This document shows, in pieces, positions 1 through 64,000 of a stretch of DNA of 64,000 nt. The stretch is from assembly GCA_900455155.1 (NCBI GenBank), contig UGUC01000004.1:682001-746000 (forward strand), given 5' to 3'. The stretch comes from Providencia stuartii. GTDB lineage: Bacteria > Pseudomonadota > Gammaproteobacteria > Enterobacterales > Enterobacteriaceae. Numbering within the stretch: the first letter of the stretch is position 1; every line of letters starts with the position of its first letter. Both the position numbers and the translations under genes were made by a program. The notes under the pieces are model-generated. The model saw nothing but the letters and a program-made list of their open reading frames with translations, did not search any database and was not told where the DNA came from.

Positions 1-1325
1 CGATATAAAATCGCAACTGTTTTTTTAATCGGCTTCTTTATCGACTGTATTAATATTTTTATGTCAGCGATTGCATTGCCTGATATTGCTTCAGCATTTT
101 CTACCAGCCAATCAATGGTGGCTTGGGTCGCTAATAGTTATATCTTAGGTTTAGTCCTGATCATGCCATTGAGTTTGTGGCTCGCTGGGCAATTAGGTAA
201 CCAGAAACTGCTCAGTATTTCTATGCTGTTATTCTCAGTCAGTGTTTTATTGTGTGGGCTGAGTCATTCAATTTATAGCTTGGTAGTTTGGCGTTTTATT
301 CAAGGCGTTGCTGGTGGGCTATTGATCCCTGTGGGACAGGCTCTCGTTTTTGAGCTATTTCCAGGTAAAGAGCGCCATCGTATTTCAACTTTAATTATGG
401 TTGTCGCTTTAACGGCCCCTGCATTTTCTCCAGCAGTAGGGGGAATGATTATTGATTCATTATCGTGGCGCTGGGTATTTTATGCTAATTTGCCTTTCTC
501 ATTATTTTGCGGCAATCTTAGCATGGTGGTGGGTGAATAATGATGGGCGGCAACAAAGAGAAAAACCTGATGTGATAGGGTTGATTATTGGTGAGCTTTA
601 GCTTACTGTTCTTATTGTTATCCTTTTCATTTTATAACGACTATCATAGCCTTGTGCTGGCCGTAAGTAGCTTTCTATTTTCCGCTTTTATTCTGGTTTT
701 ATATCTTCAATACGCCAAAAAATGTTCGGCGCCCATTTTAAATTTTCAGTTACTCGTAAATAGCAATTTGCGTAATGCTTTTATTGTTTATTACGCAGTA
801 CCTGGTGTATTTACAGGTGTCAATTTACTCAATATTTTTAACTTACAAAGCAATTTGCATTTTAGTGCAGCTCAGACGGGTATGTTTATGCTGCTATATG
901 CCGCGGGGGCACTACTATCAATGCTAAGTGGTGGTTACCTCTATCACCAAGTTGGTAAGAAAACGCTATTTTTTGCAGGAATGACGACTCATAGCTTAGG
1001 AATAATGTTGCTGTTTTGGGTATCAAGTTATTCAGATTTGCCTCTACTCATTGCTGCTTATTTATTAATGGGGGCTGGTGGTGGGTTGTGTACTAATACC
1101 GCTCAGATCAGTGCATTAATTGATTTTTCAGGGAAGGATTTATTGCAAGGGAGTGTGCTATGGAATATTAATCGCCAAGTTTCGTTCAGTGTGGGAACGG
1201 TCGTGTTGGTATCTATTTTTAGTGTCGTCACCGTACAAAATGATTTATTACGCTATCAGTATACCTTCATGATAGCAGCGGTTGTCGGCCTACTATCATT
1301 AATCGCAGTATTAAAAGAGAGATAA
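1..1325 (+). CDS. MFS drug/metabolite exporter, 5' partial, two apparent frameshifts
   Basis: Major facilitator superfamily transporter of the inner membrane; substrate unknown. The reading frame is open from base 1, so the true start lies upstream. Frame 1 runs to about 500 and gives typical DHA2-type segments: the RFIQGVAGG loop, then a 'SPAVGGMI' motif C followed by WRWVFYANLP. Reading then continues in frame 2 (AAILAWWW...PDVIGLIIG) to about 588, and in frame 3 to the stop at 1325. Both shifts are single extra bases, so an intact ancestor or a sequencing error is likely; with two shifts a pseudogene cannot be excluded. The next gene starts 3 bases after the stop, suggesting co-transcription. 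Confidence 0.75.
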
Positions 1326-1328
1326 TTT

Positions 1329-1722
1329 ATGAGTCACATGGAAAAAGCGTTGCAGAGTGTTATAGATCTACATATCTTGATTGAAAATGTATTTACTGGC
1401 AAAGATACGCATGCATTAACCCCTTTATTAGCTAGCTTTGATGATGCTTTTGCAATGGTGACAATTAAGGGAGAACGTATTGGTTTAGAGCAAGTGAATG
1501 AGTTGTTTAGCCAAAATATAGGCACAAGACCTTCACTTACAATCACATTATCAGATATTAAACCAATTTTTGAGCTAGGTGAGTATTGCTGGATACAGTA
1601 TCAAGAGTTGCATGAAACCCCTGAATCAAGGCTGTTACGAACTGCTACGGTTTGTATTAAGGTACTCGGGGAACGTTGTTTTTTGGGTATATTTGCATGA
1701 AACTCCTATAAATAAAAACTAA
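1329..1722 (+). CDS. small NTF2-like (SnoaL/ketosteroid isomerase-type) protein, frameshifted near its end
   Basis: Unrecognised small protein whose pattern fits the NTF2-like alpha+beta barrel: an N-terminal helix, 'LLASFDDAFAMV', then strands ending in an aromatic-rich tail. As read, the frame stops at 1700 with CFLGIFA. Removing one T from the six-T run at 1679-1684 gives the usual NTF2-like ending (CFWVYLHET...) and a stop at 1720-1722, for about 130 residues. It follows the MFS gene directly and precedes a hairpin terminator, so the two probably form one transcript. Any enzymatic role is unknown; the family assignment is an inference from pattern only. Confidence 0.55.
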
Positions 1723-1731
1723 CTTACTTAT

Positions 1732-1773
1732 TAAAGCGTTAGCGTATTTTTGAACAGTAGGCTAACGTTTTTT
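1732..1773 (+). terminator. rho-independent terminator
   Basis: Stem CGTTAGC (1737-1743) pairs with GCTAACG (1761-1767) and is followed by a run of six T. It ends the MFS/NTF2-like transcript. Confidence 0.7.
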
Positions 1774-2239
1774 CATCTTCATTATCATTTTTAATCGAAT
1801 TTTCGACATATTGGCTGGGGATAACTAAGATATTCCTTTATACATTAAAATGTTGCTCACATGTGCGAGCGACTATGCTGCCATCATTATCACTATTTCC
1901 AACCCAGTTAAAGTCATCACGCTACTTAATCATGGTCTCGTTTTCCCTTTATTAAAAGACTAAGATAATAAGAATTAGATAATCACAGTTTGGTTTATGA
2001 GCATTTTTAACTTGTCGTTAGAATAAAAATCACCTATTAAGCGTAATTTTGTTATTAATGTTTTTTATTGGCTATTTACTCTTAAATAGTCTGTACAGAA
2101 TTACAGTGGTTTTTAAATGAAAGGTAATTACACTTAATAAGGGTTTTAATTAAAGGTAGCTGAAAAATTGCTATGATATAAAAATGAGAGTTATCTTATA
2201 CGATAAAAAGTTTTGTACTGACGCTATTTGTCACTGAGT
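1774..2239. other. AT-rich intergenic region without a supported gene
   Basis: About 460 bases with many stops in all frames. I see no RNA gene and no protein family here. A short minus-strand stretch (about 1780-1940) is fairly open apart from two stops, but resembles nothing I recognise. Confidence 0.5.
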
Positions 2240-2267
2240 TTGATATTCTTTGTGTAATCAATATTAA
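2240..2267 (+). promoter_or_regulatory. possible sigma-70 promoter of the WYL regulator gene
   Basis: TTGATA at 2240-2245 and TATTAA at 2262-2267 are separated by 16 bases, 24 bases upstream of the WYL gene start. The match is moderate and the surroundings are AT-rich, so chance is possible. Confidence 0.3.
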
Positions 2268-2290
2268 CCTAAATCATAGTTGGTGATAAA

Positions 2291-3151
2291 ATGGATGACT
2301 ATAAAAAAAATCAAGGAGTCAGATTAGCAACAATTATTCTCGAAGCATATCTTTATGGTGAAGTAGATAAGTATGAATTAGCCTCTCGTTTTAAAGTCAG
2401 CGAGCGGACGATTTATCGAGATTTGAATTCGCTAAACTTAATTTTAGAGCATAAAGGGAATTCAAAGTATGGTTTTTCGACAGTTGTCGAATATTATAAA
2501 ATGATTTCTTTTTTTGGTATAGATAAGTATTTGCCTGATTTTAGTCAGTCTTTTTTGAAGAGTATTCCTGAGACTATTCAGAACAGAAGTGTTCTCATTA
2601 AATTTAATGGCATTGAGCATAAGATCAAGAGTTACTTAAAAACACATTATGAAAGAATTAGGTATGCAATTGATAATAAAAGAGAATGTCATATTTTGTA
2701 TAAAAGCAAAAATCGGACAATATATCCATATAAGCTCATCTGTCACAATACGATTTGGTACTTGAATGCCATTGAAGAGGGGAAGCTTAAATCATTTTCA
2801 CTAAATAGGATTGAATGGTTAGATGTCAGCAAAAAAACTTTTTTACCTGATAATAATATTGTCAATATGTTAATGGAGAGTAAAGACCCATGGACTAGCC
2901 ATAATTATTTTCATGCTCGAGTTTTGGTTTCAAAGTCGATAGCTGATTACTTCAAAAGAAGAGATGTTTTACCTAATCAGTGTATTGTTGATGAAAGTAG
3001 TGATTCTCTAACTATTTCATGCTCTGCGATGAGTGAAAAACAAATTTTACCTTTAATTCAATATTGGATCCCAAATATTAAAGTTTTAGAGCCAGAATGG
3101 TTAAAGATAAAGTTTGAACAAAACCTACGGGATTATATTAGTCAATTGTAA
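2291..3151 (+). CDS. WYL-domain transcriptional regulator
   Basis: DNA-binding regulator of 286 residues. The N-terminus (about 10-60) is a winged helix-turn-helix of the HTH_11/DeoR type (YELASRFKVSERTIYRDLNSL). Residues about 125-190 form a WYL domain in which the name-giving residues appear as 'IWYLNAIEEGK', followed by FSLNRIEWL. WYL regulators such as BrxR and CapW repress phage-defence operons and are thought to sense nucleic acid or nucleotide ligands. This gene sits 37 bases upstream of a membrane-protein/HNH/Cys-cluster operon on the same strand, so it is probably its local regulator. The ligand is unknown. Confidence 0.85.
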   Translation: MDDYKKNQGVRLATIILEAYLYGEVDKYELASRFKVSERTIYRDLNSLNLILEHKGNSKYGFSTVVEYYKMISFFGIDKYLPDFSQSFLKSIPETIQNRSVLIKFNGIEHKIKSYLKTHYERIRYAIDNKRECHILYKSKNRTIYPYKLICHNTIWYLNAIEEGKLKSFSLNRIEWLDVSKKTFLPDNNIVNMLMESKDPWTSHNYFHARVLVSKSIADYFKRRDVLPNQCIVDESSDSLTISCSAMSEKQILPLIQYWIPNIKVLEPEWLKIKFEQNLRDYISQL

Positions 3152-3188
3152 CTAGTTATTTTCATTTTATTAAAACTGAGAGGATTGT

Positions 3189-4265
3189 ATGGCAATACCA
3201 TTTATTATTGCTGGTGCAGCTATTGCGGCCGCCGCGTTTGGTGGAAAGAAAGCTTATGACGGATACCAAACAAAATCAGAAGCTGACGATATTTTAGAGA
3301 GCTCTAAACGTCGTTATGATGAAAAAAAAGAAGTGCTAGAGTCAATAAATGTTAGCACGACAACGGAATTAGAAAAGTTAGGTACGCTTGAGTTAAAAAT
3401 CGGTAAAAGTTTCAATAAATTTAACACTATCGCACAATCAATATTAAAGCAGCTTAATGAATCAGGACAGGATATTTCAATTTCGATTCCACGTCATGAA
3501 ATCAATAAAATTGAAAACCTCGCTATTTCAGCGACAGAGTATCTTGGAACCTTAGTGGGAGCCGGTGCATCAAGTGCTGCTGCGGGGTTTGCTGTCTATG
3601 GTGGTGTTATGGCATTCGCGGCTGCATCTACAGGAACACCAATTGCAGCGCTTTCAGGTGCGGCTGCTTATAATGCGACAATGGCGGCTATCGGTGGTGG
3701 TTCTCTAGCTGCTGGAGGTTGGGGGATGGCAGGTGGAGCAATGGTGTTAGGTGGTGCTGTTGTTGCTCCTATCTTAGCGATTGCTGGTTGGGCTTATAAT
3801 TCTCACGCTGAAAAAGCATTAGATAATGCCCAAAAAATTCGCTCTGAAGTTAATGGTGCCGTTGCAAAAATGACTTTGGCTTATGAAAATTTAACCAAAA
3901 CCAAAGAGTACGTTGTCGCTATTTATCATGTTTTAGAAGCACAATTTACCGTGTTTAAACCATATCTATTAGCACTCATAGAAGCCGACAAAATGATTCA
4001 ACGTAATAAAGCATTAGGTCAGGCTAACACCCATGGCATTACGGATGAGTTAAAGCTCACTATTAATAATGGTTATAAACTTGCAGCTATTATGACTAAC
4101 CTAATTACGACACCATTATTTAAGCCGAAATTAAATCAAAATAATGAGGCTATTATTGTTGATGAGGTTATCGAGATTGAAACAGATAGCCATGGTCTGA
4201 AAATATTAAATCAGGAATGTTTAGATAAGCGATTAGATGAAACTAAGCGTTTTACGTTATCTTGA
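3189..4265 (+). CDS. Gly/Ala-rich membrane-associated protein of unknown function
   Basis: 358 residues, no family recognised with certainty. A hydrophobic Ala-rich N-terminus (residues 4-18) is followed by a charged, probably coiled segment (30-115). A long Gly/Ala-rich hydrophobic block (about 118-205) could form two or more membrane hairpins. A largely helical C-terminal part follows. The layout recalls pore-forming or membrane-perturbing proteins, but that is only an analogy. A good ribosome binding site (GAGAGGA) precedes the ATG. It lies between the WYL regulator and an HNH/membrane protein, which suggests a joint task at the membrane. Confidence 0.7.
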   Translation: MAIPFIIAGAAIAAAAFGGKKAYDGYQTKSEADDILESSKRRYDEKKEVLESINVSTTTELEKLGTLELKIGKSFNKFNTIAQSILKQLNESGQDISISIPRHEINKIENLAISATEYLGTLVGAGASSAAAGFAVYGGVMAFAAASTGTPIAALSGAAAYNATMAAIGGGSLAAGGWGMAGGAMVLGGAVVAPILAIAGWAYNSHAEKALDNAQKIRSEVNGAVAKMTLAYENLTKTKEYVVAIYHVLEAQFTVFKPYLLALIEADKMIQRNKALGQANTHGITDELKLTINNGYKLAAIMTNLITTPLFKPKLNQNNEAIIVDEVIEIETDSHGLKILNQECLDKRLDETKRFTLS

Positions 4266-4320
4266 TGGCATCATAAATCATAAGTAGCAGTACTTTCACT
4301 GCTACTTATAGGTAAGACAT

Positions 4321-5893
4321 ATGCAACAGACAAATTATAATTGGCAAAAAGAAGTGAATGATACGATTGTTCAAAGTTTAGTCACTTCCTTTGGTTTGGA
4401 TTTTTTATTATTAAAAGATAAAAAAGGGGGGGGATGTTGATACGGTGCATAATGTCAGAAATGATATTTGGGCAACCGAGGAAGAAAAAAATCGTTATCA
4501 GGATCGTGGTGAATATGATTCACATGCATACCACAGCCACGAGAATTACAAAGAGACAAACCGCAAAGGCAAACAAAAAAAGTTAGCGGGTGAGTTAACG
4601 GACTCCTATACAGGAGAAACGTTTAGCCAACATGATGTGACTAATCTTGATCATATTATTGCGGCTTATGAAGTGCATAATGACCCTGCACGTGTTCTTG
4701 CTGAAATTGACGGTGCGGATTTAGCTAACCGTGACTCAAATTTGACCTTTACGAATGAAACATTAAATAAGTCGAAAAAAGCCAAAAAAATGGCAGACTT
4801 TATTTCGAATCTAAAGTCACAGCAAACACTGCTTAAAGCAGAAATTAGTGCATTAGAAAGTAAAGGGCAACTAACCGATATTGAGTTAAAAAAACTCAAG
4901 ACACTTAAGAATAAGCAGAAAGCCAATTTTGATGCCATGAAGGCTGTCGATGAAAAGGCCAGAAAACAGTATGATGCAGAAATTAGTAGCAAGTACTACA
5001 GTAGCAGTAAGTTTTTTGTGAATACGGCATCAGCGGCTATTAACACTGGGTTGAGAATGGGAGCAAGGCAAATGCTAGGGATTGTATTTGCAGAGCTTTG
5101 GTTTGAATTAAAAGATTCGATTCCTAAATTGATTGAACAGCATAAAACAAACTTTAAATTTAAACTTTTCTTGGAGGATTTGAAAGGTGTTGTTACGAAT
5201 ATTTGGGAAAGATTAAAAGCTCGTTTTAAAGATTTTTGGACTGAGTTTAATAATGGGTTGTTTGGTGGGTTATTAGCCAGTGTTACAACCACCATGTTGA
5301 ATATTTTCCTAACATCGACAAAAATGATAGGGAAGTTAATCCGAGAGTCTGCAAATAGCCTATTTTCTGCTGTGAAGCTGCTCTTTTTTAATCCAGAAAA
5401 TTTAGCATTAGGGGATTTACTAAAATCAGCCATTAAAATTATATCGACCAGTATTTCTGTTGTACTCGGTTCAATGATAACAACATACTTGAATGGAATA
5501 TTATCATTCCCATTCGGTAATGATGTTGCGCTATTCATTGGGGCTTTAGTCTCTGGTTTATTGACATTGGCGATGTGCTATTATTTAGAGCACAGTAATT
5601 TAATGCAAAAGATTTGGCGTTTTTTAAATAAATTCCGCAATAAATATGAGCTAACATTAAAGTACTACCGAGATGTTAATGCTGCTTTAGATAAATACCT
5701 AACAGAACTTGCTCAGCTTGAATTTAATTTTAATGTTGCTGAAATGCAGACGTTTACCCATGCATTGCAGGCGACAAATACAGAATATGAGCGAAAAATT
5801 ATTCTTAATCAGGAAATTAAACGGAGCAATATTGCATTACCCTATGATGTAGATAGTGATGATTCATTCAGTGATTGGCTGGATTCATTATGA
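4321..5893 (+). CDS. HNH-type nuclease domain fused to a C-terminal membrane region (apparent frameshift in a G8 run)
   Basis: The ATG at 4321 has a good RBS (AGGTAAG) and opens a frame that is broken at the G8 run 4426-4433. Dropping one G joins ...KDKKGGDVDTVHNVRNDIW to the long frame and gives 523 residues. Repaired residues about 90-155 look like an HNH (beta-beta-alpha metal) nuclease: LTDSYTGE, then LDHI (His111), SNL (Asn140) and LNKSKK (Asn149). No zinc CxxC pairs are visible. A Lys-rich coiled region (about 160-225) and hydrophobic segments at about 315-340 and 365-425 follow, suggesting membrane anchoring. Its stop overlaps the next start by 4 bases. The nuclease call is an inference from motif spacing. 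Confidence 0.65.
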
Positions 5894-6162
5894 TTTTAGA
5901 AACCGAGCTATTTCCTTGTGATAAATGTGGGGCATGCTGCCGCCATGTTGATCGCGCTAATGAAACTCAATTTCTTGATAGAGGCGACGGTATCTGTAAA
6001 CATTATAATGAAACTAGCATGTTATGCACTATTTACGAAGAGCGCCCAGATATCTGTCGTGTCGATAAACAGTATTTGCTTCATTATCACGATCAATATA
6101 CATGGCATGAATTTGTTGAAGTGAACAGAATTGCCTGTGAAATCATACTGGGCAGTGAATAA
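5890..6162 (+). CDS. YkgJ-type cysteine-cluster protein
   Basis: 90-residue protein with the CxxCGxCC pattern (CDKCGACC) near its start, then C (GICKHY), C (MLCTIY) and ERPDICR, as in the YkgJ family of presumed zinc/iron-binding proteins. The ATG at 5890 overlaps the preceding stop (ATGA), a sign of translational coupling, so I prefer it over the upstream TTG at 5875. It is the last gene of the WYL-linked operon; a strong terminator follows. The biochemical role of YkgJ-like proteins is not settled. Confidence 0.8.
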   Translation: MILETELFPCDKCGACCRHVDRANETQFLDRGDGICKHYNETSMLCTIYEERPDICRVDKQYLLHYHDQYTWHEFVEVNRIACEIILGSE

Positions 6163-6186
6163 TTTTGACTTATGCTATATCCGTTT

Positions 6187-6227
6187 AATAAGACCATTAC
6201 TAAACCTTTTAGTGATGGTCTTATTTT
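6187..6227 (+). terminator. rho-independent terminator
   Basis: AATAAGACCATTAC (6187-6200) pairs almost fully with GTGATGGTCTTATT (6212-6225) across an 11-base loop. It closes the WYL-linked operon. T residues flank the arms, so it may work in both directions. Confidence 0.75.
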
Positions 6228-6355
6228 ATGAATTGATAAAGTAGGCTTGGTTTATCAACGTCCCCCATAACTTAGTTAATGATCCCTTTTCATTAAACCC
6301 ACAGGCGTGATCTTATTGATCCCTAGCATTAAATGATATTCAATCTCATTTATTA

Positions 6356-6384
6356 TTGACCGTCGGTCGGTCGATAATTATGAT
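6356..6384 (+). promoter_or_regulatory. sigma-70 promoter overlapped by an operator-like GACCG/CGGTC palindrome
   Basis: TTGACC (6356-6361), a 17-base spacer and TATGAT (6379-6384) form a near-consensus promoter. The spacer contains GACCGTCGGTC (6359-6369, a 5-1-5 palindrome) and a further CGGTC repeat, typical of TetR-family operators. It lies 32 bases upstream of the exporter start. No TetR gene is adjacent in this window. Confidence 0.6.
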
Positions 6385-6415
6385 AAAGGCATCATTTGAT
6401 GGGAAGGTGAGAATA

Positions 6416-7879
6416 ATGAAACGTCTTTTTTTGATCTCTGCCGTCTGTTTAGGCACGTTTATGGCGACATTAGATATCAGCATCGTCAATGTTGCATTAC
6501 CTGCAATTCAACGGGATCTCAATGCTGATATGGGAATGCTCCAGTGGATCATTGATGCTTATGCGCTTTGTTTATCTGCATTGATTTTGTCTGTGGGGCC
6601 GATTAGTGATCGCTATGGGCGTAAAAAAGTGTGGCTAGCAGGGATCGCCATTTTTACATTTGGCTCTGCCCTTTGCGCGATAGCGACGACAACAAATATG
6701 CTGATTTGGGGAAGAGTGACCCAAGGCATTGCGGCAGCAGCACTGATCCCCGGTGCTTTATCTATTATTACCCAAGCATTTTTGAATGATATTGAGCGAG
6801 TGAAGATAATTGGGATCTGGTCTGCTGTGAGTGCATTATCATTGATAATTGGTCCTATTTTAGGTGGGTTATTAGTTGAACTGTTTGATTGGCCAACGAT
6901 CTTTTTAATTAATCTTCCTCTTGGAATAGTCACTTTGTTGTTGGGTTGGATAGGTATTGATGAAAGTGCAGATCCTGAGAAAGCCGCCTTTGATCCATTA
7001 GGCCAATGCTTGAGTATTGTTGCGCTTGCGGGTGTGACATATGGCTTAATTGAAGCAGGAGCGCAAGGGTGGGGAAGCGTTATGACGATAGGGGGATTAA
7101 CTGTAGGTTTTCTCGCTTTGATCAGTTTTGTGATAGTCGAAATGAAAGTCGCAAAGCCTTTATTTCCCATCTTTTTGTTTAAAACTAATCAATACTTTTT
7201 TCAATACAACGTGGCCTCTTTTACGCTTGGTTTTGCGACCTACAGCAATGTATTTTTTATCGCCTTATTTCTACAAAAAGGGCAGGGTTGGGGAGCCTTT
7301 GAGGCTGGATTGCGTATGGCTCCTGAATTTGTTGCCATGGCACTATTTTCTTTCTCTTTCGGTCACTTGACTCGATTGACGAGTGTCAGAAATTTAATGA
7401 TTTTAGGGTTTGTGCTTATTGCACTAACATCTACTGCGCTTGGTTTGGTGAATGCAGATACGGCTTATACGGTTATTGCTTTGCTTTTATTTGTGCTGGG
7501 GGCTGGGATGGGAATGGCGACACCGGCGATAGGAGCTTTGATTATGGGGAGTGTTGATAAAGCCTATTCAGGGGTTGCCTCCGCGGTGATGAATGCGTTA
7601 CGGCAAACAGGCATGACATTGGGGATCGCACTATTAGGGACATTAATGACGCATCAAGCACTCAATCAATTACAGCATGATGAAATGTTAATGGCAACCG
7701 TACCTACTCAAGAAGTCAGTTTACTTATTAATAATTCTTCCTCTGTTACCTTACCTTATGTTGCTCAAGCTGTTCGAGCGGCAATGACATCAGGGTTTAA
7801 TGTGGCGATGATAGGTGGGGCGGGTGTTGTGGTTTTCACGCTATGGTTGATTGTTAAACGTCGAAAAGTGAACATTTAG
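6416..7879 (+). CDS. MFS drug exporter, DHA2 family (14-TMS, EmrB/QacA/SmvA type)
   Basis: Proton-driven multidrug exporter of the inner membrane, 487 residues from the chosen start. Family motifs: 'TLDISIVNVALPAI' in TM1 (motif D1), GPISDRYGRKK (motif A), WGRVTQGIAAA (motif B) and 'GPILGGLLVE' (motif C), with about 14 hydrophobic segments. The upstream TTG at 6356 is inside the promoter, and the ATG at 6416 has an AGGTGAG site, so I start there. The palindrome in the promoter suggests induction by a TetR-type repressor encoded elsewhere. Substrates (biocides, dyes) are inferred from SmvA/QacA relatives only. Confidence 0.85.
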   Translation: MKRLFLISAVCLGTFMATLDISIVNVALPAIQRDLNADMGMLQWIIDAYALCLSALILSVGPISDRYGRKKVWLAGIAIFTFGSALCAIATTTNMLIWGRVTQGIAAAALIPGALSIITQAFLNDIERVKIIGIWSAVSALSLIIGPILGGLLVELFDWPTIFLINLPLGIVTLLLGWIGIDESADPEKAAFDPLGQCLSIVALAGVTYGLIEAGAQGWGSVMTIGGLTVGFLALISFVIVEMKVAKPLFPIFLFKTNQYFFQYNVASFTLGFATYSNVFFIALFLQKGQGWGAFEAGLRMAPEFVAMALFSFSFGHLTRLTSVRNLMILGFVLIALTSTALGLVNADTAYTVIALLLFVLGAGMGMATPAIGALIMGSVDKAYSGVASAVMNALRQTGMTLGIALLGTLMTHQALNQLQHDEMLMATVPTQEVSLLINNSSSVTLPYVAQAVRAAMTSGFNVAMIGGAGVVVFTLWLIVKRRKVNI

Positions 7880-7902
7880 TGTATTAATTAGGCGAATAAA
7901 AA

Positions 7903-7926
7903 AAACACCTGCCGAAGCAGGTGTTT
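7903..7926. terminator. bidirectional terminator between the exporter and rpoD
   Basis: A 10-bp perfect stem (AAACACCTGC / GCAGGTGTTT). On the minus strand the loop is a UUCG tetraloop and the U-tract is long, so rpoD transcription ends here. It may also stop the exporter transcript. Confidence 0.85.
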
Positions 7927-7936
7927 AAAGACTGAA

Positions 7937-9791
7937 TTATTCGTCAAGGAAGCTACGTAGAACTTCTGAGCGGCTTGGATGACGCAATTTACGCAGTGCT
8001 TTTGCTTCGATCTGACGGATACGCTCACGGGTAACATCGAACTGTTTACCCACTTCTTCTAGCGTGTGGTCAGTGTTCATATCGATACCAAAACGCATAC
8101 GCAGTACTTTTGCTTCACGTGCAGTCAAGCCAGCTAATACTTCATGAGTTGCCGAACGTAGACTTTCTGAAGTTGCTGAGTCTAATGGCAGTTCTAAAGT
8201 ATTATCTTCAATGAAATCGCCGAGATGTGAATCTTCATCATCACCAATTGGCGTCTCCATAGAGATAGGCTCTTTAGCTATTTTCAGTACCTTACGGATC
8301 TTATCTTCCGGCATCATCATGCGTTCGGCTAACTCTTCTGGTGAAGGTTCACGGCCCATTTCCTGTAGCATCTGACGAGAGATACGGTTCAATTTATTGA
8401 TGGTTTCAATCATGTGAACAGGAATACGGATGGTACGAGCCTGATCCGCGATAGAACGCGTAATTGCCTGACGGATCCACCAAGTTGCATAGGTCGAGAA
8501 TTTATAACCACGGCGATATTCAAACTTATCAACCGCTTTCATCAGACCGATATTCCCTTCTTGGATCAAGTCAAGGAACTGCAAACCACGGTTGGTATAT
8601 TTTTTCGCGATCGAAATAACCAGACGCAAGTTCGCTTCAACCATCTCTTTTTTCGCACGGCGAGCTTTGGCTTCACCAATAGACATGCGACGGTTGATAT
8701 CTTTCACCTGCTCAATAGTCAGGCCTGTTTCTTCTTCAATTTGACGTAATCTTTGCAGACAACGCAAAATCTCTTCTTCAACTTCAACCAGCTTTTCACA
8801 CCAAGGCTTGTTCATCGCTTTGGCGGCTGTTAGCCAAGTTTCACTGGTTTCATTACCGCTAAATAGCGTGATGAAGTTCTTCTTAGGCATTTTGCACTGT
8901 TCAACACACAGTTTCATGATGGTACGCTCTTGAAGGCGAACGCGATCCATCATTTCACGCATGTTATTGACCAGATAGTCAAATTGTTTTGGCACTAAGC
9001 GGAACTGTTTGAAGACTTCAGAAAGCTCTTCAATCGCTTGTGCGGTTTGTGCATTGTTACGACCAAATTGCTTAATGTGCTGACGTGTTTTTTTCGTATT
9101 GCGCGCGCAATTCGCTGAATTTTTCACGGGCTAGTTCAGGATCGATGCTGTTATCATCATCGCTATCGCTGTCATCGCCGTCTTCATCATCTTCGTCTTC
9201 ATCGTCGTCTTTATCTAACTCTTCTTGTGGAAGTTCAGAGCCAACGTGTGTTGCAGTTGGTGCGAGATCTTCCTCAGCGTTAGGGTCGACGAAACCGGTG
9301 ATCAGGTCGGATAAACGGCTTTCGCCTGCCTCGACGTGATCATACTGTTCAAGGAGATAAGTGATGGCTTCAGGGTACTCTGCAACAGAGCATTGAACTT
9401 GGTTTATGCCATCTTCAATACGTTTTGCGATGTCGATCTCACCCTCACGGGTTAAGAGTTCGACCGTTCCCATTTCACGCATATACATGCGCACAGGGTC
9501 TGTAGTACGACCAATTTCACTTTCAACACTGGATAGAACTTGTGCTGCAGCTTCTGCCGCATCTTCATCCGTGTCGGATGTGGTTTCAGCCAGTATCAAA
9601 TCATCGGCGTCAGGTGCTTCTTCCATGACCTGGATGCCCATGTCATTAATCATCTGGATGATATCTTCAATCTGATCTGAATCGACGATATCTTCCGGCA
9701 GATGGTCGTTGACCTCAGCATAGGTTAAGTAACCTTGCTCTTTACCCTTGGTTACGAGTAGCTTAAGCTGCGACTGCGGGTTTTGCTCCAT
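7937..9791 (-). CDS. rpoD: RNA polymerase sigma factor RpoD (sigma-70), apparent single frameshift
   Basis: Housekeeping sigma factor that directs RNA polymerase to -10/-35 promoters. All regions are visible: N-terminal region 1.1 ([20 protein letters not shown]), region 1.2 ([16 protein letters not shown]), a very acidic Asp/Glu spacer, the non-conserved region, region 2 with '[20 protein letters not shown]', region 3 and the region 4 helix-turn-helix ([17 protein letters not shown]). The frame breaks at the T7 run 9088-9094 (plus strand). One base fewer joins ...RAQYEK to TRQHIKQF and gives 617 residues, near the usual 613. As an essential gene, the break is almost certainly a sequence error. 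Last gene of the rpsU-dnaG-rpoD operon. Confidence 0.97.
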
Positions 9792-9962
9792 AAGACGGTA
9801 TCCACACTTCTGAGTATTTAGATTGGTGTCGGTCGGCGAAACAATCGGCCAACAAGAACATTCAAAGGGGATTTTTATTATTACGCTACGCCCCTTTAAA
9901 ATCGTAGCATTTTACAGGCATTTGCCTTTAGTAAATCGGCACTTAAGCCGTTTGGTATTCAG
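9792..9962 (-). other. dnaG-rpoD intercistronic spacer with a weak hairpin
   Basis: 171 bases. AAAGGGG (9864-9870) can pair with CCCCTTT (9891-9897) over a 20-base loop, without a U-tract. In E. coli this spacer carries an RNA-processing site; the hairpin could play that part, but that is an inference. Confidence 0.35.
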
Positions 9963-11708
9963 TTATGTCTTCACACGTGAAAGCGTGATTAGGCGGACTT
10001 CTGCGCGCTCTTCTGGGGTCAGCCCTTCAGTTCGTTCTTTGGCTATCAAGTAGTCAAAACGCTCGTCAAGCGCGCTATTAAATAGATGGTTTAAAGCATC
10101 TTTAAATGTCTTTTCCGCTATCTCCTCTATTTCTATATCGTTCCAAGTTGCCAGTTTTTCAAGTTGACTCGCGAATTTATTGTCACGATACAGCTCAAGC
10201 AACTGCCCAGTCGTCATACCAGGGGTGGAACGGCAAACATCAACCAATTCCTGAAATAGAGAAAGCCCCGGCATTTGGATATGGGCTATTCCCTCTAGCG
10301 AGGGAACGAATTCCGAAAAACTCGGATTCTGTACCAACAACGCGATTAAAATACGCATTGTGGTTGGTTTTAATTTCGGTGCTTGGTAATTTACCGGTTC
10401 TGCATTCTCTCTATCAATCATAGCAAGAACCTGAGAAATATCCGGTATACCAATAAAATTTCCTAGCTCTTGAGCCATATATAGGCGCAATGTTTCACCA
10501 GGTATTTGTTTTATCAAAGGGATGGCGAGCTTACTAAATTTTGCTCGTCCTTCCTGTGTTTTTAAGTCAACTTGTGGCACGAGTGAATCAAATAGAAATG
10601 ACGATAATGTTTGTGCGTCATTCATTCGTAATTCAAATGCTTCTTTACCTTCTTTGCGAACTAAAGAATCAGGGTCTTCGCCATCAGGTAAAAACATAAA
10701 CCGTAATTGACGACCGTCGGTCAAATAGGGCAATGCATTTTCAAGGGCTCGCCAAGCTGCCTCTCTCCCAGCACGGTCGCCGTCATAACAGCAAATAACC
10801 GTATCTGTTGAACGATAGAGCAACTGAATATGTTCAGAGGTTGTTGAGGTTCCAAGTGAGGCAACCGCATAACGGATACCGTATTGTGCCAATGCAACAA
10901 CGTCCATATAGCCTTCAACAACCAGTAATTTATCAAGTTCACTGTTGTGTTGCGTTGCTTCATAGAGGCCAAATAGCTGCCGGCCTTTATGGAAAATATC
11001 GGTTTCCGGTGAGTTTAGGTATTTCGGTAATGCGTCACCTAAAACACGCCCACCAAAAGCGATAACACGCCCACGACGATCTCGAATGGGGAACATTACC
11101 CGTTCCCTGAAACGGTCATAGGTACGGCCACTATCATTCGTCACTAACATACCTGCATCATCAAGCTGTTTGCGACTTTCTGGGTTTACGGCAAATTTTT
11201 TGAGCAGGTTGTCCCATCCGACAGGGGCAAAACCTATCGAGAAATGCTCAATAACGTCAGCCGATAAACCACGTTGGCTTAAATAATCTTTGGCTTTACT
11301 TGCCGATGGATGATTTAAGGCAGCGTGGTAAAAATGGTTTATTTTCTCCATCAACTGATACAGATTTTGCCGTTGATGAAGTTCAATTTGGCTTGTGCCA
11401 GTTCCCGTTTCATAAGGAACATCAAGGCCATGTAAGGCGGATAATTCTTCGATGGCTTCAACAAAATCGAGTTTGTCGTAATTCATCAAGAAATCGATCG
11501 CATTACCATGTGCACCACAGCCAAAGCAGTAATAAAACTGCCTTTCACTGTTCACCGTGAAAGATGGTGTTTTTTCGTTATGGAACGGACAGCACGCGTG
11601 ATGATTTTTACCCTGTTTCTTTAACGGGACTTTTGCATCGACTAAATCGATGATGTCGGTTCTCGCTAACAAATCATTGATAAATGAACGCGGGATTCGT
11701 CCAGCCAT
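9963..11708 (-). CDS. dnaG: DNA primase DnaG
   Basis: Makes RNA primers for lagging-strand and initiation synthesis together with DnaB helicase. 581 residues, the same length as E. coli DnaG. The CHC2 zinc ribbon is visible as Cys40, His43, Cys61 and Cys64 (CCPFHNEKTPSF...YYCFGCG). The RNAP basic motif (YDRFRERVMFPIRDRRGRV) and the TOPRIM core (LLVVEGYMDVVAL, then CCYDGDRAGREAA) follow. The C-terminal helicase-binding domain is present. Intact, between rpsU and rpoD in the macromolecular-synthesis operon. Confidence 0.97.
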   Translation of the reverse strand: MAGRIPRSFINDLLARTDIIDLVDAKVPLKKQGKNHHACCPFHNEKTPSFTVNSERQFYYCFGCGAHGNAIDFLMNYDKLDFVEAIEELSALHGLDVPYETGTGTSQIELHQRQNLYQLMEKINHFYHAALNHPSASKAKDYLSQRGLSADVIEHFSIGFAPVGWDNLLKKFAVNPESRKQLDDAGMLVTNDSGRTYDRFRERVMFPIRDRRGRVIAFGGRVLGDALPKYLNSPETDIFHKGRQLFGLYEATQHNSELDKLLVVEGYMDVVALAQYGIRYAVASLGTSTTSEHIQLLYRSTDTVICCYDGDRAGREAAWRALENALPYLTDGRQLRFMFLPDGEDPDSLVRKEGKEAFELRMNDAQTLSSFLFDSLVPQVDLKTQEGRAKFSKLAIPLIKQIPGETLRLYMAQELGNFIGIPDISQVLAMIDRENAEPVNYQAPKLKPTTMRILIALLVQNPSFSEFVPSLEGIAHIQMPGLSLFQELVDVCRSTPGMTTGQLLELYRDNKFASQLEKLATWNDIEIEEIAEKTFKDALNHLFNSALDERFDYLIAKERTEGLTPEERAEVRLITLSRVKT

Positions 11709-11742
11709 AAGCCTCTTTTCGCCTGTTGATGAACGATAATAA

Positions 11743-11769
11743 GCCGCGCTTCCCTCAGGAAAGCACGGC
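11743..11769 (-). terminator. attenuator-like hairpin between rpsU and dnaG
   Basis: GCCGTGCTT...(T)CC and GGAAGCGCGGC form an 11-pair stem with a TGAG loop (minus strand) and no long U-tract. The E. coli operon has a partial terminator at this place that lowers dnaG relative to rpsU; this hairpin is the likely counterpart. Confidence 0.55.
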
Positions 11770-11823
11770 CTTTAACTGCTTACTAATACTGCCTGTGATG
11801 ATTGCGGTGGTTACCGCGACCAA

Positions 11824-12041
<218 letters not shown>

Positions 12042-12182
12042 GTGCCTCTCACCTCAATAGAAATCGGGTTGTTGCTGGCTTTATTCCACCAGCCGTCATT
12101 TAAAATGGTGCGGAATTTTTACTTCAATGAGTACGGGTTTGTAAAGTGCCGTATAAAATTGAAACACACAAGATTACCATTT

Positions 12183-12210
12183 CGTTGTTTTTTTGATGAA
12201 AAAAACAACG
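12183..12210. repeat. perfect 12-bp inverted repeat in the rpsU/tsaD divergent promoter region
   Basis: CGTTGTTTTTTT and AAAAAAACAACG flank a GATG loop. It lies in the 327-base spacer between two divergent genes and could end stray transcription in either direction or act as a boundary element. No other gene is visible in the spacer (12042-12368). Confidence 0.6.
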
Positions 12211-12368
12211 AGTTTAGGTAATAATGAAAATTAGCCACACGAAATTTATTACAGGGCACTGATTATAGACTATACAACAGGAAAAGTCAGCCTTTTGGCA
12301 TCATAAATTATACGATAGCCTGAATTTAATGATAGACTTTGGCTCATGCAACAAACAAGGGTAGTGCA

Positions 12369-13398
12369 ATGCGCGTTTTAGGTATCGAAACATCCTGCGA
12401 TGAAACCGGGATCGCAATCTACGATGATAAGGCCGGTCTATTAGCTAATCAATTATATAGCCAAATAAAAGTTCATGCTGACTACGGTGGCGTGGTTCCT
12501 GAATTGGCCTCTCGCGATCATATTCGCAAAACGGTTCCACTCATTCAGGCCGCGCTTAAACAAGCCAATCTTACGAGTGCCGATATTGATGCGGTCGCTT
12601 ATACAGCGGGGCCGGGGCTTGTAGGCGCTTTAATGGTTGGTGCCACCGTGGGACGTTCGCTAGCCTTTGCATGGGGCGTTCCTGCTGTTGCTGTTCATCA
12701 TATGGAAGGGCACTTACTAGCACCGATGCTGGAGGAAAAAAGCCCTGAGTTTCCATTCGTTGCCTTATTAGTGTCAGGGGGACATACCCAGCTAATTAGT
12801 GTGACTGGTATTGGTGAATATGAATTACTCGGTGAGTCTATTGATGATGCCGCGGGTGAAGCATTTGATAAAACAGCAAAAACTACTCGGGTTAGATTAT
12901 CCGGGTGGTCCAGTGTTATCGCGTATGGCACAACAAGGCACAGAAGGTCGTTTTGTTTTTCCTCGACCAATGACCGACCGACCAGGGCTTGATTTTAGCT
13001 TTTCAGGGCTGAAAACCTTTGCCGCTAATACCATTCGGGAAAATGCGGATGATGAGCAAACTCGCGCAGATATTGCACGCGCTTTCGAAGATGCCGTAGT
13101 GGATACATTAGCCATAAAATGCAAGCGTGCACTTGAACAAACCGGTTTTAAACGCCTAGTTATGGCGGGGGGAGTGAGTGCCAATCGTACACTACGCGCT
13201 AAAATGGAAGAGGTGCTAAAGCAGCGTGGGGGGGAGGTGTTTTATGCACGCCCAGAGTTCTGTACTGATAATGGTGCGATGATTGCATTAGCGGGGCTGA
13301 TCCGCTTAAAAGGCGGCGCGACAACAGGCTTAGGCGTTACAGTGCGCCCGCGTTGGCCATTAGCGGAGCTTCCACCATTAGTCGAAACTCGCGAATAG
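12369..13398 (+). CDS. tsaD: tRNA N6-threonylcarbamoyladenosine transferase TsaD, apparent frameshift
   Basis: Transfers threonylcarbamoyl to A37 of ANN-decoding tRNAs, with TsaB and TsaE. Starts [14 protein letters not shown] at the ATG 12369 (site AAGGG upstream); a TTG at 12339 is in frame but not supported. Metal ligands His111 and His115 are seen in 'VHHMEGHLL', and an ATP-binding 'VSGGHTQL' follows. The frame breaks in the A5 run 12878-12882; removing one A restores [15 protein letters not shown] and gives 342 residues (337 in E. coli). Essential gene, so the shift is presumably a sequence error. Divergent from rpsU. Confidence 0.96.
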
Positions 13399-13411
13399 TA
13401 TCGAAAGTGTG

Positions 13412-13454
13412 ATTAGCGCGGCGGCCCATTTATTGTCAATTGAGTCGCCGCTAA
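13412..13454. terminator. weak hairpin after tsaD
   Basis: ATTAGCGCGGCG (13412-13423) pairs with CGCCGCTAAT (13446-13455) with a two-base bulge across a 22-base loop. It sits between convergent tsaD and aer. Confidence 0.35.
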
Positions 13455-13504
13455 TTTATTGTCTCCCGATATCTCGTTTTCTTTTTTAGATCCAGAAACG
13501 GTGA

Positions 13505-15037
13505 TTAGTGCAAAATAGTTATCGCATCATCCAATCTTATCGCATGTTTTTTGACGACCTCAGAGGCATTAGCACTTTGCTCGACTAACACGGTATTTTT
13601 CTGGGCGATGGATTCGAGTTCAAAGACGGCCTGTGTGATTTCAGTGAGTCCGGCTGCTTGTTCGGAAGTTGCGTTGCTGATATGGCTGATCAGTTGGGTG
13701 ACATCCTGTACTTGCTTGACCACTTCTTGCAATGTATCTCCCGTGGTGTGTACGTGCAATTTGCCTGAATGTACTTTGTTTTCACAGTCATCAATAAGGT
13801 CACGAATATCGTTTACGGCGCTCGCACTTCGGCTGGCAAGGCTACGCACTTCATCTGCAACAACCGCAAAACCTTTTCCTTGCTCTCCTGCTCGAGCTGC
13901 TTCAACAGCGGCATTAAGGGCCAATATATTGGTTTGAAAAGCGATCGTTTTAATCACATCGGTAATAGCGTTGATTTTATTCGTACTGTGAACAATTTCA
14001 TCCATGGTTTGGACAACATTTTTCATGGCTTCCGCGGCATGAATTGCGGTTTCACTTGTCTGACTAGAGAGTTTATCCGCCTGTATTGTATTATCTGCGT
14101 TCATTTGTACGGACACTGACATTTGATTCATCGCCGCTACCGTTTGTTGCACATAGCCCACTGTTTTTTGGGTATGCTGTTCTAGTTCATCACAATCGTT
14201 AACTAATAGTTCACTCTCGTTGTGCACATTACTGATTTGGTAAGACACGTCGTTGGTTAACCACCGGCACACTAATCCGAGTTGACCAATAGATCGTAAT
14301 ATCATCCCAATTTCATCAACACGATGAAGATGGCTGATACTGTGGCGCTCGCCTCTTGCCACATCAAGGGCTTGTCTAGCAACATTTTCGATAGGCTTCG
14401 CCACCATACGTTCAAGTAAAACGTTGCTAGCGGATAAGGTGATTAAGGTGAGAACGGTTGCGTGAAGAAAAGACAAGCCTTGTAGGCCCGAGAGTGCAGC
14501 AACGCTTATCCAACCCGTAAATAATAGGATCATCAGTAATCGAATACGCCAACGTATCGACAGCGCAGGGTATTGTCCAAACCAGAGCTTTGCTAACACG
14601 AGGCCTTTATGTAATTTATGAGGGGGGCGCCCTTGGTTTAATGCCCGATAGAGCGGCTCAGCACTGGCGATTTCTTCTCGTGAGGCTTTTGTTCGAATCG
14701 ACATATAACCCGTGATAACACCTTCTCTCATCATTGGGCAAATATTGGCTCTAACCCAATAGTGATCACCGTTTTTACGGCGATTTTTTACAATACCAGT
14801 CCATGGCTCCCCCTTTTTTAAGGTACTCCACATGTCCGCAAAGGCTGCTTTAGGCATATCAGGGTGGCGAATGATGTTATGAGGTTGGTTCATCAGTTCC
14901 AAGAGTGAATAACCACTTACTTTAATAAAGTCATCGTTTGCGTGAGTGATATTGCCATCCAAATCACTCGTGGTCATCAGTGTGGTATCGTCTTCTAATT
15001 GATATTCGTTTTGTGTAATAAAGGGAATGCTCGTCAT
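13505..15037 (-). CDS. aer: aerotaxis receptor Aer (PAS-MCP)
   Basis: Membrane chemoreceptor that senses redox or oxygen through FAD in an N-terminal PAS domain and signals to CheA/CheW. 510 residues (E. coli Aer 506). PAS features: ANDDFIKVSGYSLLEL, NIIRHPDMPKAAFADMW and NGDHYWVRANICP (about 30-115). Hydrophobic anchor at about 165-210, HAMP-like segment, then the highly conserved methyl-accepting signalling hairpin (VIKTIAFQTNILALNAAVEA...KGFAVVADEVR). Aer also neighbours the rpoD/tsaD region in E. coli, which supports the assignment. Intact. Confidence 0.92.
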   Translation of the reverse strand: MTSIPFITQNEYQLEDDTTLMTTSDLDGNITHANDDFIKVSGYSLLELMNQPHNIIRHPDMPKAAFADMWSTLKKGEPWTGIVKNRRKNGDHYWVRANICPMMREGVITGYMSIRTKASREEIASAEPLYRALNQGRPPHKLHKGLVLAKLWFGQYPALSIRWRIRLLMILLFTGWISVAALSGLQGLSFLHATVLTLITLSASNVLLERMVAKPIENVARQALDVARGERHSISHLHRVDEIGMILRSIGQLGLVCRWLTNDVSYQISNVHNESELLVNDCDELEQHTQKTVGYVQQTVAAMNQMSVSVQMNADNTIQADKLSSQTSETAIHAAEAMKNVVQTMDEIVHSTNKINAITDVIKTIAFQTNILALNAAVEAARAGEQGKGFAVVADEVRSLASRSASAVNDIRDLIDDCENKVHSGKLHVHTTGDTLQEVVKQVQDVTQLISHISNATSEQAAGLTEITQAVFELESIAQKNTVLVEQSANASEVVKKHAIRLDDAITILH

Positions 15038-15204
15038 AAATACACCATTATAATTGTTGAGTTTCTCAATGGTATATTTCGACTTATTTCAAATTATCAT
15101 TAGGCATTATTTATAATAATTTGATGTTTATCTGATTTTTACCCGCAATATCACTTAAGTTTGGTACAGAGTTTGGATAGGAGTAGGTCAATTATGTTGA
15201 AAGC

Positions 15205-15231
15205 ATAAAAAAGGCTGTTATGACAGCCTCT
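15205..15231 (-). terminator. rho-independent terminator of plsY
   Basis: Minus strand GAGGCTGT-CATA-ACAGCCTTTTTT: seven to eight base pairs and a clear U-tract, six bases past the plsY stop. Confidence 0.8.
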
Positions 15232-15236
15232 TAATA

Positions 15237-15893
15237 TTAATCTTCTTGTTCCTGCTCTTTTGCTTCTTGAGCGATTTCTTTCGGGGTTTTTTGTTTCTTA
15301 TTTTTGAGCTTTTGCCAAATACGGCTTTCTTGCCCGCGCCATAAACGTTGAATATTACCATGATGGCGCACTAAGACGAGGCAGGAGAGCATCGCCACAG
15401 GGAAGGTGAACTCGGGCTTAAACCACCAAACATAGAATGGGGCAAGTAGTGCACCGATAATGGCACCTAATGAAGAGTAGCCGCTAAGAAGTACCGTGAG
15501 TAACCAAGTGCCCGCAATTAAGCCAGAAAGATCCCAGCCGATAGCGGCGATAGAGCCAAATGCCGTTGCGACACCTTTCCCGCCTTTAAAACGGAAGAAA
15601 ACGGGGTAAATATGTCCCAGACAAGCTGCAATCGCGACAAAGCCAAGATAGAATGGAGGAACTTTTAGATAATAAGCCAACCAAACCGGGATCATCCCCT
15701 TTAGGACGTCACAAATGAGCACTGCGGCTGCGGCTAATTTACCGCCGACGCGCAAGACGTTGGTTGCTCCAGGGTTACCTGAGCCGTGTTGACGAGGGTC
15801 GGGCAATCTTGCCAATCGGCAGATCAGTATAGCACTTGAAACTGAGCCACAAAGGTAGGCAAAGATTATCATGCCAAGCGCGGTTGCACTCAT
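15237..15893 (-). CDS. plsY: acyl-phosphate:glycerol-3-phosphate acyltransferase PlsY
   Basis: Inner-membrane enzyme that acylates glycerol-3-phosphate from acyl-phosphate, the first step of phospholipid synthesis. 218 residues from [11 protein letters not shown]. Family motifs: '[12 protein letters not shown]' (motif 1), [14 protein letters not shown] (motif 2) and a set of five or more hydrophobic helices. An in-frame upstream start at 15929 would add an unlikely N-terminus, so I use 15893. A Lys/Glu-rich C-terminal tail (about 20 residues) is longer than in E. coli (205 residues). Divergent from folB, as in E. coli. Confidence 0.93.
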
Positions 15894-16007
15894 AGCAAAC
15901 TCCAAAACAGTTGGGGTATATATACACAATTTATTTCACTCATTGGATAATACGCATATTTTCCATGAAGTGGTATCAATTCAGCACATAAACGAGAAAA
16001 TGACGTG

Positions 16008-16367
16008 ATGGATATCGTATTTATTGAACAATTATCAGTCATCACCACCATTGGTGTATATGACTGGGAACAAAAAATTGAGCAGAAACTCGTGCTCGAT
16101 ATCGAAATGGGATGGGATAACAAACGAGCATCAAGGAGCGATAATGTCACCGATTGTCTCGATTACGCGCAAATTAGCCAAGCCATTATGGATCATGTCA
16201 GTAAAAACAAATTTGGCTTAGTAGAACGTGTCGCGGAAGAAGTCGCTCAACTTCTATTAGGTCATTTTTGTTGCCCTTGGGTACGCATTAAAGTTGCTAA
16301 GCCAGGCGCAGTTGTGCGGGCGAAAAGTGTGGGTGTTATTATTGAAAGAGGCACTAGACCCGCTTAA
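16008..16367 (+). CDS. folB: dihydroneopterin aldolase FolB
   Basis: Converts dihydroneopterin to 6-hydroxymethyl-dihydropterin in folate synthesis. 119 residues from the ATG at 16008 (MDIVFIEQLSVITTIGVYDW); a GTG directly before is in frame but less likely. Strong similarity to E. coli FolB: EQKLVLDIEMGWDN, CLDYAQIS, GLVERVAEEVAQLLL and KPGAVVRAKSVGVIIER, including the usual conserved Lys near the C-terminus. Stands alone, divergent from plsY and convergent with cca. Confidence 0.95.
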   Translation: MDIVFIEQLSVITTIGVYDWEQKIEQKLVLDIEMGWDNKRASRSDNVTDCLDYAQISQAIMDHVSKNKFGLVERVAEEVAQLLLGHFCCPWVRIKVAKPGAVVRAKSVGVIIERGTRPA

Positions 16368-16371
16368 AACT

Positions 16372-16409
16372 GAAAAGAAAGATAGGGCGGTGTATCGCCG
16401 CCAACTATC
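16372..16409 (-). terminator. terminator of the ygiM-cca operon
   Basis: GATAG/CTATC and GGCGG/CCGCC arms (16381-16409) form an interrupted stem. On the minus strand it is followed by TTTCTTTT, three bases past the cca stop. It may also block readthrough from folB. Confidence 0.55.
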
Positions 16410-16411
16410 GG

Positions 16412-17657
16412 TTAGGCATTAATAGGTAACAGTGTTTGCTGTTGCCGCCACTGTTCAATCTGTTCAATGCGTTGGCGAGTCAGCTCTTCTCGGATTTTGG
16501 GACCTTGAAACCCTTGCTCAACAATAGGCTTAACGCTAACCGTTTGGGCAACATGAAAAGCTTGGCGAAAAAACTCCGCTTGTGGATACGCTTGCTGTTC
16601 AAAGCCAGCGCGACCACGCGCATCAGCTTCACTAATCACCCCCAATTGGGCTATTCGCTCAGGTTTACGCCAACTGTCTAATCCATCAAATAATTGAACC
16701 AGCTCTTTGGGCTGTTAATCGATTTATGACATGAATTTTATCATGGAAACGAGCGGTTAGGCGTGCAAGCTCCCTCGCGCTATTAGGAATTTTTAAGCGA
16801 TCACACAAGTTATCGATTAGGGCAACACCAGCTTCGCCATGATGAGGATGGCTAGGCCAGATAGTTTTGGGAGTGAGTGCCTTACCGACATCGTGGCACA
16901 GTGCAGAGAAGCGAATATCAACATCAGTGGAAAGTTGGGCGGCCATACGTAACACCATTAGGGTGTGTATCCCCGTATCAATTTCTGGGTGCCATTTGGC
17001 AGGAGCTGGCACGCCAAACAAATTATCGATTTCGGGAAATAGCACGGCAAGGGCCCCACATTGACGGAGTACCTCAAAGTAGACCTGCGGTGATTTGGAC
17101 TTCAAGGCTTTTTCGGTTTCTGCCCAAACACGTTCAGCGGTTAGATGAGTAAGTTCACCAGATGCCGTCATGGTTTGCATTAACGATAGGGTTTCGGGGG
17201 CAATATGAAAACCTTGTTCAGCGTAACGAGCGGCAAAACGCGCTACGCGTAAAACGCGTAGTGGATCCTCAGCAAATGCCTCAGACACATGACGTAAGAC
17301 TCTCGCCTTTAAGTCATCGACCCCATTATAGGGATCGGTCAACTGTCCTTGGTCATCTTTAGCGATGGCATTGATAGTGAGATCACGGCGTAGAAGATCA
17401 TCTTCAATGGTCACGTCTGGGGCGGAATAGCAACTGAATCCAGTATACCCTGCGCCTGTTTTGCGCTCAGTTCTTGCTAGAGCGTACTCTTCATGGGTTT
17501 GAGGGTGAAGAAATACCGGGAAGTCTTTCCCCACTTGCTGGAAACCTTGGGCCAACATCGTTTCAGGTGTTGACCCTACCACCACATAGTCTCTATCTGA
17601 GACCGGAAGGCCAAGCAGTTCATCTCGTACCGCTCCACCGACCAGATATACTTTCAT
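16412..17657 (-). CDS. cca: CCA tRNA nucleotidyltransferase (multifunctional), apparent frameshift
   Basis: Adds or repairs the 3' CCA end of tRNAs; gammaproteobacterial enzymes also have an HD phosphohydrolase domain. [17 protein letters not shown], then the catalytic DxD in 'SDRDYVVVG' (about 20-28), [22 protein letters not shown] and the HD motif '[13 protein letters not shown]'. The frame fails near 16709-16714, where one extra base separates INRLT from [14 protein letters not shown]. Repaired length about 414 residues (412 in E. coli). Starts about 10 bases after the ygiM stop; the same gene pair occurs in E. coli. Confidence 0.94.
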
Positions 17658-17666
17658 CATTAATTT

Positions 17667-18284
17667 TTAGCTCATCCAACGATCATTACGTTTTTTACGG
17701 CGCGGAATAATATGCGGCAGGATCAGACCAAAAATAAGCCCAGCCCCCGCAACACCACCACCATACATAAACCATTGTAATATGAGTTCACGACGACGGT
17801 CATCAAGGTTAACTTCCGCAATTTCTAATTTCTTGCCAGACTTAATAAGCTCATTTTTCAATTTTTCATTTTCGGCTTTCAATTGGTTGACGATTTTATC
17901 GTTATCGGCAACGCGCTGTTGCATATCCGCCGTGCGTGTATTCCACGTATTATCAATATTTTCGAGTTGCTGACGTAATTTTTGATTTTCGGCTTCTAAC
18001 TCAGGAATACGTATTTTCATACTCGGTGTGTCACTGAGTTGGTTTTCTGGAAGCCATACTGTACGCCCACGTTCGTCTTTGACTTGAGCGAAATTACCAT
18101 CCGTTGAGATAAGCTCAACACTTTCACCCGCATTGAGTGTGCCAACAATCCGATATTTTGTTCCTGGCCCACTATGCACATAAGTTGATAAGTCATCAGA
18201 AATATAACGTTTTTCAGCGGCAACGGTGCTGACTGATAGGCTTAGCCCCATGATTGAAAGGAGTAATAATGGTATTTTTCGCAT
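17667..18284 (-). CDS. ygiM: YgiM-type SH3-domain membrane protein
   Basis: TIGR04211-type protein of 205 residues. Signal sequence (about 1-23, ...VSTVAA), bacterial SH3 domain at about 27-90 (RYISDDLSTYVHSGPGTKYR, LNAGESVELI), coiled coil at about 93-165, one transmembrane helix at about 172-190 and a basic tail (RRKKRNDR). Probably anchored in the inner membrane with the SH3 domain in the periplasm. Upstream of cca in one operon, as in E. coli. Its function is not well defined. Confidence 0.88.
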   Translation of the reverse strand: MRKIPLLLLSIMGLSLSVSTVAAEKRYISDDLSTYVHSGPGTKYRIVGTLNAGESVELISTDGNFAQVKDERGRTVWLPENQLSDTPSMKIRIPELEAENQKLRQQLENIDNTWNTRTADMQQRVADNDKIVNQLKAENEKLKNELIKSGKKLEIAEVNLDDRRRELILQWFMYGGGVAGAGLIFGLILPHIIPRRKKRNDRWMS

Positions 18285-18336
18285 AGTATTTACTTTCTAT
18301 TATTTATGGTGAATGAATGCGGCATATGTGTAGACA

Positions 18337-18460
18337 TACTCTAGATCATTCGAGTTGCGGCTAGACGGTGAGTGAGCGAAATAGATAGCGATGCCATTCG
18401 CGCGGATGACTTAGTCAACAAAAACTCAGCGTGTTGCGACAACTTGAAGTACGACGAGTA
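18337..18460. repeat. intergenic palindromic repeat element (ERIC/MITE-like)
   Basis: The ends TACTCTAGATCATTCGAGTTG (18337-18357) and CAACTTGAAGTACGACGAGTA (18440-18460) are imperfect inverted repeats bounding about 124 bases without a gene. The CAACTTGAAGTA end resembles short dispersed repeats I associate with Serratia, Yersinia and Providencia intergenic regions. A similar end occurs near 37856 in this window. Confidence 0.5.
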
Positions 18461-18675
18461 CAAATACTAAAGAGTTAAGTGTGCGTGTGCAAATGTAAAA
18501 CCAGAATGGGAACTATCCTAACTCACTATATAGCGTATAATTCCTTGCATTTCTTGACATAAACACCTGAAATAAATTGAGAGCATAGAATTTTTGGTTT
18601 CTTTGCGCTTTGTTTTCTCACTCGGCGCTGATTGGGGTAATATAATTGCAGAGAAATTATCAATTAAGGAAATGT

Positions 18676-19638
18676 ATGAGCCACCTAGAAGTTGAACTGA
18701 AATTGGCTGCTCAAACCACGGCAATCGAGCCAGTACGCCAATTTTTATCGACACTTTCCCACCAACATACTGAACCAAAGAAACTGACTAATATCTATTT
18801 CGACACCGAAACACGTCAACTGCGCCAATGGGATATGGGATTGCGTATTCGCGGTTGTGATGGTCGTTATGAAATGACCATTAAAACGGCAGGACAAGTG
18901 ATTGGCGGATTGCATCAACGTCCTGAATATAATGTTGATATTGATGCACCAGAGCTCAATTTACCCGCTTTTCCCGTCGAAATTTGGCCAGAAGGCACCG
19001 ATGTCCAGCAATTACAGTCACAATTACAGATCCTTTTTAGTACTAATTTTACCCGTGAAAAATGGCTAGTGACATTTGAAGACAGTGAAATCGAAATTGT
19101 TTTCGATCAGGGGGAAATTTCTGCTGGCTCCCGAGATCTTCCTATTCAAGAATTTGAATTAGAACTTAAAAAAGGTTTCGTTGCAGATGTACTGAATTTA
19201 GCGAAAAAGCTAGCCGACATTGATGGTTTGCGCCTCTCTTCCACCAGTAAAGCTGCGAGAGGCTATTCATTGATGCAAACAGCGCGCGCGCCATTGCAAC
19301 AGCCAGAAACGGTGTTTGATTATGAGCAACAGCCCATAGAACAAGCATTGATGCATATGCAGCAGCTAAGCCAACAGCATGAAGCCTATTGGCTAGCCGA
19401 TGAGGCGGGTGCCCGTGAAGGGCTTGATGTCTTTTTACGCTTTGTCCAAGCGTTTTTGGTGCATTATCGCAACTCTGCCCCCCAGTTTGTGCAGGATATT
19501 CCTTTAGAGCAGCTTCGCGCGGATCTTGCCGATGATAAACTGAGTGCAGAAACCTTTTGCTACAGCAGCCGCTGGTTAAAATGTAAATTGGCCTTCACGC
19601 AGTGGTTAATTGCCTTGAAATATACTGATATTCATTAA
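18676..19638 (+). CDS. ygiF: inorganic triphosphatase YgiF-like (CYTH-CHAD), short C-terminus
   Basis: CYTH-domain triphosphatase. The ExExK signature is at the very start (residues 5-9, EVELK), followed by IYFDTETRQLRQWDMGLRIR and MTIKTAGQ...LHQRPEYN, where Arg/Lys bind the phosphates. Residues about 215-320 are the beginning of a CHAD helical domain. Only 320 residues, against 433 in E. coli; the ORF ends 9 bases before glnE, so about 110 C-terminal residues of CHAD are absent and cannot be regained by a frameshift. The ATG 18676 has an AAGGA site; the in-frame start at 18646 is too far upstream. First gene of ygiF-glnE-hldE. Confidence 0.88.
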   Translation: MSHLEVELKLAAQTTAIEPVRQFLSTLSHQHTEPKKLTNIYFDTETRQLRQWDMGLRIRGCDGRYEMTIKTAGQVIGGLHQRPEYNVDIDAPELNLPAFPVEIWPEGTDVQQLQSQLQILFSTNFTREKWLVTFEDSEIEIVFDQGEISAGSRDLPIQEFELELKKGFVADVLNLAKKLADIDGLRLSSTSKAARGYSLMQTARAPLQQPETVFDYEQQPIEQALMHMQQLSQQHEAYWLADEAGAREGLDVFLRFVQAFLVHYRNSAPQFVQDIPLEQLRADLADDKLSAETFCYSSRWLKCKLAFTQWLIALKYTDIH

Positions 19639-19647
19639 GGTGTTGAT

Positions 19648-22511
19648 ATGCATCCTTTTCCTGAGTTGCTACACAGCCAACGAGAGCGGGTTATCGCACG
19701 TTTGGCCGATCATGGAAGTGAATTACTGCCTCTGAGTGATGAAGAAGCCATCGTACTAAGTTTTAGTGACTTTGTGTTAAAGCAGGTTTTAGCGCATTCA
19801 CGTTTTTTGCAGCAGATCCGTGAGCAACGACCTAGCCCTAGCGAATGGCAACATTATGAGCAGTGGCTTGGAAAGGATTTGGAATCGGTGGTAGATGAAG
19901 ATCATTTGATGCGAGTATTGCGGACATTTCGCCATCAAATGCTAGTCAGAGCCGCTTGGATGCAAGCCTTAAAGATCAGTTCGGAAAAAGAAACCTTACA
20001 GCAACTGAGTCATTTAGCGGAAACCGTGATCGTTGCCGCAAGAGATTGGTTATATCAGCAATATAGTCAATCGTGGGGAACGCCTTGTGATAGCGAAGGT
20101 AACCCACAGCCATTACTGGTTCTCGGGATGGGGAAACTGGGTGGTGGAGAGCTTAATTTTTCCTCTGATATCGATTTGATTTTTGCCTATCCCGAAAATG
20201 GCGTAACACGCGGTGGACGCAAAGAGCTAGATAACGCGCAATTTTTTACCCGTCTAGGACAAAAGTTGATCCGCGTCCTCGATCAAGTCACGGTTGAGGG
20301 CTTTGTCTATCGTGTCGATATGCGTTTACGCCCATTTGGTGACAGTGGACCTTTGGTGTTCAGTTTCTCTGCTTTAGAGGATTATTATCAAGAGCAAGGG
20401 CGAGATTGGGAACGTTATGCAATGGTTAAAGCACGTATTATGGGGCCAGATAGCCTACATTATGCAGATACATTGCGTCAGTTACTACGTCCCTTCGTCT
20501 ATCGCCGTTATATCGATTTTAGTGTGATTCAATCGCTGCGTAATATGAAAAATATGATTGAGCGAGAGGTTCGCCGTCGGGGGCTGGTCGATAATATTAA
20601 ACTTGGGGCTGGTGGCATTCGAGAAATTGAATTTATCACTCAAGTTTTTCAGTTGATCCGTGGCGGCCGCGAACCGGCACTGCAATCACAATCATTACTG
20701 CTAGCCATGAAAGGTATTCGAGAGCTTGAACTGCTTCCTGCCGAGCAAGTCGAACTGCTACAAGAGAATTATCTCTTTTTACGGCGGGTGGAAAATTTAT
20801 TGCAAAGTATTGATGACCAGCAAACCCAGACTCTACCAGATGATGCTCTCAATCAAGCCCGTTTAGCTTGGGGGGATGGGCTTTGAACACTGGCAGGCTT
20901 TTTATCAAGAACTCATGCAGAAAATGGCGATGGTTCATCATATTTTTACTGAACAAATTGGTCAGGATGATGAAGAAGAGCGTCAAGATAGCTTCGATGA
21001 GATCTATATCACCTTGTGGCAAGGGGAGCTTACTAAAGAGGAGTTAGCCCCTTACTTGCCTTCTCAGGACGAGGAAGTTGCCCAGAAAATCATTCATGGC
21101 ATTTTGATGTTTCGTCACGACCTCAATAAACGCACGATAGGGCCGCGTGGGCGAGATGTTCTTGATGAATTAATGCCTAAATTGTTGGCAAAAGTGGGAG
21201 AGCGGGCGGATGCAGGCCAAGTTGTTGAACGTCTAACACCACTTTTATTAAGCATAGTTAGCCGAACAACCTATTTAGAGTTGATGCTTGAATTTGATGA
21301 AGTATTGACTCACGTTATTCGCTTATGTGCCGCATCCCCAATGATTGCGGAGCAGCTTGCCCGCCACCCATTATTGCTTGATGAGCTACTCGATCCGAAG
21401 TCCCTTTACCAACCTCTACCTTTAACCGCATATCGTGATGAATTGCGTCAATATTTAATGCGAGTGCCTGAAGAAGATGAAGAGCAACAGCTAGAGGCAT
21501 TAAGGCAATTTAAGCAAGCACAATTATTGCGTATTGCTGCGGAAGATATTACGGGCGTCTTGCCAGTGATGAAAGTCAGTGATCATTTAACCTATTTGGC
21601 TGAAGCGATCATTGATGCCGTTGTTCATCAAGCATGGCAAAAAATGGTGAAACGCTACGGTGAGCCAGCACATCTTGCTCAATTAGATGAAAAACAATAT
21701 GGTTTTGCGGTATTGGGATATGGGAAATTAGGCGGCTGGGAGCTTGGCTACAGTTCCGATTTGGATTTGGTGTTTCTATTCGATTGCCCTATCGGGGTTG
21801 TCACGAATGGTGAGCGTTCAATAGACGCAAGGCAATTTTATTTACGTGTTGCACAGCGTATTATTCATCTATTTAGTACCCGTACAGCCTCTGGGGTACT
21901 GTATGAAGTGGATGCCCGTTTAAGGCCATCAGGGGAGTCTGGTATGTTAGTCAGTACCATTGAAGCCTTTGATGATTATCAAAAAAATGAAGCATGGACA
22001 TGGGAACATCAGGCATTGATCCGAGCTAGAATGGTATTTGGCGATGCTAGATTACAACAAGAGTTTAATCGTATTCGCCATGAAACCTTATGTACTCCAC
22101 AAGATGCAGAAACATTACGTCAGCAAGTACGTGATATGCGGTTGAAAATGCATCAACACTTAGGGAGCCATCAAAGTAACCTATTTGATTTGAAAGCTGA
22201 TCCGGGTGGCATTACCGATATTGAATTTATCGCACAATACCTTGTTTTACGCTACGCACCTGAAAACCCATCGTTAACTCGTTGGTCTGATAATGTCCGT
22301 ATCTTTGAACTTATGGCTCAACATGCGTTGATGCCTGAAAATGAAGCCAATGCTTTAACTCAGGCGTATGTGACTATGCGTGATGAATTACATCATCTTG
22401 CTTTGCAATCATTGCCAAGTAGAGTGGATATCAGCCAGTTTGTCGTTGAGCGTGAACAGGTTTTAGCGAGTTGGAAAAAAATGGCTAGGGGCGGTCGAAT
22501 CGCATCATTAA
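19648..22511 (+). CDS. glnE: bifunctional glutamine synthetase adenylyltransferase/adenylyl-removing enzyme GlnE, two apparent frameshifts
   Basis: Controls glutamine synthetase by adding or removing AMP. Two nucleotidyltransferase modules are visible: [20 protein letters not shown] (N-terminal, deadenylylation) and [20 protein letters not shown] (C-terminal, adenylylation), each with G-K-L-G-G and DxD. The frame breaks in the G6 run 20870-20875; one G fewer gives ...LAWGMGFEHW. A second break in the A7 run 22475-22481 moves the end from an odd tail to [13 protein letters not shown] with stop 22509-22511. Repaired length 953 residues (946 in E. coli). Confidence 0.95.
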
Positions 22512-22582
22512 CGCGGCCTATTGCTTTGTGATAATATCGCGTTAATTAATTACAGCTTCCTTTTGAAAACTGGAGTTTTGGG

Positions 22583-24019
22583 ATGAAAGTAACACTCCCT
22601 GATTATAAACAAGCAGGTGTACTTGTTGTTGGTGATGTCATGTTAGACCGCTATTGGCATGGCCCAGCGAGTCGTATCTCACCAGAAGCACCGGTGCCGG
22701 TGGTTAAAGTCAATATGGTTGAAGAGCGTCCTGGTGGTGCTGCTAACGTAGCCATGAATATTGCTTCATTAGGCGCCAACTCTCGCCTTGTTGGCTTGAC
22801 GGGAATTGACGATGCGGCAAAAGCACTCACTGAAAGTTTGAATGCTGTAAAAGTACGTTGTGACTTTGTGGCAATCCCAACTCATCCCACGATTACGAAA
22901 TTACGGGTGTTGTCACGTAATCAACAACTGATCCGCCTTGATTTTGAAGAAGGCTTTGAAAATATTGATGTTCAACCTTTGCTAGAACGTATTGAACAAG
23001 CCTTGCCACATATTGGTGCATTGGTATTGTCAGATTATGCTAAAGGGGCATTATCGCAAGTACAAAAAATGATTGCCTTGGCAAACAAAGCCGGCGTGCC
23101 TGTTCTGATTGATCCGAAAGGGAGTGATTTTGAACGCTACCGTGGGGCGACGTTGCTGACACCAAATATGTCTGAGTTTGAAGCCATTGTCGGTCGCTGC
23201 CGTGATAACCAAGATGTTGAAGAGAAGGGGATGAATTTATTGAAATCCCTCGATTTAACAGCGTTATTGATCACACGCTCTGAGCAAGGGATGAGCCTGA
23301 TCCGCCGTGATGAGCCACCGCTACATTTACCGACAGAAGCGCAAGAAGTTTATGATGTAACAGGGGCGGGGGATACGGTTATTGGCGTATTGGCGGCCTC
23401 TATTGCTTCAGGTCGACCTCTGCATGAGGCATGTGCGCTAGCTAACGCTGCGGCAGGTGTGGTCGTTGGAAAATTGGGGACTTCAACCGTTTCCCCTATC
23501 GAGTTAGAGAATGCGATCCGCGGCCGTGCCGATAACGGTTTTGGGTGTGGATGGATGAAAAAGCAGCTAAAACAGGCTGTGGCAAACGCGAGGTTGCGTG
23601 GCGAACGTGTTGGTGATGACAAATGGTTGTTTTTGATATTCTGCATGCAGGCCATGTTTCGTACCTTGCTAATGCTCGTAAGCTAGGGGATAGGCTAATC
23701 GTCGCCGTAAATAGTGATGCTTCGGACGCGCCGCCTTAAAGGGGAAACTCGCCCCGTCAATCCGCTGGAGCAGCGTATGATTGTGCTAGGAGCGTTGGAA
23801 TCTGTCGATTGGGTCGTTCCTTTTGAAGAAGACACGCCACAACGTTTAATTAGTGAAGTGCTACCTGATGTTCTGGTGAAAGGGGGAGATTATCGCCCTG
23901 AAGAGATAGCTGGGAGCGAGGAAGTTTGGGCTGCGGGTGGTGAGGTTAAAGTACTGAACTTTGAAGATGGTATTTCAACGACGAATATCATTAAAAATAT
24001 TATGAAAACCAGCAAATAA
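22583..24019 (+). CDS. hldE: bifunctional heptose kinase/adenylyltransferase HldE, three apparent frameshifts
   Basis: Makes ADP-heptose for the LPS inner core. N-terminal ribokinase-like kinase (1 to about 318: [31 protein letters not shown]). C-terminal nucleotidyltransferase ([20 protein letters not shown] after repair, [23 protein letters not shown]). Three extra bases break the junction: at GG 23612-23613, in T5 23630-23634 and near 23724-23727. Removing them gives 477 residues, exactly the E. coli length. Loss of HldE would give deep-rough LPS, so a clustered sequence error is more likely than a real defect. Last gene of the operon. Confidence 0.94.
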
Positions 24020-24036
24020 GCTACAAACATACCGTT

Positions 24037-24076
24037 GATAAGGCCTGTGATAGATGTGGCACAGGTCTTATCAAAA
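24037..24076 (+). terminator. rho-independent terminator of ygiF-glnE-hldE
   Basis: GATAAGGCCTGTG (24037-24049) pairs with CACAGGTCTTATC (24060-24072), one mismatch, 10-base loop. The poly-T tail is weak. Confidence 0.65.
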
Positions 24077-24113
24077 TTCGTCGTATAGCGCTACCGCCTA
24101 GGGGAGCAAGAAA

Positions 24114-24399
24114 TTATTCTTGTTCAGATGGCTTCTCTTCAAGCGCTTTTGATTCACCAAAACGCTCTTCTAATGCTTTCACTCGTTGTTCCATTTGCGC
24201 TAACTTTTCGCGTGTACGCAATAACACTTGGGTTTTGAATATCAAACTCTTCGCGGCTTACAAGGTCAAGTTTACTGAGTTGTGACTGAAGCAGTGAACG
24301 TAGTTTCTTATCAAAATCTTCACCCAAATCACGGACGCCTTTTGGTAAAGCACCTTGAATTTGGCGGGCTACTTGTTCAATTTTTTTCGGATCGAGCAT
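24114..24399 (-). CDS. ubiK: ubiquinone biosynthesis accessory factor UbiK (YqiC), apparent frameshift
   Basis: Small coiled-coil protein that assists aerobic ubiquinone synthesis in the Ubi complex (BMFP family). MLDPKKIEQVARQIQGALPKG...LDLVSREEFDIQ matches E. coli UbiK closely. The frame then fails in the T4 run 24233-24236 (plus strand). With one base fewer it continues TQVLLRTREKLAQMEQRV...FGESKALEEKPSEQE, a typical C-terminal coiled coil, to the stop at 24114-24116. 94 residues (96 in E. coli). Convergent with hldE and divergent from ribB. Confidence 0.9.
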
Positions 24400-24683
24400 T
24401 CGCGGGTCCTTAAGTTTTAAAAGATCAATTTTGCCGATAGTGTAATACTAGAATGCTTTGTAATAAAGCCCATATGCACCTTGTGCAGCAAGTTGAGATA
24501 AAGGTGTGCAAGATAGGCCTGTCTTCCTCAATTGCTGATCCTCACTTAAGCGTATCTAATGTGTGACTTGAATGAATAACGCTTCGTTTTTTATTGATTT
24601 TTTTTGACAGAAAATGTGAGTTAGCCGTTAATTTTGGGTTTGCCCGTTGCACGTTGTAATTATTGGCGTTATATTGAATGCGC
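24400..24683. other. ubiK/ribB divergent spacer before the riboswitch
   Basis: About 280 bases without a gene. It should contain the promoters of ubiK (minus) and of the ribB leader (plus); I cannot choose the exact hexamers with confidence. Confidence 0.4.
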
Positions 24684-24832
24684 TTATCTCAGGGCGGGGT
24701 GGAAGTCCCCACCGGCGGTAACATGCCTAGGTATGAAGCCCGCGAGCGCTTTATCATTTGTTAGGGTAAAGGTCAGCAGATCCAGTGTGAATCTGGAGCC
24801 GACGGTTATAGTCCGGATGGGAGAGAATAACG
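24684..24832 (+). ncRNA. FMN riboswitch (RFN element) in the ribB leader
   Basis: The conserved RFN elements appear in order: TCAGGGCGGGGTGGAAGTCC, CCACCGGCGGTAA, AAGCCCGCGAGCG, GGTCAGCAGATC, GTGTGAATCTGGAGCCGACG and TATAGTCCGGATGGGAGAGA. It binds FMN and lowers expression of the ribB gene 157 bases downstream. A small hairpin (GTGCT...AGCAC, about 24847-24862) after the aptamer may belong to the expression platform. Confidence 0.97.
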
Positions 24833-24988
24833 GTATTAGCATCATTGTGCTATCGAAGCACTGTATTGCTTTTCATATCTGAATTGGCAGAGCGCACACT
24901 CGTGGCTGTTTTGTTTATTCAGTTCTCATACTCCTAAGACTGCCCTGATTCTGGTAACTAATAAATTATTACTTAAGAGGTTTTTACC

Positions 24989-25642
24989 ATGAATCAGACG
25001 CTACTTTCCGAATTCGGTAATCCAATCGAACGTGTTGAACGTGCCATTGCAGCATTGCGCCAAGGCCAAGGTGTGCTTGTGCTCGATGATGAAGATCGTG
25101 AAAATGAAGGCGACCTTGTTTTTGCCGCAGAAACAATGACGCCAGAACAAATGGCCATGACGATCCGCTATAGTAGCGGGATTGTGTGCCTGTGCATTAC
25201 GGAAGAACGCCGTAAACAGCTTGAATTGCCTATGATGGTGCAAAATAATACCAGCCAAAACAATACTGCTTTTACGGTAACGATTGAGGCAGCTAAAGGG
25301 GTAACGACGGGCGTTTCAGCAGCAGACCGCATCACAACAATCCGTGCTGCCATTGCTGATAATGCAACGCCGGCAGATCTACATCATCCAGGACATGTGT
25401 TCCCGCTGCGTGGTCGTGATGGCGGGGTTCTGACTCGTCGTGGTCATACAGAGGCGAGCATTGATTTAGCGACACTAGCTGGGTTTAAACCCGCGGGAGT
25501 GTTGTGCGAATTGACTAACGATGATGGCACAATGGCTCGCGCACCGGACGTCGTTGCTTTTGCTAAAGAACATGGTATGACCGTTTTAACAATTGAAGAT
25601 CTGGTTGCATACCGTTTGCAGATGGAAAAGAAAGCGAGCTAA
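24989..25642 (+). CDS. ribB: 3,4-dihydroxy-2-butanone-4-phosphate synthase RibB
   Basis: Converts ribulose-5-phosphate to the four-carbon precursor of riboflavin. 217 residues, as in E. coli. Motifs: [16 protein letters not shown] (Mg and catalytic acidic loop, about 33-48), [12 protein letters not shown], '[18 protein letters not shown]' and [15 protein letters not shown] with an AAGAGG site. Stand-alone RibB without a fused GTP cyclohydrolase II. Controlled by the FMN riboswitch upstream. Confidence 0.97.
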
Positions 25643-25677
25643 GCAAACAGAGAGTTAGACATTTAGCATCGAATTTT

Positions 25678-25712
25678 AAGCCACAAAGTTGCACACCTTT
25701 GTGGCTTATTCA
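25678..25712 (+). terminator. rho-independent terminator of ribB
   Basis: Perfect 11-bp stem AAGCCACAAAG / CTTTGTGGCTT (25678-25688, 25697-25707), then ATTCAATTT. Confidence 0.75.
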
Positions 25713-25798
25713 ATTTATTTGACGAAGATGCTCAGCACCATCTACTGTGATTTATTATTAAACTGCGTATGCTGAGATAATAATGTGTAAGATGGAGC

Positions 25799-26596
25799 AT
25801 GAAACTCATGTCAGCGAACAAAATGCCAGCGGTTTTTATTGGCCATGGCAGCCCAATGAATGCGATATCAGATAACCAATATACTCAGGCATGGGCAGCT
25901 CTTGGGCAGTCGCTGCCTAAACCCAAAGCTATCTTGATGATCTCGGCACATTGGTATACTCGAGGAACCGCCGTCACCGCGATGGCTCAGCCAAGAACCA
26001 TTCATGATTTTGGCGGCTTTCCTGAACCTTTGTATCAAATGCAATATCCAGCATCAGGCTCCCCTGAACTAGCTCAGCAAGTCGCCGATTTATTAGCGCC
26101 ATTACCAGTCTATTTAGATAAAAGTGAATGGGGGCTAGATCACGGTGCATGGGAGATCCTCGTTCGTATGTATCCTCAAGCAGATATTCCAGTCGTTCAA
26201 TTGAGTATTGATGGAACAAAACCTGCGGCTTGGCACTTAGAAGTGGGGCGTAAGCTGGCCTCATTAAGAGAGCAGGGAGTGATGATTATGGCTAGTGGGA
26301 ATGTGGTGCATAATCTGAGGGAAATGAATTGGCAAAATGCGAATGTTGAGGCGTACCCTTGGGCGCGTTCGTTTGAGCAATTTGTGATTGAGCACCTAAC
26401 AAGCAAGCAGTTACCTCACCCTTTGACAGCGGCTCTTATACGGGAAGATGGGAGGCGTTCTAACCCTTCACCAGAGCATTTTTTACCTTTGTTGTATGTG
26501 ATTGGTAGCTGGGATGGTAAAGAAGTAATATCTACCCCGACAGAAGGGATTGTATCAGGCTCTTTGAGCATGCTATCGGTGCAAGTAGGTGAATAA
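25799..26596 (+). CDS. ygiD: 4,5-DOPA-extradiol-dioxygenase-like protein YgiD
   Basis: Member of the LigB/DODA family of metal-dependent extradiol ring-cleavage dioxygenases. 265 residues. Family signatures: VFIGHGSPMNAI (first His ligand), ISAHWYTRGT (second), the GLDHGAWEIL loop, and MASGNVVHNLR (third). The start at 25799 follows GGAG by four bases; MSANKMP at 25808 is an alternative. Convergent with ygiC. Physiological substrate in enterobacteria unknown. Confidence 0.9.
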   Translation: MKLMSANKMPAVFIGHGSPMNAISDNQYTQAWAALGQSLPKPKAILMISAHWYTRGTAVTAMAQPRTIHDFGGFPEPLYQMQYPASGSPELAQQVADLLAPLPVYLDKSEWGLDHGAWEILVRMYPQADIPVVQLSIDGTKPAAWHLEVGRKLASLREQGVMIMASGNVVHNLREMNWQNANVEAYPWARSFEQFVIEHLTSKQLPHPLTAALIREDGRRSNPSPEHFLPLLYVIGSWDGKEVISTPTEGIVSGSLSMLSVQVGE

Positions 26597-26672
26597 CAGG
26601 CTAGGAAAGGTAAACAAAAATGACTTTCCCGCGTTGAAGGTAAATTTACTGCCTTGTGTTTTTAGTGGAAGA

Positions 26673-26697
26673 AAACGGCATGGTTAACATGCCGTTT
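26673..26697. terminator. bidirectional terminator between ygiD and ygiC
   Basis: Perfect 10-bp stem AAACGGCATG / CATGCCGTTT with a GTTAA loop, between convergent genes. Confidence 0.75.
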
Positions 26698-26702
26698 GTC
26701 TA

Positions 26703-27863
26703 TCAGTCAATAATGACATGAGGATAGAAGCGAGAGAGGTCTTGAGTGATAAGCTCTTTGTCTTCGCGAATACAGATACCCGCAGGTTGATCATTCACTA
26801 ACCAACTTCCTACTAATGTATAGTTACCTTCAAATTGAGGTAGCGGATGGAACTGCTGGATGATCATGCCTTCTTCGCCATATGGACCATCTGCTGAGGC
26901 AATCTCTTGGCCTTTTTCAATCACACGAATATTCGCCCCTTCGCGAGAAAATAGTGGTTTGATCACATAACTTTCAAGCTCTGGTTTTTCGCCATCAGCA
27001 AAGTAAGCTGGCAACAAATTAGGATGATTTGGGAACATTTCCCATAACATTGGTAGCAGTGCTTTATTCGAAATAATGCTCTTCCAAGCTGGCTCTAACC
27101 AACGTACACCGGCATCTTCCAATTTGGTAGAAAAAATTTCTCTGAGCATAAATTCCCACGGATACAGTTTAAACAGATTACTAATGATCTGATCTTGTGT
27201 ATCTGTGAATTCACCTCTTTCACCTAAGCCAATTTCATCCATATAAAGGAATTCAGTTGCGACACCTGCTTCATGAGCACAATCTTGTAGGTACTGAACA
27301 GTGCCACGATCTTCATCGGTATCACGGCAGCACGCCATATGCAGCAGACGGAAACCATGTTGATCTTTAAGCTGAGTGAAACGTTCGATCAACTGCTCTT
27401 GAATACTGTTAAATTGATCGGCGTTTTCTGGTAGTTTCCCTGCATTGATCTGATCTTCCAACCAAATCCACTGGAAAAAGGCTGACTCATAGAGCGATGT
27501 CGGTGTATCAGCATTATTCTCTAGTAGCTTAGGAGGGTTAACTCCATCGTAGGCCAGATCAAGGCGTGAATAGAGCGAAGGTTGGCTCGTCTTCCACGAT
27601 TGGCGTACAAACTCCCAACAGTGTTTTGGGATTTGAAAGCGCGCAAGTAACTCATCACTTTCAACAACCCGTTCAACCACTTTTAAACACATTTGGTGTA
27701 ATTCAGCAGTGGCATCTTCAATTTCTTCAATTTGCGCCATTGAGAATTGATAGTAAGCGTCTTCAGACCAGTATGGCTCGCCATACATGGTATGAAAACC
27801 AAAGCCAAATTCAGCTGCTTTTTCGCGCCAATCAGGGCGCTCAATAATTGGTACTCGTTTCAT
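26703..27863 (-). CDS. ygiC: glutathionylspermidine-synthase-like ATP-grasp protein YgiC
   Basis: 386 residues, the same length as E. coli YgiC. Homologous to the amidase-free synthetase half of glutathionylspermidine synthase: [28 protein letters not shown]...[34 protein letters not shown] and SREGANI give the ATP-grasp fold. Whether it makes an amide bond to a polyamine or another amine is not known. Starts 6 bases after ygiB, so the two are one operon. Confidence 0.92.
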
Positions 27864-27869
27864 TACTTA

Positions 27870-28568
27870 TCAACCACCCATTGAACGGGAAGATGAAGAA
27901 GATTTAGACGAGGAAGATTTCTGTGCCATCGCTTGCTTATTCACCGTGTCGCCAAAGCCACCACGAGTGATGGTGGAAGTGGTTGGTGGCTTAGGTGCCA
28001 TTGCTGTTTTTGGTACGCTGATAGAACGCCCACCTGCAACAGCAGGACCATAGCTTTTACCTGTAGCATCGACAAATTTGCCATTAGCTGGGCTAGCTGG
28101 ATTTTTAGAGCTAAAAAGAGGTTGTGAAGGTGCACTACCGCCCATCATTCGACCCATCATGTAACCCATCATCAATGGCATCCACATGCTACCAGAGCTA
28201 CTTTGTGCTTGAGCTGTTTGTTCACCATTACCTGCGGTACTTGAGAAACTAGCCTGTGCAGGTGCTTGAGTACACATTGCTTCGCCAAATTCGGCGATAC
28301 AATCTTCTTTCGTTGCATATTTAGGGGCTGTTTTTGCCGCTTCTTGTAATGCATTGTTGTAGGCTAAAGTACATTGTTCAGCTTGAGAAGGATTAGCTTG
28401 GCTACAATCCTGCGCATTGGTATACAGAGAAACAGTCTCATCGCTTTCTTCACAAGCGGAGAGCATAAATACAGCACTAACGGCAATAGCAACGGGTGCT
28501 AAGCGATATGAACGCCAAGACTTACGAAATGCGTCTTGATTAATATGCTTGGTACGCTTCATGGTCAT
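27870..28568 (-). CDS. ygiB: YgiB-family (DUF1190) probable lipoprotein
   Basis: 232 residues. A basic N-terminus ([19 protein letters not shown]) precedes a hydrophobic stretch ending in the lipobox-like 'FMLSAC' at about 33-39. [20 protein letters not shown] and CxxEFG are typical of the family. Met/Gly-rich middle ([12 protein letters not shown]) and a Ser/Lys-rich tail ([15 protein letters not shown]). Start at 28568 because AGGG lies 8 bases upstream. Upstream partner of ygiC; both often sit beside tolC. Confidence 0.88.
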
Positions 28569-29057
28569 GGTAATTACCCTGAATTAAGAGTGAGTAAGAG
28601 GTTAGTTTTGTTGACTCTAGGATAGGGGAAATACGTTGAAAATTAAAGCAGAAATGCCAATGAAATGCGATTAAATAATAAATTTTGCAAATTCCTCGTC
28701 AGAATTAATACGCAAGAGAAGTTATTTTAGAAAAAGTATAACTATTTTTGTTTTATTTCAATAAATTATATTTTGTTTGTTTTTTGATTTATTACTTAAT
28801 GTTTCTCATCAGAGTTGGCTGATTTTGCACAAAGAAATAATCAATAAAGTCTGGTTGCACTCTTTTAGATAGCAAAAACGATATTTATACGAATTTCTAC
28901 TATTACTACATGATGTTTTAGGCTTTTTATAAAATCAAAAACCCTGTTTTATGGTGATTATTCACTAAATAAAAGGGCTTTATCAGTTAAAGATACTTTG
29001 CTTGCTAAATAATGGGTGGTTTAAATTCATAAACACACCCATGCACATTAGTCCCAA
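28569..29057. other. AT-rich intergenic region, ygiB promoter side
   Basis: About 490 bases with no supported gene or RNA. Contains the candidate terminator given separately and presumably the ygiB-ygiC promoter. A second, weaker hairpin (about 29012-29042, ATGGGTG/CACCCAT) lies next to the small secreted-protein gene. Confidence 0.45.
28936..28983 (-). terminator. candidate terminator for the small secreted-protein gene
   Basis: On the minus strand AAAGCCCTTTTAT pairs imperfectly with ATAAAACAGGGTTTTT, followed by further T residues. Confidence 0.4.
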
Positions 29058-29261
29058 TTATGGTCTTGGTGGAATTTTAGATTTATGTTTTCTTGGGGCT
29101 TTTTTCTTTTTTGGCGGTGGTGTTGGCTTTTTATTTTTATGTGCTTTAACTGGTGATGCTGAAATTTTTGCCTCAGTATGATGAGAGCGTGGGGATGCTT
29201 GTGCACCCATAGTTGGCAGTATAAGCGTCGTGCATAATGCAAGAAGAATAAATCTCTTCAT
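29058..29261 (-). CDS. small secreted Lys/Pro-rich protein
   Basis: 67 residues; family not recognised. Clear signal peptide (MKRFILLALCTTLILPTMGAQA), then about 45 residues almost wholly of Lys, Pro, His, Arg and Ser (PTPPPKKKKAPRKHKSKIPP). GGAA lies 5-9 bases upstream of the ATG. A +1 overlapping frame also stays open, but lacks the signal peptide. A cationic periplasmic peptide could bind LPS, nucleic acid or metals; this is speculation. Confidence 0.6.
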   Translation of the reverse strand: MKRFILLALCTTLILPTMGAQASPRSHHTEAKISASPVKAHKNKKPTPPPKKKKAPRKHKSKIPPRP

Positions 29262-29580
29262 AATATTTCCATCTGTTATCTATCAATTAAGGAGCCCGTT
29301 TTATATCACTCCCTAATTATCGAGAAAAATGGCTTTGCATTCACTGACGCAAACTCCATAATTTATGCTAGATTTCATTGTAACCTATTGAATTTATTTT
29401 ATGTTAATAGATTTTGTTAATTTATTGATGGAGGAGAAAACACAAATTTTTCACTGATGACAGCGTGCAATTTAGGCCGTGGTGATCATCAACGTGTTTA
29501 AGAAAGGAAAGTTAAAAAAGGAGGGAGGTTGGCGCGAATAAAAAGGGACCGACTTATCGACCCCTTTAAAGAAGATGTTA
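29262..29580. other. spacer between tolC and the small secreted-protein gene
   Basis: About 320 AT-rich bases; apart from the tolC terminator I see nothing supported here. Confidence 0.4.
29537..29568 (-). terminator. rho-independent terminator of tolC
   Basis: Minus strand AAAGGGGTCGA-TAAG-TCGGTCCCTTT forms 11 pairs (two G-U) and is followed by TTATT. It lies 12 bases past the stop. Confidence 0.75.
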
Positions 29581-30958
29581 TTACCTAATTTGTGGTGTTT
29601 CAATATTGCGAATAATGCTGCTAGGTGAGGTTGAAACCTCTTTGCCTAGGCTTGCATTAAGGCGAGCAATATCTTCTTCATTGAGTGTGCCACGAGCAAA
29701 CTCAATGTTTAATTGGTTAATCATGTAATCATAACGTGCATTAGACAGGTTTTGTTTTGCTTGATACAGCGCGGTAGTTGCGGTTAACACGTCAACAATC
29801 GTACGAGTTCCCACTTGGTAACCGGCTTCCATCGCATCTAATGAACTTTGCGCAGAGACAACGACTTGTTTGTACGCATTGATGCTACTGATAGAAGATG
29901 ACACGTTGTTATATGAAGAACGTACCAACTGAATTACGTTACGATAAACACTCTCAAGTTGCTCACTGGCACCTTGGAAACCATATTGTGCTTGTTCAAC
30001 TTGTGAACTCACCGCACCGCCACTATAAAGTGGTAAGCTTAAGGTTAAGCCAATGCTGTTTTGACCAGTATAGCTATTGCGATCTAACCCGTTGAAGTTG
30101 CTGCCATGGTTATGTGTATTGGCAACGCTGGTAGCCGCATCAAGGTTGATGGTTGGCATATGCCCAGTTTCCGCTAAACGAATGTTTTCACGTGAAACAT
30201 CTTGTGCTAAACGGAGCGCTCAGTAAGCTTAGGTTACGCTCTTCCGCTTCTTTTAAAATTGCATCAACCTGATCAGGAGTCACGGTTTTAAAACGATCGA
30301 TATTCAGTGAAGCCAGTTGATTGTAGTAAACACCGCTGACCTGACGCAGTTTTTCAACCGCATTTTCTAAGTCATTACGGCCTGAAACTTCTTGTGCTAA
30401 CACGCTATCGTAGTTTGCACGGGCGTTTTGTACGTCAGTGATAGCCACTAAGCCCACGTTAAAGCGTTGGGTCGTTTGATCGAGTTGACGGTAAACGGCT
30501 TCTTTATTTGCTTCGATATAGGATAGCGCGTCAATCGCTTTTAATACGTTAAAGTAAGCTGTTGCAGTATCCAAAATCAGTTGCTGTTGGCTGGTTTGAT
30601 ACGAAACATCCGTGATACCCGCGGTTTTTTCTTGGACGCTGAGTTGACGCCATTTTGACATATCAAAAACGACTTGGGTCAATTTCAAAGAAGCATTGAG
30701 ACCGTTGCTTTCAGTATTTCTCGTATCGCGATAACCACTGCCATATGTTATACCGGCCCCTAAACCTAATTGTGGTAATAATGGGCTACGGGATTCATTA
30801 ATCTTTTCAAAAGCTTGGTTACGTTCCGCTAATGATTTTCTTAGATCAGGGTTACTTTCTTTGGATTTTTGGTAAACCTGAAGTAGATCTTCTGCGTAGC
30901 TATTCGTACTGAGACCCACAAAACTTAATGCAATAAAAAGGGGAAGCAGTTTCTTCAT
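29581..30958 (-). CDS. tolC: outer-membrane efflux channel TolC, apparent frameshift
   Basis: Trimeric outer-membrane/periplasmic tunnel used by RND and MFS pumps and type I secretion. Signal peptide MKKLLPLFIALSFVGLSTNS-YA, then EDLLQVYQKSKESNPDLRKS; the two OEP repeats have 'LAERNQAFEKI...PLLPQL' and GYQVGTRTIVDVLTATTALY. Start at 30958 has AAGGA upstream; the longer start is unlikely. One extra base at GG 30213-30214 breaks the frame; repair joins NLSLLSA to RLAQDVSRENIRLAE and gives 458 residues (493 in E. coli, with a longer C-terminal tail). Divergent from nudF, as in E. coli. Confidence 0.94.
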
Positions 30959-31301
30959 TTGGATTCCTTGATTAAACAGCAAATAAGTTCAGCCTGTTAC
31001 CTGTGCCCCACTGGCATAAGTGAGGAGAGAGCCGAGATAAATAGGACAAACTGGAACCTATATGTAAATAAATCATCATCACTAGAAATACTTGTCAAAA
31101 ACAGACCTTGTTGTTGCCTATATATTTCAGTTCATATTGACGCTTATTGTAACAGAGTATCGCATAGGTTAACGGTAGCGTTTTGTGCCATTTTGTCTCA
31201 ATTTGTTTAAACATTAACTCATATAAAGGGAAAAAGCCCTAAAAACTGTTTTATTCCATAATTTTTCCTTAATATGGAAAACATCAGCTTAGGAGATTGT
31301 T
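30959..31301. other. tolC/nudF divergent promoter region
   Basis: About 340 bases without a gene. It must hold the promoters of tolC and nudF. I could not identify a convincing mar/sox/rob box by eye. Confidence 0.4.
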
Positions 31302-31941
31302 ATGACAAAAAAATGTAGAGCAGCCAATTAAATATAATAAAAATGATGTTGAAATTATATCTAAGCGTAAATTATTTAATGGTTTTTTTCAAATGATTGA
31401 ATACCGCTTTCGCCATCGATTATTTGAGGGGGGTTGGAGCGAAGAAATTACTCGTGAGGTCTTTGAACGCGGGCACGCCGGCGTTATCTTACCCTATGAT
31501 CCTGAAGCCGATAAGGTTGTGCTTATTGAGCAGATTAGGTTGCCTGCCATAGAAACCAGTCAAACGCCATGGTTACTTGAAGCGGTTGCAGGAATGATAG
31601 AAACCGATGAAACTGCAGAGCAAGTAGTACGTCGTGAAGCTGACGAAGAAGCCGGATTGGTCATTGGTCGCACTGAAAAAGCATTAAGCTATTTATCGAG
31701 TCCTGGGGGCACCTCTGAACGTATGTATGTGTATGTTGGTGAGGTTGACAGTTCCCATGCTTCTGGTATCCATGGTTTAAAATCAGAAAATGAAGATATC
31801 CGTGTCCATGTGGTTAGCCGTGAGCAGGCTTATCAATGGGTTGAGGAGGGGATTATTGATAATGCGGCAACGGTCATTGTGCTCCAGTGGCTACAGCTTA
31901 ATTACAAAAAATTGCAACAAAAATGGGTGAAACTGTCTTAA
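31302..31941 (+). CDS. nudF: ADP-ribose pyrophosphatase NudF, apparent frameshift near the start
   Basis: Nudix hydrolase that splits ADP-ribose to AMP and ribose-5-phosphate. The Nudix box starts at GMIETDET and ends in RREADEEAGL. SPGGTSER and SENEDIRVHVVSREQAYQWV match E. coli NudF. The ATG at 31302 (AGGAG site) opens a frame broken in the A7 run 31307-31313. Removing one A gives MTKNVEQPIKYNKNDVEIIS followed by KRKLFNGFFQ and 212 residues (209 in E. coli). Without repair, only an internal ATG (31393) would be annotated, 30 residues short. Confidence 0.93.
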
Positions 31942-32049
31942 ATAACAATTAATCTAATGAAGTGTGTGCTATTTAGCAGATATTAACCTACTGTTAACGG
32001 TAGAATAGCAAAATAACGGTGACATTTTTTATTGGAACAAGGAAAACTT

Positions 32050-32890
32050 TTGGACAGCCAGCTCGAAGTGACTGCTCGTAATGCGAAGGTAGTCAGGATT
32101 TTACAAGTTACTGATACGCATCTCTTTGCTGATACAGCGAATACCCTATTGGGGATTAACACGCACAAGAGCTATCATGCCGTCCTTGATGCTATTTTAG
32201 AACAAAATTTGCCTATCGATCTGATCGTTGCAACCGGTGATTTAGTCCAAGATCAATCACCAGAAGCTTACCAACATTTTGCAAAAGGGATTGAGCGTCT
32301 ACCGGCTCCCTGTGTTTGGCTCCCAGGTAATCATGATTACCAACCTGCAATGGTCAGCTCTTTAAAGTTAGCGGGGATTTCAAGCGCAAAAGAAATTTTG
32401 ATTGGTGATGAATGGCAAATTTTGATGCTGGATAGCCAATTGCAAGACGTTCCACATGGCGAATTGTCAGAGCAGCAACTTGAGTGGATGAAAAGCTGTT
32501 TGGATAAGCGCCCTCAGCGTACCACTTTAGTGATGCTTCACCATCATCCTTTACCTTCGGGCTGTACTTGGCTTGATCAGCACAGCTTGCGTAACTCCCA
32601 TATTCTTGCGGATTACCTAAAAGGGTATCCTCAAGTTAAAGTGATGCTTTGTGGGCCATATTCATCAAGAAATGGATGAATACTGGCATGGTATTCGTTT
32701 ATTAGCGACGCCTTCGACATGCGTGCAGTTTAAGCCTCATTGTACCAACTTTGCACTAGATACCGTCGCTCCAGGCTGGCGCTATCTCGAACTCTCCATC
32801 AATGAGAAAGGGGAAAGGCATATTAGTACGCAAGTGTGTCGTTTAAATACCAAAGAATTCAGTCCTGACTTTGATTCGGACGGCTACTAA
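32050..32890 (+). CDS. cpdA: 3',5'-cyclic AMP phosphodiesterase CpdA, TTG start, apparent frameshift
   Basis: Metallophosphoesterase that lowers cAMP. Metal motifs: 'VTDTHLF' (D-x-H), ATGDLVQD (GD), PGNHDY (GNHD), LHHHPLP and, after repair, 'CGHIHQ'. No ATG is in place; AAGGA at 32039-32043 is well spaced from the TTG at 32050, giving MDSQLEVTARNAKVVRILQV. The frame breaks at CC 32656-32657; removing one C joins KVMLCG to HIHQEMDEYWHGIRLLATPS. 279 residues (275 in E. coli). The stop overlaps the yqiA start (TAATG). E. coli has yqiB between nudF and cpdA; it is absent here. Confidence 0.92.
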
Positions 32891-33472
32891 TGTCGACGCT
32901 TCTTTATATCCATGGCTTTAATAGTTCGCCACAGTCGGCGAAAGCCAATGGCTTAAAACAGTGGGTGAATGAGCGCTACCCGCACATCAACATGATTGTG
33001 CCGCAATTGCCTAACTATCCAAAGCAAGCCGCTTCTATGTTAGAAGAGATCGTGCTACAGCATAAAGACGCGCCGATGGGGCTCGTTGGCTCATCATTAG
33101 GCGGCTATTTTTCGATTTGGTTTTCACAGCGTTTTCAGATCCCAGCCGTTGTGGTGAATCCCCGCAGTGCGTCCTTTTGATCTTTTGCAGGATTATCTTG
33201 GCGAAAATATCAATCCTTATACGCATGAAAAGTATTTTCTTGAGCCTAAGCATATGCATGAACTGAAAGCATTGCATCTGCCACAAGTTGATCATCCCGA
33301 TTTGATCTGGTTGTTACAACAAATGGGGGATGAAGTGCTCGATTATCGCCAAGTGGTTTCCTATCTTGCAAAATGCAAACAAACTGTTGAACCACAAGGT
33401 AATCATGCCTTTGTTGGTTTTGAGAATCACTTTCCGCAAATCATCCATTTTCTGAGATTGGCAGAGAAATAA
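32890..33472 (+). CDS. yqiA: esterase YqiA (alpha/beta hydrolase), apparent frameshift
   Basis: Small serine esterase with an alpha/beta hydrolase fold. LLYIHGFNSSPQSAKA gives the oxyanion HG, and 'LVGSSLGGYFS' holds the nucleophile Ser. The frame breaks in the C4 run 33160-33163. With one C fewer, VVVNPAVRPFDLLQDYLG follows, and the C-terminal half supplies the later Asp and His (GNHAF). 193 residues, identical to the E. coli length. Translationally coupled to cpdA (TAATG). Confidence 0.92.
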
Positions 33473-33517
33473 TGCCAAAACATCTGTACACTGTTATTAT
33501 CAACAGTAAATCACTGA

Positions 33518-35466
<1,949 letters not shown>

Positions 35467-35505
35467 CATTCATCACGCTATCAAAAAGAGTAAGGAAAGT
35501 ATTGA

Positions 35506-37764
35506 ATGAGTGAAATTACTCATGACGGCGTAGAGCGTTTACCCCTCCACGCCTTTACTGAGAACGCCTATCTGAACTATTCGATGTATGTGATCATGGA
35601 TAGGGCGTTACCTTTTATTGGCGATGGGCTAAAGCCCGTCCAGCGCCGTATCGTTTATGCAATGTCCGAGTTAGGACTTAATAATACGGCGAAATATAAA
35701 AAATCAGCGAGGACGGTCGGTGACGTACTAGGTAAATATCACCCTCATGGTGATAGTGCCTGTTATGAAGCGATGGTGCTAATGGCTCAACCGTTTTCTT
35801 ACCGCTATCCATTGGTTGATGGTCAAGGAAACTGGGGGGCGCCTGATGATCCTAAATCTTTCGCCGCGATGCGTTATACCGAATCACGGCTATCAAAATA
35901 CGCAGAAGTATTATTGAGCGAGCTTGCGCATGGCACAGTGGACTGGATCCCTAACTTTGATGGCACTTTGAATGAGCCAAAAATGTTGCCAGCGCGTTTA
36001 CCGAATATTTTGCTCAATGGTACAACGGGGATCGCCGTTGGGATGGCGACAGATATCCCACCTCATAATGCACGGGAAGTGGCTCAAGCCTTGGTTGCTC
36101 TACTGGATAAGCCAACGCTGTCGCTGGATGACATTATGTCGTATGTTCCTGGTCCAGATTTCCCAACCGAAGCAGAAATTATCTCTTCCCGAGAGGATAT
36201 TCGTAAGATCTATCAAAATGGTCGCGGCTCAGTTCGTATGCGTGCTGTTTGGGAAAAAGAGGATGGCAATGCGGTTATTACTGCTCTGCCTCATCAAGTT
36301 TCTGGGGCGAAAGTGCTTGAGCAGATTGCAAGCCAGATGCGCGCGAAGAAATTACCGATGGTGGATGATTTACGTGATGAGTCCGATCACGAAAATCCTA
36401 CACGCCTAGTCATTGTGCCGCGTAGTAATCGTGTTGACCTCGAACAAGTGATGAATCACCTGTTTGCGACGACAGATCTCGAGAAAAGCTATCGCGTTAA
36501 CCTCAACATGATAGGTCTTGATAATCGTCCAGCAGTTAAAGGGTTGGTAGATATACTCAATGAATGGATTGTTTACCGCCGCCAAACAGTACGTAATCGC
36601 CTTAATCATCGTTTAGAAAAGGTTCTTAGACGCTTACATATTTTAGACGGTTTATTAATTGCTTATCTTAACATTGATGAAGTTATTGAGATCATCCGTA
36701 CGGAAGATGAGCCAAAACCTGTCTTAATGTCGCGCTTTAATCTCTCTGATACGCAAGCAGAAGCTATCTTAGAATTAAAATTACGTCATTTGGCTAAACT
36801 CGAGGAGATGAAAATTCGAGGCGAGCAAGATGAATTAATTAAAGAGCGTGATGAATTACAAAGTATTTTAGGCTCAGAGCGTAAGCTAAATACGCTGATT
36901 AAAAAAGAAATTCAGGCTGACGCCAAAGCTTATGGGGATGAGCGTCGCTCGCCACTGCGTGAACGTGAAGAAGCAAAAGCATTGAGCGAACATGAAATTC
37001 TACCTTCAGAGCCGATTACCGTTGTATTGTCAGAAATGGGCTGGGTACGCAGTGCGAAAGGGCATGATATTGAGCCTTCTAACCTGAATTATAAGGCTGG
37101 AGATAGTTTCAAAGGTGCCGCTCGAGGTAAAACCAATCAGCCTGTTGTTTTCCTAGATACGACAGGGCGTAGTTATTCGGTTGACCCATTAGAGCTACCT
37201 TCCGCACGCAGTCAAGGGGAGCCATTAACCGGGCGTTTATCACTACCGCCAGGGGCGACCGTCGAACATGTTCTGATGGCCCAAGATGAGCAAAAATATT
37301 TAATGGCATCGGATGCGGGTTATGGTTTTATTTGTACCTTTAATGATCTTGTCACCAAGAACAAAACAGGTAAGGCTCTGATTAATCTGCCGGATAACGC
37401 CAAGATCCTCACACCAATTGAGATCAATAATGAGCAAGAAGATGTACTGTTAGCCATTACTAAGGCTGGTCGTATGTTAATGTTCCCTGTTGCTGATTTG
37501 CCTCAATTGTCGAAAGGGAAAGGTAATAAGATCATCAATATTACCGGTGCTCAAGCGGCAAGTGGTGAAGACCTTCTTGTTTGGTTATTAGTGCTGCCAG
37601 CACAGGCTTCAATTACGCTCTATTTCGGTAAACGGAAACTGAGATTGAAATCGGAAGAGTTGCAAAAATATCGTGCAGAAAGAGGGCGTCGTGGTACATC
37701 ACTACCCCGTGGCTTGCATAATATTGAGCGAATTGAAGTTGAAACTGCGGATGCAGACAAATAA
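35506..37764 (+). CDS. parC: DNA topoisomerase IV subunit A ParC
   Basis: DNA-breaking subunit of topoisomerase IV, 752 residues as in E. coli. The catalytic Tyr is Tyr124 ([10 protein letters not shown]), the equivalent of E. coli Tyr120. The quinolone-resistance region reads [15 protein letters not shown], with Ser84 and Glu88 (E. coli Ser80 and Glu84) unaltered, so no classical resistance substitution is present in ParC. GyrA-box-like beta-pinwheel repeats form the C-terminal third. Lies 39 bases after parE; intact. Confidence 0.97.
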
Positions 37765-37799
37765 TAATAGTGCAATTTTATTATGGGATTGATTATGCT

Positions 37800-37886
37800 C
37801 TAAATACGTAAAGGTCAGCCAGCCGATAGCGGAATCAATCGTGCTGACAATGCTGCACTTGAAGTATGGCGAGGATAATCAAGTTC
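37800..37886. repeat. possible second copy of the intergenic repeat (partial)
   Basis: Within the parC-plsC spacer, GCTGCACTTGAAGTATGGCGAGGATA (about 37853-37878) resembles the right end of the element at 18337-18460. The left end is not clearly recognisable. Confidence 0.3.
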
Positions 37887-37909
37887 TGATTATTTAGACA
37901 GAGGTCTCT

Positions 37910-38644
37910 ATGCTAGCGCTGATTAGGGCCATTATTGTGATTATTTATACAATATTGGTGTGTGTATTTGGGGGAATTTATTGTTTATTTAGCCCTCGTA
38001 ATCCAAAACATGTGATGGTTTTTGGCCATATGTTTGGGCGGTTATCAACATTATTTGGCATAAAAATTATTAACCGCGTTCCAGAAAAAGCGAAAAAATA
38101 TGGCCCGAGCATTTATATTGGTAACCACCAAAATAACTATGACATGGTCACAATGTCGAATGGTGTTCAACCAAGAACGGTGACAGTAGGGAAAAAAAGT
38201 TTAGTGTTGATCCCGTTTTTTGGTTTTCTGTACTGGATCACGGGGAATATTTTGATCGACCGTTCGAATCGTTCAAAAGCGCATAACACAATTTCGCAAG
38301 TGGCTGAACAAATCAAAAAACATCAAATTTCGATTTGGATGTTTCCAGAGGGAACTCGCAGCCGTGGTCGTGGGTTGCTACCTTTTAAAACAGGGGCATT
38401 TCATGCGGCGATTGCTGCGGGTGTACCAATTGTACCGGTTTGTGTTTCTACCACTCAAGGAAGGATCAAACTCAACCGTTGGAATAATGGTCATGTGATC
38501 GTTGAAATGTTAGAGCCAATAGAGACAAAAAACTATTCCAAGGAGCAAGTCAGGGAGCTCGCTGAATATTGCCATGATTTGATGGAAGCTAAAATTAAGC
38601 AGCTCGATGAAGAGATTGCTGAAATAGACAAGCAAAATAAATAA
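37910..38644 (+). CDS. plsC: 1-acyl-sn-glycerol-3-phosphate acyltransferase PlsC
   Basis: Adds the second acyl chain to make phosphatidic acid at the inner membrane. 244 residues (245 in E. coli). N-terminal hydrophobic anchor (about 4-25). Acyltransferase motifs: NHQNNYD (HX4D), GNILIDR, FPEGTRSRG and VPIVPVCVS. Follows parC, as in E. coli, with ftsP after it. Confidence 0.95.
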   Translation: MLALIRAIIVIIYTILVCVFGGIYCLFSPRNPKHVMVFGHMFGRLSTLFGIKIINRVPEKAKKYGPSIYIGNHQNNYDMVTMSNGVQPRTVTVGKKSLVLIPFFGFLYWITGNILIDRSNRSKAHNTISQVAEQIKKHQISIWMFPEGTRSRGRGLLPFKTGAFHAAIAAGVPIVPVCVSTTQGRIKLNRWNNGHVIVEMLEPIETKNYSKEQVRELAEYCHDLMEAKIKQLDEEIAEIDKQNK

Positions 38645-38671
38645 GTTGTTCGGCACGATGACTTAACATGA

Positions 38672-38716
38672 CGCCCTTTTCTGAATAGGTTATCTCATCA
38701 GAAAAGGGCGTTTTTA
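38672..38716 (+). terminator. rho-independent terminator of plsC
   Basis: Perfect 13-bp stem CGCCCTTTTCTGA / TCAGAAAAGGGCG with a 13-base loop, followed by TTTTTATTT. Confidence 0.88.
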
Positions 38717-38981
38717 TTTAATGAATCACATGATCCTGTTTACACGTCTAATTACATTTTATCTTGTCATTTTTGACTATTAAATTTTATTTATCGTTAT
38801 AGATATTTTTAGAGTTTCATCTATTTTCGCGATATCATTACAACCCATTTGTATCAAGTTTAAGATTATGGCCCAATGATGGGTTATGCTAGCGCGAACC
38901 TAAAATTAACGATTAAATTGGCTTATATTGCGAATATCTAACAATAATTAGCGCTGCTATTTTTAGTTTAGTGGAGAATTT

Positions 38982-40394
38982 ATGTCATTCAGTCGGCGTC
39001 AGTTTCTGCTTATTGCAGGGCTGGCTTTGTGTTTGGTCAATACATCAAACTATGCTTTTGCGAGCGGTAATGGCAAAAACCCGCTCCCTGTTCCTCCATT
39101 ATTAGAATCCAAATCAGGACAGCCGTTATTTTTGACATTACAAAAAATACATTGGTCGTTTGATGGGAAATACTCTGCGGATATATGGGGGGTTAATGGT
39201 TCTTATCCAGGTCCAACGGTAAAAGTAAAAAATGGCGATGATATTAAGCTGATTTATAGTAATCGCTTACCTGAGTCTGTTTCCATGACAGTTAGTGGCC
39301 TGCAAGTTCCTGGTACTCAAATAGGTGGAGCGGCAAGGTTAATCTCTTCAGGAGCCGATTGGTCTCCTGTGATCCCTATTCGTCAACCCGCAGCGACCCT
39401 TTGGTATCACGCGAATACAGAAGGCAAAATGGGGCCTCAAATTTATAATGGTCTATTAGGGATGTGGATCATTGAAGATGATTCAACGAAGAATCTGCGA
39501 CTACCAAAACATTATGGCGTCGATGATTTTCCTATTATTATCCAAGATAAGCGCTTAGATAATTTTGGGGTTCCTGAATACCAAGCCAATGAGGACGGTT
39601 TTCTTGGGGATACGTTATTAGTTAACGGTGTTCAAGACCCTTATATTGAAGTTTCCCGTGGCTGGATCCGTTTACGCTTATTAAATGCCTCTAATTCGAG
39701 GCGCTATGTCATGAAAATTAGCGATGGGCGTCCTTTTGTGATGATAGCCTCCGATCAAGGATTATTGACATCACCAGTCAAAGTGCCTGAACTGTCGTTG
39801 GCACCGGGTGAACGTCGAGAAGTCTTGATTGATATGGCAAAAACAGAAGAGCTTACCATTACAGCGGGTGAATCAGCGAGCTTTATGGATAGAGTGAAGA
39901 GTTTATTTGAACCTTCAACAACACTCATATCGACCAATGTGTTGACTATCAAAGCAACAGGGTTAATGTCTTTGGTGACTGATGATGTTCCTACTCAGTT
40001 AGTTGAAGATAAAACTCAGATCACTTCATCTATTCGTAATCGTGATATTCACCTTAATGAACCTTATGGCATCAATAATACGACAAAAGATACTCGTCGT
40101 ATTGATCTATCAAGCCAACAAGGTGGGTGGGAGCGCTGGGCCGTAACCAGTAATGTTCCTCAACCTTTTCATATTGAAGGGGTTCGTTTTAAAGTGATTA
40201 ACCGTAATGGACAACCGACACCACCGGAGGATTTCGGCTGGAAAGATACAGTTTGGGTTGATGGTAAAACAGAACTATTGGTACAAATGATGCAGCCATC
40301 CTATGAGCACTTTCCATTTTTATTCTACAGCAACAATTTAGAAAAAGCGGATTTAGGCTCAGTGGGGCAACTGGTCGTGGCACCTGAAAATTAA
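38982..40394 (+). CDS. ftsP: cell-division protein FtsP (SufI), Tat-exported
   Basis: Multicopper-oxidase-like periplasmic protein that stabilises the divisome under stress. 470 residues, as in E. coli. The N-terminus has a twin-arginine signal (SRRQFLLIAGLALCL, ending near YAFAS). Three cupredoxin-like domains: WGVNGSYPGPTVKVKNGD, ATLWYHANTEGKMGPQIYNG and PFHIEGVRFKVINRNG. The HxH copper ligands typical of laccases are largely missing, as expected for FtsP. Last core gene before the accessory island. Confidence 0.93.
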   Translation: MSFSRRQFLLIAGLALCLVNTSNYAFASGNGKNPLPVPPLLESKSGQPLFLTLQKIHWSFDGKYSADIWGVNGSYPGPTVKVKNGDDIKLIYSNRLPESVSMTVSGLQVPGTQIGGAARLISSGADWSPVIPIRQPAATLWYHANTEGKMGPQIYNGLLGMWIIEDDSTKNLRLPKHYGVDDFPIIIQDKRLDNFGVPEYQANEDGFLGDTLLVNGVQDPYIEVSRGWIRLRLLNASNSRRYVMKISDGRPFVMIASDQGLLTSPVKVPELSLAPGERREVLIDMAKTEELTITAGESASFMDRVKSLFEPSTTLISTNVLTIKATGLMSLVTDDVPTQLVEDKTQITSSIRNRDIHLNEPYGINNTTKDTRRIDLSSQQGGWERWAVTSNVPQPFHIEGVRFKVINRNGQPTPPEDFGWKDTVWVDGKTELLVQMMQPSYEHFPFLFYSNNLEKADLGSVGQLVVAPEN

Positions 40395-40459
40395 TGTTAA
40401 ATCGGGAGTGTTAGAAATTCTGTGTCATCCTAGTAAACGACCTCAAAAAGGAAGGGCTG

Positions 40460-40871
40460 ATGACACAACCTTTCGATTTTGATAAAACCTTAAAATTACT
40501 TCAAGAGGGGCAGGTATTGATCGGCAAAGGCGGTATCCTGACCCCATTGAGACTCTTATTTGGCGAATGATATCAATGCCAATCGCCGAAATGGTATCAC
40601 TAAGAAAACCATCAAAATATCAACGGGTAACGTTGAACTGGCAACGAGACCTGATCGTAATGGTTCTTTCGAACCGTAACGGGTGAAAAAGCACCAAGCG
40701 ACATTATCGAATGAGGTCGAGCATAAAATAATACGTTTTTTGCTCTGAGTATGAGTTACTCGGGTATTAGCCGAGAATTGAAGAACTGTATGCTTTTAGT
40801 CTCTCACCTGCCGCGATTAGCGCAGTGACTGGCAAAGTTATTCTGAACTCAAACTATGGCAACAGCAACCA
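40460..40871 (+). pseudogene. IS256-family transposase remnant
   Basis: MTQPFDFDKTLKLLQEGQVL begins as an IS256 (mutator-type) transposase. Pieces then follow in shifting frames: LANDINANRRNGITKKTIK, 'GNVELATRPDRNGSF', LSMSYSGISRE, EELYAFSLSPAAISAVT. Internal deletions and frameshifts are visible, and no C-terminal half exists. The remnant ends abruptly at about 40871, where the C-terminal codons of a Y-type gene begin, so a deletion joined the two. It marks the left edge of the competition island. Confidence 0.75.
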
Positions 40872-40979
40872 CCGGATATGGTGGGTTGGAAACAAAATAT
40901 GCTAGCTATCTATAACCAAATAATTGAAGACCTCATGACGATCAATCCAGAGCTGCAAGTGATTCATAAGCTATTTTAA
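40872..40979 (+). pseudogene. C-terminal fragment of a Y-family (313-aa) gene
   Basis: Codes PDMVGWKQNMLAIYNQ...INPELQVIHKLF and the stop, i.e. the last 35 residues of the 313-residue proteins found intact at 41136, 42881 and 45268. The rest was lost in the deletion that fused it to the IS256 remnant, so the array once had at least one more unit. Confidence 0.85.
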
Positions 40980-41040
40980 CCACGGCGATTAGACGGTCGT
41001 TGATCGTCTTTGAATATTTACGTGCTAATATTGATATGTA

Positions 41041-41136
41041 AAGAGTATCAAAATAACAGTTGGAATAGATGAGACGTTTTCTGTTAGTAAAACTTCTCGA
41101 TTTGATAACAGGTTTCTTATGGAAAGAATAAAATAA
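41041..41136 (+). pseudogene. C-terminal fragment of an X-family gene
   Basis: Reads KSIKITVGIDETFSVSKTSR, then FDNRFLMERIK and stop. It aligns with the C-termini of the X proteins at 42466 (GYKLTAVVDDKFNV) and 46613 (AIKLKVGINDTFLV). Its TAA overlaps the ATG of the following Y gene, as in the complete X-Y pairs. Confidence 0.65.
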
Positions 41137-42077
41137 TGAATAGAATGGAGCTAATCAATAAATATATCAAAACTGATTTAGAAAAAATAACAGTTAAAAC
41201 AGGTGAATTGAAAAAAAAATCTGATGATAGGTTTTATTCTAATATAGGAAAAATTATTGCTGAAAAAAAGAGTAATAGAGATATAAATTATGTTGTTGCT
41301 CTTGATTCTGCAATGGGAATTACTGGGCTGCTTTATACGAAAGAAATCTACTCAAATGTGAATGAAAAATCTTATGCTTTTGAGAAATTCTTTTGGCATA
41401 GAAATGTTTCTTTTTTAGTTAATTACTATAATTTATTTAAGGATAAAAATATATCTTTAGACTTTTCTGAACAAGGCGAAATTTTACTCATGGATTTTGC
41501 TTGTGATGACTTTAGAATTGGGCACCTTTGCTACGATAGAATTATTGAGAATATTCAATCGGGTAAAATAGCAAAATCGCTCCCTATGTATACTCGTCCA
41601 CAGAAGCTAGGCGTATTTGCCGTTGAAATGTTGGCAAGCGAAAAAAATCAAACCATAGATTGGGAGAGTGCAGGTATTCCTATCGATCCGTTTTATCAAC
41701 GTTTTTGCCAAGAAGCGTTATATAATGAAAATCACGATGTTGTCGCCCAATGGCTTATTGCACTGTGTGATCGTCATGTCGAATGGTCCGCTTTATTTGA
41801 CTGGGATGAAAATGAACAAAGTGCGACAGGCTATGAAATAGATATGGAAATATTATTAGCGTGGCCGTTTGAATATCAAGCCGTCAAAAATTTCCGCGCC
41901 AAACATGGCTTAACTACTCCTATCATCGATCACCCATTACTTAAAACCCCGATGGCAATTGAACATCGCCCTGATATGGTGGGTTGGAAGCAAAATAGGC
42001 CTGCTATTTATGATCAGATGATTGAAGACTTGATCACGATTAATACAGAGCTGCAAGTGATTCATAAACTATTTTAA
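41136..42077 (+). CDS. Y-family protein, copy 1 (putative T6SS-linked immunity or effector)
   Basis: 313 residues, family not recognised with certainty. N-terminal part (1 to about 112) is Lys-rich and unlike the other copies. From GEILLMDFACDDFRIGHLCYD onward (about 115-313) it is nearly identical to them: SLPMYTRPQKLG, NQTIDWESAGIPIDPFYQRF, WPFEYQAVKNFRAKHGL, IEHRPDMVGW, INTELQVIHKLF. 'WPFEYQAV' recalls the 'Y-W-x-FE' core of PoNi/DUF1911 immunity proteins, but this is weak. No signal peptide or membrane segment, so cytoplasmic. Preceded by an X-gene remnant with a TAATG overlap. Confidence 0.7.
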   Translation: MNRMELINKYIKTDLEKITVKTGELKKKSDDRFYSNIGKIIAEKKSNRDINYVVALDSAMGITGLLYTKEIYSNVNEKSYAFEKFFWHRNVSFLVNYYNLFKDKNISLDFSEQGEILLMDFACDDFRIGHLCYDRIIENIQSGKIAKSLPMYTRPQKLGVFAVEMLASEKNQTIDWESAGIPIDPFYQRFCQEALYNENHDVVAQWLIALCDRHVEWSALFDWDENEQSATGYEIDMEILLAWPFEYQAVKNFRAKHGLTTPIIDHPLLKTPMAIEHRPDMVGWKQNRPAIYDQMIEDLITINTELQVIHKLF

Positions 42078-42125
42078 TCACGGTAAATCACCGAAGGTTT
42101 ACCATCTTTAGATGAAGGTAATATT

Positions 42126-42321
42126 ATGAAGCAGACGGCAGAAAGAAAACAAATTATTTGTGATAATAAGCTGTAAGCCTTTTATCTTGATGCAGTTCAC
42201 TATTTTGAAGAAGAACATCGCGTAGCATTAGATCACCATGAAATTAAGCGAGAGGCCTTGTTTAATCAATTAAAGAAAAATTATTTGCACTTTGAATCTA
42301 TTGGTCGAACAAGTCAACTTG
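42126..42321 (+). pseudogene. A-family gene remnant, unit 2
   Basis: MKQTAERKQIICDNKL, stop (CAA-type codon as TAA), then AFYLDAVHYFEEEHRVALD, HHEIKREALFNQLKKNYLHF and ESIGRTSQ. This is the N-terminal third of the A gene at 43872. It is fused by deletion to the PAAR tail that follows at 42319. Confidence 0.65.
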
Positions 42322-42399
42322 ATGAAAATTAATGGAGTCTCAGTAGCATTAGAAGGACACAAGGTGGTTTGTGGGTGTGTGCTTGTCGCAGTGGGTTAA
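42319..42399 (+). pseudogene. PAAR C-terminal remnant, unit 2
   Basis: LMKINGVSVALEGHKVVCGC VLVAVG, then stop; corresponds to the last third of the PAAR protein at 44527 (LMKINGIPVALEGHKVACAC). The junction with the A remnant has the same position as in unit 4. Confidence 0.7.
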
Positions 42400-42465
42400 G
42401 CAAGTAGTAAAAAAGTATCTTGAGCGGGGTGTTTTAATCATAGGGGTTAAAACAATAAAGAATGA

Positions 42466-42884
42466 GTGAATACAGTTGTTAGTCAGTATGTTAGTTTTAA
42501 ATAATGAATGATTATAAAGATGATTTCATTTGCAAAATTGAGTCACCGTCACCTGAGTGGGTTACGTTTGAAATCAAAACGACGATGAAGGATAAGTTTG
42601 GGGCAAATACAACACCAAAAGGAAGTGGAGCAAGCGAAGCTCAAAAAGATTACTTGAAAAATATAAGAGATCATTCAAAAGAATCAACAGAGTCAATGAG
42701 ATTTGGAAGGAATGATTTTAATTTAAATAAAGAACAGTTTGACTTATTAAATAGTATTTCTAAGGGAATGAGTAAAAATAACATTGTTGGTTACAAATTA
42801 ACGGCGGTAGTTGATGATAAATTTAATGTTGGTGGAAACAATAAATATCTATTTTTTTACTATCTAGAGGGTTTAGACAAATGA
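42466..42884 (+). CDS. X-family protein, copy 2 (frameshift near its start)
   Basis: Small protein of unknown family. A GTG at 42466 starts NTVVSQYVSFK as in the other copies, then the frame breaks near 42495; the ATG at 42504 continues in the right frame for 126 residues. The N-terminal half (DDFICKIESPSPEWVTFEIK, MKDKFG) is shared by all copies; the C-terminal half (about 60-126) is not. Its stop overlaps the next ATG (ATGA), so X and Y are co-translated. Possible small toxin or immunity partner; the role is unknown. Confidence 0.6.
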
Positions 42885-43822
42885 GTAGAGTTGATAGAGT
42901 ACTAAAATATATAGGAAAGAAAATAAAAAATGCAAAGGCTGATCTATCTAAAGTAAATGACAGCATAGATGATGATTTTGCAAAAAGTATTAAGGAATCT
43001 ATAGGCCTAGATAAAGAAGAAAGATATATTGACTATATATCAACATTAGATTTTGATACGCCTTCAATTGCATTTATTTATTTGTTGGAAGTTTATAGAA
43101 ATAAAAAAGAATCTCTTTACTCTCTTGAAAAGTTCTTTTTTCATAAAAACTTAGTTTTAATTTTAGACTATCATGATGTTTATAAAAGGCATAAATCTTT
43201 TTATAGTCTCTCAGAGCAAGGTGAAGTTTTATTAATGGATTTTGCTTGTGATGATTTTAGAGTAGGGCATCTTTGCTACGATAAAATCATTGAAAGTATC
43301 CAATCAGGTAAAATGGCAAAATCTCTCCCAATGTATACCCGACCGCAGAAGTTAGGTGTACTAGCTATCGAAATGCTGGCGAGTGAAAAAAATCAAACAA
43401 TAGATTGGGAAAGTGCGGGGATCCCTATTGATCCATTTTATCAACGTTTTTGCCAAGAAGCACTTTATAATGAAAATCACGATGTTGTCGCTCAATGGCT
43501 TATCACGCTATGTGATAAACATATAGAGTGGTCGGCACTTTTTTCGGACAATGACAATGAACAAAGCTCAACGGGTTATGAGATATCAATGAATATTTTA
43601 ATTCCTTGGCCTTTTGAATACCAAGCCGTAAAAAATTTCAGAGCTAAACACGGTTTAACAACGCCTATTATTGATCATCCGCTATTAAAAACCCCGATGG
43701 CAATAGAGCACCGCCCAGATATGATAGGATGGAAGAAAAATATGCCAGCTATTTATCACCAAATAATTGATGACTTGATTTCGATTAATCCAGAGCTTCA
43801 AGTTATTCATAAACTATTTTAA
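42881..43822 (+). CDS. Y-family protein, copy 2
   Basis: 313 residues. Unique N-terminus (MSRVDRVLKYIGKKIKNAKA, SIGLDKEERYIDYISTLD), then the common C-terminal part from GEVLLMDFACDDFRVGH to VIHKLF. ATGA overlap with X copy 2. Compared with copy 1, the C-terminal proteins are about 90% alike, while many third codon positions differ, so the duplication is not very recent or gene conversion is patchy (judged by eye). Confidence 0.72.
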   Translation: MSRVDRVLKYIGKKIKNAKADLSKVNDSIDDDFAKSIKESIGLDKEERYIDYISTLDFDTPSIAFIYLLEVYRNKKESLYSLEKFFFHKNLVLILDYHDVYKRHKSFYSLSEQGEVLLMDFACDDFRVGHLCYDKIIESIQSGKMAKSLPMYTRPQKLGVLAIEMLASEKNQTIDWESAGIPIDPFYQRFCQEALYNENHDVVAQWLITLCDKHIEWSALFSDNDNEQSSTGYEISMNILIPWPFEYQAVKNFRAKHGLTTPIIDHPLLKTPMAIEHRPDMIGWKKNMPAIYHQIIDDLISINPELQVIHKLF

Positions 43823-43871
43823 TCATGAACAATAGGCGGTTAATTTACCGCTTTTTAAAATGGGTAATGTC

Positions 43872-44490
43872 ATGAAGCTGATGGCACAAAGTAAACAAAT
43901 TATTCGTGATAATAAGCTGCAAGCTTTTTATCTTGATGCAGTTCACTACTTTGAAGAAAAGCATCGCGTAGCATTAGATCACCATGAAATTAAGTGAGAG
44001 GCCTTGTTTAATCAATTAAAGAAAAATTATGTGTATTTTGAATCGATTGGTCGAGCGAGCCAATATTTGTGTGTTACGCAGACAACATTCATGCTCTATT
44101 GTGGGAAATGTTACGCACAGTCACCGTTATTTCAAACGGTACAAGAGCATCTTGAGCAAGTAGTTTTGTTCAAAGACTCAAAAGTAAAGTATGGTTAGAA
44201 GGTATGATTGAGTATTATCAAACTCTCGATTTATCACACAACGTCAGTGAAATCATCGATTATGCCAAAAAATGCTATCTGGTTATCGGTAATGAACCCT
44301 TGATACTAAAATCAGGAATTGAATTGTTTCTATTAAAGGATATGAATAAACAATTTACTGATAACTATAAAGAAAAAGACTTATTCTTAAAGCAAGCACT
44401 GGAAAATATCAATACAGTGCAGATACGTAAAGAGAACATTATCTTTCTCTGTCTCGTTGCACAATATTTAGACGGGTTAAACTGTTTTTG
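43872..44490 (+). pseudogene. A-family gene, unit 3 (nonsense codon and frameshift)
   Basis: The longest A copy. MKLMAQSKQIIRDNKLQAFY, LDAVHYFEEKHRVALD, HHEIK, then an in-frame TGA where unit 2 has CGA (Arg), then EALFNQLKKNYVYFESIGRA and SQYLCVTQTTFMLYCGKCYA. After about 44170 the frame changes to VQRLKSKVWLEGMIEYYQTL...KCYLVIGNEPLILKSGIELF and ends ...QYLDGLNCF at 44490. About 206 residues if intact. No family recognised. It sits just before the PAAR gene, where secretion adaptors often are. Confidence 0.6.
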
Positions 44491-44526
44491 AACCATGTAG
44501 ATAGACTCATTAAAATAGAGTCAATA

Positions 44527-44823
44527 ATGCGTAGCACAGTTAACGGTCGTAAAATTATTTTAAAAAATGATACCACCAACACAGGTGGTACAGTGCTTAC
44601 GGGGTCTTCCCTTGCCAAACAAATCCAAGGAGTCTCCTGTGTGGGCGACTCGGTTTATTGCCCTTCGTGTAAAACAACAGGTGCTATCGTCGAGGGCGAT
44701 GGTTTAATGAAAATCAACGGAATTCCCGTCGCACTTGAAGGTCACAAAGTGGCTTGTGCGTGTGTGCTTGCCGCAGTGGATCAAGCAAGCAGTAAAAAAA
44801 GTATCTTGAGCGGGTTGTTGTAA
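44527..44823 (+). CDS. PAAR-domain protein (T6SS spike tip)
   Basis: 98 residues. MRSTVNGRKIILKNDTTNTG, 'GTVLTGSSLAKQIQGVSCVGD' region, CPSCKTTGAIVEGDGLMKI, NGIPVALEGHKVACAC: the repeated Gly-rich turns, conserved Cys/His and the 'ALEGHKVAC' end fit a PAAR-like beta-cone that caps VgrG and binds Zn. The ATG at 44527 is chosen over the upstream ATG-less extension from 44488. Only intact PAAR in the array; fragments of it lie in units 2 and 4. No vgrG is in the window, so it must load on a spike encoded elsewhere. Confidence 0.8.
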   Translation: MRSTVNGRKIILKNDTTNTGGTVLTGSSLAKQIQGVSCVGDSVYCPSCKTTGAIVEGDGLMKINGIPVALEGHKVACACVLAAVDQASSKKSILSGLL

Positions 44824-44851
44824 TCATAGGGGTTAAAACAATAAAGAATGA

Positions 44852-45271
44852 GTGAATACAGTTGTTAGTCAGTATGTTAGCTTTAAAGAATCGAATGATT
44901 ATGAGGATGATTTCATTTGCAAAATTGAATCACCGTCACCTAAGTGGGGTCACGTTTGAAATCAAAACGACGATGAAGGATAAGTTTGGGTCAAATGCAA
45001 CACCAAACGGAGGGAAGTTAAGTGAAATTCGGAAAGATTACATAGGTAATATGAAGCTACATCTTGATACCTCTATAAACTCTTTTTTAAATGATAAAAA
45101 TAGTTATTCTTTAACTATTAAAGAAGCTACTTTACTAAAGGAAATAAATAGTAGCTAGTAAAAAATCAAATAGCTGGTTATAAAGTAACAGTGGGGTTAG
45201 ATAATAGTTTCAATCCTGCATCTAATAATAAATATGATACTATGTCCGTCGCAGAGGATTTAAAAAAATGA
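44852..45271 (+). pseudogene. X-family gene, copy 3 (frameshifts)
   Basis: GTG start, NTVVSQYVSFKESNDYEDDF, ICKIESPSPKW, then one extra G near 44946 breaks the frame; it continues VTFEIKTTMKDKFGSNATPN...SFLNDKNSYSLTIKEATLLK. A second break near 45155 is needed to reach LVKNQIAGYKVTVGLDNSFN and the stop at 45269-45271, which overlaps the ATG of Y copy 3. Either two sequence errors or a decaying gene. Confidence 0.6.
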
Positions 45272-46209
45272 AGCGAACCCAAAAAGTTATTCAGTATATA
45301 GAAAAAATAATGAAAGATTCAACGAATGATGTCGATAAAATCAATGAGTTTATATCTAACTCAAGGTTAGATAGTTTAAATAAATTACAGGGGTTAAATA
45401 ACTCAGAGCGTTATATTGACTATCAAATTTTATTGAGTTATTTGTTAACAGCTACAGATACAATATACATGCGGCAAATATACAAAAAAGATAACAATTC
45501 ACCATATGAACTCGAAAAACTTTACTACCATTATAATTTACTCTTTATTTTGAATTATAATGATGTCGATAAGAACAGAGAACATTTCTTAGATCTTGCC
45601 AAGCAAGGTGAAATTTTACTCATGGATTTTGCTTGTAATGATTTTCGAATAGGGCACTTTTGCTACGATAAAGTTATTGAAAGTATTCAATCGGGTAAAA
45701 TGGCAGAATCACTCCCTATGTACACTCGACCACAGAAATTAGGTGTCCTAGCGATTGAAATGCTGGCAAGCGAGAAAAACCAAACAATAGATTGGGAAAG
45801 CGCCGGAATTCCTATTGACCCATTCTATAAACGTTTCTGCCAAGAAGCATTGTATAATGAAAATCACGATGTTATCGCTCAATGGCTTGTTACATTGTGC
45901 GATAAACATATCGAATGGTCGGCCATGTTTAGGGATAATGACGATGAACAACGTTCAACGGGATATGAAATTAACACGGAGCTTTTAGTCTCTTGGCCTT
46001 TTGAATATCAAGCGGTTAAAAATTTCCGGGCTAAACATGGATTAACCACCCCTGTCATAGATCATCCGCTATTAAAAACGCCAATGGCGATTGATCATCG
46101 TCCTGATATGGTAGGATGGAAGCAAAATATGCCCGCTATTTATGACCAAATGATTGATGATTTGATTTCGATTAATCCAGAGCTTCAAGTGATTCACAAG
46201 TTATTTTAA
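45268..46209 (+). CDS. Y-family protein, copy 3
   Basis: 313 residues. N-terminus again unique (MKRTQKVIQYIEKIMKDSTN, LLSYLLTATDTIYMRQIYKK). The common part starts at GEILLMDFACNDFRIGHFCYD and ends INPELQVIHKLF. ATGA overlap with X copy 3. Same length as copies 1 and 2 in spite of N-terminal divergence, which argues for a conserved fold under diversifying change. Confidence 0.72.
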   Translation: MKRTQKVIQYIEKIMKDSTNDVDKINEFISNSRLDSLNKLQGLNNSERYIDYQILLSYLLTATDTIYMRQIYKKDNNSPYELEKLYYHYNLLFILNYNDVDKNREHFLDLAKQGEILLMDFACNDFRIGHFCYDKVIESIQSGKMAESLPMYTRPQKLGVLAIEMLASEKNQTIDWESAGIPIDPFYKRFCQEALYNENHDVIAQWLVTLCDKHIEWSAMFRDNDDEQRSTGYEINTELLVSWPFEYQAVKNFRAKHGLTTPVIDHPLLKTPMAIDHRPDMVGWKQNMPAIYDQMIDDLISINPELQVIHKLF

Positions 46210-46263
46210 TTACAATTAATAGGCGGAGATTTACCTCCTGTGAATATAGATAATGTCATGAAC

Positions 46264-46548
46264 ATGAAGCTGACGGCAGAAAGAAAACAAATTATTCGTG
46301 ATAATAAGCTGCAAGCCTTTTATCTTGATGCAGTTCACTATTTTGAAGAGGAGCATCAAGCTGTATTAGAACACCATAAAATTAAGTGAGAGGCGTTGTT
46401 TAATCAATTAAAGAAAAATTATTTGCACTTTGAATTTATTGGTCGAGCTAGCCAACTTGATGAAAACCATGGGATCTCAGTAGCATTAGAAGGACACAAG
46501 GTGGTTTGTGGGTGTCTTAGCGGATATGAGCTTGTTGCAGAGGGTTAA
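46264..46548 (+). pseudogene. A-PAAR fusion remnant, unit 4
   Basis: MKLTAERKQIIRDNKLQAFY, LDAVHYFEEEHQAVLEHHKI K, then TGA as in unit 3, EALFNQLKKNYLHFEFIGRA SQ, then a jump to the PAAR tail with ISVALEGHKVVCGC and a short altered end. The A-to-PAAR junction is the same as at 42319, so units 2 and 4 share one deletion event. Confidence 0.65.
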
Positions 46549-46612
46549 ACAAGCAGTAAAAAATATCTTGAGTGGTTTTTTTTAATCATGGGGTTAAAAC
46601 AATAAAGAATGA

Positions 46613-47056
46613 GTGAATACTATTATTAGTCAGTATGTTGTCTTTAAAAAATCGAATAATTATGAGGATAATTTAATTTGTAAAATTGACTCTCCTCCAC
46701 CTTATTGGATTACGATTGAAACGAAAATGGTCATGAGAGAAAAGTTTGATGATTTAGGAACATTAGTCGGAGGAAGCCTCAGTGAGGCTCAAAAAAGTCT
46801 ATTTATAAATTTACAAAAACATATGGTTCAAGCAGAAAAAAGAATGTATTCTAAAAACGAATGTAATATATCTGTATCAGATATAGATAATTTTTTAGAT
46901 ATAAAAGCTAGATTAGATGAAGATATCTATTCACAAGTAGATAAGATAATAAAAAATGTCGTTGCTATCAAATTAAAAGTTGGCATAAATGATACATTTT
47001 TAGTAGCTAGTACATCTATATGTGATAAAACACTCATAATGGAGATTGTCAAATAA
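46613..47056 (+). CDS. X-family protein, copy 4
   Basis: 147 residues from a GTG (MNTIISQYVVFKKSNNYEDN), the only X copy readable from its natural start without a shift. Conserved first half (LICKIDSPPPYWITIETKMV), divergent second half (DIDNFLDIKARLDEDIYSQV, AIKLKVGINDTFLVASTS). The stop overlaps the ATG of Y copy 4 (TAATG). Predicted cytoplasmic; function unknown. Confidence 0.65.
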   Translation: MNTIISQYVVFKKSNNYEDNLICKIDSPPPYWITIETKMVMREKFDDLGTLVGGSLSEAQKSLFINLQKHMVQAEKRMYSKNECNISVSDIDNFLDIKARLDEDIYSQVDKIIKNVVAIKLKVGINDTFLVASTSICDKTLIMEIVK

Positions 47057-47997
47057 TGTCAAAATTAGATTTAATAAATAAATATCTTAAAGATGAATTA
47101 AGAGACATCGAATTTGATGATGTTATACTAAAGAAAAAATCGAGGAAAGATTTCTCAGGAATATCGAACTTGGCGCTTCTAAAAGTAGCAAAGACAAATA
47201 TACTCATTACTTTGTATGTTTAGATTCTAATATGGGGATAGTGGATCTATTTTATATAAATAAAATTTACTCAGTAGATAAATATAATTATTTTAGTTTT
47301 GAGGAGGTTTTTTTCAAAAAAAACATATCGTTATTATTAAATTATTATAACTATTTTAATAGTGACCGTTTTTTTTTGGGAATTATCTGAATAAGGACAA
47401 GTATTATTAATGGATTTCGCCTGTAATGATTTTAGATTTGGGCATCTTTGTTACGATAAAATCATTGAAAGTATCCAATCAGGTAAAATGGCAAAATCTC
47501 TCCCAATGTATACTCGACCGCAGAAGTTAGGTGTACTAGCTATCGAAATGCTTGCTAGTGAGAAAAATCAAACTATAGATTGGGAAAGCGCGGGGATCCC
47601 TATTGATCCGTTTTATCAACGCTTTTGCCAAGAAGCACTTTATAATGAAAATCATGATGTTGTCGCTGAATGGCTTATTACTTTATGTGATAAACATGTG
47701 GAGTGGTCAGCTCTATTCGGTATCAACACTGATGAACAAAGTTCAACAGGCTATGAAATAGACATGGAAATTTTATTAGCGTGGCCGTTTGAATACCAAG
47801 CCGTAAAAAATTTCCGTGCACGATACGGGTTAACAACGCCTATTATTGATCATACGCTATTAAGAACCCCCATGGCTATAGAGCACCGTCCAGATATGGT
47901 GGGGTGGAAACAAACGATGCCTGCTATTTATAATCAAATAATTGATGATATCATTACAATTAACCCAGAATTGAAAGTTATTCATACACTATTTTAA
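47056..47997 (+). pseudogene. Y-family gene, copy 4 (frameshifts and a nonsense codon)
   Basis: Starts MSKLDLINKYLKDELRDIEF, shifts frame near 47135 (EERFLRNIELGASKSSKDKY) and again near 47384. It then carries TAA in place of the CAA of SEQGE at about 47392; the C-terminal 195 residues from MDFACNDFRFGHLCYDK are intact to INPELKVIHTLF. A base substitution to a stop is not a homopolymer error, so this copy is probably a real pseudogene. Last unit of the array. Confidence 0.7.
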
Positions 47998-48087
47998 CCT
48001 CGATAAATAGACAGGGATTCGCTTTTTTCTGTCATCCCTTATATATCTAATTTGTTTAATCCAATGAGTTGTCAATTCAGATTAAAG

Positions 48088-48213
48088 GGTCCGGTGCATA
48101 CTGGTACAATTCAGTCCACTTACCAGCACTATCGAGTCTCGTTGGATAAAACGACCTAAATCTGGGGCGTAGTAGTGGTACGTGTTATAGTGTAATCCTA
48201 CCTCTTTGTTGAA
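48088..48213 (-). pseudogene. rhs core fragment
   Basis: Reads [27 protein letters not shown], the typical end of the Rhs core before the DPxGL site, then decays. Both ends are lost. Confidence 0.75.
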
Positions 48214-48321
48214 ATAAGAAGCGGATGTTGGAGCAGGTTTCACATTTTATCGTCAATATGTTAAATGCTTGTCTGGGGGAATATCGGGCAGAGAAGATAC
48301 CCATGTTATCAAGCAACAAAA

Positions 48322-48983
48322 CTAGTTCCCATTGAATATTCGGTATTTTTCAATTGCTAGTGGCCTTTTCTCACGTACGCAGAGCGCTTTTTTAACTCGA
48401 CATTTTAGATTGAGTCCTAAACGACCATAAACGCGTTTATGATTAAAGGGATAGCCTTCAAATCGCAAACGGTAATCGTATTTCCAAAATCCAGATTGTG
48501 GTGACTGGGTTAAAACGGATTGTATATCCTCGATCACCGCTCGATTTTTTTCACATCAATCTCACTGCCGACGATAAAACGTTGCCCCGGACAACAAAGT
48601 CATCTGACAAGCCTTACTGACTGATAAACCTGCCTCTTTTATTGATTGAACGCAGGACGTCTTCCCCGTTAGTTACTACCAACCTTTTTTGCAAAAAGCG
48701 CTTTCATCGCATGGTTTTCAAGGCTGACTTAAGCGTTGAGTTTTTTCAAGCTCTTTTAATGGTTTAACATCATTGGATTACATACCACTGTACTTTGATT
48801 TCCAATTGCCGCCAGTGGCACACTGATACCACGTTGCCGATAAAGATCATCGACTTTCATTCCAGAATCAACGAGTTTTAAAATATTGACGATTCGCCTT
48901 TCAGTAAAACCGGCTTTTTTATAACGACCTCTGCAATTTTGGGCAGAAAATCTCATTATAGCTGTTTCATTTTAATGGGAGAG
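48322..48983 (-). pseudogene. IS3-family element remnant (orfA and orfB pieces)
   Basis: Near the right end an OrfA-like helix-turn-helix is read as GFTERRIVNILKLVDSGMKV, DDLYRQRGISV, and in a shifted frame NWKSKYSGM and PLKELEK. Further on, an OrfB-like N-terminus reads YDYRLRFEGYPFNHKRVYGR, LGLNLKCR. No DDE core remains. AATGAAACAGC near 48961-48971 is also found at 54594-54621 and may be the IS end. Confidence 0.6.
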
Positions 48984-48996
48984 GATAAAGATTAAT

Positions 48997-49263
48997 AGCC
49001 AAGCTTTACAAGATTCGATTAAAAATCTTAAGGCTCACTATATAATACCTAGAAAAGGAAATAGCAATTAAGGTAATATAGCTATTGATTGGTGTTTATA
49101 TCAATGCCGTTATTTCGTTGAAAATACCTTTCTGAGTATTAAGAAACACTGAGCAGTTGCTATTTGGTATGGTAAATTATCAAAAAATGATGAAAGTGTC
49201 GTTGTTTTGACGTTTTCAATTATGTGGCTCACTATGTGGAGCAATATAAAATATATACAATAA
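48997..49263 (+). pseudogene. IS5-type transposase C-terminal remnant
   Basis: SQALQDSIKNLKAHYIIPRK, then after a TAA GNIAIDWCLYQCRYFVENTF, LSIKKH, a TGA, AVAIWYGKLSKNDESVVVLT, FSIMWL. This is the usual end of IS5/IS427-type DDE transposases (R-x-F-V-E-N-x-F, then A-x-R-Y-x-K). Two in-frame stops show that it is dead. Confidence 0.6.
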
Positions 49264-49366
49264 AGGTCAACATGCCCGAGTGTTTTTATAATTTTTAATC
49301 TTCAAAATATAAATATTAACTAATATTTCAATCAGAATCGTTACTGGGTAGTATGATTACTTATGG

Positions 49367-49720
49367 ATGGTGCTGTTGCCTATGAAAAATGTCTGCTTTT
49401 TTGATTTGCCGTTTGTGCGCCACGATAAGCACGCCGAACCAGAAACGAATTACCGCCGGATTCTAGCCGGAGATAAGGTATTCTGGATGTATGCTAAGCA
49501 ATTTGAAGATATCTCTGTTGCGGAAAAATTAACAGAGGGCGAGCGTGTGTATATCGGTGCACATCCGCTGGCTGATGGGACATTCTGGTTGCACTGGTTA
49601 GTCGCTCCAGACCACGGAACACTGCAACCCGTGACTAAAGGTACCGATAAAGCCCGTAATGCCCTGAAAACACTGATAGGAACGCTACTGATGGGGGCGT
49701 TTGGCTATGTTTTTTTTTAA
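49367..49720 (+). CDS. unknown protein with one C-terminal membrane segment (block gene 1)
   Basis: 117 residues; MKNVCFFDLPFVRHDKHAEP at 49382 is an alternative start. Soluble part with RRILAGDKVFWMYAKQFEDI, EGERVYIGAHPLADGTFWLH, then a hydrophobic end (TLIGTLLMGAFGYVFF). No family recognised. The next ATG (49707) lies inside its 3' end, so the two are co-translated. This three-gene block is visibly richer in G+C than the flanks, a sign of separate acquisition. Confidence 0.6.
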   Translation: MVLLPMKNVCFFDLPFVRHDKHAEPETNYRRILAGDKVFWMYAKQFEDISVAEKLTEGERVYIGAHPLADGTFWLHWLVAPDHGTLQPVTKGTDKARNALKTLIGTLLMGAFGYVFF

Positions 49721-50637
49721 TTTATCATTTGGTATTATCATATTTCTGCTCATGTTGATCGCATTTATTATCGGTGCTTGGTTTTTTTGCTCCGGTGTTC
49801 AAGGATTGCTGGTCAGTAGTAGTAAACGAACACACCGTTTGCAAGAGGGACTTCGGCGTGTACAGGCTGGAGATTTATCACTCTTTCACACTCAAAACGA
49901 TCTGCAGACAACAATAGCCGCACAGCAAAAAAATATACAGGCAGTGGTAAAAACAGCAAAACCCCAGACGCCGGATAATATGATCCATGCAGATCAGGTC
50001 ATTCTGAGCACATTACAAGGGGAAATTCGTTCACTCAGTGTGACCACAGGATTTACTGGTACAGGTAAATCGCGGCGCGATTATAGAGATTATCAGTTTC
50101 TCTGTGAGGGCGTGCTATTCACTTTCCGCTGTTATTACAATACATTCAGTGAAGATGTAAATCCGATATTTTACCGACATCCGGATTTTTTTCTGACCGA
50201 AGGTGACCCCATGACGCTTATCCTTAACGGGTGAGAACGGTCAGATCGTCGGCCTGTGTAACGAACGGGACGGGCAGGCATATCTCAAATACAGCGGCAT
50301 AATGATGCCCAACCGTCAAATGAAACGGGCGTATAAAGCCATTGGTCTCATCTGTCTGGTGTTACCGTTGTTGATGCTGTTTTTTTCGTTCCATGACTGG
50401 TGGCAAGCGGGTGTGATGCCTGACAAATGGGACTGGTTGAAAGCCGGGGATATGTTTCTTGATTGCAGTTTTCTCAGTATGTCGATATTTTTCCTGATTA
50501 TGCTGTTAACTGAGCTGTCCAACGGCTTTATCGAAAAATACACGGTCACCTCCGCACGGATAGAGAAAGTGCGACAGTATCTGGTGTCATTCCGAAGTAG
50601 CTTGAATAAGGCTCCGTATATTCAGGAGGTGACCTGA
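49707..50637 (+). CDS. unknown multi-spanning membrane protein (block gene 2), apparent frameshift
   Basis: Two frames join after removing one G near 50229-50231: ...DPMTLILNG then ENGQIVGLCNERDGQAYLKY. Repaired length 309 residues. TM segments at about 5-30, 208-230 and 245-270; a soluble domain between them (IRSLSVTTGFTGTGKSRRDY, FLCEGVLFTFRCYY). Family not recognised. Stop and next start overlap (TGATG). Resembles the membrane partners found beside T6SS immunity genes, but I cannot name it. Confidence 0.6.
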
Positions 50638-51947
50638 TGTTTACTGATCGTCGCATCCGAGTTGCTTTATTGGCCGTCGGGCTGATTATTTGCATAACTT
50701 TTATGTACATACGTGATTTCGCTGGATTTGCTGGAGAATGGGAACGTACTCGTCCTTATCAGCCGGAAAAAAACGCGATTATCATGAAATCTTTGCTTAT
50801 CAGTAGCGTTGAACAGGGTGTTTTGATCACTGGCCTAAGCGATGCGATTGATATTAAAGTGAATCATATTGAGCGCAGTAATTTCCTGTATCATTACAAC
50901 AAAGTGCTTCGTGATGATCCCGTTAATGACAACGCTGTGCCGCTGCTTAATCTGCAAATTAATCCGGACAAAGCGGTAATCAACAAGCACATTGCAAAAC
51001 AGATTGGCAAAGGGAGTGGCCGAGAAATTGAATCCTACAGGCCACGGTTGCCGCTAACTCAGATTATGACGGAGCAGGAGGGGGAGCTGCGCGTCCGGGC
51101 CCGTTTTATCGGCAACGTACTGAGTCAGCAGTGTGATAATCAAGGGCGCTGCCTGATCGTATTTAAGAATGATATCACCCCAGGAAGACCAGCATTTTAT
51201 TCAAATGACGGTGGTCTGCATTGGCAGTGGCTACAACAATGGGCATCGCCAGAAACGCGGGCGGAAGAGAATGTCCTAGCGATTACTGGGGCGGGTCATT
51301 TCGTGATGGCGCAGAATGAGCGATTGTATCAGACAATGGATTTTGGACAGACTTGGAAAAAACTCGCCGACCTGAACCGCTCTGGGCGGGGACGTGCCGA
51401 TCTCGGTAGTTATCAGCATTACAATATACAGGATCCCAGCTGGCTCGCCACCTCACAACGGGCAATCTTCTGGAAGCAGGAAAGCGACACCAGCTCACTG
51501 ACTTGTATTAACCTCCAGACGGGACGCCAGGAAGCGTATCTGTCGCTGCCGGGGCGAGTTAGTAAACCGACCGTGACACCGGAAGGAGAGGTTTATTTTG
51601 TTCTTAAAACCGAGCCACGTATGCGGTACAGCATCAACCAGCTGGATTGCAGCAACGGCAATTACACGCCAGTACTGGAAACCGGTACAGACTCGATTTC
51701 TGATCTGTATGCAGGGAAAGATAATAGTCTGATATTCACTTTTCGGTTTAACGACCCTGAGCATATCCGGGTATCACACAACGGCGGAAAAAACTGGAAG
51801 CGGATGCAGAAATTCCCTAGAAGCTATCAGGAAAATGTATTATTTGATGGTGTCCGTAATCGTCTATTCTATTTTCCGGTAGAATCCTACTATGCACCGG
51901 ACCTCGGTAATCGCGATGGATTGGTGTATGAAATATCGCCGATCTGA
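50637..51947 (+). CDS. membrane-anchored Asp-box (BNR-type) beta-propeller protein (block gene 3)
   Basis: 436 residues. N-terminal signal anchor (VALLAVGLIICITFMYI), so the bulk is periplasmic. At least three Asp-box repeats typical of sialidase-like propellers: SNDGGLHW, TMDFGQTW and SHNGGKNW, each with S/T-x-D/N-x-G-x-x-W. Such proteins near T6SS cargo genes are annotated as immunity proteins (for example Tli-type against lipase effectors); whether that holds here is an inference. Closes a three-gene operon with TGATG coupling. Confidence 0.65.
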   Translation: MFTDRRIRVALLAVGLIICITFMYIRDFAGFAGEWERTRPYQPEKNAIIMKSLLISSVEQGVLITGLSDAIDIKVNHIERSNFLYHYNKVLRDDPVNDNAVPLLNLQINPDKAVINKHIAKQIGKGSGREIESYRPRLPLTQIMTEQEGELRVRARFIGNVLSQQCDNQGRCLIVFKNDITPGRPAFYSNDGGLHWQWLQQWASPETRAEENVLAITGAGHFVMAQNERLYQTMDFGQTWKKLADLNRSGRGRADLGSYQHYNIQDPSWLATSQRAIFWKQESDTSSLTCINLQTGRQEAYLSLPGRVSKPTVTPEGEVYFVLKTEPRMRYSINQLDCSNGNYTPVLETGTDSISDLYAGKDNSLIFTFRFNDPEHIRVSHNGGKNWKRMQKFPRSYQENVLFDGVRNRLFYFPVESYYAPDLGNRDGLVYEISPI

Positions 51948-52055
51948 TAATGTGGAAAGCAACAATATAATGAGATGTTAAATAGAGATTGTAAGTAATA
52001 AAAACAAATATTAATTCTAATTTGTTTTTTTAATTGAGGAATAATATATTGTGAT

Positions 52056-52099
52056 TTACCTGTTTTGGTTTAAGAGGTTAATATTAATAAAACAGGTAA
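52056..52099. repeat. inverted repeat with TTACCTG/CAGGTAA arms
   Basis: TTACCTGTTTT (52056-52066) and AAAACAGGTAA (52089-52099) form an 11-bp stem. A related hairpin lies at 53075-53113, on the other side of the rhs/symE fragments. Confidence 0.6.
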
Positions 52100-52142
52100 T
52101 TTCACTAAATAAATTACACGTTAACTCTATTTTACTGGAAAA

Positions 52143-52620
52143 TTAAAAGCTGTTAAACCTGCATCTTCTATTAACTTGATGGGTGACATGCCCACGGAGG
52201 TCATACCCCGTTTCATTGTCCAATAACCCGCTGGTGCGGTCCGTTTCACGGTGCAAACGGTCTCGCTGATATTCCGCTAAGACGGTGAGTTGGTCGTTAT
52301 CACGCCAGTTGGTTTGCTGTAAGTGACCGGAGCCGTAGTAGAGGTACTCAAAAGCTCGGTTATTCGGCAGTTTTGTCTGGGTTAAATTCTCCAACATATC
52401 GTATTGATGATGATATTCCTCAGTGGCATTGCGATCACTGACTAACTGCCCCAGTGTGTCGTAAGTGAGGGTCAATTCATCGTCATAACTCACCGTCGTC
52501 CCCGTCCGTTGCGCCTCATGTCAGCGCGCTATCGGCACTTGACGCACGGTCACTGGGTTCTGACTATCCTCATATTCTGTACGGTATTCCGTGTTATCAG
52601 GCGACTCTGTCATTCTGGTA
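52143..52620 (-). pseudogene. rhs core fragment
   Basis: MSYDDELTLTYDTLGQLVSD, YHHQYDMLENLTQTKLPNNR, YLYYGSGHLQQTNWRD, DLRGHVTHQVNRR are Rhs/YD repeats (x-Y-D-x-x-G-x-L). Upstream, YRTEYEDSQNPVTVRQVP is in another frame. Neither the N-terminus nor the C-terminal toxin is present. Confidence 0.8.
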
Positions 52621-52712
52621 TTCCTGAGCATTCTGGTAAAGTCGGTTTCACGAATAATACAGTGGGCCAGTTTTGATTGGTCGAAAGTCAATAAAAAGAG
52701 GGGTAGTTTTCG

Positions 52713-53070
52713 ATGAGCATTGACAACCGTAATCAACGAATAAAGCGTTGACTATAGCTAGTGCGCATTCTAAGTCAGTCGTCACCGTAAATAACATCCT
52801 GAAAACAGAACGATTCTACACGGTCGGCTATGCGCCGAAGGGCAAAAACAACACCCACCGCCCGCCATTAACCTTAAAGGTCAGTGGCTGAAAGAGGCAG
52901 TTTTTGAGACCGGCTTCTCCTTTACCGTTAAGATTTTAAACGGCTGTTGGGTATTAATACCGGACCATGAGGATATCTGGGCAATAAAGCAGCAAAATCA
53001 GGCGCAACAAGCTCAGATTGCCGCATTTAAACTTAAGATTAAGGCGCTGTTCGGGGGAGTGATGTGGTAG
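52713..53070 (+). pseudogene. SymE-like toxin gene, frameshifted
   Basis: SymE-family pattern: KTERFYTVGYAPKGKNNTHR, PPLTLK, then (after a missing A near 52880) GQWLKEAVFETGFSFTVKIL, NGCWVLIP. This fits the 'LxGxWLxxAGFxxGxxVxV' core of SymE, an AbrB-fold SOS-linked toxin controlled in E. coli by the antisense RNA SymR. The start is uncertain (ATG 52713 with a further shift near 52748, or TTG 52748). SymE-like genes are common beside rhs loci. I cannot see a clear antisense promoter. Confidence 0.65.
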
Positions 53071-53074
53071 TGAT

Positions 53075-53113
53075 TTACCTGCTTTGGTGTGCTGTTGTAG
53101 CCAAAGCAGGTAA
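53075..53113. terminator. perfect 13-bp hairpin after the symE-like gene
   Basis: TTACCTGCTTTGG (53075-53087) pairs with CCAAAGCAGGTAA (53101-53113), with a 13-base loop. It lies between convergent genes, 5 bases past the symE-like stop; no long T-tract. Confidence 0.55.
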
Positions 53114-53158
53114 TACAGGCTCGAACTATTTACAGAGTTCAATTTAAATTACAGCCCA

Positions 53159-53590
53159 TTAAAATACCTTGATTTTTGATAACCAATAATTTCCTTTATC
53201 ATAAATACATCCAAGTAAAACGTTTCCCTCTGTTTTAATCGTTAATTCACGGCCATTACAGTATTTGTTTTCAAAAGACCATTCTATATCTGCTACGTCA
53301 AGATATCTCATTATAAGCTCGAAACTTGTTTCACTACATATAGATAGGTCATTCAATATAAACACAGGACAACGAGCCAAATCAAATCCTATAGAGTATA
53401 CTACTGAATTAATTATCATTATCTCTAATGCATCATGAAAATACGAAAACCCTTCATGCTTATTTTTATTATCAAAATAACATTTCTGTCCCAAGTCTTT
53501 TTTTGAGAAGATAGAATATACATCTTTTTCATGCGAACCTATTTTTAATGATAAATAGGTTCCTGTTTTTAAAAAACTAGTTAAGTTCAT
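53159..53590 (-). CDS. putative Rhs immunity protein (for CT1)
   Basis: 143 residues, AT-rich. [60 protein letters not shown]. Starts 14 bases inside the end of the preceding rhs-CT frame, the classic position of a cognate immunity gene. No family identified. Its pattern of short strands and 'I-G-F/I-N-x-D' recalls the immunity-like protein at 58260, which may share the fold. Confidence 0.6.
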
Positions 53591-54458
53591 TAAATTTTTC
53601 CAACATTTTAGAGAACTTGTCTATACCTCTTTCTGCTAACCCAATTGAGTTTTTACTGCTGCTTGGGTCACTTAGTATTCTCTTAAAATCATTCATTGTT
53701 TGAGTAATTTGAGTTTTGGCTTGCCCCATTATTTTTTGATTCCCCATTAAATCACCAATATATTTATCAGCTTGATTTAGCGATTTATTACTGGCTCCTT
53801 TCATGTTACCAAAACGTTCCCATACAAGGTTACCGGATTTATCCAACCCTAACTTAGCTTCAGTAATCTTTCTACCATCAACAGATATATCTAAATGAGG
53901 CCCTTTGACCCTAACATCATCAAACTGGTATGGTTGCATCTTACTGGTACACGCCAGCCCCCACGGATCAACCCAACCCACCGGATTCGGCGCATACTGG
54001 TACAGATTTAACCCACCCGCTAACCCGATAGGGCCTTGCTGGGTAAAACGGCCTAAATCTGGGGCGTAGTACCTGAAGGTATTATAGTGCAGACCGGTCT
54101 CTTTTTCGAAATATTACCCTTGAAAACGCAGGTTCTGTTTACCGCTAAAATTGCTAGTAGGGCGAGGGCGGGCCTGACGCTGTAAATTCCCCCCAAACAC
54201 CCTATTGACCTTGCCAAACGAGATGACCGTCACTGTTGGTGAGCGTCTCCGGCAATCCGTTTAAGCCACTGTGCGTGTAATAGATGGCGCACCGTGGATT
54301 GACGGGGGTATCCGTGCACTCAATACGGGCTAAAGAGGTATAACTGTGGTCATTGTACGCATGGTACACCGTGGTGTGCGGTTTGGTGCCTAAATGCTGG
54401 GTAATTACCCTAAAAGGTCATACTGATAGCTGTTATAGTACCCGTATCCTGAAGTAGA
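53577..54458 (-). pseudogene. displaced rhs C-terminal cassette CT1
   Basis: The minus strand carries the end of an Rhs core ([38 protein letters not shown]) followed by a variable C-terminus of about 125 residues ([58 protein letters not shown]). The core has TAA at 54114-54116 where other copies have CAA (FQGQYF), a C6 stretch shift and an internal deletion joining QHLG to TKPHTTVYHAYN. The toxin part itself is open. No catalytic motif recognised; without the N-terminus it is an orphan tip. Confidence 0.75.
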
Positions 54459-54792
54459 AATATAGCGTTGAAGCCCTTTTTGGGCTGGATTTGTGCAATA
54501 ATTGCCTGTTATCAATTGTTATGGTTTGTTGTTGATAAATGTTAAGGTTGCTCGCAGTCTGCTACTACAAAAAGCTTCAGGTTGAAATTAATTATCGCTG
54601 TTTCATTTTAGCGGAAGTGGACAATATCTTTCGTATCGTTTTGATTGGTGCAATATTGGGGTATTAGGTTATTCTTACTTCAATATCGGACGATTCTCAT
54701 ATGTCTAATAATTACTATAGTTAGTACAATATACACTTGAATTTCATATCTATATGAAATAATTATAAATTCTTAATTTTGAGCTATCTTCG
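54459..54792. other. spacer with a solitary IS-like end
   Basis: No gene. A short hairpin AGCCC-TTTTT-GGGCT lies near 54475. CGCTGTTTCATTTTAGCGGA at about 54594-54613 matches the end of the IS3 remnant near 48961, so it is probably a leftover IS end. Confidence 0.45.
54741..54760 (+). promoter_or_regulatory. 9-2-9 palindrome in the promoter of the lipoprotein gene
   Basis: ATTTCATAT-CT-ATATGAAAT, perfect. It lies just after a TTGAAT (-35 like) and before TAATTA/TATAAA (-10 like), 33 bases upstream of the ATG. A dimeric repressor site is possible. Confidence 0.45.
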
Positions 54793-55230
54793 ATGAATAA
54801 AAAATTCAATTTAAGTATTATTTTAGTTTCACTGATCATATTAAGTGGTTGTACTCAGAAACATAGAGATACCATATCAGATATAACTTATGCATTAACA
54901 GGTGTCCCTGGTGCAAAGCACAAAAACAATGGAAACAATAGCACTACAATGAAATCAAAAGCACAATTAGAAAGAGAAAAAGAGGAGTATGAATTCAAAA
55001 ATCGCCGCCAAAGTTGGATTGGTAAATCTATCGATGACCTAATAATGCAAAGGGGCAGCCCTTTTGGGGTTCATAAGAGACAGGATGGGGGGTCTCAGTA
55101 TACCTTTAAGAAAACCCAAAACAGTTCTAATGACCCGTACCTTAATAACCCTCGCTTATGTGTAGATAACTTTATTACCGATAAAAATGGATTAATTAAA
55201 GACTGGTCATCTTCTAACTGCCTTTATTAA
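54793..55230 (+). CDS. small lipoprotein, unknown function
   Basis: 145 residues with a type II signal peptide and a lipobox (LIILSGC, Cys20). Charged middle (LEREKEEYEFKNRRQSW), then IGKSIDDLIMQRGSPFGVHK, YTFKKTQNSS, CVDNFITDKNGLIKDWSSSN. The second half resembles the SmpA/OmlA-type 'G-x-x-x-x-x-L-x-x-x-x-G-x-P' fold of small lipoproteins. No cognate toxin nearby is obvious; it could be an orphan periplasmic immunity lipoprotein or an acquired envelope protein. Confidence 0.65.
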   Translation: MNKKFNLSIILVSLIILSGCTQKHRDTISDITYALTGVPGAKHKNNGNNSTTMKSKAQLEREKEEYEFKNRRQSWIGKSIDDLIMQRGSPFGVHKRQDGGSQYTFKKTQNSSNDPYLNNPRLCVDNFITDKNGLIKDWSSSNCLY

Positions 55231-55241
55231 CCAGAGCGACC

Positions 55242-56177
55242 CTGTAAATAATTTTGTGTATTTGCCTTTTATTAAAGGTGACCGTCTAGGCGGTCGCCAA
55301 ACGTAATAATAAAACGGCTCATTGCCTGTTTCCAGTTTTGAATTGGCATGCTCCATTTTTTAGAAGCTGATTCAATCGCTAAGTAAATCACTTTACGCAT
55401 TAAATCATCGCTGGGGAATACCTTACGTTTTTTTAATCGCATGACGAATAACGCTATTTAGTGACTTGATGGCATTCGTGGTATATTTAGTGTTTTCATT
55501 TTCGGCCATCCGCATTCCCAAAAGTTCTTTATGTCCTTCAGTATTGATGGCTCATGCAAGAAAAACAGACTTATTGATAACCCTGCCATCGTGACGCACT
55601 TTGACAACAATGCAGTCAAGATAAACAATAGGATACCGCGATTCGAGTGGTCGGTTTTGCCATTCTTGGACTTGCTCTTTAACGGCATCAGTGACTTTTG
55701 AAATTAGGGTCGGAGAAACATCCGCATCGTACATTTCCTTGAATGTAGCGACGATTTCACGGGAGGCATTCCTTTTGCGTAGAGGGATAAAATTTGACTG
55801 TCCATCAGAGTGATGCGAGTTTGATTTTTCGTAATCAACTGAGGTTCAAAACTGCCTTCACGGTCACGTGGCGTGTTCAATTCAAAATCACCATCGTCCG
55901 TGAGTAATGTTTTAGATGAATAGCCGTTACGCATGTTAATACCTGTTTTGGTACTATTTTTTCATATCCCAAATGCTCAGTCAGTTCGGCGCTTAATGCC
56001 GTCTCAACGGTCAATTTAGTCAGCATGTGAGTGAACTGATTAAGATCAGCTTCGGTCTTAATCCCTTTTGCAAATTCTGCTGCAAGGGCTTTTAGTTTTT
56101 TCTCGTCCCATAATATACCTGCTGTGTTGTTGAAATTAACCTATCAAAAGCAGGCAAATACACAATCTAAATTACAG
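55242..56177 (-). mobile_element. IS256-family element, internally deleted, with both terminal inverted repeats
   Basis: The ends CTGTAAATAATTTTGTGTAT (from 55242) and its partner at 56152-56177 match over about 26 bases (GTGTATTTGCCT shared exactly). Length about 936, shorter than a normal IS256 (about 1.3 kb). No matching 8-9 bp target duplication is seen at the edges. Confidence 0.75.
55272..56111 (-). pseudogene. IS256-family transposase, deleted and frameshifted
   Basis: Read on the minus strand: DEKKLKALAAEFAKGIKTEA, MRNGYSSKTLLTDDGDFELN, TPRDREGSFEPQLITKNQTR, MYDADVSPTLISKVTDAVKE, YPIVYLDCIVVKVRHDGRVI (first catalytic Asp region), GMRMAENEN. It then jumps to KYTTNAIKSLNSVIRHAIKK, KKWSMPIQNWKQAMSRFIIT and FGDRLDGHL. 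About 90 residues of the catalytic core are missing, and several frame changes occur, so it cannot transpose by itself. The first codons also show an extra G. Confidence 0.8.
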
Positions 56178-56251
56178 TCTCTAAAGACAATCAATAACGT
56201 TAGTGTTTTTCACTTAAGTAATTTTTGCAACAAGCCCTTTTTTAGTGATAA

Positions 56252-56879
56252 TTACCAGCCTTCCCAAGCATCATATTTATAATTATCGTCGATTTTTTCA
56301 AATTTAACACCACATAGTTTTAGTGACTCAAACTTATTCTTAAATAATGATGAACATACAGGTTTTGATATTTCATTACAAATGAATAAATGCTCATGAA
56401 TATCATCTCTAATTTTAAATTTATCTATTCTTTCGTAGTATATTTTTTCTAAGTTTTTTTTCATCTGGAGTGTTAAATTCACCCGTCTCTATATCCTTTG
56501 ATATCGTAAATATCGATTTAGACTCATCCATTATAGATAAGTAACTTAGAATATAAAATAAATAATATTCTTTTGATGGGGTTTTGTTTTTATACAATCT
56601 AACTTTAACAGGAATGCTGATACATTTCACCTTCAATTCGGAGAGTAATATTAACATATCAGATGAAATTAAGTTATCATTTGAAAAGTAATCACTATCT
56701 AATTTATATGCCTTTATTTTAACTGCATAATTATTTGAAAAATCCTCTGGTAGTGGTGGTGCAGTAAAAAGGTCATAATTAGGTAATTCTGGTACCCACT
56801 CTTGGTCCATAAAATATGGTATTCCTTCATCATTCGGAGAATATTCGATAACAAAAAATTCATTTTCACTATTAATCAT
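56252..56879 (-). CDS. putative Imm11/DUF1629-like immunity protein for CT2, apparent frameshift
   Basis: Starts at 56879, overlapping the stop of the preceding rhs-CT frame (ATGA-type overlap), so it is the cognate immunity gene. Two frames join when one A is dropped in the A8 run near 56454-56461: ...FNTPDEK then NLEKIYYERIDKFKIRDDIH. Repaired length about 208. YYLFYILSYLSIMDESKSIF, EHLFICNEISKPVCSSLFKN and LKLCGVKFEKID follow the DUF1629/Imm11 layout (Y-x-x-x-x-x-L-x-x-x-D near the middle, 'G-V-x-F' at the end). The family call is an inference. Confidence 0.6.
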
Positions 56880-58215
56880 AATAATCTACCTGTGTTAGGA
56901 TCAGTTTTAAACAAGCCATTATCAAGTCCTTTCCTTGCCCAGTATTGGATTTCTTTTATCCCCAGAGCTAATTGCGTATCGCTCAACTTGTTTGCCTGGG
57001 TTGCAAGTTGAGACAATTTATTCCTTACAGCACTGGTATATTGATTATGATTAGACCAATGGCCTGGTATTTCCATTTTGCTAGCAAGACCTTTTGATCC
57101 AGGTAAAAAGGCTCCATTTGAAGCTCCATCATCATCCCAACCAATCTTTTTAAGTCGATCAAAAAGATATTTAAAGTTCTTATCTTTCATTAACTCTTCA
57201 GGAATAAGATGATGGTTAGCCATGCCATCACCAGTTTTTGCTCCCATATTTCGACCTAAGGCACAACTCGATAGTCCTAGCGGATCGTTCCACGTCAGTG
57301 GATTTGGCGCATACTGGTACAGGTTCAATCCACCCGCTAACCCGATAGGATCTTGCTGGGTAAAGCGACCTAAATCCGGGGCGTAGTACCTGAAAGTATT
57401 ATAGTGCAGGCCGGTTTCTTTGTCGAAATATTGCCCTTGAAAACGCAGGTTTTGTTCACTGTTAAACTCACCGGTAGGGCGGGCCTGACGCTGTAAATTC
57501 CCCCAAACACCATATTGACCTTGCCAAACGAGATGACCGTCACCGTTGGTGAGCGCCTCCGGCAATCCGTTTAAGCCACTGTGCGTGTAATAGATGGCGC
57601 ACCGTGGATTGGCGGGGGTATCCGTACACTCAATACGGGCTAAGGAGGTATAACTGTGGTCATTGTACGCATGGTACACCGTGGTGTGCGGTTTGGTGCT
57701 ACTGTGCTCATGGGTAAGCACCATCCCCACCCAGCCAAAGGTTTGCACTTCATCCGGCTCACGGGTGGGGTAAGTGAGGGTATTGGCTATCGCACTGGCT
57801 TTCCATAAGCGTTTTTCAATTCGCCGCCCGAGGATATCATAACGGTATTCCGCGCGCTCATAACCCAGTGGGCCTTGGTGAATATCGACCGCAATAATCC
57901 GGTTCTCTGCATCGTAATGATAATGCTGTCCGGAAGTGCTGCCTTTTTCACAACGTGAAACCATGCGCCCAAAACCGTCATACTGATAATCAAATTGGTC
58001 GCTGTGGTGCACTTGGTTATGCAGGGCACTTTGCTGACGGTCTTTAAATAAATTTGCCGCTTCATCGTAGCGAAAATGTTCCGTTTGCACCGAGCCTAAA
58101 TGTTGGGGTCATACTGATAGCTGTTATAGTACCCGTGCCCTGACGTAAATAAATCATTCCCTTGGCCGTAACTGACACTGCGCTCTGTCAGGTTATTGTG
58201 CTTATCAAGGGTTAC
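56876..58215 (-). CDS. displaced rhs C-terminal cassette CT2 with an AHH-type nuclease domain
   Basis: Truncated Rhs: after a piece reading LDKHNNLTERSVSYGQGN...YYNSYQYDP, one C is missing near 58109, and the frame QTEHFRYDEAANLFKDRQQ runs 404 codons. YD repeats follow, then [20 protein letters not shown] and PNPLTWNDPLGL, the core end. The toxin part (about 110 residues) has 'MANHHLIPEELM' and GWDDDGASNGAFLP, as in the AHH clade of HNH/Endo VII nucleases, so it probably cuts DNA. No N-terminal delivery part is present, so it is an orphan unless recombined onto a full rhs. Confidence 0.78.
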
Positions 58216-58259
58216 TGCTGTAAATACGCAATTTTATATTTTTCTTATCATCTTAAAGC

Positions 58260-58685
58260 TTATCTTATTGAAGCCGTTCCTAATTCTCCAGACAACGATA
58301 AATTAATAACCACATTATCACCAATTAATTGTAACACATCATTTACATTACTTAACTTCCAATTATTCTCTTTAGAAAAACCATCCCAATCATTAACCAT
58401 CCAATTCTTAGATTTTTTATTAACAATCATTTTGTTACGTTTACTAAGAAAGTCTATGTTTATACCGATAATAAAACCACATTCTGTTAATATGTTAACA
58501 TTACCATATAAATAATTTAAAACTTTTTTCTTCTTGGTCAATCTACAAACAGGTAATTCCGCATTACCTAGCACCTTCGTTATTAATAACTCCGGCGAAC
58601 CGACTCCAAGACCCATTATATTATTCCCATCATTTAAAAAATCAATGAAGTCCAATTCCAATGGAGGAATCCATTTTTCACTCAT
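58260..58685 (-). CDS. putative orphan Rhs immunity protein
   Basis: 141 residues: MSEKWIPPLELDFIDFLNDG, NNIMGLGVGSPELLITKVLG, YGNVNILTECGFIIGINIDF, NDVLQLIGDNVVINLSLSGE. Not recognised. It follows, 4 bases downstream, the tail of a toxin gene that was cut off by an IS481 insertion, so the immunity gene has outlived its toxin. The short beta-rich layout is similar to the protein at 53159. Confidence 0.55.
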   Translation of the reverse strand: MSEKWIPPLELDFIDFLNDGNNIMGLGVGSPELLITKVLGNAELPVCRLTKKKKVLNYLYGNVNILTECGFIIGINIDFLSKRNKMIVNKKSKNWMVNDWDGFSKENNWKLSNVNDVLQLIGDNVVINLSLSGELGTASIR

Positions 58686-58689
58686 ATCA

Positions 58690-58799
58690 TTAACACCTTA
58701 TTTTAGAGTTATATCTTTCAACATTACGCCCTATATTACGAAGTTCTCACGAACGACCATTAGCAAGATCACGTAAAGAACCTGTTTCTATGAAAATCT
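58690..58799 (-). pseudogene. C-terminal tail of an Rhs toxin, cut by IS481
   Basis: Reads IFIETGSLRDLANGRS, TGA, ELRNIGRNVERYNSKIRC, stop. TGA stands where CGA (Arg) would fit. The frame is cut at 58800, the IS481 boundary; nothing matching lies on the far side of the IS. Confidence 0.5.
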
Positions 58800-59779
58800 G
58801 GACTTCGGTTGACAATTAGTTTTTTCTAATTGTAGCCGGAGGTCAGATATGATGAACATTAAAGCTAAACGAGATATTGCACATAAAACAAAAATCTTAA
58901 ATCATGCCCGTAAGAGCAAAAATATTGCTAAAATTTGTCGTCATTTTGGGATCAGTAGAGAAACTTTTTATACTTGGAAAAGAGCTTATGAACGAGATGG
59001 CGAGAAAGGATTAATCAACAATAAACCCTGCCCTGAAAACCCAACCAGAAGAGTTGCAAAACACATCGAAGAGCTAGTTATTTATCTGCGTACGACTTAC
59101 CATTTTGGTCCCCAACGTATCGCTTGGTATCTGCTGCGGTTTCATAATATCAAAATATCACGTTCTGGTTGCTATTATGTCTTGCTTAGAAATAAATTAA
59201 ATCAACTCCCTCAAAATCAGCGAAGCCGCTCTAAACCATTATTTAAACGTTATCAGAAACAAGTACTAGGGCATCATGTTCAGGTTGATGTGAAGTTTCT
59301 ATTTTTTAATACACCTGACGGGCAATGAATTAAACGTTTTCAATATACGGCGATTGATGATGCGACACGGATCAGAGCGCTTAAAATTTATGAGAGGCAT
59401 AATCAGGCTAATGCCATTGATTTCATTAATTATGTCGTTGATAAATTTCCCTTTAGGATTAAAATGATTAGAACGGATAATGGACACGAATTCCAATCAA
59501 AATTTAATTGGCATATTCATGATTTAGGGATGGAACATGTTTATATCAGGCCAGCTACCCCAAGATTGAATGGGAAAGTAGAGCGTTCTCATTTAACAGA
59601 TAAACAGGAATTTTATCAATTAATCGATTATAAAGATGATGTCGATTTACATGAAAAGTTAGCTGAATGGGAAGTATTTTATAATTGTCATCGTCCCCAC
59701 TCAGCTCATGCTGGTAAAACACCGTATGAAGTGTTAAAAAATAAGCTTGGTTTTTAAGGCTAAGCGTCAGCCGAGGTTC
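58800..59779 (+). mobile_element. IS481-family insertion sequence
   Basis: About 980 bases. The left end GGACTTCGGTTGACAATTAG (58800-58819) and the right end CTAAGCGTCAGCCGAGGTTC (59760-59779) are imperfect inverted repeats (about 15 of 20). It contains one transposase frame. No clear target duplication. Confidence 0.75.
58849..59757 (+). pseudogene. IS481-family transposase with one in-frame TGA
   Basis: 302 codons. N-terminal helix-turn-helix (IAKICRHFGISRETFYTWKR), HTH-like IAWYLLRFHNIKISRSGCYY, then the DDE core: HVQVDVKFL (Asp), IRTDNGHEF (Asp) and NGKVERSHLTDKQEFY (Glu), ending HRPHSAHAGKTPYEVLKNKL. A TGA at 59326-59328 lies between TPDGQ and IKRFQYTAIDDATR, in the same frame on both sides; an Arg CGA or Lys codon would be expected. 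Everything else is intact, so it is either freshly inactivated or a base error. Confidence 0.8.
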
Positions 59780-59930
59780 TGAGTGACACACGTTGAAAAA
59801 GAAGATAAAAAAACTATGAGGTGATGCTGCATTTTGCTTGTGGCAATATTGTTTGGAATAAAGCCCTATTGAGATAAGCTATAAGATAGTTAATGAATCG
59901 GTTGTTTAGTGGGCTGAACATAGGGCGTTA

Positions 59931-59957
59931 AATAAAAAAGCTGGGGAATTCTCAGCT
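59931..59957 (-). terminator. terminator of the degenerate immunity gene
   Basis: Minus strand AGCTGAG-AATTC-CCCAGCT with a run of six T following; it lies just past the stop at 59962. Confidence 0.55.
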
Positions 59958-59961
59958 ATAA

Positions 59962-60276
59962 TCATATTGTTACTGAAAATGTATTTGCATATGCAAGTAA
60001 GTTATTTTTATTTGTCCCTATTAAATATTTTTTACCTATTTCAATCAACCAACTATTAAATTCATCCAGTAAAAATTTATTGGTATCATTAACTTCAAAT
60101 ATGCCAGAGTCAGAAAAAGATTAAACCAAAATATCTAATATCTCCAAAAAACGATCCTCATCTCTTACTATTTCATCCTCCGTAATAGTATGAATATATT
60201 TCATAGCGTAAAGAATCTGAGATAACGTCAAAATTGTTGGGCCATTATGTAATTTATTTAATAGAGTTTCGATCAT
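59962..60276 (-). pseudogene. degenerate immunity-like gene with one nonsense codon
   Basis: An ATG at 60276 opens METLLNKLHNGPTILTLSQI-like coding (MIETLLNKLHNGPTILTLSQ, ILYAMKYIHTITEDEIVRDE, DRFLEILDILV). TAA at codon 52 (60121-60123) interrupts it, and the same frame continues SFSDSGIFEVNDTNKFLLDE, FNSWLIEIGKKYLIGTNKNN to a stop at 59962-59964, 104 codons in all. Each half is too short to be listed as a gene. It follows a toxin tail at 60294, so it looks like a retired immunity gene. Confidence 0.6.
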
Positions 60277-60293
60277 TTTAATTATTCTCCAAA

Positions 60294-60404
60294 CTAATAT
60301 GGCGATTCACTCATAGGTATATGAGGCTGATCCATTTGAGTATTTGCCCGCCCTTTGAGTACATGACCAAAATAGGGGAAATCTTTCCGGAATTTTACTA
60401 ACCA
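60294..60404 (-). pseudogene. C-terminal remnant of a displaced Rhs toxin
   Basis: EWLVKFRKDFPYFGHVLKGR, ANTQMDQPHIPMSESPY, stop at 60294-60296. It overlaps the end of the immunity gene at 60398 in another frame and precedes the degenerate immunity gene at 59962. The 'F-P-x-F-G-H' and 'D-Q-P-H' residues look like the end of a nuclease-type toxin, but the family is unknown. Confidence 0.5.
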
Positions 60405-60730
60405 TTCAATCGAAATAAAAGATAATCGTATAATTTTTCTGCCAAAAATTCAGCATGCTCACTTTTCACTATAAAATTAAAGAAATAATATTGGTCATAT
60501 AAATCCTTAATCATAGGCTCGGAAAACATAAAAAACTCTACATATATAGAATATAGTTCTTTAATATTATTAGATATTTCATTTAAATCAAGTTGATAGT
60601 TTGTTACATCATAAAAAATATTAACATATTCATTGTTAATTCTATTTAGCTCGATAAAAGGAGCATGTTTTTTCTCACACTGTTTCCAATGTTCATCCTT
60701 CTTTTTATCATTTCTATAAATAAATTTCAT
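60398..60730 (-). CDS. putative immunity protein of the full-length rhs
   Basis: 110 residues, strongly AT-rich and acidic: MKFIYRNDKKKDEHWKQCEK, IFYDVTNYQLDLNEISNNIK, FFMFSEPMIKDLYDQYYFFN, EHAEFLAEKLYDYLLFRLNG. Starts 2 bases after the rhs stop, the position of the cognate immunity gene. No family recognised. Predicted cytoplasmic, all-helical with a short strand. Confidence 0.65.
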   Translation of the reverse strand: MKFIYRNDKKKDEHWKQCEKKHAPFIELNRINNEYVNIFYDVTNYQLDLNEISNNIKELYSIYVEFFMFSEPMIKDLYDQYYFFNFIVKSEHAEFLAEKLYDYLLFRLNG

Positions 60731-60732
60731 GA

Positions 60733-63700
60733 TTAATCTTTTATTTTAAAATCAGTTACATGGGTCATTTTACCCGTTTTATCTATTTTTGCCATATAGT
60801 GAATATTAACGCCATTAATTTTTTGTTCCATTTTTGACCACCCCTTTCCTTTAAAATGAGGGTCGCCAATTTGATCAGGCTTAATTATTTCCACTCCATT
60901 CTCTGGATGTTTCTTTACATGATCCATTGCAAATTTTTCATTTTTATTTCTTATTTTAGTTCTTCCTGTTGACTTTGATTTTACTTTTTTAGGTTTTCGT
61001 GAAGACGAACACTTACGTAACCCCCACGGGTCAACCCACACCAACGCATTCGGCGCATACTGATACAGATTTAACCCACCCGCCAGTCCTATCGGGTCCT
61101 GCTGGGTAAAGCGCCCAATATCAGGGTCATAATACCGAAAGGTATTATAGTGCAAACCGGTCTCTCTGTCGAAATATTGCCCTTGAAAACGCAAGTTTTG
61201 GCTCCGAGCGTACCCGTTGGAATGCAAATTGCCTAACTCAATTTCCGTTTTACCCCATGACGTAAAGCGTGCGTGCCATTGTAGCTGGCCTTCTACATCG
61301 TAAAGTGCATCGGGTAAGCCATTGGGTTGACATTGAAAGTAGAAAATATTGCGCTGCTCACCCACGCTATCGACACGGGCTAAAGGGGCGTAACTGTCTG
61401 CATCTTCATACACATAGAGCATCTCAATGCCATGTCGCTGCTCACTGAGCAACCGCAACCCTTCCCACAAAAAGGTGGTGGTGCCACAGGGATGAGCCTG
61501 GGTTGGGCGATGTTGTAAAGCCAAGGGCACGTGAGGATTGGGAAGGTACGTCACCTGCTTATGCAAGCGGCGCCCGAGCGGGTCATAGCTAAATTGTACT
61601 TGGCAGCGCTGCTCATACGGATGATGGGTGGTGTGTAAGACCTCGATAAGTTGATGGTCACTGTTATAGCGATAAGACCAACGTTCGCCGGCACTGCTTT
61701 TTTCAATGGTGCGCCCAAACTCATCATAGCGGTAAGTATACCCGTGATAGTGGGTGACGCGGTTATGTAAACAGGCAGGGGCGTGCGCGTCCTGTAACAA
61801 GTTGGCCGCCGCATCGTAATAATAGGTTTCAGGTGAATAGCGGTCACTGCGGCGGTGCAATAGCTGGTCGTTGGTATCGTACTGGTAGTTTTTCCAACCA
61901 TACGGCGTCGTTTCTTCTTGAGTCACGACCAAGTTGTGGCGTAAATCGTAATCCCAGCGCGTTTCGGTCAGGGGTTTTGTGCCTTGTTGTGAGTGATAAC
62001 GGGTTTGCCGAGCTAGGCGACCGAGTCGGTCATATTGCCGTTGACTGCGAATATGCCCTTGGGTGCGCGTCACCTCACGGTGTAAGTTGTCACGGGTAAA
62101 TTCGGTGATAACGGTCTCATCGAGATTAATTTGCAAGGCATGACCGCTGCCGTAATACAGTGTTTTGAGCTGCTTACCATTAGGTAAGCCGACCTGAGTT
62201 CGATTGCCTAACACATCATACTGGTAATCCACCCGTCCACTGAGCGTGTGCTCTTGAATTAGCTGCCCTAATTTATCGTAGGTGAAATGGACAAATTGAG
62301 AATAGGAGGCTTCTCCGGTAGATGTAAAGCGGGCTGAGGCTAATTGCCCGCCAAGTGTATATTCATAGTGGGTGAGCCCTTCATCCGTTTGCCGCTGCAC
62401 CAATTGGCCTAGGGCATTATAACGGGCGTGGTGCACCAAGGCGTGGTCGGTACCGAAAGCAAAAGTCCGCTGAATAGTGCGGCCACAGGCATCATATTCA
62501 TAATGGGTGACTACACCATCAAGCCCAATTTCATCACACAACACATCATCGGGTCCCCAGCGAAAACGGTACTGCTCGTGATTCTCATTGCGCAAAGCAA
62601 CGAGACGGCCTCGCTCATCATACTGGCGCTCAACGGTGCCTTGCTGCGGATTGACCGTGCGTTGCAGTAGGCCTGAATCGTACCAATGGTATTCATAGCA
62701 GGAGCCGTCAGCCTGCTCAAAACGCGATAAGCGACCCAGCGCATCCCAATAGAAGCGATTTGACCAACCGTCGGGGCGAGTGATGACAAGCGGGCGACCC
62801 GCAGCATCATAGTGAAAATGCGTCTCTTCATGCTCGGCATCTTCGGTGCAAATCAGTTGATGTTGAGCATTATAACGGTACTGAGTGACTTTTCCCGAAC
62901 AGTCTTGGTGGCGCGTGATTTGCCCGCGTAAATTATAGGTTAACTGTCTGACCCCTTGTTTGGCATCGATTTGTTTAATCACTTCACCAAACTCATCACG
63001 TTCAAATGTTGTGGTTTGCCCTAATGCATTGGTTTCTGAGATAAGTCCATGATGCACGTCATAACTAAACAGAGTGCGGCTCCCATCGGGAGAGGTAATA
63101 CTCTTAATTAAATCTCGTGTAGTTAGCCACTGTATTAAAGTGGTATTCCCCAATGGGTCGGTTTCTTCGGTTAAGCAGCCATTTTCATCATAGTGAAAAT
63201 GCCACTGTTCATTCAGTGGTGACGAAGTTTGACTGAGCAGGCCTAATTCATTCCACTCATACCACCAGTCATTGCCTGCCTCATCAGTATAACGGGTGAC
63301 TAAGAATTGCTCATTCCATTCGTGGGTATGAGAGAGCTGATTCGCATGAATGACATGGGTTGTTCGAGCGACCATATCATAATCGATACGGCAATGTTCG
63401 CCTGCGTTAGTTTTATATTCAACGACCCGCCAATCATCAAATTTTGCCCAGTCATAATCACAGCGCAGTCCCTCAGGCAGGCGATGCTGCGTGAGCAGGT
63501 TATGCTCATTGTAGGCATATTCGCGAATGATAACGCCGCTGGCATCAATAACGGCGCTGACTTGCCCTTGATCATTATAGCGGTAGTGTACTAAGTCTCG
63601 GTCAGGCTCGTTGTCTTGTTGCTCGACGATGTGAGTGACACAATGAGGCAGGTCAGGATGGTGGTAAACAAGCGTCACTGCCAGTGTTTGTGCTGTGTCT

Positions 63701-64000
63701 GTGATTTGGTGAAGGCGATGCTGTGCATCATAGTGCAGTATCAACCCATTGCCATATTCATCGCTCAGCGACACCAGGCGAAGGTGTGCCGGATTATCGT
63801 CTCGCGGTGTAAATAAGCGCCAGCATTCTCCGTCACTGTCACTGATTGTGAGGTCACCGCGTTCATTGGCGGCAATAATTAACCCTTCATCAGCATTGAA
63901 ATATTGGATCCCGGGGACAGGCGGTTCAAAGCGCAGTTCACGACCACTCATATCGCGGTAACAATAGTGGTTCGCTTCACGGGTCACGCTCACTTCAAAC
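60733..64000 (-). CDS. Rhs-family polymorphic toxin, N-terminus outside the window
   Basis: Open to the window edge (…FEVSVTREANHYCYRDMSGR). Over 1,000 residues of YD/Rhs repeats (G-x-x-x-x-x-x-Y-D-x-x-G-R-L), which form the cocoon that encloses the toxin. The core ends at [27 protein letters not shown]; aspartyl autoproteolysis after this site is typical. The toxin tip has only about 94 residues: a Lys-rich start (RKPKKVKSKSTGRTKIRNKN), FAMDHVKKHPENGVEIIKPD, WSKMEQKINGVNIHYMAKID, GKMTHVTDFKIKD. No known catalytic motif. The core is G+C-rich, the tip AT-rich, the usual sign of tip exchange. Delivered by T6SS in relatives. Confidence 0.9.
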   Translation of the reverse strand, partial: FEVSVTREANHYCYRDMSGRELRFEPPVPGIQYFNADEGLIIAANERGDLTISDSDGECWRLFTPRDDNPAHLRLVSLSDEYGNGLILHYDAQHRLHQITDTAQTLAVTLVYHHPDLPHCVTHIVEQQDNEPDRDLVHYRYNDQGQVSAVIDASGVIIREYAYNEHNLLTQHRLPEGLRCDYDWAKFDDWRVVEYKTNAGEHCRIDYDMVARTTHVIHANQLSHTHEWNEQFLVTRYTDEAGNDWWYEWNELGLLSQTSSPLNEQWHFHYDENGCLTEETDPLGNTTLIQWLTTRDLIKSITSPDGSRTLFSYDVHHGLISETNALGQTTTFERDEFGEVIKQIDAKQGVRQLTYNLRGQITRHQDCSGKVTQYRYNAQHQLICTEDAEHEETHFHYDAAGRPLVITRPDGWSNRFYWDALGRLSRFEQADGSCYEYHWYDSGLLQRTVNPQQGTVERQYDERGRLVALRNENHEQYRFRWGPDDVLCDEIGLDGVVTHYEYDACGRTIQRTFAFGTDHALVHHARYNALGQLVQRQTDEGLTHYEYTLGGQLASARFTSTGEASYSQFVHFTYDKLGQLIQEHTLSGRVDYQYDVLGNRTQVGLPNGKQLKTLYYGSGHALQINLDETVITEFTRDNLHREVTRTQGHIRSQRQYDRLGRLARQTRYHSQQGTKPLTETRWDYDLRHNLVVTQEETTPYGWKNYQYDTNDQLLHRRSDRYSPETYYYDAAANLLQDAHAPACLHNRVTHYHGYTYRYDEFGRTIEKSSAGERWSYRYNSDHQLIEVLHTTHHPYEQRCQVQFSYDPLGRRLHKQVTYLPNPHVPLALQHRPTQAHPCGTTTFLWEGLRLLSEQRHGIEMLYVYEDADSYAPLARVDSVGEQRNIFYFQCQPNGLPDALYDVEGQLQWHARFTSWGKTEIELGNLHSNGYARSQNLRFQGQYFDRETGLHYNTFRYYDPDIGRFTQQDPIGLAGGLNLYQYAPNALVWVDPWGLRKCSSSRKPKKVKSKSTGRTKIRNKNEKFAMDHVKKHPENGVEIIKPDQIGDPHFKGKGWSKMEQKINGVNIHYMAKIDKTGKMTHVTDFKIKD

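Follow-up and report, generated by a model that had tools for sequence, protein, structure and literature searches.

Near the end of the window (the whole 64,000-nucleotide stretch of Providencia stuartii DNA that was analysed), a reverse-strand Rhs gene, whose 5' part lies beyond the window, is followed by a small open reading frame (ORF) beginning 2 bases past the Rhs stop codon (Table 1). The Rhs protein has RHS repeats and a core, and its variable tip comes after DPxGL, a junction that we take to be the boundary between Rhs core and variable tip. The first-pass annotation had described a tip of about 94 residues after WVDPWGL, with a basic start and a DFKIKD end. The length, the quoted stretch and the end were all correct, and the basic start corresponds to a basic linker in the predicted model. 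The span given for it, 60733-61020, does hold the tip, but its last three bases are the Leu codon of WGL. Once extended past the window end (locus L031), the carrier ORF is 1265 aa long, with PF05593 and DUF6531 above the Pfam cut-off and PF03527 (RHS) slightly under it (25.5 vs 27.9 bits). A PAAR motif was matched there in part, at profile positions 41-68 of 70 and short of the cut-off (E 0.0014), and the frame upstream is broken. At 4470-10327 of L031, near the contig end, PAAR, VgrG-like and PriA-like coding is split over several frames, the latter two labels being our own presumptive assignments from the sequence. Since the PAAR part and the VgrG-like gene are frame-broken in the assembly, delivery in the source strain is uncertain.

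Table 1. Features of the Rhs tip and of the gene beside it. Positions are those of the window; residues are numbered from the first residue of the tip.
Feature	Position	Strand	Basis or remark
Rhs protein (RHS repeats, RHS core, DUF6531)	60733..63999	-	5' part beyond window
VWVDPWGL, Rhs core end / DPxGL junction before variable tip	61018..61041	-	sequence
Leu codon of WGL	61018-61020	-	outside the tip
Toxin tip, 94 aa + stop	60733..61017	-	after DPWGL; ORF translation
Basic linker of tip	residues about 1-23		predicted model
Predicted tip elements	helix 25-36; strands 42-45, 60-67, 70-78, 84-93		AlphaFold2 model
E27, helix start	60937..60939	-	acidic 26/26 (24 E, 2 D)
D52	60862..60864	-	invariant 26/26
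K62	60832..60834	-	kept in 25/26
H73-Y74	60796..60801	-	invariant 26/26
D89-F-K91 (DxK)	60745..60753	-	D89 and K91 invariant 26/26
Candidate cognate immunity gene, 110 aa, ATG start	60398..60730	-	adjacency, recurrence, selection

The adjoining ORF had been put forward as a 110-aa helical immunity candidate. Its length and its place next to the tip hold, but the predicted structure is alpha/beta (helix-strand-strand-helix-helix-strand-helix) and not simply helical, with a pLDDT of only about 60-68 at residues 41-90. The protein gave no sequence match in Pfam, NCBIfam or the PDB chains; weak rows seen with partners of the family, for Csx27 (E 1), PcfF (E 0.12) and Tobravirus_2B (E 0.097), were taken as chance. 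A structure search with the model returned no convincing fold relative, the best row (Z 5.5) being a TSC-complex chain.

An array of older Rhs tips lies behind the toxin pair. Its stretch at 56421-58090 (-) holds a displaced piece of Rhs core that ends in an AHH nuclease tip (PF14412, E 5.3e-12) and, behind it, a partner resembling Imm11 (E 5.4e-5). Another WVDPWGL tip (134-aa ORF) with a 143-aa downstream ORF lies at 53159-53981 (-), neither of them with a Pfam or NCBIfam family. Between the toxin pair and the older tips, ORFs in two frames at 58849-59757 (+) are presumably transposase-like. A 141-aa ORF at 58260-58685 (-), between the toxin pair and the AHH fragment, has no Pfam or NCBIfam family and is possibly an orphan immunity gene.

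Both genes of the pair recur in the same order in Thorsellia anophelis (identity 81% for the tip and 51% for the partner), Pantoea sp. (81% and 46%), a Phytobacter plasmid (81% and 59%) and Escherichia coli JNE120442 (82% and 63%). The same gene order was found in an uncultured Apibacter metagenome-assembled genome (MAG), with a tip of 70% identity containing a stop and a partner of 62%. With the window itself, the partner adjoins the tip in all six distinct carriers examined for the window-tip subtype, one of three E. coli and the MAG with its interrupted tip among them. A match across 95% of the query (tip plus partner) was found in 3 of 5426 E. coli genomes, and three others matched the partner alone. 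In one of these, E. coli 2013C-4282, an orphan relative of the immunity gene (L014, 3965-4291) lies between agp and yccJ, downstream of agp and with another hypothetical gene behind it; no family tip was found in the fetched stretch, and the same match occurs in two more of the 5426 genomes. Among 72,556 plasmid records, six matched the tip and 12 a CdiA-type relative. Searches in phages, and for the CdiA-type pair in E. coli genomes, found nothing. The sole other place in the genome of origin (L002, E 0.89) was rejected; we take it to be a peroxiredoxin-like gene.

Tip and partner are under purifying selection: among pairs whose dS is not saturated, dN/dS was 0.05 for the tip (three of 10 pairs) and 0.14-0.29 for the partner (eight of 21), the partner diverging faster than the toxin tip. 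Since a homologous tip and a homologous partner recur in the same order across genera with low dN/dS, the pair is real and not a chance arrangement. The same data bear on whether the tip is a decayed, passively carried Rhs end that is non-functional here. Such decay would fit the broken PAAR and VgrG-like frames upstream, which suggest either assembly indels or real decay. However, the adjoining PriA-like coding is broken too, which makes assembly indels likely; neither the tip ORF nor the partner ORF is interrupted, both evolve under purifying selection across genera, and the Thorsellia carrier is a single unbroken 1536-aa ORF containing both RHS repeats and a PAAR motif (E 3e-8). We therefore consider a decayed tip highly improbable.

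Relatives of the tip were collected by profile searches in genome samples of the order, the class and the phylum, which overlap. Within the order, 14 of 394 genomes gave tips (the own genome is counted, and one match was judged false), as did five of 398 in the phylum sample; an earlier 9-row profile had matched 2 of 369 genomes of the class and 4 of 398 of the phylum, with the own genome counted in both. The false match (L042, E 1e-4) adjoins a response regulator and was dropped; it looks PepSY-type to us. IMG/VR yielded nothing with five queries and two loci with a sixth, L016. The genome-sample matches, together with plasmid, E. coli and IMG/VR loci, gave 26 aligned representatives. Left out were ten repeats of the same places (L003, L024-L026, L030-L034, L044), L019 (a near-copy of L015), L009 (internal stop), L023 (frame-broken end) and the false L042. 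The profile of the later searches held 15 sequences, all among the 26 except that L003 stood for L007; L006 and its repeat L043, which have internal stops, were not matched by it.

The tips fall into six clusters, which were compared pairwise by hhalign. Twelve of the 15 pairs reached a probability of 91.9-99.6%. The weaker pairs were the Rhs type against the VENN type (69%) and against the L040/L041 branch (52%), and L040/L041 against L020 (5%); it is mainly the CdiA-DUF637 type that ties the VENN type (98%) and, at 97%, the L040/L041 branch to the Rhs type. In the two controls, of 25 comparisons each, toxin against partner clusters gave at most 1.1%, and toxins against reversed toxins stayed at 6.6% or less, apart from a cluster that reached 15% with its own reverse. 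By these probabilities and controls, the core tip family is solid.

The family is borne by carriers of several kinds. Besides the PAAR-Rhs protein of Thorsellia, another RHS-repeat protein carries it at L020. CdiA-like carriers were found at L016, L027 (a 4667-aa frame), L035 and L036, with PT-VENN above cut-off, and at L011 and L012, with DUF637 by record annotation; L037 (DUF6862) is probably CdiA-like as well. A MafB carrier (L019, 925-2069) has the MafB domain (PF06255, E 2.1e-52) and its own downstream gene, and the near-copy L015 (2441-3060) places a family tip in a Neisseria gonorrhoeae record. The Phytobacter plasmid (L010, 958-6234) bears an array in which short toxin tips stand with immunity genes (AHH with Imm43, TNT-related); the family tip in it has no annotated gene.

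D52, H73, Y74, D89 and K91 are invariant in all 26 representatives, a conservation partly favoured because the search profile was built from the same members. Together with the acid at position 27, these five polar or aromatic columns form a pattern as in an enzyme. The faces of strands 2-4, assigned by strand alternation over 27 columns, three of which are filled in only 5-6 sequences, differ in polarity: the one that bears K62, H73, D89 and K91 is polar, the opposite one hydrophobic (mean Kyte-Doolittle -1.9 vs +1.1, permutation p 0.0007). If strands 70-78 and 84-93 form a hairpin, H73 would, from the turn positions, stand opposite D89. The H-to-D spacing is 12 in 20 of the 26 sequences, 16 in five and 11 in one; such spacings are compatible with a cross-strand H-D pair, since turn lengths can differ.

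The suspicion that tip and partner might be new was supported, as neither matched a named Ntox or Imm family. The window tip has no Pfam, NCBIfam or PDB-chain sequence match. Across the 26 representatives no Pfam model passed its threshold within the tip, the rows there being at chance level or below cut-off, and NCBIfam gave no match in the 11 of 26 family tips scanned. A sequence-profile search of the PDB gave nothing, its one row (E 1.6) being judged chance, and none of the three resources linked the tip by sequence to a named BECR family. The displaced neighbouring Rhs tip at 56876-58090, by contrast, was recognised as AHH (E 5e-12) and its partner as Imm11 (5e-5). In the portions of the toxin table of PMC3482391 that were compared, no signature equals [E/D], D, K, HY, DxK. 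No paper naming the domain was found in the literature, in which a nameless family is hard to search by words and subscription papers lie mostly outside the coverage.

The structure prediction and Foldseek comparison proposed with the first-pass annotation gave one helix and then four strands in the former, but no match at E <= 0.001 in the latter. The AlphaFold2 model was built on four aligned sequences and has a mean pLDDT of 77.5 and a pTM of 0.63, with pLDDT 80-87 from residue 21 on. Its element order fits the BECR unit, defined in the available part of PMC3482391 as a helical segment followed by a four-strand meander, the model being of moderate confidence and its strand pairing presumptive. 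A search of viral structures with the tip gave nothing at E <= 0.001. The ten best VIA-align rows were eight RelE/ParE-family chains, CdiA-CT Kp342 and BrnT, with Z 4.7 to 3.7, rmsd 3.2-4.6 and 57-76 aligned residues, where a Z below 8 may mean a mere common arrangement and rows within 1 Z count as tied. We take 5ceg, one of these best rows, to be a RelE/ParE-family chain. Among the lower rows were 7m5f, HigB2 (presumably of the RelE family) and RNase Sa2, the scores overall spanning Z 4.7 to 3.2, a range in which chance arrangements occur, and unrelated rows were tied with most of them (a pilin at rank 11, Z 3.7; an APOBEC3H-complex chain at rank 13, Z 3.5).

The predicted fold thus leans weakly to BECR, in line with the likeness to the compact beta-sheet ends of small RNase toxins noted at first sight. 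The weak scores, tied with unrelated rows, would also suit a toxin with some other target (e.g. nucleotide or protein modification), whose small alpha+beta fold merely resembles BECR. We regard this as quite unlikely: a nuclease is indicated by the basic character of the tip, by H, K, D and K on the polar face of the sheet, and by the ten leading rows of one toxin superfamily.

Among the closest known systems are two BECR-fold CDI toxins, CdiA-CT Kp342 (6CP9) and the Serratia BWH57 toxin (7M5F). Like the tip, they are C-terminal polymorphic-toxin domains with their own immunity genes, and both appear among the structural matches (6cp9_C, the toxin chain by residue numbers, Z 3.8 over 76 residues; 7m5f_C, Z 3.6 over 62). 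They show no sequence similarity to the tip in the PDB-chain search, and their sites differ from its [E/D], D, K, HY, DxK, being K157, Y160, H170, R252 and T255 in Kp342 (PMC9086364, in part) and a proposed H47, E51, H52 and R89 in BWH57 (PMC8616854, in part). RelE, ParE and BrnT (1wmi, 3g5o, 3u97) gave the best structural rows but belong to toxin-antitoxin pairs and have no Pfam link to the tip; the residues listed for Tox-RelE in the accessible part of PMC3482391 are [KR] and R, against the invariant H-Y and D-x-K here. The Neisseria MafB C-terminal toxins are similar in that a homologous tip stands on a MafB-domain protein with its own downstream gene. In the available text of the sources, however, the characterised MafB-CTs differ, one being an EndoU RNase (PMC4287609) and another RNase A-like (PMC9970974) and compared with the Ntox50 toxin YxiD (PMC12700104). 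For strain NEM8013, growth inhibition of E. coli by two MafB proteins, counteracted by the cognate MafI, is reported (PMC4287609, in part); one of the two may be the MafB cassette found here. The Ntox families of Zhang et al. 2012 likewise comprise short tips swapped among RHS, filamentous-haemagglutinin and MafB carriers (PMC3482391), but no Ntox Pfam model matches the tip and the signatures compared in the covered part of that paper differ.

On balance, we think it probable that these tips are an undescribed family of small, probably metal-independent BECR-type RNase toxins, in this case carried by a type VI secretion (T6SS) PAAR-Rhs protein and neutralised by the product of the adjacent immunity gene; we infer the RNase activity. 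The tip would be the toxic domain of a T6SS PAAR-Rhs effector, presumably freed from its carrier to act. Its one helix would pack against the hydrophobic face of the four-strand sheet, and K62, H73, D89 and K91 on the opposite face would make up the active site; D52 and the acid at 27 would lie close by or have a structural role. Because of the shared polar face and the H73-D89 cross-strand register, an RNase site on H73 and D89 is proposed, in which K62 and K91 would serve the phosphate and the transition state.

The same residues could be arranged otherwise. A metal-dependent PD-(D/E)xK nuclease cutting DNA would build its site from the helix acid at 27, from D52 (or else H73 taking the D position) and from D89-x-K91 as the (D/E)xK. 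The acid-D-DxK order agrees with this, all 26 representatives share the three acids and the lysine, three invariant acids with DxK also suit a metal site, and PD-(D/E)xK CDI toxins of known structure exist (PMC9086364, in part). However, D52 sits 37 residues and two predicted strands ahead of D89, and the Rhs-, CdiA-DUF637- and MafB-type tips have few residues beyond DFKxK, too few for the second helix and last strand of an alpha-beta-beta-beta-alpha-beta core; in the Rhs type nothing follows the last predicted strand. The VENN-type tips have a longer tail, which keeps such a nuclease possible for them. No PD-(D/E)xK toxin title appears among the best 50 VIA-align rows, which is not an exclusion. 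Taken together, we judge this reading unlikely.

For the preferred RNase toxin, the 110-aa protein encoded downstream would be the immunity protein that binds the tip. BECR CDI immunity proteins bind, in general, at the active site (PMC9086364, in part), and by analogy this one most likely shields the polar sheet face.

The partners across the family form four groups: IA (the window pair), IB (CdiA-DUF637), IC (MafB type) and ID (VENN type). All hhalign probabilities among the four are below 5%, which, with few sequences per group, means no detectable similarity but is not proof of different folds. Group IB is joined by the L020 partner at 98% and by the L040/L041 partners at 81%, the L020 and L040/L041 partners reaching only 37% with each other. 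The MafB-type partner has a weak cREC_REC row (E 2.8e-4), short of the curated cut-off. In the available part of PMC13392607, a DNase toxin is reported to have two immunity proteins of distinct structure, so that several partners per toxin are known in principle.

We give even odds to a broader reading, in which the tip would be the founding member of an undescribed superfamily of RNase toxins of minimal size (about 70-80 residues). Its [E/D]-D-K-HY-DxK site would be invariant and common to T6SS Rhs, CDI and MafB weapons, and that one active site would be guarded by at least four immunity folds, unrelated to each other, that arose or were recruited independently. The finding would add a new toxin family of an established type, in which Rhs, CdiA-like and MafB tips outside every Pfam model, one of them in a Neisseria gonorrhoeae record, are united by one active-site signature. 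Since one toxin domain stands with at least four dissimilar partner groups, the family may be a good system for studying how different immunity proteins block one active site.
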